In this document: positions 1-64,000 of the stretch, one piece after another
Layout of the letters: every line of letters begins with the position of its first letter
How positions within the stretch are numbered: the first letter of the stretch is position 1
Origin: Brachionus manjavacas
Taxonomy: Eukaryota > Rotifera > Eurotatoria > Ploima > Brachionidae
Assembly: GCA_019054805.1 (NCBI GenBank)
Contig: JAHQIY010000007.1
Location: forward strand, 2,981,501-3,045,500
Reading direction: 5' to 3'
DNA: 64,000 nt
The notes under the pieces: generated by a model
Databases searched by the model: none
The model's input: only the letters and a program-made list of their open reading frames with translations
Told to the model about the DNA's origin: nothing
Translations under genes and position numbers: made by a program

Positions 1-3000
1 CTTCAAAAGCACGAACAATTTCATAAAAACTGTTTTGTAACTATCAGATATTTGATTTGAATTTTAGAGTTGTATTTAAATTTTTTTAAAGAGTGGCGCT
101 GCAAGTATTCAGCATATAAATAGTGTTGCCAATAAACTGTTGGCAAGTTCGCACTATGCTTCCAACTTAATCTCGCTAAAGACCGCTAAACTCGAAAAAG
201 AATGGCAAGTTTTTCACTCAGCCTTGCAGAATCGTCAAAAAATCCTATCAGCCTCTTGTATGTTTCACAACAAAGCCGATCAAGTAATTTAATCTTAGAA
301 AAATTCATGTTAATTTAAGATTTTTATTTAAAGTATCTAAATAAAGTTGAAGAATGGAAGAACTTGTGTTCTAATAACCAAATAAGCAATAGTGTACAAG
401 AAGCAGAGAACGCCCTAAAAAAGCATCATGAGCTATCTGATGAAATTAGTCAAATATATGCTGAAGTAAATAATTTTAGCTGTCTATTAAATTTTTTTAA
501 ACTTTGTCTCAGATATGTAATGCCAGTTCTAGTATTCAGTTCATTTTTGTAAGTCCCTCGCTCTATCTAATCTTATTTAGATGACACAATTAACCAAGCT
601 CTTGAATTAATATTTTGTATATTTGGATTAATTGGTTTTCATTTTTTAGGTATGTAATGATGGAAAAGCTATTTTAGACTCGATCCAATCCTCTCAATCA
701 ACTCAAATTGGTCAAATGGAGTTCAAACAAGCAGCTAGTCATATTTTAGATATTGTTTATGAGGTCATTATACTACAAATAAAAAACATTTGTTTAGATT
801 TTTTAAAATTAATGCATTTAGATCTTGTCTAATCATCGGCAATTGGAACTTTTGTGGGTGAACAAAAAGCAAAAGTTACAAAATAGATACAGGATTTTAA
901 ATTTCCAACAAAATATAAAACAAGTATGAATTTCAATTTATTTTAGTTAATTGTAAGGATAGGGGTGATAAATAAAATAATTAAGAAAGTAAAATATTTT
1001 AAAATTTATTTTTTTCAAATACACACTGGAATATAGAGTGAACTGTTCCAAAAAAATATCACTTGATCAATTTTTCTTTCAAAATAAAAGTACAATTTAT
1101 TAAAATCAAATATTTGTTCTCACATTAATATAATAGATAACCTAAAATAGGTTGAATACTTATTTTCAACTAAAATGAGAAATTAATTAGAAATTAAAAT
1201 CTGAAGTATAAAAAACCCATGTCAAAAATGGATAAGGTTCGAATCTTTCATCTAATTTTTTAATTATCAAAAAAACAAACATATCCGTAGATGCTAGATG
1301 AGATTTAAACTAAAAAAAAATGTGCCTTATATACTTTTAAAATTTATAAATAAAATGTTATACTTTTAAGTATCACAAGAAGAACACTCTAGTGCGTGAG
1401 GCTTTGTGAGAGAAAAGTAGTGAATATTATGTTATTAGCAGAAATGCTTTCGTAATCTTGCTGAATATTACTTTCGATATTCTTTAATGAGTAAGATTTC
1501 TTTATTTGTTTATTTCTTGAATATTTCTCTCTTTTTTGTTCAATATTATTTTAAAAGTAGTTTTTTGAATTTTCAAAAAGTTTAAATGGTACAGAAGGTA
1601 CAGCTTTCTCAAAAGGAAAATGACAGAAAACAAAAAATTGGAAAACAAAATTTTAATAAAAGGTTCTAATAAATATCGTACACATTTTCCCAAGAATAAT
1701 TATATTGAAAATGTGAACATTATTTGATATTATACGAAAATTCTTTGTTTAAAAATTATAAAATGTGCTATAAAAAATATAATTTTAATTATATAATTAA
1801 AATAAAATTTAATTCATAAAATTTCTGATAAATTTGAAAAAAGCATAGATAATTTTTGAAATTTGAATTAGTAAGATAGTTAAAAAATCTTTTTCATTTT
1901 ATTATTTGAAATATCAACTGAATAATAAAAAATAAAAATTAATAAATAATTAATCAAAGAACATCTTAAGTCTTTATTTTTTATCCGTCTAGTCTCGTCT
2001 TGAAGCTTTGCTTAGGAAGTCTTGATTGCTTAAAACAAGCTTAAGAACACAAAAAAAGTTTCACGAATTAGTTGGATAATTTTATAAAGTTAAGCATAAA
2101 CATTAAGAATTAAATATTTAAGTCACACATCTCTAAGCATGTCTGTTATATTTAAAAATATCTGATTTAGATTATTTGCATAACAGTATAGCATAGAATA
2201 TTTTTTAAATTTGGAAAATTAACTTTCATTTGAAATTTGAGTCTTTATCATTCGCAAAATATTAAAAATTGTAAGCAAGCTAAAATTAGTTAGTTTATTC
2301 AAGATAACTTTTAACATTTAGTTTTAGGATTTTAGAACAAAAAATATAGTGAAATAATTTTTTTTATTTGCAAGTTCCTTACATCAAAATTTAACTTAAA
2401 AAATTAAGTTAATTTATTTGAACCAAAATTTTAGATGGATATTGGTTTTGATGGGTTAGAAAATATTAAATAAAGATTGAACAAAACCAAAATTTTTACT
2501 GTAAATTAGTTTTGGAATCGTTAAAAGTTAAAAATTTAAAAATTAAAATAAAAATTTTCCTGATTAGACAATTGGGATTTCTGATGTTAAATTTCGATAC
2601 AAACTTAACTTAAAAACAATATCGATCACCAATTTTTTTAAATTTCAGACTTTCAAAATTCTCCTGAATATGATCTTAAGATTCTTTTCAATACTTCAGA
2701 CACTCATTTTTTATCTTTTACAAATACGGGATACCGAATTTTCTAAGTTTTTGCTTTTTTCGCAAGATTCCTATCTAGTTTTAATTGCGCAATATAAGCA
2801 CAATTTTCAACTATGATTTTTAATATTTTAAAACCATGAAGATATAAAATCATCTCAAATAATATTTGAATAGTTAAAAAATAAAAAAATATTCAATTAA
2901 TTTTTAAATTCAATTTTTTTTTCAAAAATAATTATATATTTTATCACTTTTAGTAAAATTTGGGTAGAAAAATTAAAAGAATTGTAACTGATGATATCAA

Positions 3001-6000
3001 AATTAAAACTCGTCTTTTTTTCCAGTAACATCTTAAATAGGAGAATAAAACAGGCGTTAAAGTGTCTGATAATTTAAGCTAAATAATTATCGAATAATTC
3101 TAACTGCAATATTATTGATAGAATTTAAATTAAAGGAAATTTAAAAAGTAATTTTATTTTCTTTATTTTATAAAGTCTTATTTTGAAGAGATTAAAAAGA
3201 ACTTTTAAGCTACTAATTGAAAATTTTTTAAATCAAACTTTTGAGAAGAAAATAAAAATTATTCCTAAAAAAATTTTTATAATTTTTTTCTTGTCATTTC
3301 TTGATTCTCATAAAAATAACCGAAAAAAAATTCAAATATTAAAACATTAAAGGTCTACAATTGGTTGGAGAACCATGGAGAAGTGTTTCTTAGACGAAAC
3401 CAGTCGATCGGCAAGAATTTAATGCGAGCTAAAATGCTCCACTTATCGCATGAAAATTTTGTCAAAGTTCTAAAAGTAACCTATCTTGTTGAATTTACAA
3501 TAAATTTTATTACTAACCTAATTTTGATCAGAACACGATCACAAATGTGGAAAAACTGCTAGCTTCGGCTGACGATTTAGTTCTTAATGGAGAATTCGAG
3601 CCACAGGATGTGTACACAATGACCAAAGAGCTGGAACAACGAATGACTCAATTTCTTCAACGAGTCGAAAAGCGAAAGAACATTCTCGACTTGTCCGTTC
3701 TGTTTCACACTCACGTGGTCGAGCTGGATAACTGGTTCAACGAACTCAAGATCCAATGGACCGGACTCAACCTAAACGACATAAATTTCAACTCGACAAA
3801 TCTGGACATTGTAAATAGCTGTATAGACAATCTGGAAAAGCACTTGGAAGTTTTGAACGAGCAAAGAACGGTGACCAACGATGCTGTGGACAAAACTCTT
3901 ACAGAAGGCGACTCGCTGCTCAGCTACCTGAACGAAAACAACCACGAATCAAAGCAGTCGTCCCAGCAGCATTTGGACTCAACTATCCAGTCTATAAAAA
4001 GCCGCCACACGGACATTGACCAACTTTTGTCAAGCTTGAAAAAAAAACTGGAGATAACTCTGCAAATAAAACAGTTTGAAAAGGACGCGCTAGAGACCAG
4101 CCAAAATTTGGAGCACTGGGCCGAAGAGCTCAAGTATTTGGACGAGCAGGAGCATGAGGACAAAACGGCCGAGTCAGCCGAAACTTGGCTTCACAGTCAA
4201 ATACAAACAGCCAACCAAATGCAGGTCCTCGTGTTTGAGCTGCTCCAAAGGGGCAACGATCTGGTCCAAAACCTGGAAAAAAATGATCCCGAAAATTCTC
4301 TTAATCTGAGTGCAGCCAAGCAAAAAATTCAGTCGTTCATAGAATATTTGAACGAGCGGGAAAAAGAATTGCATGAGTTGGCCATCAAGCAGCAAAGAAA
4401 GCTCGGCCAATGTCTGCAAATAAATCAGCTCGAAACCGAGTGCACCCAGCTGCTCAATTACATTTCCAATATAGAGATGACTTTGTTTTCCATGCTAAAA
4501 TTTGCCCGCAATCTCGAGGACGCCGAAGTGGTCAAAAAAGAGCATGAGATTTTCAAGTCAAATTTGGAAAGGGTCTCATCTAGTGTCAACGTTTTGCAGT
4601 CCAAGGCTCAGCGAATTTTTATGGACAATCAACAGAATAGAGTAGTGAGCAAATTCGAACAATTGATGAACAATCTTAACTCAAAATGGCAGATGCTTTT
4701 AATTTACATTGATAATAGGACTCGTTTGGTCATGGCTCAAATCAACTTCTACAAATACACAGACCAAGTAACCACTGTGTTGGAAAGCTTAGAGCTAGAG
4801 TATGCACGCGACGAAGATTGGTATGAAAAGTCCAAAAATGAGTATGATCCAGAGCAGTTTCTTCAAGCTCAAATCCAAATACATAACCAGAAAAAGCAGT
4901 CGTTTTTGAAAGCGTGCAATTGGGCGCGTCGAACTGGCGAAACATTCCAGAAGTACTCAATGAGAAACATATGCGATGCCAAAATGACCAATTCGAACAT
5001 CTTGCATGAAATTGAGAAAAATACCAAGCAAATAATGGACGATATTCATTTGAGAGAAGAGAGAACAATCAAGTCGTGGACTAACAGAAAGAACAGTCTT
5101 GACGAATGCTTTCAGTATGTAATATTTGAAAAGAGCTCGAAAGAGGCTCTGGCATGGTTGGCTGAATGCGAAGCTAGTTACGTGAGCAAATTTCAAAATT
5201 TGGGCCATGATCGAGAAGAAATGAAAAAATTGTACAAAGAATTTTGTGAATTTACCGAAAGACTTAAAAATCAACAAGGATATGTTAACCTTTTGATTGA
5301 ATTGTCGCCCAAGTTGCTCGAGTCAAGCATTCGCTATGGCAACAATATTGCCATGTGGGCAAACAAAGTAGAGAGTAGATACAAAGAGTTTTTTAATGTA
5401 ATGTCCAAGGTGCAGCAAGCTTACGGTGTTCAGATTGAGGCTTTTGGTTGTGAGTCTGCCAAGCATCTTGCTGAAATTACCAATAGAGTTATCTTAAATC
5501 AAGAGCCTGTCATTGACCACAAAAAACAGCAGGAAATTTTAAAGCAAAACGAGCAAAAGCAAAAGCTTGTTAAAAAAAGACAGTGAGAATTTATTTGAAT
5601 TTTTTTTTTTCAGTTTAAATTTGAAATTTTTTAATTTAAAAATAGAAATATTATCACTGAAATCATTCAGACCGAAAAAACTTATGTCCAGGACTTGTGT
5701 GCTTGTTTGGACTCATATTACAAAGATTTCATGCACAATTCGGGCACTTTGCCTGATTATCTTCAAGGTAAAATTAATGTTATATTCGGAAATTTGGAGG
5801 AGATTTACAATTTTCATAAAAAGTAAGTTTTTGTTTTGTATCATATCTGTTTAATTATGATGGGGGATGCATAAGTTAAGAGGAAGGAGTCAAAAAATAA
5901 AATCTCAAAAAATGAAAATGACTTTAAATTCTGTTTTTTTTTTCTTTGGTGTAGAAAAATAATTTCTTTGATAGAATTACAATTTTTGAATAAAAAAAAT

Positions 6001-9000
6001 GGCAATTTTTTTTTAAGATTCAAATTACTTAACTTCTAACTGTACCTTTTCGGAAAACTCTGGAAGCTGTGGTGACATTCTTTGATTGATTTCTTACTGT
6101 TTTGTGGCCAATAAATTTCCTACAGGTGCGCCACTGACTGATCCCAGTTCTTTTTTTCGACTAATCTCTTTTGTTAACTAATTTTAATTTGTGAAATCAA
6201 ATTTTTGTCTGCTTTCCAAAAAGTTTTGCAAGATTAAATAAAATAATAAGCATTTTTAAAAAATATACTTTAACTCACCTGAATATTTGTTTGATGAAGG
6301 AAATAAACTAAGCTCTTAAATTATGCTTCGATCTTTATTTAATATATTATATGATATTTGAAAAAAATCAGGCTGGTAATTTACTAGGTTCAATTTTGAA
6401 AAAAAATACAAGATAATTTATTTAAAACACTGCAAGATAACAGAAAAACATGAAAAAGAGCGAATTCTAAAATAAACAACTTGAAAGCAATTACACAAAT
6501 TGCCATAAAAGAACCTTTTAGTAATCTTTCTTAAATTGTTAAATTACCCCTTTTTTACATTTCTACTAAATATTTTTTTTTTCAAAAAAAATCGCTTTGA
6601 GCACTTTCATCATAAATAAATAGTTCTAATAAATCTAAATTTGTTTGTAAAATATTTTTATATTTCAATAATGGTTTGTTGTTTAGTATACTGAGATGAT
6701 CATCGAACCTGGTTACATTTTTCTTACTACAATCAAGTTTTAACCAAACTTTAGCCAAACTTTTTAATACATAAAAATAAAAATCATGTTAATGAACTTA
6801 AATTTTCTAACTTAAGTTTTAATTTCAAGGATCTAAAAAATTTTAAGCTTTTAAAAATACCCTCTTTTTTCTAGTTTATACAAAAATCTACAGCAAATTA
6901 AAATTTTAACTTAATGTTTTGAAAAAAAAAGCTTTAAAATTGACCATTTTATTGAAAAGGAAAAAATAAATCTTCAAAAAAAAAATTAAATAATGACAAA
7001 ATTTGTTATATTTCTTCTTATAAACAAGAATTTTAACTCTTTTCTAATGAATCAAAAATCATTTCTTAAGAATTGAATTAAGCTTTATTTTTAATTTTTT
7101 GAAAATAATCTGTATTACAAGGATTCGTGATCAACGTTGAAATGGATTTAATAAACACATAAATAAAATATAGTGCCCCAAATTATAAATCGTAGTTTGG
7201 GTCATAATTTTCAATCGAACTTTAATTAAATTAAAAAAAATAGTTCAGATTGGTCGAGTCTGACAGAGGTTATTAGACTCGAAATTAACATGTCTCAGTA
7301 TGGCATATGTTTTAGGGAGCAATATACTGAATTTTCCTAATTTACCTTTTACTTTTAATAAAATGTCAACAGCAAACAAATTTTTTCCATAGAGCGATGG
7401 CTTAAACAAAACCATCGAATTTAACAAATAATTTTACTATAGATATCAATTAATTCGATTAATTCTAAATTAATAAATTAATTCGAAGATACTTTCATGA
7501 ATTAATTAAATTGATGAAAGAAAATTTTAAATTCTGAATATTTAGCTGGCTGTTATTATTGGAAAAATTGCCTTCACCAAACTCCGCTAAGTTAACTTTT
7601 CTTTTATCGTTTATTTATTAGATTTTTTAAATTAAAAGTAAACGATGTTTTTCTAACATCAAAACCTTATGCGATTAATCAAAAGTTTTTTCTTATTTTG
7701 AAAAAGATAAATCGCTTTAATAATAAAATAATAAAAGCTCATTTTCTCGTAATAAAAATGAATTTCAAAAACGGATGGTACTCTTGAGTCTTTTTTATTT
7801 TACCATGTTTGTTTCAAAAGCTTAAAATTAAATAAAAATGATTTTATTCTTCAATTGCTTATCTATTTTCTTTAGTATTTATTTTTAAAATATTCATTAA
7901 AAAGAAACAGTGAATAAAATAATGAAAAAAACGGGATTATGTTTCATCTATTACAAGTGGAACAAAATAAATATCTTATCAACTTTTCTTCTCTTCTCTT
8001 TTTATTTTAATTAATCATCACTCTAGTGATGTTTCCTGAAATAAATAAATGAAAAGCTTGTTAGTAAATCAACTGTGCTAATTAAAAACTTAAAAAAATA
8101 TCAAAAATAAATCTGGTTAAATTTTCTCTTCTTTTAAGTACATTTTTGGTCGAATTGGAAAATTATGAAAACATGCCGGAAGACATCGGCCACTGTTTTG
8201 TCATATATGCTGACCAATTTCAAATATATGTTGAATATTGTAAAAACAAGGACAATTCGACCAAGATACTCATTGAAGATGGTCAAAAAGAGGGCTATTT
8301 TGACAAGCAGCTGCGTGTTGGTCAGCTAAAATGTTCAATTGATTCTTACCTAATAAAACCAATACAAAGAATTACCAAATACCAACTTTTGCTCAAAGAT
8401 TTGCTAGCTTGCTGCGAAGATAATAGAGCAGAAACCAAGGATGCACTTGATGTAATGATGAATGTGCCTAAAAAGGCCAATGATGCAATTCATTTGAGTA
8501 TGCTAGAGGGTCTCGAAGAAGGTCTGTCCAAAGACGCCCTTGGCGATGTTCTGTTACAAGACAAATTTCAGGTCTGGGACTCAAAACAGTTGATAAAAAA
8601 AGGCAAAGAACGTCACGTGTTTCTATTCGAGACCAGCTTGGTATTCGCTAAAGAAATAAAGGACCAAAAATCAAAGCTAAAATATGTTTATAAATTTAAA
8701 CTAATGACTTCGGAGATAAATATAACTGAGCACATGGAGGGTGATTCTTGTAAATTAGCAGTTTGGACTGGTCGAGCGCCCTTGTCGGACCATAGGGTGA
8801 TTTTAAAAAGCACTAGTCTCGACATCAAGCAACTTTGGGTGAAAAAAATCCGCGAACTAATTCAAGAAAAATATTTCTACATGGAAGTTGCTATGTGCGA
8901 AGCCGGTCAAAGATCTAATCGTAATTCAAAGGACTTCGACGCGGAGCCAGATTTCAATGGTCTCAGTCTGGGCAACTATGTGGACAATTTATCTAGTGCC

Positions 9001-12000
9001 GCTTCGAATGCAAGCAGTGGAACCAAGGTAAGTGGCTTATTTATTGAAAAATTATCTAATTGCTAGCCAAAATCTCTGCTTTTTTAATTTATTTCCATGT
9101 TTGCATCCGAAAATCAAAAACATGCTAGCTCGTCTAATTTAAAAATTCTTGTTATTTTCATTTCTTGCGTAATGTCTTGTTTTAAATTAACTTTATTAAT
9201 CTATCAGGGCATTAAATTTGCTAAAGGTGCCTAATTAGATCAAATTTTAGATGAAATTTAATAAGAAAAATGCTACATTAGGATTCCGATTGGGTGTGCT
9301 GTAAATATAATTTTAAACCACAAAATTTGTAAAATCTATTTTTTCTTAACATTATGGAACGCTTCACGATTTAGCTTATCAATATTATTATTATTATTAT
9401 TAAAAGAATCAAGAATTATATTTATTTAATTGTATTGCGATGTAGAATTTTATAATAGACGTGATTTAGAGAGAAACATGTGCCAGAATAAAAAAATGGC
9501 TCAAGTAGACTTTTAAAAATTGCCTTGTGTTTGATTAATAAATGAGTTTTATCAAGAGTCAACTTGAACATATCAATGAAATGTGATCGATTGCACAATT
9601 TTAGGCTTCAAACTCTTCGAATTAGAGCCAACTCAGCTCCCAATTTTAGAACCATTTTTCATCAAATCTTTTAAGATTAATTTAAAATCAATTTTTTCTG
9701 TTTTGTCGGAAGTTCAATTTTCATTATTCATTTTACATTGACAAATTAATAAAAAATCAAGATAAATAGATAAATAAATAATATTTTATTTCTTATGCTG
9801 TTAAGAACTGATAAAAAATGCAAATTTTTCCACAGTCTAGAAATCAGCAGGGATGCTGGCTTTTTCCACAGAGAAGATCACGAAGAAAGTTCTAATCTAA
9901 ACATTTAAAATAATCTGTTAAAAAAATACTTAAAGCCGCAATTTATATTTAAATCTTTTTTCTTCCATAAAAGAATATAACTTTTGTTTCTAAATGAACG
10001 CGACCAAACTATTTATGTTGGATAAATAAAAAAGAAATTAAAAAGTAAAATAAGCTGCGTAATCTTTTTTTATGGGTGCTGAAATGTTTAATTTAACGAA
10101 AAGATACAAAATGTAGGGATCTTTAGAGAAAAGTTTCACTGCCTTAAAACAAACAATAATTATTAGAGTTTTATTTGAGTATAGAAAAAATACGTGAGAA
10201 AAATGAGCTTTTTGCAGATAAAAAGTGAACAGCATCAGCGGTCTAGATCGTTTGACGCGTCCAGTCTTCATCATGACTTCTTTTCAGAAACCACTCTTAG
10301 AGTCAATTCAAGTTTGTTCAAAAAATCATCGCTGCAGCTGGAAAATATTGTGGCACCCGACCGTCACATATCTCGATCATATGAAATGCAAAAAAAGCTC
10401 AGCGCTAGTTCGATTACAAATCTGTTTTCAAAATTTAAGAAAAAATTTATAGCAAAAAAAAAAATTGACTACGACAGCTCCTCATCCAGCTCTTCAAATG
10501 ATTTACATGCATCATCGATACCGGTCATTCAAATCACGGACAGTGATGACTTTTTTGACCATGTAATACCTTTATTATAAATTACTTTCTACGAACCCTT
10601 TTAAAATAAGAAGAAAAAAGATATTGATTTTTGATACTATTAGGCTGCCACGTCTAAACTTTTAAATTTTATTTTTTAAAGAATTTACCTGTTTCCTGAT
10701 AGTGATATTGCACAATTTTAGCTGGTAAAAAATTTGGTTCAAAAACATTTTAAATTTAAAGCCAAGTATTTTGAGTTGCCTGAGTAAAAAAGGGAAATTA
10801 TTTCTCAATTACGCTATCATAATTGGTTCTAATTGCTCGATAATTCTCCCAAATAGAAAATATAATGTTTTTATTTTATTTAGTTCTAATGGCAGCAAAA
10901 ATTATTATAATTTTAAAAATTAAGATTGTTTAGTTTCCAGATTTAATTTTGTTTAGGTCTTAAGATTTACGCTAAATTAGAAACAAATTTCTTTTATTCA
11001 AAATAAAGTGTATAAGACTAATTCTAAGATTAACAAAAGAAGCTGAACTATTTTTTGATCATTTCAATTCAAATATAATCAAAAATATTTTGACAGTAAA
11101 CATTTAAATCAGTTTTTGTCATTGATCAATTTGTTTAAAAGGAATATTCTTATTTTTCAAATGAGCTCTTATCTTTTGAAAATTGATCCTTGAGCATAAT
11201 TTTTTAGAAAAATTCAAGACCCTAATTATTTAATGTTTTCTTCAGCTAGAGTCTTTACTTGACTAGAATAAAATATTATATCTTTGATTGAACCTAATTG
11301 AAACAACTTAAAATGTATTTTTTTAACATTTAAAGTTAGGGGCTTTACAGAAATTAAGTTCAATTTCACGTTCAGATCGGAAGGCCCCAATTAGTTATAA
11401 CAAAACCTCTAGTAAGAAGGATCATGTGACGAAAAATGTTGCTTCAGTCACAAAAAAAGCAATGTTTTTTTATTTTTCTCTCGTTTAATGTCAAAATTAA
11501 AAGAATAATTTTTTCATTTGTTTCCTTTATTAAAAGATATTTTTAATTTACCTTGACGCAATGTGCTGACTAAATATTTGAATAAAATTGGATGCAGAGT
11601 AAATTTTAATCACTTTTTAGTACTCACTGTTTCCATAATGTTATGTTCGACTTGGTGTTTTTTTTTTCTGAAGAGATTCATCAGAGACAGAATCCTTTTA
11701 ATCAAATTGAAGTATAATTGTTATAGATTTCAAGAAATCAATGCATAGCGCAATTTCTAAAAAAATTAATTAAGACAACATTTTTATATATTCCCCTAAG
11801 TTTTAGCTAAGTAAATCTATTTGTGAATGGTAAATGCTTTAGGGTTTAGTCAAAGATAGCATTGCTCATTTATTTGCATGGCAAACAACTGGTCCAGTGA
11901 TCTAAATTGACGCTTGGAAAAACTAGCGTAAACTAAATAGCAACGAGGCTTTTAATTAAAAAATTAAGCATTATTAATCTAATTAAACAACATGCAAATA

Positions 12001-15000
12001 TATTTCGAGCAACCAAAATTTAAAATTCAATTCCTTTTTTTAACTTAAAGATCAAAAAGAGTTTTCGCAGAAGTTGGTTTTGAGCAATTTTGATGCAAAA
12101 TTTGTTTTTCTCTTATGTTTAGTTATTGATTTGAGAGCAAAAGAGCAAATATAACAAATAATTTTTTGTTCAATCTTGCTGGAAAAGTGAAGTTTTCATA
12201 GAAATATTTCCAAAAAATTTAGCTGTTATTACATCAAGGAACATAAAAAAACAAAGAAGCTTAAGAAAAAAGAAAAAATTTAAAGGGGAAAAGCATATTT
12301 AAAACAATTCTAAGCATTTATCTTTCTAATTTATTTTTTATATTCTTGTTTAATAATCGACGTAACTAAACGCGAATACATTTAGCCAAAAATAGATAAC
12401 ATATTCTCATGAAAATGGATTATTGGAAATTTTTCTTCAAAAAATGGGTTCGTAGACCGTAATTTCTATTTGCTTTTTGTGAGAAAAAAAATAAAAGGGT
12501 TTAAATTTTTAATTAATTTAGTGACCATTTTTGATTAGAGTGCTGATTTTTATTTTATTTAAAAAAAATATCAATTCCATTCAACAGCAATACATTCACG
12601 CGTATTTAGAACTATATGTAATTTAATTTTATTTTTTTTACATTTTAAAAGCTTTTCACATCAAGATTTGATTTAATTAAATATCTATATAAAGTTGTGA
12701 TCTAAAATTTTCAAGTGCCTAAAATAACTGACAAGTCACGAATTTTATTGAATAAATATTTTCTTTCTTTAATAAATTTAGCATTAAGAAAAACTTTCTA
12801 TGATTAAATTATACAAATTTTTCCCTCGAAGACTGTAACTTCGAAAGAAACAGTTATAAACAGTTTTAAATTAATTTTTTTAATTATAAATTTATGTTTG
12901 AATTGCCTTTATTGGGAAAAAGTCTGCAAAAAAACAATTTCAGAATTTTTTCAGGGCTATCCGAAAAAATGAAAAAAAATTACCAAAATTTTTTATTAAA
13001 ATATATATTCATTTTTTTTTTCATTTTTTTGTCTATATTTAAAAAAATGTAAAAAATCTGTCAGTTATCACATAAAATTTAGAATATAGTCCAAATATTT
13101 TGAATTTCGTTAGAAGAAAAGATAAAACAAAAATTAAGTTTAAAAGCTCTAATAAAGTTTCCCTTACTGATATTTCTTCCATTACTTTTATTTGGAATTT
13201 TTAAACTATAAGAAAATTAATTATAAAATTTGTTTATCTGATGCTGGTTTTAATTGCCATATTTATTATGTTTTAAAAATTAAAAAAAATTTTTATTAAA
13301 ATCAGCATTAATCGATTTCTTTTTAATAGATTTTTTTTATTACTTTAAATGAGTCAAATTGTTTAATGTAGCTCCAACATAAATATTTTTTTTAATTTTT
13401 AGATTTATTAACAAAAATTTTTTAAACATTCTTTTCAATTTTGAATACAAGGGAAATTAAATTAATATATAAAATTATTTTCAAAATTCATCCGAAACTC
13501 ATTTTATATTGTTAAAAGAATAGTTTAAATCTAAAAATATCATATTTTTATTTTTTCTAATTATTTAACAATTTTCAAATATTTAAGTACAGTGGTGTTC
13601 CGCATTTTGTATTTTATCTTACTTACTAAAAAATCATATTTTTACCATTTTCTAGTAAAATAAGGTAAAATTTTAATATTTTACGTAGATTGTTGTAAAA
13701 ACAAAAATGCCCAAAATATTGAAGAATTTTGACATTTTTTAAAAAAAATCAGTATTTTATTAAAATTTGCAAATTTTTCAAATGACATATTTATCGAAAA
13801 AGATTGTGATGATCCTTCTAAAAAACCGTTTATGAATCAAAATAAGATTCAAAATATAATGGAAGATATTGGACAACTTGAGGTTTTGATCAACTTTTGA
13901 TGCTCAAAATGATCATTTCAAATTTTAATTGTAAAATAAATAAGAAAATTTTAATAGAAATAATACAAAGATACAGTTTTGTATTTTAACATACCTTGTT
14001 AAATTTGAAATTAAAATCTGCAAAAGTCTGCACAAAATTACTCACCTAAAATAGCATATTTAGATGGTATGATCTCTAGAATTTTGATAATGCAGAGTTT
14101 ACCTTATTATTTAACATAACATGTTAAATACAAGACTGTATCTTTATTTATTTTAATTATTTTTTTTATTTTTTACCAATTCTCTTACGAATTAATTTGT
14201 TATTTTACAATTCCTGTGTAAAAAAATATAGTATATCAACTAAGAAAGAACCTTTTTTTTTCAAATAGTATGTTTAAATAGCATGTCATTTAAATTTAAT
14301 CAATAAAAAGTGTCAAAGTAATGAATCAGAATTGCATGATTGAAAAAGTATCTATTTTGCCCAAAATGAGTTGATAAAGCAATATCTTTCTCTCCTTATT
14401 TAAATTCATTCATTTATCAATTTGAAAAAAAGAATTTAGCGTCAATCTCAAAGATTGCGCGAACAACTTTTAGAAATCGCTTAAATCTTCTTCATTGATA
14501 ACCATTGTTTACGAAAAATTAAATAAAAAATAGATTTTAATTTTTATAAAAGATACAGTTTTTGGCATCACGCATTTGAGAAATTTGATTCTAATTTATG
14601 TACTGTTTGCTTAGATGATGGGCTTTTTGTTGATAAAAATGTCATCCCTTTTTCTTTGTGTACATTTGGCTTAATATTGATATTTTAAAGTTAATCTATC
14701 ATTATTTTTAGAATTAAGTAAATAAAAACTAGCAAACATAACAATTACCTTTCTTACAAATTATTCAAGATTTTGTGAAAAAAAAATCTTGAAATGATTA
14801 TTATATTGATTAGATTCGAATAAGGTTTTTTTTGTTTATTTATCGATATTTGTATTTATGAAACTGTTTTGTGTATAATGATTTGTTCTAAACAGATTTA
14901 AATCTACAAAAATTTTTATAAAGAATGAATTTTTTTCAAAATATTCATTTTTTGTATACTTTTTGTGCTTGTGTTAAAATATCAGAGCGAAAAAAAACGA

Positions 15001-18000
15001 CCAGAGCACCTTTTCGCACTTTAACAGTCTGTATTTTGTTCAAAGTACATTTTATTTTATGAAAAACCAAAAAATTAATTAATTAGCTCTGAAACAATTT
15101 TTAAATTTTTGAAAATTTTTAAGAGTTGCAACCCAAATCCTATCCCCGAACTTAATTTGGTTCAAATTTTTTATATACGCGTGAATAGATAAGCTTAAAA
15201 GCTAGCAATTAGATCGAGATTTATTGTTTGAATGACAAACTTAAAGCAAATTCTCTATTTAATTTAAAAAAATTGCTAATTTTAAAAATTTAAAAAGACT
15301 TCAAATGAAATAACCACTGTGATTGCTGATTACACAACCAGTGACAATATAACACTAACCAAAGGACAACACATTCAAATTATTCAAAGACTAAATAATG
15401 ACTTGAGCTTGGTGCAGCTTTTAGATCACATAAATGGCAGCAATAGCAAGCAGTATATAGAAGTAGAGATTCCAAATAGTTTAATAAAATCGAAGCATAA
15501 ATCGGATGACAATCAAAATTCAGAAGAGGATCCGGCCAAAGTAGCAGCAAAGCGAAAGGGAAGCTTTAAAAAATGGCTGCGCTCATCTCATCGTAAGTTC
15601 ACGAGTCAAACTTCTTCAGTCAGAGTGTCACAGAACAAATCTTCCAATTCGGACATAGAAAATCTCAAAATAAAAAAAGTTCTGAGCAACAGCGAAGATT
15701 TAAAAATAAAAAATTGGCTAATAGAAGAAACAAATCACGAAGAAGAAGAAGAAGAAGGAGAAGAAGAAAACTATGATAATGAAAATGACGAACAGGTAAT
15801 TTATCCCTTGATATTTTTTTTATACAGAGAACTTTTTTTTACTCTTGGCAAAAAAATTTTAAATTATGTAAATTTTTGACTTGACGAGATCGCTAGAAAG
15901 ATAGAAAATAATCAAAATATATAAAATTCAATTAGTTCTAAATAATTTAAAATTCTATAAACGTAGAAAGTTAGCTAGTGTTATTTGCAAGCAATAGTTC
16001 TAGTCAGAATAGGCCTGTAGACAAATAATGAAAAAGATAAAGCGAGCATTTAGCCATGGCGATCCAGTTAGACCGCGGCAAAAAAAATTTATGTCATTGA
16101 GGCAACGATTAGGCGTATACAATTCTATTCTGTTCGGTTTCCTAACTGTGCTGACCAAGCAGTCTGGAAATCGGCATTTTTTTTACATTGAAAATTTTTA
16201 ACTAAATTTCCTCAAAGACCATGTTCCACAGAAGCTCCATCCTCTCAACAGCCCAGACAAGTCAACATTTGACACAGCAAAATGTCGAAAATCAATCAAA
16301 CCAAGGCATTAGTCAAGCTCAGGACGAAGATCACGATGATTTGATTAATAGCTCGATAATACCACCGCCAATGATTGTTCTAAAACAAGAGCAAACAGAA
16401 CAGGTAAATATCAAGCTTTAACATTTAAGATAATTTTCAATTTTTTATCTAGTTATTTAATTGAATTTTAAGAATCCGAAAAAAGTAAATTTAAGGCCAA
16501 TAAACTAGATCTAAGTTTTAGCATTTATACTTTGGGTGAAGCTCACAAGAAAGTTAAACCTTCAAAATGTAAAATTATCAAATCTAAGTCTAACTCCATG
16601 TCTAACACTGCATGATTATATAATCATTTATTATTTTAAATAATTATTTTTAAACTAAAGCTTTTAATTTAAATTAACGGAGCTATGCGAGGGTGTTTGA
16701 TCACGCAAGGAAAAGATAACCGGCTTTACCAAGTTTTGATTAAGTTTTTTTTACAATTTACGTTCGAACAATTTTTCCAATAAGATCAATTATTCTTTAA
16801 TTTTGAGCCAAAGAACTTCAATTCCAGGGGTTGTTTTATGATTTTTTGTTAATACTTTTTTCTCTACACACGCATAAGTTTATCTATTAATAAAATTTCA
16901 AATTGGTTCATTATTTTCTTTAAAGCTTTCTGCATCTTGAGCAATAAAACTAGAATTTTAATTTTTTTTAAGCTTTTCTACAAAGATAAAATTTGACTTG
17001 TTTTAATAGCTTAAAATCTGTTTCAAATTATGGCTTAATTTTGGAAAAAAATGCTATTTACTCGCTTTCTATAATATGAAAATAATTGATCTGAATGTAA
17101 AATCTAATTTTATTTTTTCATTAGTTTTTATTAAATTATTTTGAGTCGGAATAGCTCTTGTTACGATACGATATAAAAAATTAAGTAAAAATTTAGGAGA
17201 AAGGAGCTTGTCCGATTAGAGTCCATCTTTTTAATTTTAAAGCTTGTCTTTGACCTTAAAAATGCTTCTAAGTTGCCAAACATAAGGTTTTTTATCATTT
17301 TTAAAGTTCAAAGGCAAAATTTAAAAATTAAAAAGATGCACTCTCGAAAATACTCCTTTATTAATAAAATGTTGAAAATTAATTTGAAAAAAATTTAGAT
17401 TAAAATCTTCTTTTTATAAATTTTTTTTGGTCTTAAACGCAACAAATTTCTTTCAGCTAAATTGGCTGAATAAAACGGAAAATTAACTCGGTGCATTGGA
17501 AAGATAGGAAACAATTATTTATTAAGCAAATAAGATCTAAATCAAACCAAATGATGTTTGTTATTTTTCTTTTGAAATCTAAAAGTGTAAGGCAAAGCCG
17601 TTTCTTTAATCATAATTCGAAAAATCAATAATTCTTGCAACATTATTACCTTAAGTTCTAAAATTATTCCATTTATTCCTGAAGGAACAATAAAGAAAAT
17701 TATAGGCGCCGTTTTAATTATAATTTATCTGCTTAATTAAGCCGGTTTGTTAAGAAAATATTAGAAAAAATAATACAAAGCTGTTCCTCGTGGGCTTGAG
17801 GAACCAAATCTATCCTAGTGAAATTTGCTTCGGATTTTGAATATAAAGCTAAAATCAATCGATATTTGAAATTTCCACTTTTAAAAAATTATTATAAATT
17901 ATTTTAACAAAAAACATTTTCAATATCCGAAAAGTTGTTGTTTAATATCTATTTTTATTTTTCACAGACTACAACAAGCTCGTTTTCACAAATTCCAAAC

Positions 18001-21000
18001 CAATCAATCGATATCCAAAGGGAACTCAAACTATGGCAATCAAAAATGGTAAATATTTAAATTTTGTTCTAAATAAACTTATTTGTTGTCAAATCCTTCA
18101 TTCATCATCATCATAATAAATTTAAATCAGCTTATAAATTGCTGTTCCATAAGTTTTTTGCTGGAAGTTTTATTTTTTTTCTCCTCTATCTATTTTTCTA
18201 GACTGTGCTGAATGTCACCATTTGACAAGCTTTGACAAGGCAATGTTTTATTTGACTTTTTCTAGTGCGTCCAAAAATTTTGGTAAATATTCGGCGATTT
18301 CTCAATCCAGAAGCAAAAAAAAAGTCAATTAAAGCATTAGAATAGCGTCAATTTTAATAATTAATCTATTGCAAAAAAAGTATAAAAAAGATGACAGGAA
18401 ATCTTAAAAATACCTAATTAGTGATTTTATCAAAAATATTTTTTCATGTTATTACAGTCCGATTTTCAAGGCACGACTTAGCAATTTACTATCTATTAAA
18501 TGCTATTCTATCTCACTGAGTAGTTTGATTATCTTAAAAAATCAATATAAAAATGATTTTAATAGATAAACTGTTGGAATATACTAGAATTAGATCATTA
18601 TTAAGATTTAGCATTTCACAATTTTAATGTACCTCGGGCTTTTGATATAGAAAAAAAATGGATTTAGAGATTTTTTCTATTAAAACAACAGTCAGAATTT
18701 AATTGAATATAAAGCCACTGGTTGATAAAAAAAACTGCAAAATTCACTTATTTTCTACTTTTTTGTCTAATTTACAATTCAGGTTTCTGATCTCTATTTT
18801 TAAACTAAGAAAAGCAAAAGGAGATGCAAATTGAATGAATTAAATGTATAATCAAAAAATGCTTTTTGCTATTTTATTTTTTTGCCAAGTTTAAATTATT
18901 GGTGAAGTTTTGGTTAAATTTAAAACCTCACTATTAATTAATCGGTGTTAAAATAATAATTAAAATGATACAATGGTGACTTGCTGCATAAAATATGTTT
19001 TCATCAAAACAAAGTAGTAATTTAATTAAAGCCTATTTATGAAAAATAAATTCTTAAATTCGAATTTTTTTATTTTGTAAAGAATAATTTAAAATTCTGA
19101 AGCTTTCAAATTACATTGATTTGTTTTTAATAAAATAGGTAAAAATTTAAGAAAAATTTAGGTGTTCATTGTTTATTAATTAATTAATTTTGCATCTCGA
19201 GCTAACAATACGTCATTATTACTGAATAGAAATTGTTTTAGCTTTGATATAATGCATAAAAGCTTTTGTATCGTCATTAATAAAATCGAAGCAATTGAAA
19301 ATGATTAAAACAATCGGAAAAAAATGGTTAAAGTTGGGTTTCGGGTGCAGCACAAAAAAATGCGAAAATCGGAATTAAATTAATCATTTCTGTATTAGAA
19401 AAAAATTTATCAGTTTTTCAATTATTTCCAAAATAAAAAGCACATAAGATTCTCATCTTAAACAACTTAAGCTTTTCAGAAACAAATCTAATTGAGCTTT
19501 GAAGCCGATTTTATTTCCAAAAAAATTATAAAAAGTTTGTTTGAAAAAATATCTATATAATTTTAAATTAATTTATTCCAAAAATTTCAATTTTTATTAT
19601 TTTTTTGAGAATTTTTTGATCATTCCATCTCCCTTGATTCTTTGAATTTAACTTTCTCTGTCATTCCATTCTAATGTAGTTCTCCTTTTTCTCTGATTTT
19701 CTATTTATTTTACATAAATTATTTGCATTTAATTGTATTAAAATTAAATACTTATTGATTTTTTTCCCAGTGAAAAAAAAAAGAAACGATAATTAAAGCA
19801 AACTAAGGCTGAAATATTCATCATTTTTTTTTATGCAACTACTGATGCTACAACTGTTATACTAGCGCCTTAAATCACTCTCTGTTTATTTTATCTTAAA
19901 TTTTGTCAAATATAAACATTAAATTTATCTTTATTTATTCAAGGAGAACAGTAAAAAATCTAGTGATAATTGTACAAATTTTAGCAATACAGATAGCCAA
20001 GAATTGAAACCTGTGAGCATGGCGGACACAAAATTGATGTAATTCTAGATGAATAATCGTTCAATTTTGAACAAATGTTATTATTTTAAGGTATGCCATT
20101 AATGAATTATTAAGCACTGAAAGAGATTATGTCAATGATTTAGCAATTTTAATTGAGGTAAACCTATTAGAAAATAGTTTGAGAGAAAGAACTTAACTGT
20201 TTTTTAGAAATATATGGATGGACTCAAACGAAATGAAATACCTATGCCTCAAGACATGGAAGGTGGAAAAGATAAAATCGTCTTTGGTAATATTCAGCAG
20301 ATTTACGAATGGCACCAGAGGTAATTTTTTGGTTTGTTATTTAAATCAAAAGCTTTAATTTGTTTTCCAAAGCACATTTAGCCCAGAATTAGAAAAGTGT
20401 TTGACCGAGGAAAGTAGCTACATCGGTAAATTGTTTGTAAAATATGTAAGTTTAAAAATTTTGGTTTAAAAAAATGGCATTGTGAGTTTAAATAATATTA
20501 TTGAACCAAAGGTGATACATGTACCAAAGTATCAGCTTGAAATACCTGCAGAACCAATTTTATTCATTCAAAATAAAAGCTGTTAATCATTTGCGTTTTC
20601 AACTTTAAAACTATTTCCTCCTAATAATGATTTACCATGTTTTAATTAAATAAAAAAGTCAAAATTGATTATTAACTGAAAAAAAATCTTTCAATGAAAT
20701 TTTAATTTGTAATGAACGATTTGGCAGATAATAATTTTGAATATAAAAGAAAATAAGTTTTGACATTATTTTTGAGTCTAATTTCTTTTTAATTATTTAT
20801 CTTAATTTAAGTTTTCTTGATTTTTCTTCTTTTTTCATATTTTTCGAATTAGATTGCATAAAATAAATCTAAAATTCATGCTATTCTTTAAAATATATTA
20901 AAAAATGTGAATGTAATAGAAAATTCTCTATTTTTTTATTAATTTTGACAAAATTTTTCCCAAATTAAAATTTTAACAAATCATAATTAATGCTGGCTTT

Positions 21001-22794
21001 GCATGATTTATTTATTTCAAAAATTTTGAACGATCAAAGATTTGTTTTATTTAACTAGGAAATTTAATGAGAAAGAGAATAGTTTTTTGTAATTGATTTC
21101 TTTAGTTTTCTGAATAAGCATAAAATTACTTATATCTGAAAAAAAAATTGTAAAAAGGTAATCAATCTGTTTTTGTATCTAAAAACCACTCTTCTTAAAA
21201 TTTTTTTTCTTAATTCTTAAATTAAGATCGTCCTTAATTCGCCTAAAATTCTGATGAAGGAAGATAAGGGTTCTTGAAACCAAAAAGGTATGCGACGTTA
21301 TTCATAATTTAGATTACATGATTAGTTTCAAAAATCAATTTTTCCAATTTTGTTCTATTGACAGACACTTTTACGTTATTTAAATCAAAATAATTAATTT
21401 TTAAACTAAAAATAGAACGATTATTTTAAATTTAATAAATAAATTAAAAAAAATTGAATTATATCTTCTCAAATAATTCAAGTCAAAAACAAAATAAAAA
21501 ATAAAAATTATTTATTTTTTTTGATTTAAAGGAAAACCGATTTCAAATGTATGTAAAGTATTGTGAAAATAAGCCAAAATCCGAGTATATTGTAAGCGAA
21601 TACGACACATTTTTTGAAGAGCTTCGTGTTAAACTGTGCCAAAAATTGACCATACAAGACCTGTTGATCAAACCAGTGCAAAGAATAATGAAGTATCAGC
21701 TGATGCTCAAAGAGATAAAGAAATACATGGAAAAGGAGGGAAAGGACTGTTCAAGTATTGATCGTGCTATTGAAATTATGATCACTGTTCCGAAAAATGC
21801 TGATGACATGATGAATGTGGGACGCTTACAGGGCTTTGAGGGACGCATTACAGCACAAGGTCGTTTGCTACTTCAAGATACCCTACTGGTCCAAGAGCCT
21901 GACGATCCGAAGCAATCCAAAAAATCTGACAAACAATCAAAGCTTAAGGAACGACGAGTCTTTTTGTTTCAGCAAATAATTATTTTCAGTGAAATGATCG
22001 GTTCTAACAAAAAGTTCACTAGTCCGCGCTACATCTTTAAGTGCGACATGAAGGTCAACAAGCTCCAATTGCAAAAAGACGACTCACAGTTCACATTTAC
22101 CTTGCTCGACAAAACACCTGAAAGTAACCGCAAAATAATGTGTCAATGCGAGGACCAAGTCAAGTACAGCAATTGGATTCACCACTTACAAGACTTGTTA
22201 GATATGCAAAATAGGTTTTTACGCGATTTGCAGCATCCTCAGTTGGCAATGCAAAAAAGTGGCTTTAGCAGCCCTGGTTCGAGTGGCACGCACAGTTGCC
22301 ATGGCAACCACAAGGAACACCATAGCATCACAAGTACAGTGAACGATTTTTTCAAATCCACATTTGGCTTTGCCTCGACTGGCTTTCAAAATCGCTCTTC
22401 TTCCAGTTCATCTAGTGCTTCGCCAAATCAGTCCGTAATTTCGCCCAAAACCAATTTCCAATCGAAGTCCGCGCAGTCGACACCGGTCAATGATGACATG
22501 ACCAAACTAAACAATGAATTTAGCCAGCAAGTTAGTCTCGATAAGAAGAGCTCAAGCAGTAATTCGCCAAATGGTTCAGCTGCCTTAGTCATACCAAGCA
22601 CGGCTAAAGTGGTTAATTCATACAATGCCATCACTGAAGACGAAATAACACTTCAAAAAGGCGACACCGTTCAAATTATCACAGCTAATATGCACAATAG
22701 ATTTTTAGTTCATCGAGAAGCTAATGAGCAGCAGCCGGCCGCTGAGGGCTGGATACCAGGACATGTAATCGGATTTCAGAGCACAACTAGCTAG
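1..22794 (+). CDS. trio: Trio/Kalirin-type Rho guanine nucleotide exchange factor (5' partial, 18 exons)
   Basis: Cytoplasmic two-GEF scaffold that in known homologues activates Rac/RhoG (GEF1) and RhoA (GEF2) in axon guidance and cell migration. Exons I place: 1-36, 92-283, 334-465, 650-763, 822-923, 3353-3475, 3532-5582, 5646-5822, 8139-9027, 10218-10562 (cassette), 15298-15795, 16218-16403, 17968-18048, 19944-20038, 20091-20157, 20208-20320, 20373-20445, 21532-22794. Phases match at every junction, giving 2,178 codons in the window. The first seven exons are spectrin repeats (for example [21 protein letters not shown]). DH1 spans 5646 to about 8490 with [18 protein letters not shown], and PH1 runs to about 8880. 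A weak SH3 lies at 15.3 kb, followed by an acidic Ser/Lys linker. DH2 runs from 20.09 to about 21.8 kb with [17 protein letters not shown]2 runs to about 22.2 kb, followed by a Ser-rich linker and SH3-2 ([13 protein letters not shown]). Translation stops right after SH3-2, so the Ig and kinase domains of vertebrate TRIO are absent. The N-terminal Sec14 region lies outside the window. Confidence 0.95.
924..3352 (+). other. Long Trio intron, no gene seen
   Basis: This 2.4 kb AT-rich intron separates two spectrin-repeat exons. I see only homopolymer-rich sequence and no protein-coding similarity on either strand. Confidence 0.6.
5823..8138 (+). other. Long Trio intron splitting DH1, no gene seen
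   Basis: This 2.3 kb intron lies between the first and second DH1 exons. A less AT-rich patch around 6040-6150 reads, on the minus strand, with a CAGTGGCGCACC start. That resembles the ends of some DNA transposons, but no partner terminus was found. The rest is featureless. Confidence 0.55.
9382..9401. repeat. ATT microsatellite
   Basis: About six to seven perfect ATT units inside the intron after the PH1 exon of the Trio gene. Confidence 0.8.
10218..10562 (+). other. Probable phase 0-0 cassette exon of the Trio gene, Ser-rich
   Basis: The stretch runs from an acceptor (tttttgcag) to a donor (gtaata). It is 345 nt, 115 codons, open throughout, and phase 0 at both ends, so it can be included or skipped between the PH1 exon (ends 9027, phase 0) and the SH3 exon (starts 15298, phase 0). 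The encoded segment is basic and Ser-rich, with a [11 protein letters not shown] patch followed by a run of seven serines and an acidic tail ([10 protein letters not shown]). I know of no counterpart in vertebrate TRIO. If read through, it reaches a stop 18 nt after the donor. Base composition is clearly richer in GC than the surrounding intron, which supports real coding use. Confidence 0.6.
10563..15297 (+). other. Longest Trio intron (4.7 kb)
   Basis: No coding similarity was found. The notable structure is an imperfect inverted repeat at 13.93-14.21 kb, described separately. The remainder is AT-rich with frequent A and T runs. Confidence 0.55.
13927..14212. repeat. Imperfect inverted repeat in a Trio intron (MITE-like)
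   Basis: The left arm begins aattgtaaaataa and carries aaagatacagttttgtatt. The right arm, read on the minus strand, begins aattgtaaaataa and carries aaagatacagtcttgtatt followed by taacatg. Arms are roughly 65-95 bp with internal indels and surround a loop of about 120 bp. The pattern suits a small non-autonomous DNA element or a foldback. No target duplication was established. Confidence 0.5.
16404..19943 (+). other. Two long Trio introns around a small exon
   Basis: Introns 16404-17967 and 18049-19943 flank the 81-nt exon at 17968-18048. Apart from the hairpin near 17.2-17.4 kb, I see no gene or element. Confidence 0.55.
17199..17366. repeat. Long imperfect hairpin in a Trio intron
   Basis: The left arm (about 17,199-17,268) contains catctttttaattttaaa and tttgaccttaaaaatg. 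The minus-strand reading of the right arm (about 17,300-17,366) contains catctttttaatttttaaa and tttgaactttaaaaatg. Arms of 45-65 bp with a few mismatches flank a loop of about 30 bp. It could be a foldback MITE or a hairpin-forming transcript; sequence alone does not separate these. Confidence 0.55.
20446..21531 (+). other. Trio intron inside DH2
   Basis: This 1.1 kb intron interrupts the second DH domain. Its first ~140 bp, with the end of the preceding exon, recur in diverged form at 23.41-23.58 kb downstream of the gene. The rest is featureless AT-rich sequence. Confidence 0.6.
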
Positions 22795-23325
22795 AACAGC
22801 AAAAATTGTATATATTTTACTAAGATTTAAATTTTCTTATGTGTAGATTTGATAAGTTAAATGAGCCCAATTCATCTATTCTCTTTTGTTCCTCTAGCCA
22901 AAGAAGACATCTTGTTCGATTCTGAATTTTTAAGAGACTAAGTGTTTTTATTATTTGATGTTTTTTAAAGCAATGTTCGACAATTAAATATTTGCAATTT
23001 TTTTACTCGTGATTTTAATCGTTGTTTTTTCCTCGGAATATTGTAATAATATGAAAAAGACCCTAAGGTTAAAACATCAATTTTTGTTAATTTTTTTTTT
23101 TACAATTTATTTTATCAAAAAAATTAATTAATTGATTTATTTTTTTTACTTAGTTTCGATTTTTTCTAATCGTGCAAATTTCTTAATTTAAAAATTTTCA
23201 CATTCTTTAATAAATTAAATTTAAATTACTATCAATTTTTATTTTTACTGTGCTCTAATTTGATCAACATTTTGGTAATTAACTAATTTATTCGAATTTT
23301 TATAATTACCGACTTCATTGATGTG

Positions 23326-23385
23326 TAATTTTACGTAAATTTACTCAAATTTACGTAAATTTGCGTAAAATTACGTAAAATTTGG
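23326..23385. repeat. Cluster of ACGT-centred palindromes
   Basis: Within 60 bp the motif ttacgtaaa occurs three times, plus a tttgcgtaaa variant. The unit atttacgtaaat is a perfect palindrome. It lies in the region between the Trio 3' end and calpain A and just upstream of the Trio-fragment duplicate. It may be a degenerate tandem repeat or the end of a mobile element. Confidence 0.45.
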
Positions 23386-23404
23386 TAAAAACAAGTGAAC
23401 AGAA

Positions 23405-23580
23405 CGGGACTGTAAGTCGGTAAATTGTTTATAAAAAATGTAAGTTTAAAATTTTTGTTTAAAAATAGCATTGCGATTTAAAATTCATATTTTTTGGATT
23501 TAATTGATAAATGTACCAAAGTATCAATTTTTAAAATCTACTGAACCAATTTTTGTCATTCAAAATAAGAGCTTCTTTGA
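23405..23580 (+). pseudogene. Diverged duplicate of a Trio exon-intron junction
   Basis: This block aligns with 20,418-20,590. Both carry cggtaaattgttt, then the exon end and donor (atgtaagttt), then tagcatt/tggcatt, atgtaccaaagtatca, gaaccaatttt and attcaaaataa in the same order. The source covers the end of the 73-nt DH2 exon (IGKLFVKY) and its intron. The copy lies 0.6 kb beyond the Trio stop codon on the same strand and has no reading frame of its own. Confidence 0.65.
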
Positions 23581-24232
23581 TCAAGTTAAAGAATTTTCAA
23601 TGTGACTTAAAATTTTGTTGAGACTGACTTGACTAAAAAAACGCTTTAAAATAATATTTGCACAGGCCTTATTTGATTGATAAATTTTTATTATTTGTTT
23701 ATTTTGCGGTACTTTGCTAAAGCTCCTTGAGATTAGCAAAATAAAAAGGCAGAAAAAAAATGAAAAGAATAAAGTAAAAGTAAAAAAGTAAAAAAAAATG
23801 AAAATCAAATATTTTAATAATTGAAATGAAAGATGCTACATATTTAAGAATTAAACAGTTCAAGATAGAAAGAAGAAATTGAAAGACAGCAATTACACAT
23901 CAAAGTCGGATATTCAATATGACTTAAAACCCGATTTGTAGTCTATCACAAGTCTGAAAACCAATGAATAATAATGAGTCAATCCTGTAATATTTTCCTT
24001 ACTTAATTCAAAAAATTGATTCGAAACTGTTGGTTTTTTTAGTTTATTAAAGACTTAGTGATGTAAAATTTTAGAATAAACTAAGCTTTTATATGCAATT
24101 GGGATATTTGGTGACTTCTCAAAAAGAAAAATATCTTTTTTTGATTATTTATTTATGTTTATTCAAATTAAGTAAAATTTAAAAAAAATTATAATATTTA
24201 ACTAATTAATAATAAAATAAATATGATTAAGA

Positions 24233-27200
24233 TTATTTTCTAAAAAACGATGAAAATTTCGAAAATTCTTGATGAAAATCCTTGAAAGCACTATGAGCAT
24301 GTCCAATTTTACTTTGGATACTTTTTAAATTAATATTTCCACTATCATCTTGCAGTAATTTTCCTATATTTCCAACTTTTATTCCAACTTTTCCATCTTT
24401 TACTGAAAAAACACTTTTTCCAATATCATGTAATGCCTTCAAGTGTGTAATTATCTTTGGATTAATGAGACTCTTCCATTTTTTAAAAGTCATATCTTCC
24501 GGTATATCATCCAAATGATTGTCTTCTGGATCCAAGTCATCTTTCTTTTCATCGAGAGGTCTTTTATTACAAAATTTAACTATCTATTTCTTTTTAATTT
24601 TTTTAATGAAATTTTACCCTGAATCTATTTCTCTTTGAGTAAAAACTCTGATCATAAACTCACATTCTTTACCATAATCATATGTACTAGGTATTATTAA
24701 ATAATTCCCTGGCTCAACTGTGAATCTTTTGGTAACTTCTCTTGAATTTATATACGGACCAGATGCACCAATACGATCCAATTGTGTGGCATACAACATT
24801 GAATGGTTGTTCTTCACATCATCTACATCAACATCATCTTTGATTTTAAAAAGCTTAAATTGAATGAATTCTTCTTGAGACTCAGACGATTTTTCCAAAA
24901 AACGTCTCAAACGCGTATCTTTTTGCATCAGGGCTATAACAACTGTTGCCTTATTTTCATTGTCATCATTATCCACATCGTAAAGTTGAATCAAGAACTG
25001 AGGATTGGTCCAGAATTTGGCTTAAAAAAAAATTACAAAATCAGAATTAAATTGAGATATATTTCAGCAGTTTTAATAACCTGAATCACCATTTCCACAA
25101 CCACCAGCATTTTTTCCTCGCTGCCATTCAGATTGAAAGTATGTACAATGCCATTCCAAATTGTTGGTGCTGTCATTCTCTAATAATTGTTCGCTAAAAC
25201 TTTCTGGTGTCATATGGCAAATCTGAAGCGAATCCCAGTGTTCTAAAAAGTCTTCAAAGGACATCCAAAATTCACCATCAAAAACTTTCACTAAACCAGC
25301 ATCTAAACGATCACTTTCACTCAATGATTCCCATTCAGATGAACTAATTTTGTTGAATATTTTTTAATTTAATTTTCTAAATAAAAAATATTCGTACTTA
25401 TCAGACCAAGCACCATTCCATTCAACTTCATTTCCCCAAGGATTTCTTATTCTTTTAAAATGTAATTTAGTTTTAATTTTTAATTAATTTATTTTATTTC
25501 ACACCTTAAAAGCTTGTTTCCGTCATATTCTTCAACTTTAGTTAAGGTGTAAGCATCTTTAGACAAAGCAGTTAGTTGAATTAAAAAATTTAAAATAAAT
25601 TAAATGTTACGTCCTCTAACCAAACCATTTGATAATCTTGCTTCTCTAACGTTGGCATCAGCCTTTTAACAGCAAAAGATGACCAAAATATTTCAACAAT
25701 GTTGTCCCAATTGTGAAAATGAAAATATAGAATGTTTTTAATTTTCTTATGATGAAATGAATAATCAATTGAAATGTTTTTTTTAACTTTAAGAGTAATA
25801 AATCACAATAAAACAACATTTAAATCGAAAAAAATGCTGAAATAAAATTATCAAATTTCTTATTTGAAAAAAAATCAAATACTTAATCTTTAAATTCTAA
25901 TAATTAAAAATTTGGAATCCCAATCAAATTTAATTAAAAAAAAGAACTCCATTTAAGAGAAAAGATATGTGGCAAGATTTTTTTTATATTAATTCTGTTA
26001 AATTTTGTTAAATTGTGTTGTTTTCATTTTTCAATAAATAAAATTGGGAGGTATTTAATCGATCTCTAAAATTACTTAATCGATCACTAATATTTTTCTA
26101 TCTCTTATTTTACTAAATACCCTTAACTTAAATTTATTAATCTGTCTCCTAAATTAAATAAAACAGCAACTAATTTTACTTAAAGTATCTGTTATTTTTA
26201 TTTATTAAATTGATTTAAAAAAAAAGAATTATAAAAAATTTTAAATAATTTCAAATAAAATAATATCTTATAAGTTTTTTCTTGGTCTACCTCTACCTCT
26301 CTTTAGTGGAGCTTCTACTTTCTTACTTATATCACTGCTGGTTGATGCTTGCACTACTTTTTCAGCTTCCTTATCAATTGTTTTTTTGTTCTTTTTTGTT
26401 GGTATAACTGTTTCTTGTGGAATTTCTTCCTCTACTTCTGTTATCTTTCGCTTTAGAACTTTGATTGAGCTGACAACCCTCTCTTCTTTATCTGCCTCTG
26501 ATTGATACTCAAGCGCCTTTTTAGACTTACACGGTCTACCTCTTCTAGGTTTTTGTCCAATAACAACTTGTTTAGCTTCGATTGGTATTTTGACAAGTTT
26601 CATATTTGCAGCAAAGCCAACAAGATGCTTACAAATATGATCTTTAAAGAAGGAAGGACAGTAACAACTAGCTAGTCATATTTCTTGGTAAAGAGTTGAG
26701 TATCAATTGTTGGTTTTTTTTTGAAATTTTTGAAAAATTTTTGAATTTTTGAAATTTTGAAAAAAAATATCCACAAAAAAAAACTCTCACAGGAGATAAT
26801 TAAATTAAATCAAGAGATAATTTCAATTGTTCATTAATTAAGTTAAGAGCTATATTCATCATAATCATACTCATCTTCAGTAAATTTAGTGACAAAAAAA
26901 CTCAGGGTCATAAATATTAATTATTAGAGACAGTTAATTAATCAAATTAATCGAATAAATACTATTATAAATAGAAAAAATAAAATAATAAAATAACAAT
27001 CTTTTCCAATTTATGTCTTTTCAACTTTAATTTTTTTTAGCTTATTTACTCTATTTTGATTCTTTTTTTTTTTTTTATCTAATTTTATTTACTTTAATTT
27101 TATTTTTATTTTATTTTTTTTATTTTATTTTTAATTTATTCTGAAGGAGCTTTAGCTCGGTACAGAAAACAAATAAATAAAAAAATAAAATAATAATATA

Positions 27201-29016
27201 TTTTATTAAGTGATCGTTTAAGTAATGTAAGAGATCGATTAATAATACCCCAATAAAATTCATTCAATGTTAATAGCTTACGTTTATACTGCAGCCCATT
27301 ATTGAATTATTCTTAAAGCTTTTATGGATTACATTCCATAATTTTGATCTTTCGCCATAAGAAAGTTTTTTAAGATCAATCTGTTCTTGAACACCACCAG
27401 TCATGTCTACTAAAGCATCATATGTTTGACCGGCATCCAAGCTTTCATAAGATCCATAGAGCCTAAATCAGCTGTTATCTTTTAATTTCATTGAATATAA
27501 GAAATTTACTTTGCATAAGCTTTTTCCTTAATTATTAAAAAAATTAAAGAGTCGTTTTTTTAAATTTATAATTTATTACTAGAAGTGATGACCAATATTC
27601 ATTAGGCTCATCTCTGTTGGAGCTGAATACCAACTTTCCATCTGGCCAAAACGGAAGTCGGTCATCAATAACTACATCTACCCATTCGCCGTAAAGCCAA
27701 AATCTAAAATGAAATATTCCAGCGTAGCCTTCACCAAATCCCTGATCATCTGGAACCACTTTGGCAAATAGCTTTGGACACTGCATTATTCCAACGCATC
27801 CTGCTATAAACCAACAATTTCCTAAATAACCTTGATCCATGTCGCATCGACCAAATCCAGCGGAAACAAATTCAGCATCGGGATTTGCTTCTTTTGGTCT
27901 TAGCCACATAACTCCTTTAATTTTAAATTACTTTTTTTTTTAAGATTAAATTTATCATTATTTAAATTCTACCTTGTGGAGGCATTTGGGTAAAAAACAA
28001 TGATCTTCTATTGGCAGGAAACAAGGGATCCTCGAATAAATTGAATTCATTATGCTGGAATTTGAGTTCCTCAAATACTTGATCCTTAAAAGGTCTAATC
28101 ACATCCTTGAAAACATTTAAGAATTCAAAATTTCAAAATCAATATTCAATTAAATTTTATTTTTAGCAGTTATACTAAGTTATTTATTCTGGTCTTATCA
28201 GTCCTTAAATTTTTCATGGGTCTGTACAATTTTTGTGGATCATCACTAGTATCGAATGACCGATAAAGATTAAACTCAGGATTCTCAACCTTATAATAAA
28301 ATTAGCAAAAACATTAAATTACTTTTTTAAAAACTAACTACGTTTTGTTGCGAGTTTTTAGAACCAAAAATATCAGGTGGTCCACTGTAAAATTGAGTTG
28401 GCTGAAAGTTTGGGTTCGCAGAAATGTGAGCTGGTAGATAGCCTGAATTGGAAGGAGGCACGTTTGACGTTTGATATCCGGACTGATTTGAATAATTTGA
28501 TAAAGAATTGGGCTGAAATAAAGGAAATCCAGGCTCGTTAGGGTGGCCGAAATTATAAGTTGGAAAATTTGGATATGATTGTTGTCCTGAGTAAATTGCT
28601 TGTCTAGGAGGAAAACCTGAATTCCGGAAATAATCTTGGTTTTCAGGATAGCCTGATTGTGGCGAATTATCAGATTGATTTGAATAAATAGGATCATTGA
28701 ATCCAACCGAACCTGACTGAGAAGGAAACTAAACAAAATATATTCAAAAAGAAGTGGTTAAATTTGAAAGAAAATTACGTTTAGATAGGGTTGCTGAGAT
28801 TGGAAGCCTGGCTGACCGGATTGGTAAACTGGAAAGCCTGATTGTGGTGGATATTCAGATTGATTTGGATACATCGGAACATTGTTCGTTGGATCATTGA
28901 AGCCAATTGAACCCGACTAAAAAGTAAATTAAAATAATAAATTTAAAAGAGATAATTACTTTTGGATAGGGTGACTGAGATGAAAAGTTTCCTTGATTCG
29001 GATATTTTGGATACAT
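24233..29016 (-). CDS. Calpain copy A: calcium-dependent-type cysteine protease with Tyr/Pro/Gln-rich N-terminus, no penta-EF hand
   Basis: Intracellular papain-like protease of the calpain family. Exons in coding order: 29016-28960, 28916-28779, 28728-28342, 28289-28176, 28105-27973, 27914-27580, 27526-27510, 27462-27282, 25662-25611, 25556-25505, 25451-25398, 25343-25081, 25020-24618, 24560-24233. They sum to 2,514 nt: 837 codons and a stop, all phases consistent. Residues 1-194 are low-complexity Y/P/Q/N/G/S (MYPKYPNQ, SGSIGFNDP, QSGYPENQ). Residues about 250-515 form the protease core: LFEDPLFPANRRSLF, then Cys ~310 in QGYLGNCWF, His ~472 in VRGHAYTL and Asn ~492 in IRNPWGNEVEW, so the triad is complete. 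A C2-like domain III follows (~515-725, with [10 protein letters not shown] and [13 protein letters not shown]). The last ~110 residues are a unique Lys/Asp-rich tail. There is no EF-hand domain, so this is a non-classical calpain. The intron at 25663-27281 holds a Mutator-like insertion. Confidence 0.93.
26268..26675 (-). pseudogene. C-terminal remnant of a MULE transposase: SWIM zinc finger plus AT-hooks
   Basis: The open frame begins just after a TGA and ends at a TAA at 26268. It starts with CYCPSFFKDHICKH, which fits the SWIM pattern CxC-x8-CxH. This is followed by IPIEAKQVVIGQKPRRGRP and, at the end, KRGRGRPRKN; the two GRP cores are AT-hook-like. Animal MULE transposases typically end in a SWIM finger followed by a GQKxxRGRP-type tail. 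The catalytic DDE region is absent. The first ATG in the frame, at 26603, lies after the zinc finger, so an ATG-started product would contain only the basic AT-hook part. Confidence 0.75.
26990..27190 (+). mobile_element. Solo 3' tail of a LINE (or SINE sharing it), inside the MULE
   Basis: A T-rich lead-in ends in ctgaaggagctttagctcgg, then tacagaaaacaaataaataa. The same end recurs at 47,762-47,935 and at the 3' end of the Jockey-like LINE near 38,840-38,880. The core gagct-tt-agctc can form a short stem-loop next to the A-rich tail, as expected for a reverse-transcriptase recognition end. It lies within the MULE, so it inserted after the MULE arose or was carried by it. Confidence 0.65.
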
Positions 29017-30680
29017 TTAATTTTCTATCTAAATTTAAAAATAATCTCTAATTTTTTTTTAATTTATCTCTAACATAAAAGCATTTAATTCCTGTTTTAA
29101 AGATAAAAAATTTTATTGAAGTGATAAAACATTGACAAATTTTTTGATAATTATTTTTTTAGTGAATAATCTTTAAGATCTAGATGAGAGTTGAGCAAGA
29201 GATGCTAAATTAAAAAATGACCACCCTCTGCATTTTCTTAAATTGTATTAAATGTTAAAAATTATTGTTTACGATAGTTTTTTTAAATAATTAATTTAAA
29301 TTTGACAGTACTTCGGATTTTGTTAATTTTCAAGTCAGAAAATAAACAAAAAATGAGGCTAATTGTCACTCAGCCTGATTGCTGATGTCCAGGAGAAAAA
29401 TTAATTTAAAGATTTTTTGACAGTTTTTGAAAATTTTATTAGACAAAAGCTGGTAAATTTTTTTTTACTTTAATCTTAAAATACTCCGCTGTATTCCATG
29501 ACCAAACCGAGAAACTATCTTAAGAAATGACATTCAGAATTTTGTAGCAAAAAGAAAATAAATAAACACATTTTTTGTGTGTCAATCAAGCGAAAAACAA
29601 ATTTTTGAATTTTTTTTGTACTTAACAACACACTCAAAACACTCAAGTACGAAAAAAGAATTTCAAGTAAGTGATAGCCCAGTAGAAAAAGCGGAATTAA
29701 TTAGAATTTAAAAAGAGAAGCTTGATACTGATTGATTCTGAAAAATGTTCACAAAGTTCAGGTCTCCTCTAACTATGAATTGGCAATTTTTTTAAAGTTA
29801 ATTAACCATGCAATGAATTTTTATTTCATTGAGTAAAAAAACTTCAGGGTATTTTTTCAATAAGAACTATTCTAGAACTTGATCACTTACTATTCAAATG
29901 ATTAAAGTTCGAATAGAATAGAATAACAACTAACCTGTTATGCTTAGAAGATTTTTATATTCAAATCGGTGACATAATGTTTGAAATAAAAAAATTAGCA
30001 AAAATCTCCACCCAATTTGATTATGGATCTTATTCAGACTTCAATTTTTCGATTTAGACATATGACGAAACTTCTCGCCGAAATTTGAATCAAGGGAAAT
30101 CCTGGAGTTTTCGTTTCAAAAAGAATCTCAGTTCCTAAAGTTATCTTTAATTTAAAATCGACTCTATGACTTAAATAGGAGGTATATTAGAGAATAAAGT
30201 CTATTATTATTAATCTTTATTTTGGCTTAAATAAATGTGAAAAACATAAATTTAAAAATTAGTAGAGTTAACATAAATTATTATTTAAGATTTTTTTGTT
30301 TATGTAAATCGAATCCATAGAAATAACTTAACTTTATTAATAAACAGACTTGTTTTTAAGTCACAGTTTTAAGTCTAAGTCACAAAAATTTAAGTCAAAG
30401 TTATGACTTGACTTAAATAATATTAAATAATATTTTGTAAATTAATATATTACTGCTAATTAAAAGTAGATAATTCGTCAGTTTTTCTAGTGTCAATTTA
30501 AATAAATACCTTTAATGTAAAAAAAATATGAAAAAATATAATAAAAATTTTTAATGAGAAAAGTTTTTCTCCTTTATTTTTGCAGTGTTTTAGACATATT
30601 GAGTATAGCTTTTATTGTAGTTCCTTAACTTATCGTTCGATTTTTGGACTAATGGACAATTTACTGTTATTAACTTTGTT
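29017..30680. other. Region upstream of calpain A, nothing recognised
   Basis: About 1.7 kb of AT-rich sequence. It should contain the promoter of calpain A, but I cannot point to a specific element. No long coding frame is present. Confidence 0.5.
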
Positions 30681-30682
30681 TA

Positions 30683-31620
30683 ACCCCTTCAATTATTTCA
30701 ATTATTCAACTTTTAAAGTTATTCAACTTTCTTAAACTTTTTCAATTTTTATCAATATAAAAACCCCTTCAATTATTTCAATTATTCAACTGTTACAGTA
30801 ATTCAATTTTTTCAATTATTCTTTTATTCAACTTTTAAATTTTATAACTTATTCAACTTATCAATTTTCCAATTCTTATTAATAGTTCAACTGTTCCCGT
30901 TTCGCTTCAATGAATTCGATAATTAATTTTAAAATTTTAAAATAAATTTTATTTATTAAAAGCTGTATTCTTTTCCAAACTTAAGCATCTTTTTTCATTT
31001 AATCCTTGAAATAAACAAATAAAAAATAAAATAAAGTGGATTTTTGTAAAATGTTTTACTGAGTGTTTATACAAAATCAATCACTAAACAATTAATTATA
31101 ATAAAGCATTAATTAAGAAAAAAACCTCACTCTTTTTGCTGAACCGAAATCCCTAAACCAGGGCTTCGCCCCGGACCCCTTTGATTTTATCTTAAGAAAG
31201 TTATACATTTATCTTAAATATTGTTAAAATATATCTAATTTTAAAATAAACCCGTCTGGCGATGTTTTACGCATAGTCAATTTAGGGTTTATTTTAAAAA
31301 TAGGGATCTTTAACGTACAATTTATATTGTTTTAAAAATTTATGTTAGTATACTGGGTTATTTTGATTGTTTCTACAGAATATTAGAAAAGTTGAAGAAA
31401 GTTGAAGAAAGTCGAAAAACTTTAATAGTTGAATAATTGACATAATTGAAGGGTTCTTATATTGATAAAAATTTAAAAAGTTGAAGAAAGTTGAAGAAAG
31501 TTGAATAATTGAAATAATTGAAGGGTTTTTTTACGGATAAGAATTGAGATAGATGAAAAAAGTTGAAGAAAGTTGTACATTTGGAATAGTTGAATAATTG
31601 AAATAATTGAGAAAATTGTT
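30683..31620. repeat. Large foldback array with repeated units in inverted orientation
   Basis: The left arm holds two units of about 80 bp beginning accccttcaattatttcaat and followed by attcaac motifs and tttttatcaatataa. The right arm holds matching units of about 73 bp in reverse orientation (attgaaataattgaagggtt, ttatattgataaaaattt). Between the arms, near 31,156-31,180, is an unusually GC-rich stretch with a gggcttcgcccc hairpin. The whole looks like a foldback-type DNA element whose arms are built from tandem repeats. No coding capacity was seen. Confidence 0.7.
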
Positions 31621-32649
31621 AAATCCAAATTGGCCCAAAGTTGAAAAAACATTTTTCAAATTTGAATAATTTTTCAAATTGCCCATGAATGGATTATTGC
31701 GCAATTAACTACCAAAGATGGCTTCGGAGTAAGTAAATTGTTGGTTGAATATGAAATAATCTCTATTATGTCTATTTTGAGAGCCTGAAATATAAAATTA
31801 TGACAAGTCATTTTTTTTACAGCAATTACGAATAGAATAGAATTTTTTTCTTCTATCGCATGAGTCAATTAAGAACCTTATAACCATTCCATATCAATTT
31901 GTATATAAATTCGGTTTATAGCAATTCAATTTAAAATAAAAAATAATTTTTATAAAACAGAAATTTAATATTAACTTTGGAACCTACCATCTTCTTCTAC
32001 TTGATATATTAGGCTGATAGTAGTCAGCAATATCGCACTCGATTAGATGAATTGAACATTACATTTAATTTGGATCTTCTGGGATACCATCATTTTGTCC
32101 ACAACAAATGAAAAGCTCGTCAAGTGAAATAATGTTCTGAACTGTCTCTCTTTTCAGTACTTTCTGGAATGTCTGGATTTGTAAAACTTTGGGAAAAGAT
32201 AGTATTTTTTTTTCAAATAGTCGTTTTTGAATGCAATCTGGACTCGTCACTTTTCGTTTTTGCTTCTGAATGGCTTTTAGTTTTTTTTTCTTATAGCTTA
32301 TTTTTTCTAAAGAAAAGCTACGAGCAGGGCTTCTTCAAACAGTTATATGATATTAAAGTCTTTAAATAAACAAAATTAAGACTAAATAAACACAAAAAAT
32401 AGAAGCTTTAAATTGAAATCGAAGTCAAAATTTAAGATAAAAAATCAATAATTAAAAATCAATTTTAAGTATTGAAAAGATTGTAAATAACTAAGTATCA
32501 TCCAAATAAAAGTCGATATTGTCACAACAATGAAAAAGTAAAAAAAAAATCAAATAAATTTGAAAAATTTTTTTCTTTTAAATTAAATATTGAAATAAGA
32601 TTAAAATTATAATAAAAAGTTAAAATGAATGAAATCTATCTATTTCTTT

Positions 32650-33640
32650 CGTTCTTTAAGGCCTGACGCTACCACTCCCGAAGCTCTCGGCGACGTCTCT
32701 CTCGCTTTATGAACTGCTCTCACTGTTTTTGCTTGGTTCTTCAACCTCATCTGCTTTTTGCTTTTAGTTGTCAAACGAGCTTGAATTAGTCTCATTGTGC
32801 CAAGCAGAGCGATCTGTGAAGAGAATTTGATGTTCCCTTCTTTTATTTCAGCATCGTCGTTTGACTCTATGAAAAAGTCTGCTTCAGACCCACAATCTAT
32901 TCGTTTTTTATGGTTTTCAATTTGATCATTTGAATTTAAGCTTGTGTCATTTAAAGTAGGTTAGTAAAATTTGTTAGATTTTTCCCGTGACTGTCATGTT
33001 TTTATTTTTACTTGAGCTGAAATCGGCTTTCATAGAGGAAATCGTTGGCGCTTCATTTTGATTTGTATCATCCACTTCAATTTCCTTTATTTATCCGGAA
33101 ACTCATTTGCATCGACAGTACTTGTCATTTTAGCGAAGTTGCATTCGTTAGACAAGTGTCAAAAGTTCTGACAACTTTTTGGAACATTGACTTTTTATTT
33201 TGCCAGTTTCGTTGCATATTAGACAACTTGGTTTTTCACCTAATCTTGTAATTAAGATTCTAATTTGGCCTATTTCATTGATACCAGTTATTTGAGGCCA
33301 TTCTCTTTCTTTTGGGATTTTTAACTTTACCTTAAAGTTTCCAGTTTTTATTTGTTCATCTTCAAGCATCGGAGAGGAAAGATTATTGTACGCCACTTTT
33401 GTCAAACTTTCGATTTTCATTTTTTGTGCGTAGAAAATTTTCACTAATTCTGCTTTGCTAAAATCATGTGGCAACCAAAAAATTTCTTTTTTTGGTTGCC
33501 ACATGGTTTCGAAGTTGTTCTTGAAGGTTATATACGAATTTGATACATTGAAATGCTGACTAATGTATTCAATGTTTAAGAGGTTTAAGATGATAATTAA
33601 GATGATAATAAAACTGTAGATTAAAATTGAGGATTTGCCT
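32650..33640 (-). mobile_element. Jockey-like LINE fragment, ORF1 region (minus strand)
   Basis: Read on the minus strand, the segment encodes a nucleic-acid-binding ORF1 piece: FWLPHDFSKAELVKIFYAQK, then LKIPKEREWPQI, a zinc-knuckle-like CLICNETGKIKSQC (Lys at the usual His), and further down NDTSLNSNDQIENH and a basic end. The last part matches the ORF1 of the plus-strand LINE at 35.5 kb almost residue for residue, so the two are one family. It has in-frame stops, is truncated at its 5' side by the neighbouring LINE piece, and lacks ORF2. Confidence 0.6.
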
Positions 33641-34690
33641 CTGCAGTCGTCTTTTTTGATTTTGCTAAGGTATTTGACAAAGTTTCGCACCGAGCATTAA
33701 TAAAAAAAGTACAGACTTGCGGATTCAGCGATAAGATTATAAACTGGCTCTTCGATTTTTTTATTGCCAAGAAGCAGCGTGTTGTACTGGGCGAAAGTGT
33801 CTCAGAGTCGAGGAAAATCTTGAGCGGTGTCCCTCGAGGATCTGTACTTGGCTCTCTTCTTTTCGTTTTTTTTATAAACGACATACCAAACCGCAACAAG
33901 CTTAATCAAACTGTATACAGATGATACCAAACTTATAAAGATCATTAGAAACCGTCTTGATGTTAAACTGTTGCAAACATTGACAGGATTGCTAAATGGT
34001 CAGTTGACTGGCAACTGAAATTTAACGAAGACAAATGCAAATTTATGTTCTTCAAAAATTAAACTATTAAAGGAATTGATCTATCAATGAACAACTAATC
34101 AATTATCCAAACAAGCGTTGAGAAAGATCTTGGAATCTATCTAACAAATGAGCTGAAATGGACCCACTAAGTGACACAAGCAGCTTACAAATCTAACGTA
34201 GTTTTAGGTAAAATAAACCAGGCCTTCAAATGCTGGTCTGTGAGTACATTTAATCTGTTGTACGTACCATTTGTCAGACCACATCTTGAGTAGCAGCCTG
34301 CAGCCCCTATACCAAAAAAGACTCAAAAATACTCGAACAAGTTCAAAGAAGAGCTACAAAATTAGTTATTAGCTAAAAATCTAGACTATGAAGAACGACT
34401 CACAAGATTGGGACTAACCACCCTTAAGAAAAACATTAACGTGGAAACTTAATTGAAACCTTTAAAATAATGAACGGTCTAAGTAATCTGCGAATCAAAA
34501 TCATGTCATGCACTCTTATCTAATCTGGAAGAATCCGAGGACATCGAAGAAAGCTGACCAAACAATTGACAAGAATTAAAAATTAACATTTTTCAACCAA
34601 TTTTACAACTAAATCAGGCAGAATCACCTCAGAAAAAGGTATTTTACAAGCTTTTAAAGAAGCAAAAGAAGGCCTTATTTATTACAATAA
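33641..34690 (+). mobile_element. CR1-like LINE fragment, reverse transcriptase 3' half, degenerate
   Basis: It begins within the reverse transcriptase at FFDFAKVFDKV and continues with LSGVPRGSVLGSLLF, FFINDIPNRN, a YTDDTKL catalytic box and WSVDWQLKFNEDKC. The 3' portion (ERLTRLGLTTLKK) matches the 3' end of the better-kept CR1-like LINE at 53.2 kb (ERLASLNLTTLEE). The frame changes several times and carries many stops. Endonuclease and ORF1 are absent, as expected of a 5'-truncated insertion. Confidence 0.75.
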
Positions 34691-34756
34691 AATCTATAAA
34701 ATCTAGTGATTGGTTCATCGAAATTTTTGAAATTTTATACATATATACATTAGACC

Positions 34757-37700
34757 TTAATGATTACAAAACACTTTGTATAATGACCTGACCGTCTGCG
34801 ATCTGAATAAGAGTCTCAAAAATTGATTGAACATTGTGAATCGCTTGACCATTCTGATTAGCTTGAAGCAAATTGATAATGGATCAATTAAACTTTTTAT
34901 AAAAACAGTAACCACAACAAAGAGAAATATCTGGCTAATTTCATTCAGTGAAACATACAATTTCGCATCTCTAATTGGACATAAGAAATCAATAAATGAC
35001 AAACAATGTACAATTGAAGACGCACAATGTCCGGAAGCTACCTTCAAATCCTTTGCCTTTAAATTCGTTGGTCTAAAACCAAATTTTTCCGAAAAAAACC
35101 TTAAAAACTATCAACTTGGTGGAGCAAACTCAGATTGATGGCAATCCTGTAAACGTCTTCCAAATCGGCGAGACTCGTTATCTCTCCTGCAAGCAAACTG
35201 GTCAAAGTTTTTGACTGCCCGAGCAAAAATGCCGTTTGTTCCAAGTGTAATTGAGCTTGTCACTCATCAGACAAGTGTTCAATGGCTAAAATAATTTCTC
35301 AAAAAATATATATAGATTTAGATGACGAAGATGAGGAAAAATTTGAAAACAGAATTATAACAGAAATTAAAGTAGATGATACTAATCAAAATGAAGCGCC
35401 AACAATTTCCTCTTTGATAGCTAATTTCAGTTTAAGTAAATATGATAACATGGCAGTCATAGGAAAATCTAACAAATTTTACTAACCTGCATTAAATGAC
35501 ACAAGCTTAAATTCAAGTGATCAAAGTGAAAATCATAACAAACAAGCAAAGAACGACGAGAGTGTTCGAGAAGTAATGAGTGGTTCCGGAGCAGAAAATT
35601 CTATTGAGTTAAACGACGTTGCTTAAATAAAAGATGGGAACAGCAAAGACTCTTGATTACTCTGCCCGTACCCAATGAAACAAATTTAAGCTCGTTTTAC
35701 TAACAAAAGTAAAAGCAGATCTGGTAGCAAAACCAAGCAATAACACTAAGAAGAGTTAGAAAAATGGAGCAGGAGAAACGTCGCGGAAGGAATGCACAAG
35801 AAGATAAATAAATATATTTCAAGAACAAAACCTCTTAATAAAACAAGGTTAGTAATTACACCTTGGAATTGTTCTCATCTTCCCAGCAAGATCAGCCTCT
35901 TAAGAATTTTTTCGACTCAGTTTTCCCCAGAAATAGTATTACTTGATGAAATAAAAATTGATTCGAGTGAATCAAAGGTATTCTTAGGTTTTAATAATTA
36001 AAGATCAATAAGTAAACCACGCAATAAGCATGGTGGAGGAGTAGCAATTTTAGAAAAGGAAGAATTAGAGTTTGTCCAAGACTTTTCGTATGATGAATTT
36101 TCTTTTGAATTACTTTGTATCAAAGTAAATCCAGGAATAGATCAATTATTCATTTTCAGTTTATAAAATCCACCTAATTAACTTCTAAATTTTAATATAT
36201 TTGAAAAGATAAATAGGAATTGTAAAAATTATGTTCTCGGGGGTGAGTTAAACGCCAAAACAAAATAGGATGCAAAAGGAGAAAACCAAAAAGGAACAAT
36301 TTTATAAAGCATTATTAACGAGCTTAATTTCACAGTAATCAATAATAAGTGTCCAACCTTTAACATATTCAATAGGGAATATTTATAAATTCTTGATTTA
36401 TTCTTAGTCTCAACTTCATTTATTGATAAATTGCTGATTAATGGTACTAAATAATCAAGATATGACCAGTGATCATTTTCTAATTGAGGCATCCATAAAT
36501 TTTGACAACTCAGTTATCCCTAAAGCACAACCAAAGAAGTTTAATTATAAAAAAGCAAATTGGTTATTATTCCGTGAGATCCTAAAAGGTCAAAACTCAG
36601 GATTAAATTTAGCATCAATTGACAAACTAAATGAAGAAATTACCCAAAAATTATTTTCTGCAGCTCATAAAAGCATTTCATACCAAACAAATAGAATTTT
36701 CAAAACAAGTCTCAAAGAATATTTCAAAAACGCAAAAAAATAAGAAGAATATTTCAAAAAACTCGTTGTCAAAATACTAAGAAAATATTTAACCAAATGC
36801 CTTCAGAGTTAAGAAACAGTTTAAGAAATCTTGGAATCAAAACTGTTCTGATTTTATTAAAAAATTGGGAAAAAATCCGCTTTCAAGTAAACCTTTCTGG
36901 AAAAAAATGAATAAATTTCGATCAAAATAAGGATCTGGATTAAAACCTACCTTAATCTCTAATAATAACGAAATTAGAACTGATGAAGAAAAGACTACCT
37001 TCTTTGGTGAATTTCTCCAAAAAACTTTTAGTCCGAATAATTATCTAACTAATCCCCAAATGAAAGAGAAATAATTGATTATAATCTTGAGTTTTTTAAT
37101 AAGGAAAATCAATGCAAATTTGACGAGCCTGTTAGCACTAAAGAGATTACATCAGCGATAAAAAGGTTAAAAGAGAAAGCATCTTCAGGACTAGACCAAA
37201 TTCATAACCTTATGTTAAAAAATGTACCTCAAAATATTCTAAAAGACATTATGTCTCTTTTTAGTTTAAGTCAAATAGGAAGTAAAATACCGAATACATG
37301 GAAATCTGCTAACATTACTATGATACCTAAAAAGTAAAATTTAACACAAGACCCGGCTAACTACCGACCAATCAGTATAACAACGTTTCATCTACTCAAG
37401 ATTATATAGTTATTTAGAACAAACTCATTACTAATTTAGGAGCAATCAGGTTTTAGAAAAAATCGATGAACCGCTGATAATCTTTTCTTCCTTATTTAAA
37501 AAATTGTAGAATCATTTAATCGAAAGAAGAAAGTTTGTTCCCTATTTTTTGATATCTCCAAAGCTTTCGATAGGGTTTGGCATGATGGTCTTATTTACAA
37601 ATTAATAAAAATGAACCTTCCCTCTTACCTAATTCATTGGATTAATTCATTTTTAGACTCAAGATCATTTAAAGTAAATGTAAATGGTCACATGAGAGAT

Positions 37701-38890
37701 GAATACCATATTACTGCAGGTGTTCCTCAAGGCTCGGTAATTAGTCCATTAATTTTTAGCATTTTTTTCAATGATATTCCTAAAAGAAAAAAAACAAATA
37801 GTGAATACTCTCTTCTTTTTACTGATGACTTCATTTTATATTTAAAAAAAAAAGGAAATCTAGAAAATAAGATAAACAAATACTTAGACGAAATAGAAAA
37901 ATGGTTCTTCAAGTGGAAGATGAAAATATCTGTTGAAAAGTCTTGTCACATTGTCTTTACTAAATATAATAAGGAAAATATTGACTTAAATTTAAAAATA
38001 TATGAAAATAAAATTGAGAGTTAAAAGGAAATCAAGTTTTTAGGTATAAAATTTGATTCAAAATAAACCTTTACCCCAATGGTTGATGAAATAAAACAGC
38101 GTTGTAGTTAACGGTTGAACTTAATAAAAATATTGTCAAACAAAAAATGGGGTCTTAATTATTACACACTAAGAAAACCTATATAAATCTTTAATCGGAT
38201 CTATAATTGATTACTCTTTTCCATGTCTGAATTCATTTTCGGAGACAAACATTAAAAAAATTCAAGTCTTACAAAACTCAGCAATTCGTTTTATACTTAA
38301 ACTAAAATATGATACTCCTTCCAATATCCTGAATCATGAGGCCTATAATAAACTTAAATTCTTAACTGTCTCGAATCGACTTTTTGAATCAAGCGAAAGA
38401 TATGTAGCGGGAGGACTGCGTCTGTTTCTGTTCCATTCGTTATAAAGCTGGTTGATGAATATAAAGCGGGTTTTGAATCAAGGTATGTTGAATACCCGAC
38501 TCCATTGTGTAATTGCTACCTTACTATTTCTTCTTTACTTCCTGAAACCTTAACTATGTAAACCTGAGTTTTTAAATTTCTCCTCCTACTTACTTAACTT
38601 AATAAAAAAAAAAAAAATTCTATTCCCAAGGATTTCTTATTGGTCTTATTCGGTCCTACTTTTAATCATTTCTTTTTTTTTGTCTTGCTTTCCTTAAGTT
38701 TCCATTTTGTAAACACGTATCGAATTTAACTCTCACAAATTTTTTTGATATTTTTATTTCTTGAATTTATTTTACCTTACTTTTTAGTTTTTAATTTTAA
38801 TTTTATTTATTTAACTTTATTTTTATTTTTTTATTTAATCTGAAGGAGCTTTAGCTCGATACAGATATACAAATAATAATAATATTTATT
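34757..38890 (+). mobile_element. Jockey-like LINE, ORF1 plus ORF2 (endonuclease and reverse transcriptase), inactive
   Basis: ORF1 covers about 34.8-35.75 kb, with a zinc-knuckle-like CPSKNAVCSKCN segment and an acidic/Lys-rich end. ORF2 starts near 35,792. The endonuclease part has TPWNCSHLPSKISLLR, GGGVAI and VLGGELNAKT. The reverse transcriptase part has SGLDQIHNLMLKNVP, PANYRPISI, LFFDISKAFDRVWHDGLI, GVPQGSVISPLIFSIFFNDI and a TDDF catalytic box. Many stops and frame changes make it non-functional. The 3' UTR ends in the ctgaaggagctttagctcg hairpin near 38,840 and an (aat)n tail, marking the insertion's 3' end. It faces the minus-strand relative at 32.6-33.6 kb head to head. Confidence 0.8.
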
Positions 38891-39331
38891 TAGGTTTAAT
38901 TTTTTATTATTATTTATTTATTTATTAGTTTTCGAGCTAGGGCTTTATCAATAATAGTTAGGATTTTATTAAAAATTGTTATGATTTACATCAAATAGTG
39001 ATTATTTTTTTCAAAAATATTGATTATTTTTAGTGATATTTTCAATAAAAAATAGTGATGATTTACATTAAAAATAGTGAATGTTTAAATACCACCCTTT
39101 TCTTGGACTAGAAGTAGCCAGTTATTATTGATTAACCCTCATTATTATCTAGGGTCATAAAAAAGATCATATCAGATCCTAACAGGTCCGGAATATAATT
39201 ATAAGAATTAGGTTTAGGTAAAAACGAGCAAAATTTTTCAAAATTTATTGTACTTCCTAACTAATTTAAAATTAACTAAAATCTGATAAATTAATAATTT
39301 CAAAAAAGATTCTGCATTATTAATACAAAGA
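38891..39331. other. Spacer between the Jockey-like LINE and calpain B
   Basis: About 440 bp of AT-rich sequence with loosely repeated atagtgat motifs (38,995-39,085). No coding similarity. Confidence 0.5.
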
Positions 39332-42300
39332 TTATTTTCTAAAAAATGATGAAAATTTCGAAAATTCTTGATGAAAATCCTTGAAAGCACTATGAGCATT
39401 TCCAATTGCACCTTGGATACTATTTAAATTTATATTTCCGCTATCGTCTTGTAGTAATTTTCCTATATTTCCAACATTAACTCCAACTTTTCCATCTTTT
39501 ACTGAAAAAACACTTTTTCCAATATCATGTAATGCCTTCAAGTGTGTAATTATCTTTGGATTAATGAGACTCTTCCATTGTTTAAAGGTCATATCTTCCG
39601 GTATATCATCCAAATGATTGTCTTCAGGATCCAAGTCATCTTTCTTTTCATCGAGAGGTCTTTTATTACAAAATTAAACTATCAATTTCTTTTTAATTTT
39701 TTTAATGAAATTTTACCCTGAATCTATTTCTCTTTGAGTAAAAACTCTGATCATAAACTCACATTCTTTACCATGATCATATGTACTAGGTATTATTAAA
39801 TAATTCCCTGGCTCAACTGTGAATCTTTTGGTAACTTCTCTTGAATTTATATACGGACCAGATGCACCAATACGATCCAATTGTGTGGCATACAACATTG
39901 AATGGTTGTTCTTCACATCATCTACATCAACATCATCTTTGATTTTAAAAGCTTAAATTGAATGAATTCTTCTTGAGACTCAGACGATTTTTCCAAAAAC
40001 GTCTCAAACGCGTATCTTTTTGCATCAGGGCTATAACAACTGTTGCCTTATTTTCATTGTCATCATTATCCACATCGTAAAGTTGAATCAAGAACTGAGG
40101 ATTGGTCCAGAATTTGGCTTAAAAAAAAATTACAAAATCAGAATTTAATTGAGATATATTTCAGCAGTTTTAATAACCTGAATCACCATTTCCACAACCA
40201 CCGGCATTTTTTCCTCGCTGCCACTCAGATTGAAAGTATGTACAATGCCATTCCAAATTGTTGGTTCTGTCATTCTCTAATAATTGTTCGCTAAAACTTT
40301 CTGGTGTCATATGGCAAATCTGAAGCGAATCCCAGTGTTCTAAAAAGTCTTCAAAGGACATCCAAAATTCACCATCAAAAACTTTCACTAAACCAGCATC
40401 TAAACGATCACTTTCACTCAATGATTCCCATTCAGAAGAACTAATTTTGTTGAATATTTTTTAATTTAATTTTCTAAATAAAAAATATTCGTACTTATCA
40501 GACCAAGCACCATTCCATTCAACTTCATTTCCCCAAGGATTTCTTATTCTTTTAAAATGTAATTTAGTTTTAATTTTTAATTAATTTATTTTATTTCACA
40601 CCTTAAAAGCTTGTTTCCGTCATATTCTTCAACTTTAGTTAAGGTGTAAGCATCTTTAGACAAAGCAGTTAGTTGAATTAAAAAATTTAAAATAAATTAA
40701 ATGTTACGTCCTCTAATCAAACCACTTGGTAATCTTGCTTCTCTAACGTTGGGGTCGGCCTTTTGAAAAGAAAGAACAATATTTTTTATATTTTTATACA
40801 AATCGTCATGATAGAAATTGAATTTTTTCAATTTCACTATAAAATGTTTGAATTGTAATTATTTCAATAACTCAATACTTTATCTATTTATTTTAAAAAT
40901 TAATCAAAAAACATAAAGCTATTCAATACTTGAATACCGATCAGGGTAAAAAGTGAATTAAAATAAAATTTTAACAACATTAAATATTTGTAAATAATAA
41001 CTTTCTCCTTAAATTAGTGAACGGGAATGTGTACATAATTTTCAAAGAAGTAATATTTTACCAGGGATCGGTTATCTATTCAAAATATACTATATATTTT
41101 TTTCTATTAATTGTCTTTTTCATTTTCTATTCACGTTCAATCTTTAAGCAAATTAAAAAATATCTAATAATTAATATTGGAAAAAGTTAAATTTGATCCA
41201 AAATAATTATATAATTTTCAAAATTTACCGATTCATGATCTTTTAATTGTAAATAGTAAAATAAATTAACCTAATAAAATGAGCATAAAATATTAAGAAT
41301 TAAATATACGTTAGCTTAAATTAGTAGAATCAAAAAATATTTGGAGCAAAGCATTTGTAAATAAATCGATTTCAGAATAGTTAACTGATTTAGTTTTTTT
41401 TAGTAATCTATTTTTTAATTTTCTCAAATATTTTATTTTATTACTTACATAATAAATTTTTAAGTAAAATAATTTTTTTTTGTAATTTTTTTAGGTCACT
41501 AAGAACCCATTGTTCTAATTTAAAATGAACGATGACTTTTGATGAATAAAAAAACAACTATTTAATAAAGAAAAGCTTTATAGAATATGAAAATAAAATG
41601 TAGCATAAATTTATTTATTTTCTTAAGCAAAACATTTGCAACTATAGTATAAAAAAGTTGCAGTTCAGTTTTGCTATTATTTTTTCTCTCAGTAATGAAT
41701 GGCCATCAAAATTTGTGTTTAGGCCTGGGTCAGGAAAAAAAAGACGCCTAGCAATTTTCGTCAAAATTTTGTGAACTAACCCGATGTTGTTCAGACACAG
41801 GTTGATGTTTTGAAACCACAAATAAATGTGATTGAGCCTCAGATGGATCTTGTTGAGTCACAGATTGATGTTGTGGACCGCCTAATTATTTTTTATTCTT
41901 GAATGTATAAAAGTATTCTAAAAGATAAGTTTTTATTTCACAGTTCAAATTTAATTGACTTTTTATTCTTTAATAATTTGTTTTTTATACTAAAATAAAT
42001 AAAATTTTGTTTGTACTAAAAAGAATTTTTTTTTCTATATAAAAATTTTTTTATAGCTTTTTCCCATTTAAAAGCGATACAAGCGTTAAAATGTGACTAA
42101 AAAGTCACACACAATAAATTGTGAATTGACTTTTTAGTATGTGGAAATAATTCAATAATCTACATACTACTCTATATTTTTATTTCTACTGCTAAGCCTT
42201 CAATGGGTTGAAGATTATTTCTATATGCTATTAATTAAAGCAAATAACTTTGCCAAAAAACTAAAGTGTTATAAAGAAAAATAAAAAAAATTAGTTTGAA

Positions 42301-43726
42301 AAGTGAAACATACAATCTATTGTTGTATAGTCATGTGATATGATGTATTTAAACATCGTGGTTTATCTTATTTTGTTGTTCATTCGTGTTATATTATTTT
42401 ATAAATGTATATATTATTTAATAAACTATATTTAGCTCTATGACCATTCAACTAGATTTTAAAAAAAAGTGAATTAATTTTTTTTGATTCAACAGATTAA
42501 AGCTTGTTAAATCAAAAGGCAATTTTGGAATATCGGGTATTTTTTGGTGACGAGCTAATAAATTACTTCTGGAAATCACAGATTTCATTGCTAGATTACT
42601 TTCTTGACGAATGCATTACGGTATTTTATAAAAAAAGCCAAATAATCAAATTTAATTAAAAAAAAGAACTCCATTTAAGAGAATATTAATTCTGTTAAAT
42701 TTTGTTAAATTGTGTTGTTTTCATTTTTCAATAAATAAAATTCATTCAATGTTAATTGCTTACGTTTATACTGCAGCCCATTATTGAATTATTCTTAAAG
42801 CTTTTATGGATTACATTCCATAATTTTGATCTTTCGCCATAAGAAAGTTTTTTAAGATCAATCTGTTCTTGAACACCACCAGTCATGTCTACTAAAGCAT
42901 CATACGTTTGACCAGCATCCAAGCTTTCATAAGATCCATAGAGCCTAAAATCAGCTGTTATCTTTTAATTTCATTGAATATAAGAAATTTACTTTGCATA
43001 AGCTTTTTCCTTAATTATTAAAAAAATTAAAGAGTTGTTTTTTTAAATTTATAATTTATTACTAGAAGTGATGACCAATATTCATTAGGCTCATCTCTGT
43101 TGGAGCTGAACACCAACTTTCCATCTGGCCAAAACGGAAGTCGGTCATCAATAACTACATCTACCCATTCGCCGTAAAGCCAAAATCTAAAATGAAATAT
43201 TCCAGCGTAGCCTTCACCAAATCCCTGATCATCTGGAACCACTTTGGCAAATAGCTTTGGACACTGCATTATTCCAACGCATCCTGCTATAAACCAACAA
43301 TTTCCTAAATAACCTTGATCCATGTCGCATCGACCAAATCCAGCGGAAACAAATTCAGCTTCGGGATTTGCTTCTTTTGGTCTTAGCCACATAACTCCTT
43401 TAATTTTAAATTACTTTTTTTTTTAAGATTAAATTTATCATTATTTAAATTCTACCTTGTGGAGGCATTTGGGTAAAATACAATGAACTACTATCGGCAT
43501 CAAAGAGAGGATCTTCAAATAAGTTGGATTCATCGTGCTGGAATTTGAGTTCGTCAAACACTTGATCCTTAAAAGGTCTAATCACACCCTTTAAAATATT
43601 TTATGATTAAATTTTTTAATCAATAATTTTATTAATTTTTGTTTTATAACGATTTAAAATAAGCATAAAAAAATTACTCATTTGCATTAGATTATAGAAA
43701 TAATTACAAACCTTAGAAAAACTCAT
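39332..43726 (-). CDS. Calpain copy B: near-duplicate of copy A with two 1-nt gaps, possible pseudogene
   Basis: Exons in coding order: 43726-43712 (MSFSK, tentative), 43588-43456, 43397-43063, 43009-42993, 42944-42764, 40759-40708, 40653-40602, 40548-40495, 40440-40178, 40117-39717, 39659-39332. Exon lengths match copy A one for one except the domain III exon, which is 401 nt against 403. It lacks one A near 39,947-39,950 and one near 39,995-39,999, both in A runs, and this destroys the frame in the C2-like domain. The catalytic Cys (QGYLGNCWF), His (codon split across the intron after 40708) and Asn (IRNPWGNEVEW) are kept. Most exons and short introns are almost identical to copy A, but the first shared exon is clearly diverged (LFEDPLFDADSSSLY against LFEDPLFPANRRSLF). 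The long low-complexity N-terminal exons of A have no counterpart. Homopolymer assembly errors could explain the gaps. Confidence 0.8.
41783..41880 (+). repeat. Short 21-nt in-frame repeat in the long intron of calpain B
   Basis: About 4.7 imperfect 21-nt units. Read on the plus strand they give the heptads DVVQTQV, DVLKPQI, NVIEPQM, DLVESQI and DVVDR, then run to a stop. Regular aliphatic positions make a short coiled-coil-like pattern. The segment lies in the ~2 kb calpain B intron (40760-42763), which is unlike the corresponding intron of copy A over most of its length. It may be a fragment of another gene or element carried in. Confidence 0.55.
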
Positions 43727-44238
43727 TTTTTTGTATATCAATCTAAATGAACAAACTTGAAAATTTTGGATTTTAAGCTTAAAAATAAGAAGCAAGTTTT
43801 TAAAATGGCGTCGGCTTGAATAAATTCTCAGCTCTTTTGACGGCACTTTTCCTCTTTTTTTTATTTGAATTAATTTTAATAATATTCATCATATTTTTTT
43901 GCGTTACATCAATTTTTAATAGCTTTGAAAAGATTGATTAAAGCTCTTTAGTCTACCTATAAAGGTGTATTAAAGGGTTTTAAAAATTTTGGTCCAACTA
44001 TTTGCCTCAACAAAAATCTCATTTTCAAAATAAAAGAAATTCAAAAAGAAAAGATTAAATTACATAACTTTGAATTGAAATAATTTATTTAAAAATAATT
44101 AAGCTCTATTTATCCTAAAAATCTTGCCTAAATTAACCAAATTAAATTAGTAAAAAAACAAATTTTAAATATGGCTCAATTAGCTTGTTTACATAATAAG
44201 ACAAGCTTCTTGAACTGTTTGAGTATTTTGTCCAGATT
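43727..44238. other. Spacer between calpains C and B
   Basis: About 510 bp of AT-rich sequence separating the stop of copy C from the proposed start of copy B. It presumably includes the promoter of B. No specific element identified. Confidence 0.5.
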
Positions 44239-47051
44239 CTATGGCTTTTCACCGTTGTTTGCAGCTTTGAAAAAATTATCCCAACTACTAAATATTGTAT
44301 CTGTGTCATCTAGCTCGAAAAACGATTCTTCTTCTGTTAATTCCTCTTCTTTATTCTGTTCCAAAGAGCTAGCTTCAATATTTTCTTCAGTGAAAATTCT
44401 CAACATGAACTCACAATCTCGGTTTGGATCATATGTGCTCGGTATTATAAGATAATTTCCAGGTTCGATTCGGAATCGCTTGGTTACTTCTCTTGAATTT
44501 ATGTACGGGCCAGATGCACCGACTTTTTCTAGCTGATTAGAGTATAATTTGAGACCTGTTGTTTTTGATTCATCGATTGGCACATGATCTTTTATCTAAA
44601 CACAAATAATTAAAATTATAATTTAAAAATAAACTACCTTAAAGAGTTTGAATTGAATAAACTCTTCAGCTGAATCACAATTTTCTTTTATTCGTTTTAT
44701 ACGACAGTCTTTCTGCATCAAAGCAATAACCACAGTTGCCAAATTTTCATTATCGTCATGGTCAACATCGGAAACTTGAATCAAAAATTGAGGATTTGTC
44801 CAGAATTTTGCTTGGTTATATTGTCCACATCCACCTGCTGTTCTCCCTGTTGCCCATTCCGAGTGGTAAATTGTGCATTTCCATGACATGTCACTATCCA
44901 TTGCCAATTTTCGCCATGACATTGCTCCTATCTTTTTAAAAGAAATTGAATTAACTTTTAATTTTATCATTTGAATCAAACGTCGTTGGCTTTTTTGATC
45001 TCTTCACTGAATGTATCCACTGAAAGGTGGCATATTTGAACTGTATGCCAATTTTTCAAAAAATCTTCATAACTCATCCTTAAAATAGAAATTTTCCAAT
45101 AATGAATAGAGCAATTTTTTATGTGTTGTTGATTTTTGTACCAAAATTCGCCATCATGATCCTGAATCAATCCGAGTTCTTCTCTTGTGTCATCATCGAA
45201 TATTCTCCATTCTCTAGAGCTTTGAAAAGATTCGTTGAACTAAAATCAAATTAATTTTTTTAAATAAAATTTACTTATCTGACCAGGCACCTTTCCATTC
45301 AACTTCATTACCCCTAAATACCTAATTTTTTTCAACCAAAAAAAAATTTTTCAGTAAAATATTTACCAAGGATTTCGAATTCTAAAAGATTAAAAATGAT
45401 TATAAGAATTGAATGTACATTCTTTCATGCTTTTAAAAATTTTGATATAATCTTTAAAGCTTCATTGGTAAAAGCATTTTTGGACTCGTTTTTGAATTGC
45501 AAAAGTTTTTTTTTTTTGAACAAAAGTTTAATTTAAACTAGGCAATTTATTGTAAAAAATTGGAAAAAAACAAAAAAAATTGAAATAAAAAATAATGTAA
45601 GCAAAAAAATTTTTAACAGTAAATTAAATTGAAACCCATAGTCTTTTCTTAGAATTACCTAATTTGATAAAAATCTGTCAATCCCTAAAAATAATTATTT
45701 TCCTCAAAAAAATTCTAAATATTAAATTTTTAATTATTAAATGATATTTCATGAAAAAAATTACTTTAAATGGCATTTTTTTTCAGGATATTAAAAAAAA
45801 TTTTAAGTTTTTAAGTTTGAAAAAGTTGCTCGTCTTTATTTTTGTCCACCGCTGTATACCCTTTTTCAAATATAAGCTTGACATTTTTCAATTTTAATTA
45901 TTTAGATTATATCCAAAATTTTGACTTACATATTAGAATCTACTGCATAGAATTTAGTTTACCTTAAAAGCCTAAAAATATCATCACCAGTTTCAACAGT
46001 TACTAATTTAGTAATAGTATATGCATGACCTCGGACCAAACCATTAGATAACCTTGCTTCTCTTACACTTGAATCAGCCTCAAAAATATTAATTCGATTA
46101 ATATCCGAATTTAGTTTTATGCTTAGATAAAGCTTACAATTATACTACAACCCATAATAGAATTCCTCATATAAGCTTGATAAAGTATTGTCCATAAATT
46201 GGTTGATGAATCGAGCTTAGCTAAATCAAAAGACTCCTCAAGTCCTCCTTAATATTTAGTAATTTACTTCGAGTTTAAAACTTTGAAAAATTTTACCTGA
46301 CATGTCTATTAAAGCATCAGTCTTTTTAAAATTAATTTAAAAAATTCATTTAAATTCATTCTATTAGTTACCGTTTGACCAGCTTCTAGAGCTTCATAGC
46401 ACCCATTTAGCTTTGCATAGGCTTTTTCCTTATAAAAAAAAATTAATTTAGGTGCCAAATTTAGGCTTGAAAGATACCAGCAAAGCAGTCCAATATTCAT
46501 TTGGTTGTTGCTTATTATTAGCATAGACCAATTCTCCTGTAGCCCAAAATGGCAATCGATCATCAATCACTACATCAACCCATTGACCGTATAGCCAGAA
46601 CCTAAAGTGAAATATTCCTGCATAATTTTCAGTAAAGCTTTGCTCGGCAGGCACAACTTTTGCAAATAACTTTTCAGATTGTAGCATACCAACAACACCT
46701 TTATTTTTAATTTTTTTTAAATATGCCAATATTCATCTTTAAATAAGCATACCTGCAATGAACCAGCAGTTTCCAATAGAACCCTGGTCCATGTCACATC
46801 TTTTGAAGCCATCAACTACAAATTCCGCATCATCTCTTACTTCCTAAAATCAAACCTATTGATTATTAACTTATTTTTCCAATCAAAAATTCAACTTTTG
46901 GGCGTTTCCAGATTATGCCCGGCGGTGGACGCCTTGAATAATAAAGAGATTGATTAGTAGCCGGAAAGTAAGGATCCTCAAAAAGATTGTCTTCGTCGTA
47001 TTCAGTCAAAAGTTCTTCGAATACTTGTCCCTTAAAAGGAATAATCTCCAT
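44239..47051 (-). CDS. Calpain copy C: intact non-classical calpain, 551 codons
   Basis: Exons in coding order: 47051-46896, 46843-46753, 46698-46478, 46428-46372, 46321-46297, 46247-46138, 46078-45963, 45381-45367, 45313-45275, 45219-45142, 45078-44982, 44931-44638, 44595-44239. They sum to 1,656 nt with consistent phases. The protein starts [15 protein letters not shown] and goes straight into [20 protein letters not shown]. The triad is Cys ~78 (QGSIGNCWF), His ~238 (VRGHAYTI) and Asn ~262 (IRNPWGNEVEW). A C2-like domain III has [20 protein letters not shown] and [13 protein letters not shown]. The tail is acidic ([15 protein letters not shown]), with no EF-hands. Intron positions differ from A and B: one is missing beside the active-site His, and there are extra ones around TDALIDMS and inside EFW-MSYEDF. 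It lies about 500 bp upstream of copy B in the same direction. The 3' splice site at 45219 was chosen because it alone keeps the frame and restores NSREW (NSSEW in copy A). Confidence 0.92.
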
Positions 47052-47761
47052 TTTGTAAAATCTAGGGTTAAAAATTTTGTAATAAGCCTAATTTTCGCAA
47101 AACTCAAATGCAACTGGCTGTGTAGATAACAAGTTTTTCAAAAGCTTATAGATTTAGATAATATATTCCATCATGCATAAATCATAATTTTTTATAAGCA
47201 TAAAATTCAATTGAGTCTGACTTGTTATTGATGAAATTTTAATTTAAATTTTCAATCCTAAATTGCGCACAAAAATAATAATAATTTGCTTTTCACCTTT
47301 AAAAAAAGTTTCACTTTTAAAGAGAGTATAAAAAAAAATTTTTTTATTAATTTTATTTAAATTATGAATGAAAAATTTGAATTTTCCTGAAATTAATTTA
47401 TTCATTTAAACGCATTAAATGAGAAAACTTAATGATTCTTTTTGTTATCTACAAGTTAGTTCAATTAATTAATTTACAAACTGTCGAAAATTTTCATTTA
47501 ATTAGAAAAATGTCATTGCCGTTGTCAAAAACCAGATCTTGGAAAAAATAAATTAATAATGGTTTAAAGAATATGAATGATATTCTAAAATTCAATTTTA
47601 TTCACCATCAAAAAATCACCTGTGAATTATTTTATATTCGTTTGCTTAGATCTAAGTTACTAATCGAATGCATTTGGATAATCACCTACAACAAAACACT
47701 TTATTATATTATGCCTTTGATAAATTCCTTGTTATAAAAATATTTATCTAAATATTAACTC
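47052..47761. other. Region upstream of calpain C, nothing recognised
   Basis: AT-rich sequence of 0.7 kb with no coding similarity. It should hold the calpain C promoter. Confidence 0.5.
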
Positions 47762-47935
47762 CAATGTATGTCTTTTGAACTTTCTTTTAATTTTTTTTTA
47801 ACTTATTTACTTTATTTAAATTTTTTTGAATCTTTTTTTTATTAACTCTATTTTAATTTTATTTTTTTTTTGATTTATTCTGAAGGAGCTCTAGCTCGGT
47901 ACAGAAAACAAATAAATAAGTAAATAAAATAAATA
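47762..47935 (+). mobile_element. Solo LINE/SINE 3' tail with hairpin
   Basis: It begins tgtatgtcttttgaac, continues through a T-rich stretch and ends ctgaaggagctctagctcgg, then tacagaaaacaaataaataa. The order and sequence match the copy at 26,990-27,190 from the tgtctttt start to the tail, and the 3' end of the Jockey-like LINE at 38.84 kb. It is either a severely 5'-truncated LINE or a SINE that uses the same tail. Confidence 0.65.
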
Positions 47936-48889
47936 AATCAAAGATTTTCTAATTTTTCTTCAATTTTTTGACTTTATCTTATATTACCTTCTATTTTAAC
48001 ATTTTAAAATAATTTTGTTTAATTTGAATTTAAAATTCTAAAATCCTGAAGAAATTTTAGTCTTTTCTAAAATTATAATTAATAAAATCTTATTTATAAA
48101 AATAATTAAAATTTTGAATTCTTACTTGGTTCTTATTTCCCAAAATTCACATTGCTCATGTCTCATGATGCCATTTTATGTTTCTAACAATGAAATTTTT
48201 ACTTTTTTTAGGAGCTAGTCATAAGTCTATCGCTGATAGCTCTACTTTTATGTAGAGACTTAGACTTACAATAAGCAATCTCATTTTCTAACCTTCTTTA
48301 ACTTTGCCTATGATAATTCAGATTTAGAAAAAAACTAAACTTGTCATAGAGCTCTAAAAATTAAACTTTAGAAAAAACTATTTTGATATTAAAAATTAAA
48401 ATCCCTTAAGTTTTTGGTAAGTATTAAAAGCTGAAAAAAAATGTTAGGAAAAGTCGTGATTTTAAGTAGAAATTTTTTCCATAATTCACATTAAAATTTA
48501 ATCAAAATCTTAACACTTTTAGAAATTAATCTTTAATCTTTATTTATTTATTTAAATAATTACAGCAATTTCATCAGGCCACTTATTAAGGATCTAAGTT
48601 TTTCTTTTTAGTCTAGCGATTTTGAAAAATAATAATTTTTTTTACAAGAATTGACTGAATCTAAATTGTAAAAAAAGGAATAATTCGTTAAGTAAAAAAG
48701 AATAAAGGTAAAAATATATTTAATATTTTTAAAAAAACTGAAAATTAGCTTTATTTTTATTATTGAATTAATTCTAAAAATGGAAATTAATTATTAATCA
48801 GAAAACTGGAAAACTTCTTAGCATTAAAGCTCATTAACCACTTTTTCAATCAATTAACGAGAGAATCTATATTACTCTGTAGTTATTGA
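47936..48889. other. Intergenic AT-rich stretch, nothing recognised
   Basis: No coding similarity or clear repeat was found over this 0.95 kb. Confidence 0.5.
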
Positions 48890-49210
48890 CCGTTGACTTC
48901 ATTGTTAACTTTCGCCTAAAACTTAGCGTCATCGGCCATTATACCATCTGGATTATCATTTATGTAGAGCACAAGCAAGATTGCGCCTAGAACCGATCTT
49001 TGCGGTACATCATTGTGAAGTTCTCTCCAGCTTTACTCATTGCTGCCTAATATATTACTCATTACTAAATACTTTGTTTTCTGTTCTGCAGAAAACTGAT
49101 AATCGACTTTTTAGAACAGCTAAGACCATAACAACTTAATTTACTCAATTGTTTTTTGTACGGTACTTTTACAAACGCCTTGGCAAAGTCCAGTTGTTTT
49201 TCAGGTTCCC
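48890..49210 (-). mobile_element. CR1-like LINE reverse transcriptase fragment (minus strand), degenerate
   Basis: Read on the minus strand it contains QLDFAKAFVKVPYKKQLSKL, then DVPQRSVLGAILLVLYIND and MADDAKF. These correspond to the LDFxKAFD, GVPQGSVLGPLLFxxxIND and FADD boxes of LINE reverse transcriptases. Several stops interrupt it, and no other part of the element is recognised here. Confidence 0.7.
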
Positions 49211-49639
49211 AACTCAAATCCGATGGCTTTTTACCCCATATAATTGATCAAATAGGTAAAAGGTTTGAATCGGTAACCTGAAAAATTTGGAAAAATACTA
49301 CTGAGTCTGGTCCGGGTATTCGAAAATAATGAGTGGGTTCTGGATCGGGTCGGGGTAACAAACCCAACCCTTACCCAAACCTGATATTAGAAAAAAAATT
49401 TCTGATGCCTGACTGGGCTGCCGTTCGCTGAGTCGTGACAGTAACTCCTTTGGAAATAAACTGAAAGAAATTGCTTATTTATGATTTCTGCAATAACGGG
49501 TGTAGAATAAAAAATGGCACAAAAGTTAAGTTTAATTTGATATAAGAGTGGACAAGACCTTTCCAATTTTTTTTTCAAAATTTAAAATCAGGCTGATCCT
49601 AGATTTAAATTGATAAATCATAAAGTTGAGTATTTGATA
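49211..49639. other. Spacer with a GC-richer patch
   Basis: A patch near 49,290-49,380 carries repeated ggtccgggt/gggtcggggt and cccaaccc motifs, unusual for this composition. It may be repeat-derived. No coding similarity was recognised. Confidence 0.4.
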
Positions 49640-52600
49640 AAAAATGTACGAAGCCATTAAAAAGGATTTGTAAAATTAAAAGTAGCCAAAATTTGCCAAA
49701 AGCTGAAGTTGTAAGGCGGTTTAATTGTCTTGAATCCAAAAAATGTTCTGTCTATCCCTGGCTAGATGTTATAAAATAAGAAAAGACTTCCGAGAGAAAA
49801 AAAGAAAGTGGTAGACCTGCTAACATTGCGACAAAATTAATGGTTGCTAAACTTAGAGCCTATTTTTATATTTTTCAATAAAAACGACTGACTCGTGGTC
49901 CAGCCACCGGTCAGCCAATATTTTTTCATCACGAGTGGTTCAGGTTTCTGTCTAGGTCTGTGAGAGAGTTACAACTCTTGGTTGCAGACTTAACGAGATC
50001 AAACTCTGATAAAGAGACAAAGATAATTGAATTAGAGAATGAAATTAAAGCGATTAATGAAAAACCAAGTGCGTCTAACACAGCAACTAAAGCATTCTCG
50101 TACAGTGAACTTGTATCGGGGAATCACAAAAAAAGTGAGAAAGAAGTTGTACTACTAGCTAAGGTCCGCTCAGAACTTAATGAAATGAATAGAATTGAAC
50201 GGAACATTATTATAAGTGGACTGGTGGAGAGTGTTGGTGAAAATGAACATGAAATAGAAATGAATGAAACTAAAGCGGTAGAGGAGCTAATCGAGGAACT
50301 ACAACTAGACAAATCAAGAATAAAGAGAAGAAAGCGACTAAGGAAAAGAGGGGTTACCAACAATGATTCTTCGCACCCGAGTTTATTACTAATTGAGTTC
50401 ACCGATAGCGCGTCTCAAGCAACGGCAATTACAAACTCAACCAGACTAAAGAATAACCCGAAATTCAGTAAAATATACGTAAATTGTTATAAAACCGTCG
50501 CTGAAAGAACTGCCGAAGCACTCTTACGTCGTAAAAGAAACGAGCTCAATCAAGCCTTACCGCATACCGAGAATACTAGTGGAGGGATTCTTCGCTACGG
50601 TACAAGCGAAGGAAATAAGAGATTCTACTGGGGGATTAGGGGTGGGCGACTTGTCCAGCTCGAACCCAGAAGCATCTAAAAATTACCTAATTTCTAATCG
50701 AACTCTCAAAACTACATATCAAAATAAAAACAAAAAATTCAACAACAAAAATAATAATTTATCAAAAAATCATATGCCTACACAATTAAATAGCGTTACG
50801 AGCCTTAAGTGCTTTTACACAAATGCGACATCGCTTTCAAATAAGATGAATGACTTTCGGGCCATTATCCACAATTACTCACCGAACATAATCGGAATAA
50901 CAGAGACTTGGTTCAGCTCTAAATCGGCTAAGAATATTCAAAATTACACGTCGAATATTAAGGATCGTCAAGAAACAGTAGGAGGGGGTGTTGCTATTTA
51001 TTTTCGTGATGACCTTGATTCTTTTGAAGTAGATGATGTGAGATTATCTGAAGGTGAGCAAGTCTGGTGTCAAGTAATTGCGGGAAAGGAATCTTTACTT
51101 GTTGGTTGTATCTATAGACCACCCAACCAGGATAGAGAACTTTCACGGAAAATAAATGATTCAATAACAGTTGCAAAGACACTTGTTGACTCAAAAAGGT
51201 TTAGTGGTCTTATGGTTTTTGGCGATTTTAATCACCCGAAAGTGACATGGAATAATGAAGGTGGCACATGTGAGTCCAGATTTTCTCAGAGTTATGAGTT
51301 CCTAGAAATAATTGATAATAATTTCCTGATTCAAAGTGTGAACGAACCGAACTTTCGTAACAATATTCTCGATTTGGTTATTGTTGAGGACCCGAATCGT
51401 ATTTTCAACATAGTCACTGGCCCGTCATTGGGCTCTACAAAAAGACAGTGTCTCCATAATACCCTTTATTGGGACTATCACCTAACTAAGCAGTTAAGCG
51501 CAACTAAAAGAGTAAATCGTACAACATTTCTATTCAATAGATGTAATTATAAAGCGTTTAATAATTTTATAGTATCAATCAACTGGCAGGAAGAGTTTAT
51601 AGGTCTAGATGTCAACTGCATGTATGAATTGTTATCCAAATATTATAACGAAGCGTCAGACAAATTTATACCAAGAACCACTATGCATCGTAAGCTTAAG
51701 CATAAAGCTAAATGATGAACAAGGACCTCAAGGCATTATGAAGAACAAAATACGAATTATGGAATAAAGTAAGAGCTAGCCGGGGCAATGAGCAACTTAA
51801 AAAGCAGTACAATCGCTTGTGCAAAAAGCTTACAAAACAGATTAGTTTATCTAAACAAAACTTCGAACTTGAACTTGCAAAGAAATCCAAAGATAACCCA
51901 AAACTCTTATATTCTTATGTAAATAGACAGAGCAAATGCAAAGACGTAATCCGGGCTATCAAATGCGAGGATGGGACATTAAAAACGAACAATTTGGAAA
52001 TAGCCGAGTGTCTCAATAGTCAATTTTACAAGGTATTTAATAAACCGGAAACAAAAGATAATAATTTCAATTTCCCACCTAAATCTTCTACTCAATTCGA
52101 AATCGACGAATACATTTTTGAGCCTAGCAACGTTCTAAAAGAAATAAAAAAGTTAAATAAAAACAAAGCGCCAGGTGATGATGGTCTACATCCAAGAATC
52201 CTAAACGAATGCTCGGCCAGCTTGGCTTATCCGCTATCCAGCATCTTCAAGCAATCGTTTTTCTCAGGTATACTGCCTGATAAATGGAAGGAGGAGAATA
52301 TAAGCCCGAAATTCAAGAGTGGCCAACGCACAAACCCAGCTAATTATAGGCCTATTTCTCTGACATCAGTACCCTGCAAAGTAATGGAACGAATTATTAA
52401 AAGAGCCATGATGGATCATCTAGCAGGTAATAAACTGATTAACAACTTTCAACACGGATTTGTCAAATTTAAGTCTTGTGTAACGAACCTCATCGAATCT
52501 CTGGACATAATAACTGAAACATTAAATAGAGGATTTGCTATTGATATGGTATTTCTAGATTTGATGAAGGCTTTCGAAATGGTACCCCACTCAGGGTTGA

Positions 52601-54060
52601 TACATAAACTTAAGGCGTATGGTTTCCAAGGACGACTACTCGAATGGTTAAAATCCTTTCTTTCAAATAGGAGACAAAGGGTTGTCCTAGGAGAGTCAGC
52701 ATCAATGTGGAAGGATGTCCTCAGTGGAGTCCCCCAGGGTTCGGTTCTGGGTCCACTACTGTTCATTGTATTCATTAATGACCTTCCTGATGGTTTAAAG
52801 CATCTTTGTAAGCTTTTTGCGGACGATAGCAAGCTAATGGCTATCATAAGGAACGTTTCAGACCAAGAAAAGCTCCAAAAAGACTTGAACGAGTAACTTA
52901 AATGGACTGTGGATTGGAAAATGAAATTTAACTTCGACAAATGTAAGGTCATGCATTTTGGAAATTCTAAGATCCATCGAAACCGTGAGTACACGTTTGA
53001 AGCAGATGATAATTCGAAACAGAACACATATGTCCTCACAAACACATCGACTGAAAGAGACCTCAGCATAATACTGAAAGATAATCTCAAATGGGACGAT
53101 CACATTAAGAATGTCACTTTAAAAGCAAATAATGTCTTGGGTAGACTCAAAAGATCGTTTACTAAATGGAATGTGCAAACATTCAAAATTTTATACACAT
53201 CAAATATTTTTATACACATCACATTTATATAAGAGTGTTCCGCAACTAAGAAACAAATCATATCAAGAGAGATTAGCATCACTTAACCTGACGACATTAG
53301 AAGAAAGGAGGGAAAGAGGGGACATCATCCAACTCTACAAATTCAAAAACAACTTTAATCAAGCATGTTGGTATCATCCAATAGCCAATGTACCTGCATC
53401 TGAAAACATGGGACCTGCTGGCTCAACCAGATTATCATGGAAGAGACTATACCGGCAGTTTGTTAAAAACTGCTCACCGAGAGACAACTTCTTTTCCAAT
53501 AGAACAGTACCCCTATGGAATGAGCTACCACAAGAAGTTACGAGTGCACCAACAGTGAACGCATTTAAAAATAGATATGATGATTTCAAATCAAACTAAC
53601 ACTTTTAATTTTATCTTTATTTTTCATTTCTTGAATTTATATTTAAAACTTGTTGTTAAATCACACTACTTATCTGCCATAGCCATGTACTTGAGATACC
53701 TAGCTCCGCGGTTTAAAACCCGTTGCAGATTAACTTATAATAATAATATTTCAATCATTAATCGGGTCGTTCGCAAAGAAAGATGGCTAGAAAGTTTAAT
53801 TGCCACTATACCTATATCGGAAAGATTCTAAAGAAGTATGTAAACATCAAGAATTACTAAGAAGTATCAAGAAAAACACAAGAGATCTCATTTAAATGCT
53901 AACAAAGAGAAGGCAGCCAGACCAAAATATCGTCAGATGCTTTTAAAATATGCCAGATACGAATTTATAATTGATGATAAATCATATTTCACTCTTGGCA
54001 ACACCGCTCTGCCAGAAAATAATATTTTTTATAGCAGTAACGTTAACTGATATTATTTTT
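49640..54060 (+). mobile_element. Mariner/Tc1-like DNA transposon remnant, split by a LINE
   Basis: Upstream of the LINE (49,640-49,879) one frame reads AEVVRRFNCLESKKC, then ERKKESGRPANIATKLMVAK and LRAYF, the N-terminal DNA-binding half of a mariner-like transposase. Downstream (53,746-54,060) come RSQRKMARKFNCHYTYIGKI, KKYVNIKNY, ARPKYRQMLLKYARYEFI and IDDKSYFTLGNTALPENN, the next helix-turn-helix and the first catalytic Asp region. The remaining catalytic domain is missing, and there are stops and frame changes in both parts. The two halves are on the same strand and in the right order, so the LINE at 49,880-53,745 inserted into the transposon. Confidence 0.72.
49880..53745 (+). mobile_element. 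CR1-like LINE, ORF1 and ORF2, nearly full length
   Basis: ORF1 (49,960-50,679, 239 codons) has an N-terminal coiled coil (ELENEIKAINEK) and a nucleic-acid-binding C-terminal half (IIISGLVES, ending WGIRGGRLVQLEPRSI). ORF2 overlaps it from about 50,579. Its endonuclease shows FYTNATSLSNKM, IIGITETWF, GGGVAIYF, GCIYRPPN and VFGDFNHP. Its reverse transcriptase (51.8-52.9 kb) shows NKAPGDDGLHPRIL, NYRPISLTSVPCKVMER, FLDLMKAFEMVPHSGLI, GVPQGSVLGPLLFIVFINDL and FADDSKL. The 3' domain continues to 53,599 (ERLASLNLTTLEERRERG). Breaks in ORF2 are few: a frame change and stop near 51,712-51,740, one stop near 52,894, and a frame change with missing sequence near 53,200. The 3' end is a short (taa)n at ~53,736. 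An imperfect duplication (atatttttcaat at 49,868, atatttcaat at 53,746) flanks it. Confidence 0.88.
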
Positions 54061-54136
54061 TCAAAATCTAAGGGTTCAGTTATAATTTAAAAATAAAATT
54101 TTGAGCCTTAGTTAAATAAAAATTTTTATGATTAAA

Positions 54137-54253
54137 TTAATTTTGTGTCATTTTTATTCTAAACCCGTTATACCGCGGATCTGCTTGCACATTGTTCTGT
54201 TTTGAACCTCTTGGATTTGATCCTTGATTGGTCTTTTTGATTTGAGTGTGCAT
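54137..54253 (-). CDS. Small candidate ORF, 38 codons, unknown
   Basis: ATG at 54253, stop at 54137. The product is polar and basic (MHTQIKKTNQGSNPRGSKQ, then NNVQADPRYNGFRIKMTQN). It stands out because this 110-bp patch is far less AT-rich than its surroundings. It lies upstream of UTP25 on the opposite strand and could be a short peptide gene, a terminal exon of something unrecognised, or chance. I do not recognise a family. Confidence 0.25.
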   Translation of the reverse strand: MHTQIKKTNQGSNPRGSKQNNVQADPRYNGFRIKMTQN

Positions 54254-54830
54254 AAATTTATTTGTTAATTTTTACATTTCTTGGAAATATTATACTCAAA
54301 TAATTCAGAATAACAAATAACTAGTACGAGAAAAAAATATAAACTTAATCATATTTTTTTATATAAATAAAATAGCATAAGAGAAATTTCATGCAAATTT
54401 TCAATACAAAACGAAAAAATTGATAGAAAAAATTTAATTTAATATGTAATGGCCTAAATAATTATTTATTTATTTTTTCATTAAAAAGAAACATAAAAAT
54501 CTATTTTAAAATTTTAGAATTACAAGCTTAATAGCATTCAATATCTCAAATTGAAATAAAAAAAAAACAAAATTCTAAATAGTGAAGAGATTCTTCATGG
54601 TTCCAAACTAAAGCGGTTATTAATTGTTAAATTTTAAAAATAGTTTTTTCTAATCAACAAAATAATCATAAATAGAAAAAAAAACTAAACTAATTTAAAG
54701 AAATTTATGGCAATGAGCTTTTAAAGCATGTTTTTTTTCTATACTAATAAATGCATAGTTTTCAAAAGTTATTTTTTAATTTAAATAAAATAATTTTTTA
54801 TCTGAATTTTAAATTTACCCCAAAAAAAGT

Positions 54831-57800
54831 ATGAAACCTCAAAAATCAAACAAGATAAAATACGATAAACTAGATAATAAAGATCGAAATTTTGTAAAAG
54901 CTTTTGGCGAACTCCATCCAATAAATGACTCAGAGTAAGATGATTTTTCTTATTTAATCTTTTCAGGATTATATATTGTCTTAAAATTAAATTTTTATTA
55001 AATTTTTTGATTTAAGAACTTATAACCGTAAAGTCCAAGTGGTTTATGACAATGATTATAGCCAAAAAAATTTGAATACAAACAAAAAAAATCTGAAATT
55101 AGTTGAAGATGAAAAAGTTAAAATAACAAATCTTTATATAATTAATCTATTTTTTTAATTTTTTTTTTAGAAAGAAGAATTATCTGATGAGGATATAAAT
55201 GATGTAGTTGCTCCTTATCAGCAACTTTTGAATGATCTAATCGGTAAAGACTCATCCGATTCAAAAAAGAGAACAAAAAATGATGAGAAAACAACAAAAA
55301 AGTTAAGAAAAAATACAGCTAACCAAGATGAGATGGATACTCGGGATGAAGCTATCGAGGAGTCAAGTAGTGACGAAGAGATAGATGAAGCTAATATAAA
55401 TAGTTATTCTCAGGAAATTTTATGCAAAGATAATCTTGAATCAGAAGAAGTCATAAAAAATGGTAGATTTTTATTTTAATTTTTTTAATAAAATTTTTAA
55501 TAATTTTTTTAGATCCATTTCATATTCATTTTGAGAATAATTTGGATGAAAAAATTGTTGAAAAAATTAAAGCCAATTTTCTTGACAAAAATAAATTGAA
55601 TGAATTAAAGCAAAATATTGATGTAAATTTTAATTAAAAAAATTTGACAGACGTTTTTAATATTAATTCAAGTGGCCAGGCTTGGGTAGTTTAATATATT
55701 CACCAGTTACCAACGAAACTAAACAGAACTTGGATCCTAATAAAAATTTGAAACAATTATTCGTAAGATTTTTTCTTTAATTAATTAATAATAAGGCTTT
55801 ATTTAGTAAAAAAACTCATCTATCTGTAAATTCTTTTGAAATAAATTGAAAAAAAAGAAAGGGAAGGGAATGGATTTAAAATATATTTTCTTCTAGTAAT
55901 AAAAAAATTAATTAATGTTTTTTATTAACTATCTTTCATGAATGCTAAAACAATTATGATTTACTATTAAAAAGATTAAACAACGCATCCTTGAGCGATT
56001 GAATGATTCTGCCGAAGAGATTGTTTTGAAGCACTTAAACAATGAACAAGAAGTAACGATTGAAAACTCTGAATTTAAATTGGATCTAAAACAAAGTGAA
56101 ATATTAAATATTATATCGAATTATGGTGATCTATACCATTCTGACGTCGATGTGCACACAGATTATAAAATAAAATTTATCTATGCTCTACATGCTTTAA
56201 ATCATGCCCTTAAGTAAAAAAATTAAATTATTAAAAATATCTTGATTAAAATATTATTTAAGAACAAGAAGCCGTATAATAGCTCACAATGATAAATTAA
56301 AACAAAATAAATCAAATAAAGATTTGGAATACAGAGATCAGGGTTTAACTCGTCCTAAAGTGTTGATTATTGTTCCATATAGAAAATTCGCTTTAAAATT
56401 AATAAAAATCATCATTAGACTTTTGATGAATAAAAGTGAAGAGCATGTTTCTAATAAAAAGCGATTTTTTGACTCATTTGGTCCTGACGTAGATGATGAT
56501 AAAACAGGCTCGAAAAAAGATGAAAACGAAGAAAAAAGTCTCTATCATGATGAAGACTATGATTTTTTGTTTACTGGAAATTGCGATGATCACTTCAAAA
56601 TAGGTTTATCCGTATCGAAAAAATCATTAAAATTGTTCACAGAATTTTATTCATCAGACATAATAATTGCGTCACCTTTGGGCCTCAAGTCTGTCATTGG
56701 AGCTGATGGGTAATTAATTTAAAAAGTAAAATGGATTTTAAAGTTTTTACTAAATTTCATTTAGAGGGAATCAAGATCATGATTTTTTATCTTCAATAGA
56801 GCTTCTAATTTTGGATAATGCGGATGTTTTATTGATGCAAAATTGGGAACATGTTGTTTCCGTTTTTGATAACTTGCATTTACAACCAAAAAAAAGCCAT
56901 GACACCGACTTTTCAAGAGTTCGTTCTTGGCTATTAGATGGCCATGCTCGTTTGTACAGACAAACACTTATATTTAGCAGAATACCAGCACCCCAAATTA
57001 ACAACATTTTTAATAAATACTGTACGAATTTTAGCGGAAAATATCAAATTGATTTATTCAAAAATCCAAAATACCAATTGGGAACCATTTGTAAAATTGG
57101 TTTTCAACTAGCTCAAGTTTTTAACAAAATAGATTGTGACTCACTAGTTGATCTTCCAGAACAAAGATTTAATTTTTTTACAGAAAAGGTATTTATTAAA
57201 AAATGAAGTTAAGTACAAAAAAATAAATAACATTCAAACTTTTTTCTTTAAGCCTAAAAACATTTTGGAAAAATTTATGTAAAAAGTATCCAATATTTTC
57301 TATAGATATTTGAGCAGTATTTAATTTTTGAGAGATTTTGTAAAGACCTTTAAGTGCTGGTTTTAGGCTTAAATAAAAAAATTATAAGTCTTTTAAATTT
57401 TACTCTATTTTTGTACTAGAATTATCTTGTTATAAATTTTATCTAATCAAGTTTTTTTTTTGCTTAGATTTTGCCGAAATTTAAAGATGAAATGATGTCA
57501 CATACTTTAATATTTGTAGCTTCCTATTTTGACTTTGTTAAATTGAGAAACTATTTTAAGAAAACTGACGTTAGCTTTATGAATATATCTGAGTATGAAT
57601 ATATTTTTTTAATTTTTAATTTATTAAAAATGAAATTATTTAAATTTAGATATTCGGATCAAAAAAGTGTAGAAAAATCCAGATATTTTTTTTTTCATGG
57701 CAAAGTACATTTCATGTTGTTGACTGAGAGATTTTACTTTTACAAGAGATATAAAATTCGAGGTATCAACCATTTAATATTCTATGATCTGCCAAACTAT

Positions 57801-57995
57801 GCGGAATATTACAGTAGCTTTTGTAACTTTCTTCCTGATCCAAAGCGATTTAAAAATGGTCAACTCGAAACGTTTTCGAGCACTGTACTCTACTCTCAAT
57901 TTGATGCACAAAAATTATGTGCCATTGTTGGTTATCAGCGTGCAACTCATATGATCAATTCAGATAAATCTGTGCACATGTTCATGACCGAATAA
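54831..57995 (+). CDS. UTP25: UTP25 / digestive organ expansion factor homologue (small-subunit processome)
   Basis: Nucleolar factor of the small-subunit processome needed for early pre-18S rRNA cleavage. It is DEAD-helicase-like in fold, without an obvious working ATPase motif. Exons: 54831-54934, 55017-55116, 55171-55462, 55513-55622, 55673-55762, 55975-56213, 56263-56709, 56765-57188, 57468-57592, 57650-57995. They total 2,277 nt: 758 codons and a stop, all in phase, close to the ~756 residues of the human protein. The N-terminal third is acidic and Lys-rich (EESSSDEEIDEANINSYS). Family landmarks follow in order: DPFHIHFE, WPGLGSL, YALHALNHALK, DQGLTRPKVLIIVPYR, FTGNCDDHFKIGLSVS, SSDIIIASPLGLKSVIGADG, LLILDNADVLLMQNWEHV, FSRVRSWLL, YRQTLIFSR, RFNFFTEKILPKFKDEMMSH and TERFYFYKRYKIRGINHLIF. 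The start is the first ATG, and an in-frame continuation to the next exon supports it. A possible AATAAA signal overlaps the stop codon. Confidence 0.95.
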
Positions 57996-58452
57996 ACAAA
58001 ATTTATTTTAAAAAATAAAAAATTTAAAATTTTTTTTTTTCTTTTATTCGATTTAATGGAAAAAATTGATTAGTTTTAAATTGCTTAAAAATAAAATTTT
58101 AAGACTAGAATTTTCCAGAAATTTATTTTTGAATAACGTTACCTTTGATTTTCTAAAATCAACTTCAATTTGACATAAATACTTTTGAATTTATTAAAAA
58201 AGCCATCAATTCAAAAGTCATTTCTGGTGTAAATAGATATTGTTCTTTTAAGTAGAGTAATAAAAAAAGTTATTAATAATTTTACAAGAAAAAAATTACA
58301 ACTTAATCATACTTAAAAATAAAAAATAATTAAGTTGTTTTGATTTTGAAAAATTTTAGTCCAAAAAAGCGTGGTAAAGTTAAGAAAAAAATTAGATTGT
58401 AAATTCCTTCTGTTATTTCACTTTTAACTTTTTAAATAACTATATAGTAATT
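57996..58452. other. Downstream flank of UTP25, nothing recognised
   Basis: AT-rich sequence of about 450 bp up to the pogo-like element. No coding similarity. Confidence 0.5.
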
Positions 58453-59875
58453 CAGGGTTGAACCGTTAATGGGGTAAAACCATGAATTCTTCTTTGAATG
58501 ACTATAAATTTTCTTTGAAAAAAAATTTTTCTTAAAAAAAAAAAAGAATAAAAAGAACGTCTTTGATAATAAAAATGACCAATAAAAAAGAATTTTTTTT
58601 TTTTTTTATTTCATTTAAACGACTAATCTTCGCTACTTAAAAGAAAATGCCGATCCTCAAAAAAAAACTTTCTTGATAATCGGTAAAAATTTGAACAAAG
58701 AACTTAACTTAACCGATTTTCTGTTATTTTAAAATAAAATAAGTTTAAGAAAAAAATGGGGTTGGGGTTAAACCGTTAATTTCATTTATCGCAATAAATA
58801 GTGTGAATTTTCTATTTGATTGATATTTAAAAAAAAAACTTTTTAAAAATGCCGAGAAGTAACTTCCAAAAAACCCAAAAAGCTTATAGCGAAGAAACTT
58901 TACAAATAGCCATTGCCGAAATTGAAGCTAAAAAATTAAATAACCATCAAGCTTCTGTGCGCTTTAACATTCCATATTCAACACTTAACGACCGAATTAA
59001 TTAAAAGTACAAAAGACCTGCAAATGGTAAAGATGCTACCCCATGGATCCCTAAAGAATTTGAAACACTTTTAGTTGAAGTGATCAAACAATTAGCTGAT
59101 TGGGGTCATGGTATTAATTTTGCTAGCATTAGAAACTTTGATCAGACACAATTAAGTTGGGAAAAAAAACAAACCGGCCAACTTAGTTGAAGAGGCGAAA
59201 AAGTCATTGGTTCTATCTGTTCTTCAGCTTCTACAATCAGCAAATAAAGAGAAAACGTCAACAAAAAAAACGAGGATTAAAAGAAAGTAAGGTGAAGTTT
59301 TGACTGAGAATCAAGTTTTGAAACAATTAGAAGATGAAGAGGCAAAAAAGTTGAACAAAAAGAGGAAAAAAGTGACAATAATCAGTGATGAAGAAGATGA
59401 ATAAAAGTCTGAAATTGAAATAATTCCACTGAACGACCAAAAAAGTTGTTTCAAATGTAAAACAGTATTTTGAAAAGCAAAAACAAATCAAAACAAATGG
59501 ATTTCTTGTGAGAAATGTAACAATTGGTCTTGTGGGAAACGCGTTCCAAGAGGCTTTGATTTAACAATGGAATTTTTTTGTTCAAAAAAGTGTTCTAAAT
59601 AGATAAATTTTGTTTTAAAATAGGATAGATATATTTTCTTATACTTTTTTTTGTATTTTAATTGCTTGAATTTATGTAATTCACGGATATACCCCAATGT
59701 AAGCGTTGAAACGTTAATGAAAGATCTTATTTTATTTTAAATAAAGTTTTTTTTAAATTAAAGATAATATTCTTATTATTATTTTATATTTTTTTCGAAA
59801 AAAAAAATAATCTCACAACTAATTAGCGATCAAATAAAAGAATTCACCGCTTTACCCCGTTTAACTATTTGAAAA
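58453..59875 (+). mobile_element. Pogo/Tigger-like DNA transposon, internally deleted
   Basis: The left end carries gttaatggggtaaaaccatgaattctt. The right end, on the minus strand, carries gttaaacggggtaaagcggtgaattctt, giving an inverted repeat of about 30 bp. Inside, an ATG at 58,849 opens a pipsqueak-type helix-turn-helix: MPRSNFQKTQKAYSEETLQ, then LNNHQASVRFNIPYSTLNDR. The far end (59,200-59,600) encodes a lysine-rich, acidic stretch (GEVLTENQVLKQLEDEEAKK) and a PHD-like zinc cluster: CFKCKTVF, WISCEKCNNWSCGKRVPRGF, FFCSKKC. Both ends match the usual architecture of pogo-like transposases. The DDE catalytic core is missing between them, and a few stops are present, so it is a non-autonomous derivative. 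The exact termini are uncertain by some bases. Confidence 0.72.
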
Positions 59876-62716
59876 ACTAAATTTTTTGCTTTAAGTCAAC
59901 AGTTAAGATTGATTCGGTTTCGATTTAAAAATAAGTTCATTTCTGATTATTTTTAAGCAAAGTGATTATACACTATTTATTATTCAAAGTAACTTTTTCC
60001 AAAAATGGGCTTTATAGATATTTTAAAGATTTTTCTTAAATGTCATTTTTTTTTCAAAGTAGAAGATATCACTTTTATACAGATTCTATGGATAAAAATT
60101 ATAATTATAATTATGAATTATTCAAGAAATTTATTAATTTCTAGAAATTAGTATCTTATTAATTCAATAAAAGTTATGTCTATAGTACTTAAATTTTTTG
60201 GAAAATTTAATTTTATTATTCAATTTTTATCGTGGTCAAAATTTATCTTAAAAAGATTTATTTGCATATTTGAAGATATGCTTCTGCAGTAAAATTTAAA
60301 ATCAGAATTTACTTAAAACCCTACTTTTAATGATGATTTTAAAACTTAATCATAAACTTAAATTTGTCAATTTTTTTCTTATTTTGGTTGAAATTATTTA
60401 AAGCATTTAGATGAAATATGTGATTGTTAAGATAAAATAAGATTTGAAGAAAAACAACAAAAAATTTGAATAGATAATTTATTGATTTTTGATGATTAAG
60501 AAGTTTAAAAATCAGTATGACTTAACACTTAAAAAATACTTATTCTAATTTATAATAATAATGTCAACATTTCGTAATTGATCAAGATTAAAAGATGTTT
60601 TAACTGAAATTAAATAAAAATTCCTCATTTCAAAAAAGATAATTATAAATTTTATCCTTCTTTTTAATTAAATTTTTTTATCTCTCAGGACACATAAGAC
60701 TTCCTTTTTTTAACTATTATAAAATCAGATATAATTTATTTACTGTTTTTATATCTAACAATAAAACAAAACAGGATTTAATTTTTACAAATATTAGTTT
60801 AAAAAAAAATCGAAAAAAATTAAATTATAGAAAATTTATTTAAGAATTACCAAATTTAAAACCAAATCAAGTTAATTTATAAAAAAAATGAATACCGTTT
60901 ATTCTAAAAAAAAGTGATTTAAAGATTTATTTTTGGATTTATTACTACCCAAATCATGTTATTATGATTTTTTACAATTTAATTATACAAACTAAAATTT
61001 AGCACTTCTTTAATTTAATAATCTCCAATTTTCACCTTTTTTCTAGGCAAAAAAATAAGCTCGGTTCTAGAATTTATAAATTGCAGAAATTTGTTTCCCA
61101 GTCAAAATTTAGTGTTTACACATTATGAAAATGTAAAAAATATGTATGTCATTAATAAATAAGATAAGTACTAATTTGTGAAAAGTTTGCTTAAATGTGA
61201 AGCTGTTTGGCAATCCAATGTTTTTGGGTACAGAAAACTTGCGAGTGAATGAAAAGACTTGATTGAAAAATGCTTTAAGGATGGCAATCTTTAAAAAAAA
61301 TCTTGCATGATTCAATAAATTTTGTCATTTATAATTCCATGTCCGTTAAAAAAGTGATTTTCATTTTATCGCTGGAAATAATATTTTCACAATATAAAAG
61401 ATTAAAAATCATCATGACATGTTTTCGTAGTGTAAAATTTGATATTAATTTTACAAAATTTATTGATAGTAGCATTTTTCAAATAATTAAATGCTAATCA
61501 ATAAAAAAATTCTATTTTTGTGATGGTTTTAAAATCTCACATGATTACGCAGCTGATTTTAGTAGGTTTAGATCAAATTCTATTTACTAATATTAATTTC
61601 AGCATTAATTATTTTGTGTATGATGTTTAACAATGCAGCAAATAAATTTGAATTATATCATGTAGCAATATTTAAAAAAAAAACACTATATAAAAGACTA
61701 ACGACACATCATTCTTTAGTCCAATTGCATATGCTTACTAAGTCTTGTTTGAGCCTTGGGTTTGAGTTAGAATTATTAATAAGAATGTGTCCACCATGTT
61801 CGCATGAAAGACAAAAATCAGCTTTGGAAACATTGGAAAAAAATATAGTTAAATATTTCGTATGGTCAACATTAATCATCTTTTTTTAAATAAAATATTA
61901 TTTTAATATTTTATAAGAACATTACTAGAATATATTAAAAAATTTTAATTTATTAATTAAAATTAATATTTTAAAATGAACATATTAGATTCTTGAAAAT
62001 TCGAAAAATTTAATTATTTTAACATAATGACGATCTCATGTTTAATGATGCATATGTTCATTAGAACTTTAAAAAAATTGAGTTATCTTTAACGAACATT
62101 CTTGACCAGTGCTTTAGATGTATTAAATGTATTAAATTAGAATAAAAGCTGATTTACAACTTCTTTTATATTACTTTTATGGAATTTACTTAGTTATTTT
62201 TATAAGGGTTTCAAAGATAAATGGAAATAATTTGAAGTTTTATCTTGTAATTGAAGTAGACATTTATAATATTGCGTGTAACCATTTCATAATGACTACT
62301 CTAAGCTTGAAGTTAAAAATGTACCTGGAAATATTATGATTCAGCTTTTAGATGGACAGATTTAGGTTCAAAATTTTGTTGTTTGGTGTAGATTATCAGC
62401 AACAAAAATTTTAACAGGTAATTATCTCAGAATTTATAAAGAAAATTTTAAGCATCAAGTAAAATTTGTGTAAGAATCAAAAATTTTAAGTCGAAAAATT
62501 GTGATTTTTTAATTTTTATTAATAAAAATTTACAAATTTAAAATAAAAAAAATGTTAACAAATCTCTTTCATTTTGATTTATAATATACCTAAAATGAGT
62601 TTTCGTTTTCACATCTTTTTAAAATTGCATTCAAATTATTTGAATTAAAAAAAAATTTCCATGCTTTTGTAATCTTGATAAATATTATTTTAGAATAAAG
62701 TTAGGTGATTGAAGCC
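59876..62716. other. Intergenic region, no recognised gene
   Basis: A 2.8 kb AT-rich region. An open frame at 61,614-61,889 (+) of 91 codons and one at 61,109-61,315 (-) show no family I recognise and have no convincing splice partners. A short plus-strand stretch near 61,205-61,255 reads LFGNPMFLGTENLRVNEKT, which looks protein-like and may be a degenerate fragment. Otherwise featureless; the RPB8 promoter should lie at its 3' end. Confidence 0.5.
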
Positions 62717-64000
62717 ATGGGTGATATATTATTTGAAGATATTTTCGATGTTAAAGACATAGACCCAGATGGACAGAAATTTGATAGAGGTAACCTTTAA
62801 TCGGCATAAATTACAATTTAAAGTAAAAATTTGCAAAATTTAAAAAAAACAGTTTCTCGGCTATTCTGCGAGAGTGAATCATTCAAAATGGACTTGATAC
62901 TTGACGTGAATACACAAATCTATCCAATGGCTTTAGGTATGAAAACAAATATCTTATCTCAAAGTGGACATTTGAAAAATGTCAGTTAAAAATTATCTCC
63001 AAATCGCTTTATCTATGATTTATTTTACAACTGCAGCGTTTATCTGCACGCAAAATTTCCCACAACTCTTAACGTAAATTTTATCTTTATTGATAGATCC
63101 TAACACGAGCACGGCTCGTAATTCGGGTCGTAATTATATAAAACAACATTTTGAAAGAATAGCTTAATTCGGCCAAAACTAATATAATTTTATCTCAATT
63201 TTTTTGTTGATAATGGCTCTTAAAATTATTGGCTAGCGCGATACTGGACCATATATTAATGTTCTATAAATACCAAGTGAGAATTTGGTTAGAAAAAATG
63301 CTCCATTTAAGCTCTAAATTAACTACTCATTTTTAAAAAAAAATTTAATTTTTCAAATTTATTGCCCTTTTCATGAAAGATTTAAGACTATTATTATTTT
63401 AAGGCGTTTGGGTCCTTATCAAAAATTTTATCAAAGGTTTAAAATTTGAACAACGCATTTTTTTATTTCTTGTCGAGTTTTATTTTATTTATTGCTAAAT
63501 TTTTTGTTAAAGGTGATAAATTTCGTTTGTTGATTTGCACCAAATTGAGAGATGATCAAGCTGATGATAACGAGTATAACCCATTAGACACCAGTCCGAG
63601 CCGAGCAGATCAGTTTGAGTATGTAATGCATGGTAGAGTTTATCGCATCGAAGGAGATGAGACTGCTACCGAAAGTGCTTCTAATTTGTAATTTACTCAA
63701 TTTTTACTAATAATTAGACAATTTTTGAATAGTATCGGAAAAATCGTGCCTGATGATGTATTTACATTGAAATACTAACCAAAAAATTGTAAATGCATTA
63801 GTCTGGCATGGCTTATCCATACTTTACTAACAACTAACATCATCTATAGAAGATTTTTTTTCAATTTCAAATAATTTGATCGCTAAATAGCTTTTTATTT
63901 AAAGAAAAGCATACGTATCCTTTGGTGGTTTGTTGATGAGGCTGCATGGTGATGCAAATAACTTGTTCGGGTTTAAACAAGATGCAAATGTCTATCTTTT
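62717..64000 (+). CDS. POLR2H: RPB8, RNA polymerase I/II/III shared subunit (3' end beyond the window)
   Basis: Small OB-fold subunit common to the three nuclear RNA polymerases. Exons: 62717-62789, 62853-62936, 63513-63687, and 63905 to the window end. Phases agree throughout. The protein reads [60 protein letters not shown] and [20 protein letters not shown]. It continues with [40 protein letters not shown] and [12 protein letters not shown]. This is close to human RPB8 from the first residue, so the ATG is secure. About seven further residues (LLMKKLAF-like end) are expected just past the window. The longest intron is 62937-63512. Confidence 0.97.

Follow-up and report, generated by a model that had tools for sequence, protein, structure and literature searches.

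A Mutator-like element in a calpain intron of Brachionus manjavacas, delimited by the empty site of the paralogous gene

Taken as a whole, the locus described here is almost certainly best explained by cut-and-paste insertion of an internally deleted, non-autonomous Mutator-like element (MULE) into an intron of calpain A, one of a pair of calpain genes, A and B, of which B has the same site unfilled. The window, by which we mean the whole stretch of 64,000 nucleotides that was analyzed, corresponds to positions 2981501–3045500 of contig C7 in a 114-Mb genome of 61 contigs, and its G+C content is 25–31% in 8-kb steps. The name calpain, assigned in an earlier sequence-only reading of the window, is borne out by a minus-strand frame at 27544–27927 that matches PF00648 in Pfam (E 2.2e-37). 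Related-empty-site analysis, the comparison of a filled site with its empty counterpart, is an established proof of transposon ends, and here the filled and the empty site both fall within one window. The term RESites occurs in PMC2213677 and PMC4486113.

The sequence-only reading had placed a Mutator-like insertion with identical flanks and ∼50-bp inverted ends at 26037–27260, and had reported that calpain B carries one copy of the flanking 9 bp and no element; all of this stands, including its contention that the two sites prove the element's ends directly. The span 26037–27260 consists, to the base, of duplication, element and duplication. With a slash marking the junction, the left side reads ...CAATAAATAAAATT/GGGAGGTATTTAATCGATC, so that the element starts GGGAGGTATTTAATCGATC, and the right side reads ...GATCGATTAATAATACCCC/AATAAAATTCATTC, the element's last bases being GATCGATTAATAATACCCC. 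The two flanks match at 9/9 positions, and the match extends no further on either side. The inverted ends are 85% identical across ∼50 bp, and each contains the motif TTAATCGATC twice, 21 bp apart and at 9/10 or better; these motifs are likely binding sites for the transposase. Only 21 bp of intron separate the right duplication from the 5′ splice junction of calpain A (Table 1).

Calpain B reads ...CAATAAATAAAATTCATTC, with one AATAAAATT and nothing inserted between flanks that match those of A. On the left, once a 25-bp stretch confined to A is set aside, 99 of 99 aligned bases are identical; on the right, B resumes at the same base as A. The breakpoint is therefore exact, and the 9-bp match sits on it. 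The intron flank matches A and B and nowhere else in the genome (9 of 9 candidates scored). We also sought, and ruled out, a third gene with this intron, whether filled or empty; the other matches of the flank are short and 69–91% alike. In what is probably an animal genome, the locus fixes the boundary of a MULE family exactly and with an internal control. The stretch confined to A lies at 25961–25985, its near edge 60 bp from the element.

Table 1. Coordinates of the element, its flanks and the empty site, as positions in the window
Feature	Position	Strand	Basis or remark
Element-bearing calpain A intron	25663..27281	-	Splice dinucleotides and reading frames
Left target-duplication copy, AATAAAATT	26037..26045	.	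Sequence, A/B alignment and other copies
Non-autonomous MULE, nested LINE fragment included	26046..27251	.	1206 bp
Left terminal inverted repeat; two TTAATCGATC subrepeats, spacing 21 bp	26046..26092	+	Inner limit approximate
135-codon open frame, C-terminal transposase remnant	26268..26675	-	Frames, motifs, related copy L024
Region that in L030 separates the N-terminal transposase piece from the right end	26765..26990	-	C9 matches, alignment
Nested LINE 3′-end fragment with TCTGAAGGAGCTTTAGCTCGGTACAG and AAATA-type tail	26990..27185	+	Approximate limits
Right terminal inverted repeat; two subrepeats, spacing 21 bp, one 9/10 to TTAATCGATC	27204..27251	-	Inner limit approximate
Right target-duplication copy	27252..27260	.	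Sequence, A/B alignment and other copies
Empty site in calpain B, single AATAAAATT	42734..42742	.	Sequence and A/B alignment

The same boundaries recur across the family. A genome search with 26037–27260 gave at least 102 matches, a lower bound because 40 of 2355 first-look candidates were scored. Forty places were examined, the window and 39 others that were fetched, and both ends are kept in 17 of them (the window and 16 of the 39); these we call complete copies. For the other 23 of the 39, the fetched stretch does not contain both ends, and these places were left out of the counts. All 17 complete copies are flanked by matches of 8/9 or better. The flanks agree at 9/9 in 13 copies, of which 11 do so as first placed (window, L012, L013, L015, L016, L017, L027, L030, L034, L038 and L044) and two, L011 and L018, once one boundary is moved by 1 nt; the remaining four (L009, L010, L020 and L037) agree at 8/9. 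With the base composition of the window, the chance of a match of at least 8/9 is 4.3e-4 per copy, a figure that assumes fixed boundaries and does not cover the two 1-nt shifts.

The ends themselves are alike, except that in five of the 17 copies (L015, L016, L018, L034 and L038) one 21-bp subrepeat is missing from the left end. Each of the five is still flanked by a 9/9 duplication, and their first bases are GGGAGG in three, AGGAGG in one and, in L018, a variant with two base differences. A left-end match was present at 38 places, from which L040 was dropped, its best match being the right end; among the remaining 37, two motifs are found in 29 and one motif in eight.

We took as the marks of a MULE a target duplication of 8–11 bp (typically 9), terminal inverted repeats and a MULE DDE domain in fuller relatives. 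The first two are present in the window copy, and the third is found in L024, a longer related copy whose catalytic domain matches PF10551 (E 1.3e-6; 29.2 bits, cut-off 27.6). Together with the flanks of the 17 complete copies, this makes “Mutator-like” the right label. Genome-wide, PF10551 has at least 150 matches, all of them above the cut-off (150 scored of 394 candidates), and there are many MULEs in this genome. The element in the window belongs to a known class, of which it is an unremarkable example.

What coding capacity it retains is C terminal. The 135-codon frame carries CYCPSFFKDHICKH and GRGRPRK; we take the former, a CxC..CxH pattern, to be a SWIM-like finger and the latter to be an AT-hook-like tail. 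Pfam places this frame in no family above the cut-off and gives it no SWIM match at E 0.1, its sole match at that threshold being DUF3715 (E 0.065, below the cut-off). The C-terminal frame of L024 comes closer to the SWIM family PF04434 (E 0.0044), at 17.0 bits against a curated cut-off of 19.6. A SWIM finger at the C terminus is frequent in MULEs, though not all of them have one. Two further pieces, one of 207 residues from L023, in which the finger has lost a cysteine, and one of 102 residues from L029, have no Pfam match at E 0.1, and the N-terminal, finger-like C..C..HxH stretch of the longer copy has none even at E 10, FLYWCH included.

The middle of the transposase is absent from the window copy, and both ends of the element are common to fuller relatives. 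One of these is L030, in which both ends are present and flanked by a 9/9 duplication; its own middle is deleted, but between the C-terminal and right-end parts it shows a 93% match to N-terminal transposase sequence (C9:2742948–2743172). The window copy keeps the C-terminal and 5′-side parts and is missing the catalytic and N-terminal parts. Because of the coding remains in L024 and L030, it is best interpreted as derived by deletion. Among the copies read, there is no complete, intact autonomous copy of the exact family.

Part of the 1206 bp is not original to the MULE: the segment at about 26990–27185 is a LINE 3′ end. The same 3′ end occurs twice more in the window, at 47760–47932 and at 38749–38885, the latter downstream of a reverse-transcriptase frame at 37500–38024 (PF00078, E 2.8e-28), and it is widely repeated in the genome (1890 first-look candidates, 40 scored). 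A LINE end occupies one and the same position next to the right inverted repeat in five complete copies (window, L009, L037, L038 and L044) out of the 17; 11 are without any such piece, and L016 has a different insert there. The pieces of the window, L009 and L044 are 91–93% alike, and those of L037 and L038 are 73–84% like the others, so a single insertion is hardly their source. Their sequences suggest more than one independent LINE insertion at one spot, and a favored A+T-rich landing site beside the right inverted repeat is likely. L009, the highest-scoring other copy among the 40 scored, has a LINE piece 91.5% alike and a different, 8/9 duplication of its own; because it shares the piece and differs in the duplication, a composite of the window type most likely had already moved as a unit.

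These features agree with those of MULEs known from other animals. MULE duplications are given as 8–11 bp in PMC6446971, which also describes fingers of the SWIM and/or FLYWCH type, both for Phantom and for a flatworm group, the flatworm elements having ends of 42–46 bp and 9-bp duplications. Like animal MULEs, the Phantom/Muta group among them, our family has 9-bp duplications, inverted ends of tens of base pairs and, in relatives, a MULE domain and a putative SWIM-like finger; unlike them, the window copy has no catalytic domain, and Pfam does not match the N-terminal C..C..HxH stretch of the longer copy to FLYWCH. The non-autonomous Muta1 elements of Aedes aegypti are similarly short derivatives with 8–9 bp duplications (PMC5225508). 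According to the same paper, the short Muta1 derivatives are mobilized in trans and excise precisely. Our search for literature on MULEs of rotifers or Brachionus found no paper on this element family, which does not prove that none exists. A rotifer spliced-leader sequence has no exact match in the genome; the calpain itself looks like an animal one.

When the insertion happened is harder to say, and this depends on how A and B have exchanged sequence. Within aligned blocks, 3 of 521 intron sites differ between A and B. The tract 27261–27972 has 6 mismatches in 712 sites, against 19 in 137 for the adjoining exon, 27973–28109 (Fisher p = 2.2e-11), and the intron directly beside that exon, 27915–27972, has no mismatch in 58. 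It is because the intron is better conserved than the exon next to it that gene conversion is indicated. At the other end, the exon at 24233–24583 has 17 differences in 351 sites. The longest identical run between A and B is 370 bp; when the mismatches were shuffled 2000 times, a run of that length arose once. From these patterns, the flanks of A and B look to have been homogenized by gene conversion. Sharp steps in A/B identity are seen at 27261–28163 and 24229–24600, and they look like the ends of conversion tracts.

The acceptor-side halves of the intron (25668–25921 in A, 40765–42643 in B) tell a different story. Their Smith-Waterman score of 34 is matched by 76 of 200 shuffles; a homologous but diverged half is thereby ruled out, the similarity being no higher than that of shuffled sequence. 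Since these halves are unrelated, the two copies may have a greater age than the tract would imply, and since the pair is patchy and bears the marks of homogenization, the identity of the flanks is no measure of the age of the A/B duplication. The half in B holds a different repeat of ∼550 bp (around 41522–42069), with many relatives in the genome that are 73–92% alike (40 of 70 candidates scored); the half in A has no other match in the genome at the same search sensitivity.

In the history that we propose, a transposase from a fuller relative would have bound the subrepeats in the element's ends, cut the element from a donor in which the LINE fragment was already present and inserted it at a 9-bp staggered break in the calpain A intron, whereupon gap filling would have produced the two copies of AATAAAATT. 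The least certain step, which we still regard as reasonably probable, is that insertion came after the last homogenization of A and B; B would then keep its unfilled site. Such a late insertion into A is the simplest history.

Substitution counts do not separate this history from its rivals. Among the 17 complete copies, 11 of 953 sites are private to the window copy; with two of these at the LINE junction dropped and two more found to be shared with L019 and L021, 7 of ∼951 are left. This is more than the 3/521 intron differences, which accrue over two lineages, would suggest, but not significantly so (Fisher p = 0.21), and because of that value the histories are left unseparated and dating by mutation count yields no date. 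An insertion that predates the last homogenization is compatible with the counts, though we consider a later one likelier. The sequence-only reading had offered two alternatives: an insertion later than the A/B duplication, or conversion of B from an empty allele. Late insertion and conversion both keep their place among the histories weighed here, but that pair is incomplete: the flanks carry marks of homogenization, and precise excision offers a third route. For the animal MULE Muta1 in a yeast assay, PMC5225508 gives precise excision in ∼90% of examined events when 8- or 9-bp duplications flanked the element, with one duplication copy left behind. Flanks that look homogenized and precise MULE excision together mean that the single copy in B is no proof that B was never filled.

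The rival that fares best, itself rather unlikely, is an older insertion in A whose flanks were later converted on both sides, or whose empty A allele overwrote B. The homogenized tract beside the divergent exon, the low intron divergence and the unrelated acceptor-side halves, which allow the copies to predate the tract, all suit it; the element's unique substitutions are, however, too few to show an age above that of the flanks, and some of them were possibly inherited from an unsampled source copy. Less likely again is a history in which the element predates the last homogenization, or the duplication, was carried by B as well, and was then lost from B by precise excision together with one duplication copy. 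Muta1 is a precedent for such a loss, and the window copy has at least as many substitutions as the flank divergence would require, but an extra event is required, and no footprint in B speaks for excision, which when precise leaves none by nature. That A and B are two alleles of a heterozygous insertion misplaced in tandem by the assembler is very hard to credit: parts of them are nearly identical, yet they share one 6.4-Mb contig at a distance of ∼16 kb, with other sequence between them, a LINE included, their intron halves are unrelated and an exon is divergent, and a third, more distant calpain copy lies beside them.

Late insertion into A thus stays our preferred history. A tentative alternative is that the pair may preserve the trace of an old MULE insertion that either outlasted gene conversion or disappeared in its course, by one of two routes: conversion that homogenized both flanks and skipped the 1.2 kb of heterology, or precise germline excision from B. 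If that were true, the locus would be a natural record, in an animal, of exchange between tandem genes around a transposon. A more general caution follows from the locus: an empty paralogous site with one duplication copy gives no date where paralogs convert each other and the transposon can excise precisely. Beyond annotation of this genome, the effect of these observations is small.

Several features nearby may be recorded. The third calpain copy of the array lies at 44239–46673 and is 65–82% alike in short blocks. Calpain B (39328–43645) has two 1-bp gaps relative to A in homopolymers of one coding exon, near 39946–39996, corresponding to positions 24848 and 24897 of A, and a 135-codon frame seen in A is not listed among the calpain B frames; calpain B may be a pseudogene or may carry assembly errors. 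Elsewhere in the genome, near a long MULE copy, L089 (C38:307150–310600) is a tandem array with a unit of ∼337 bp and repeated open frames.
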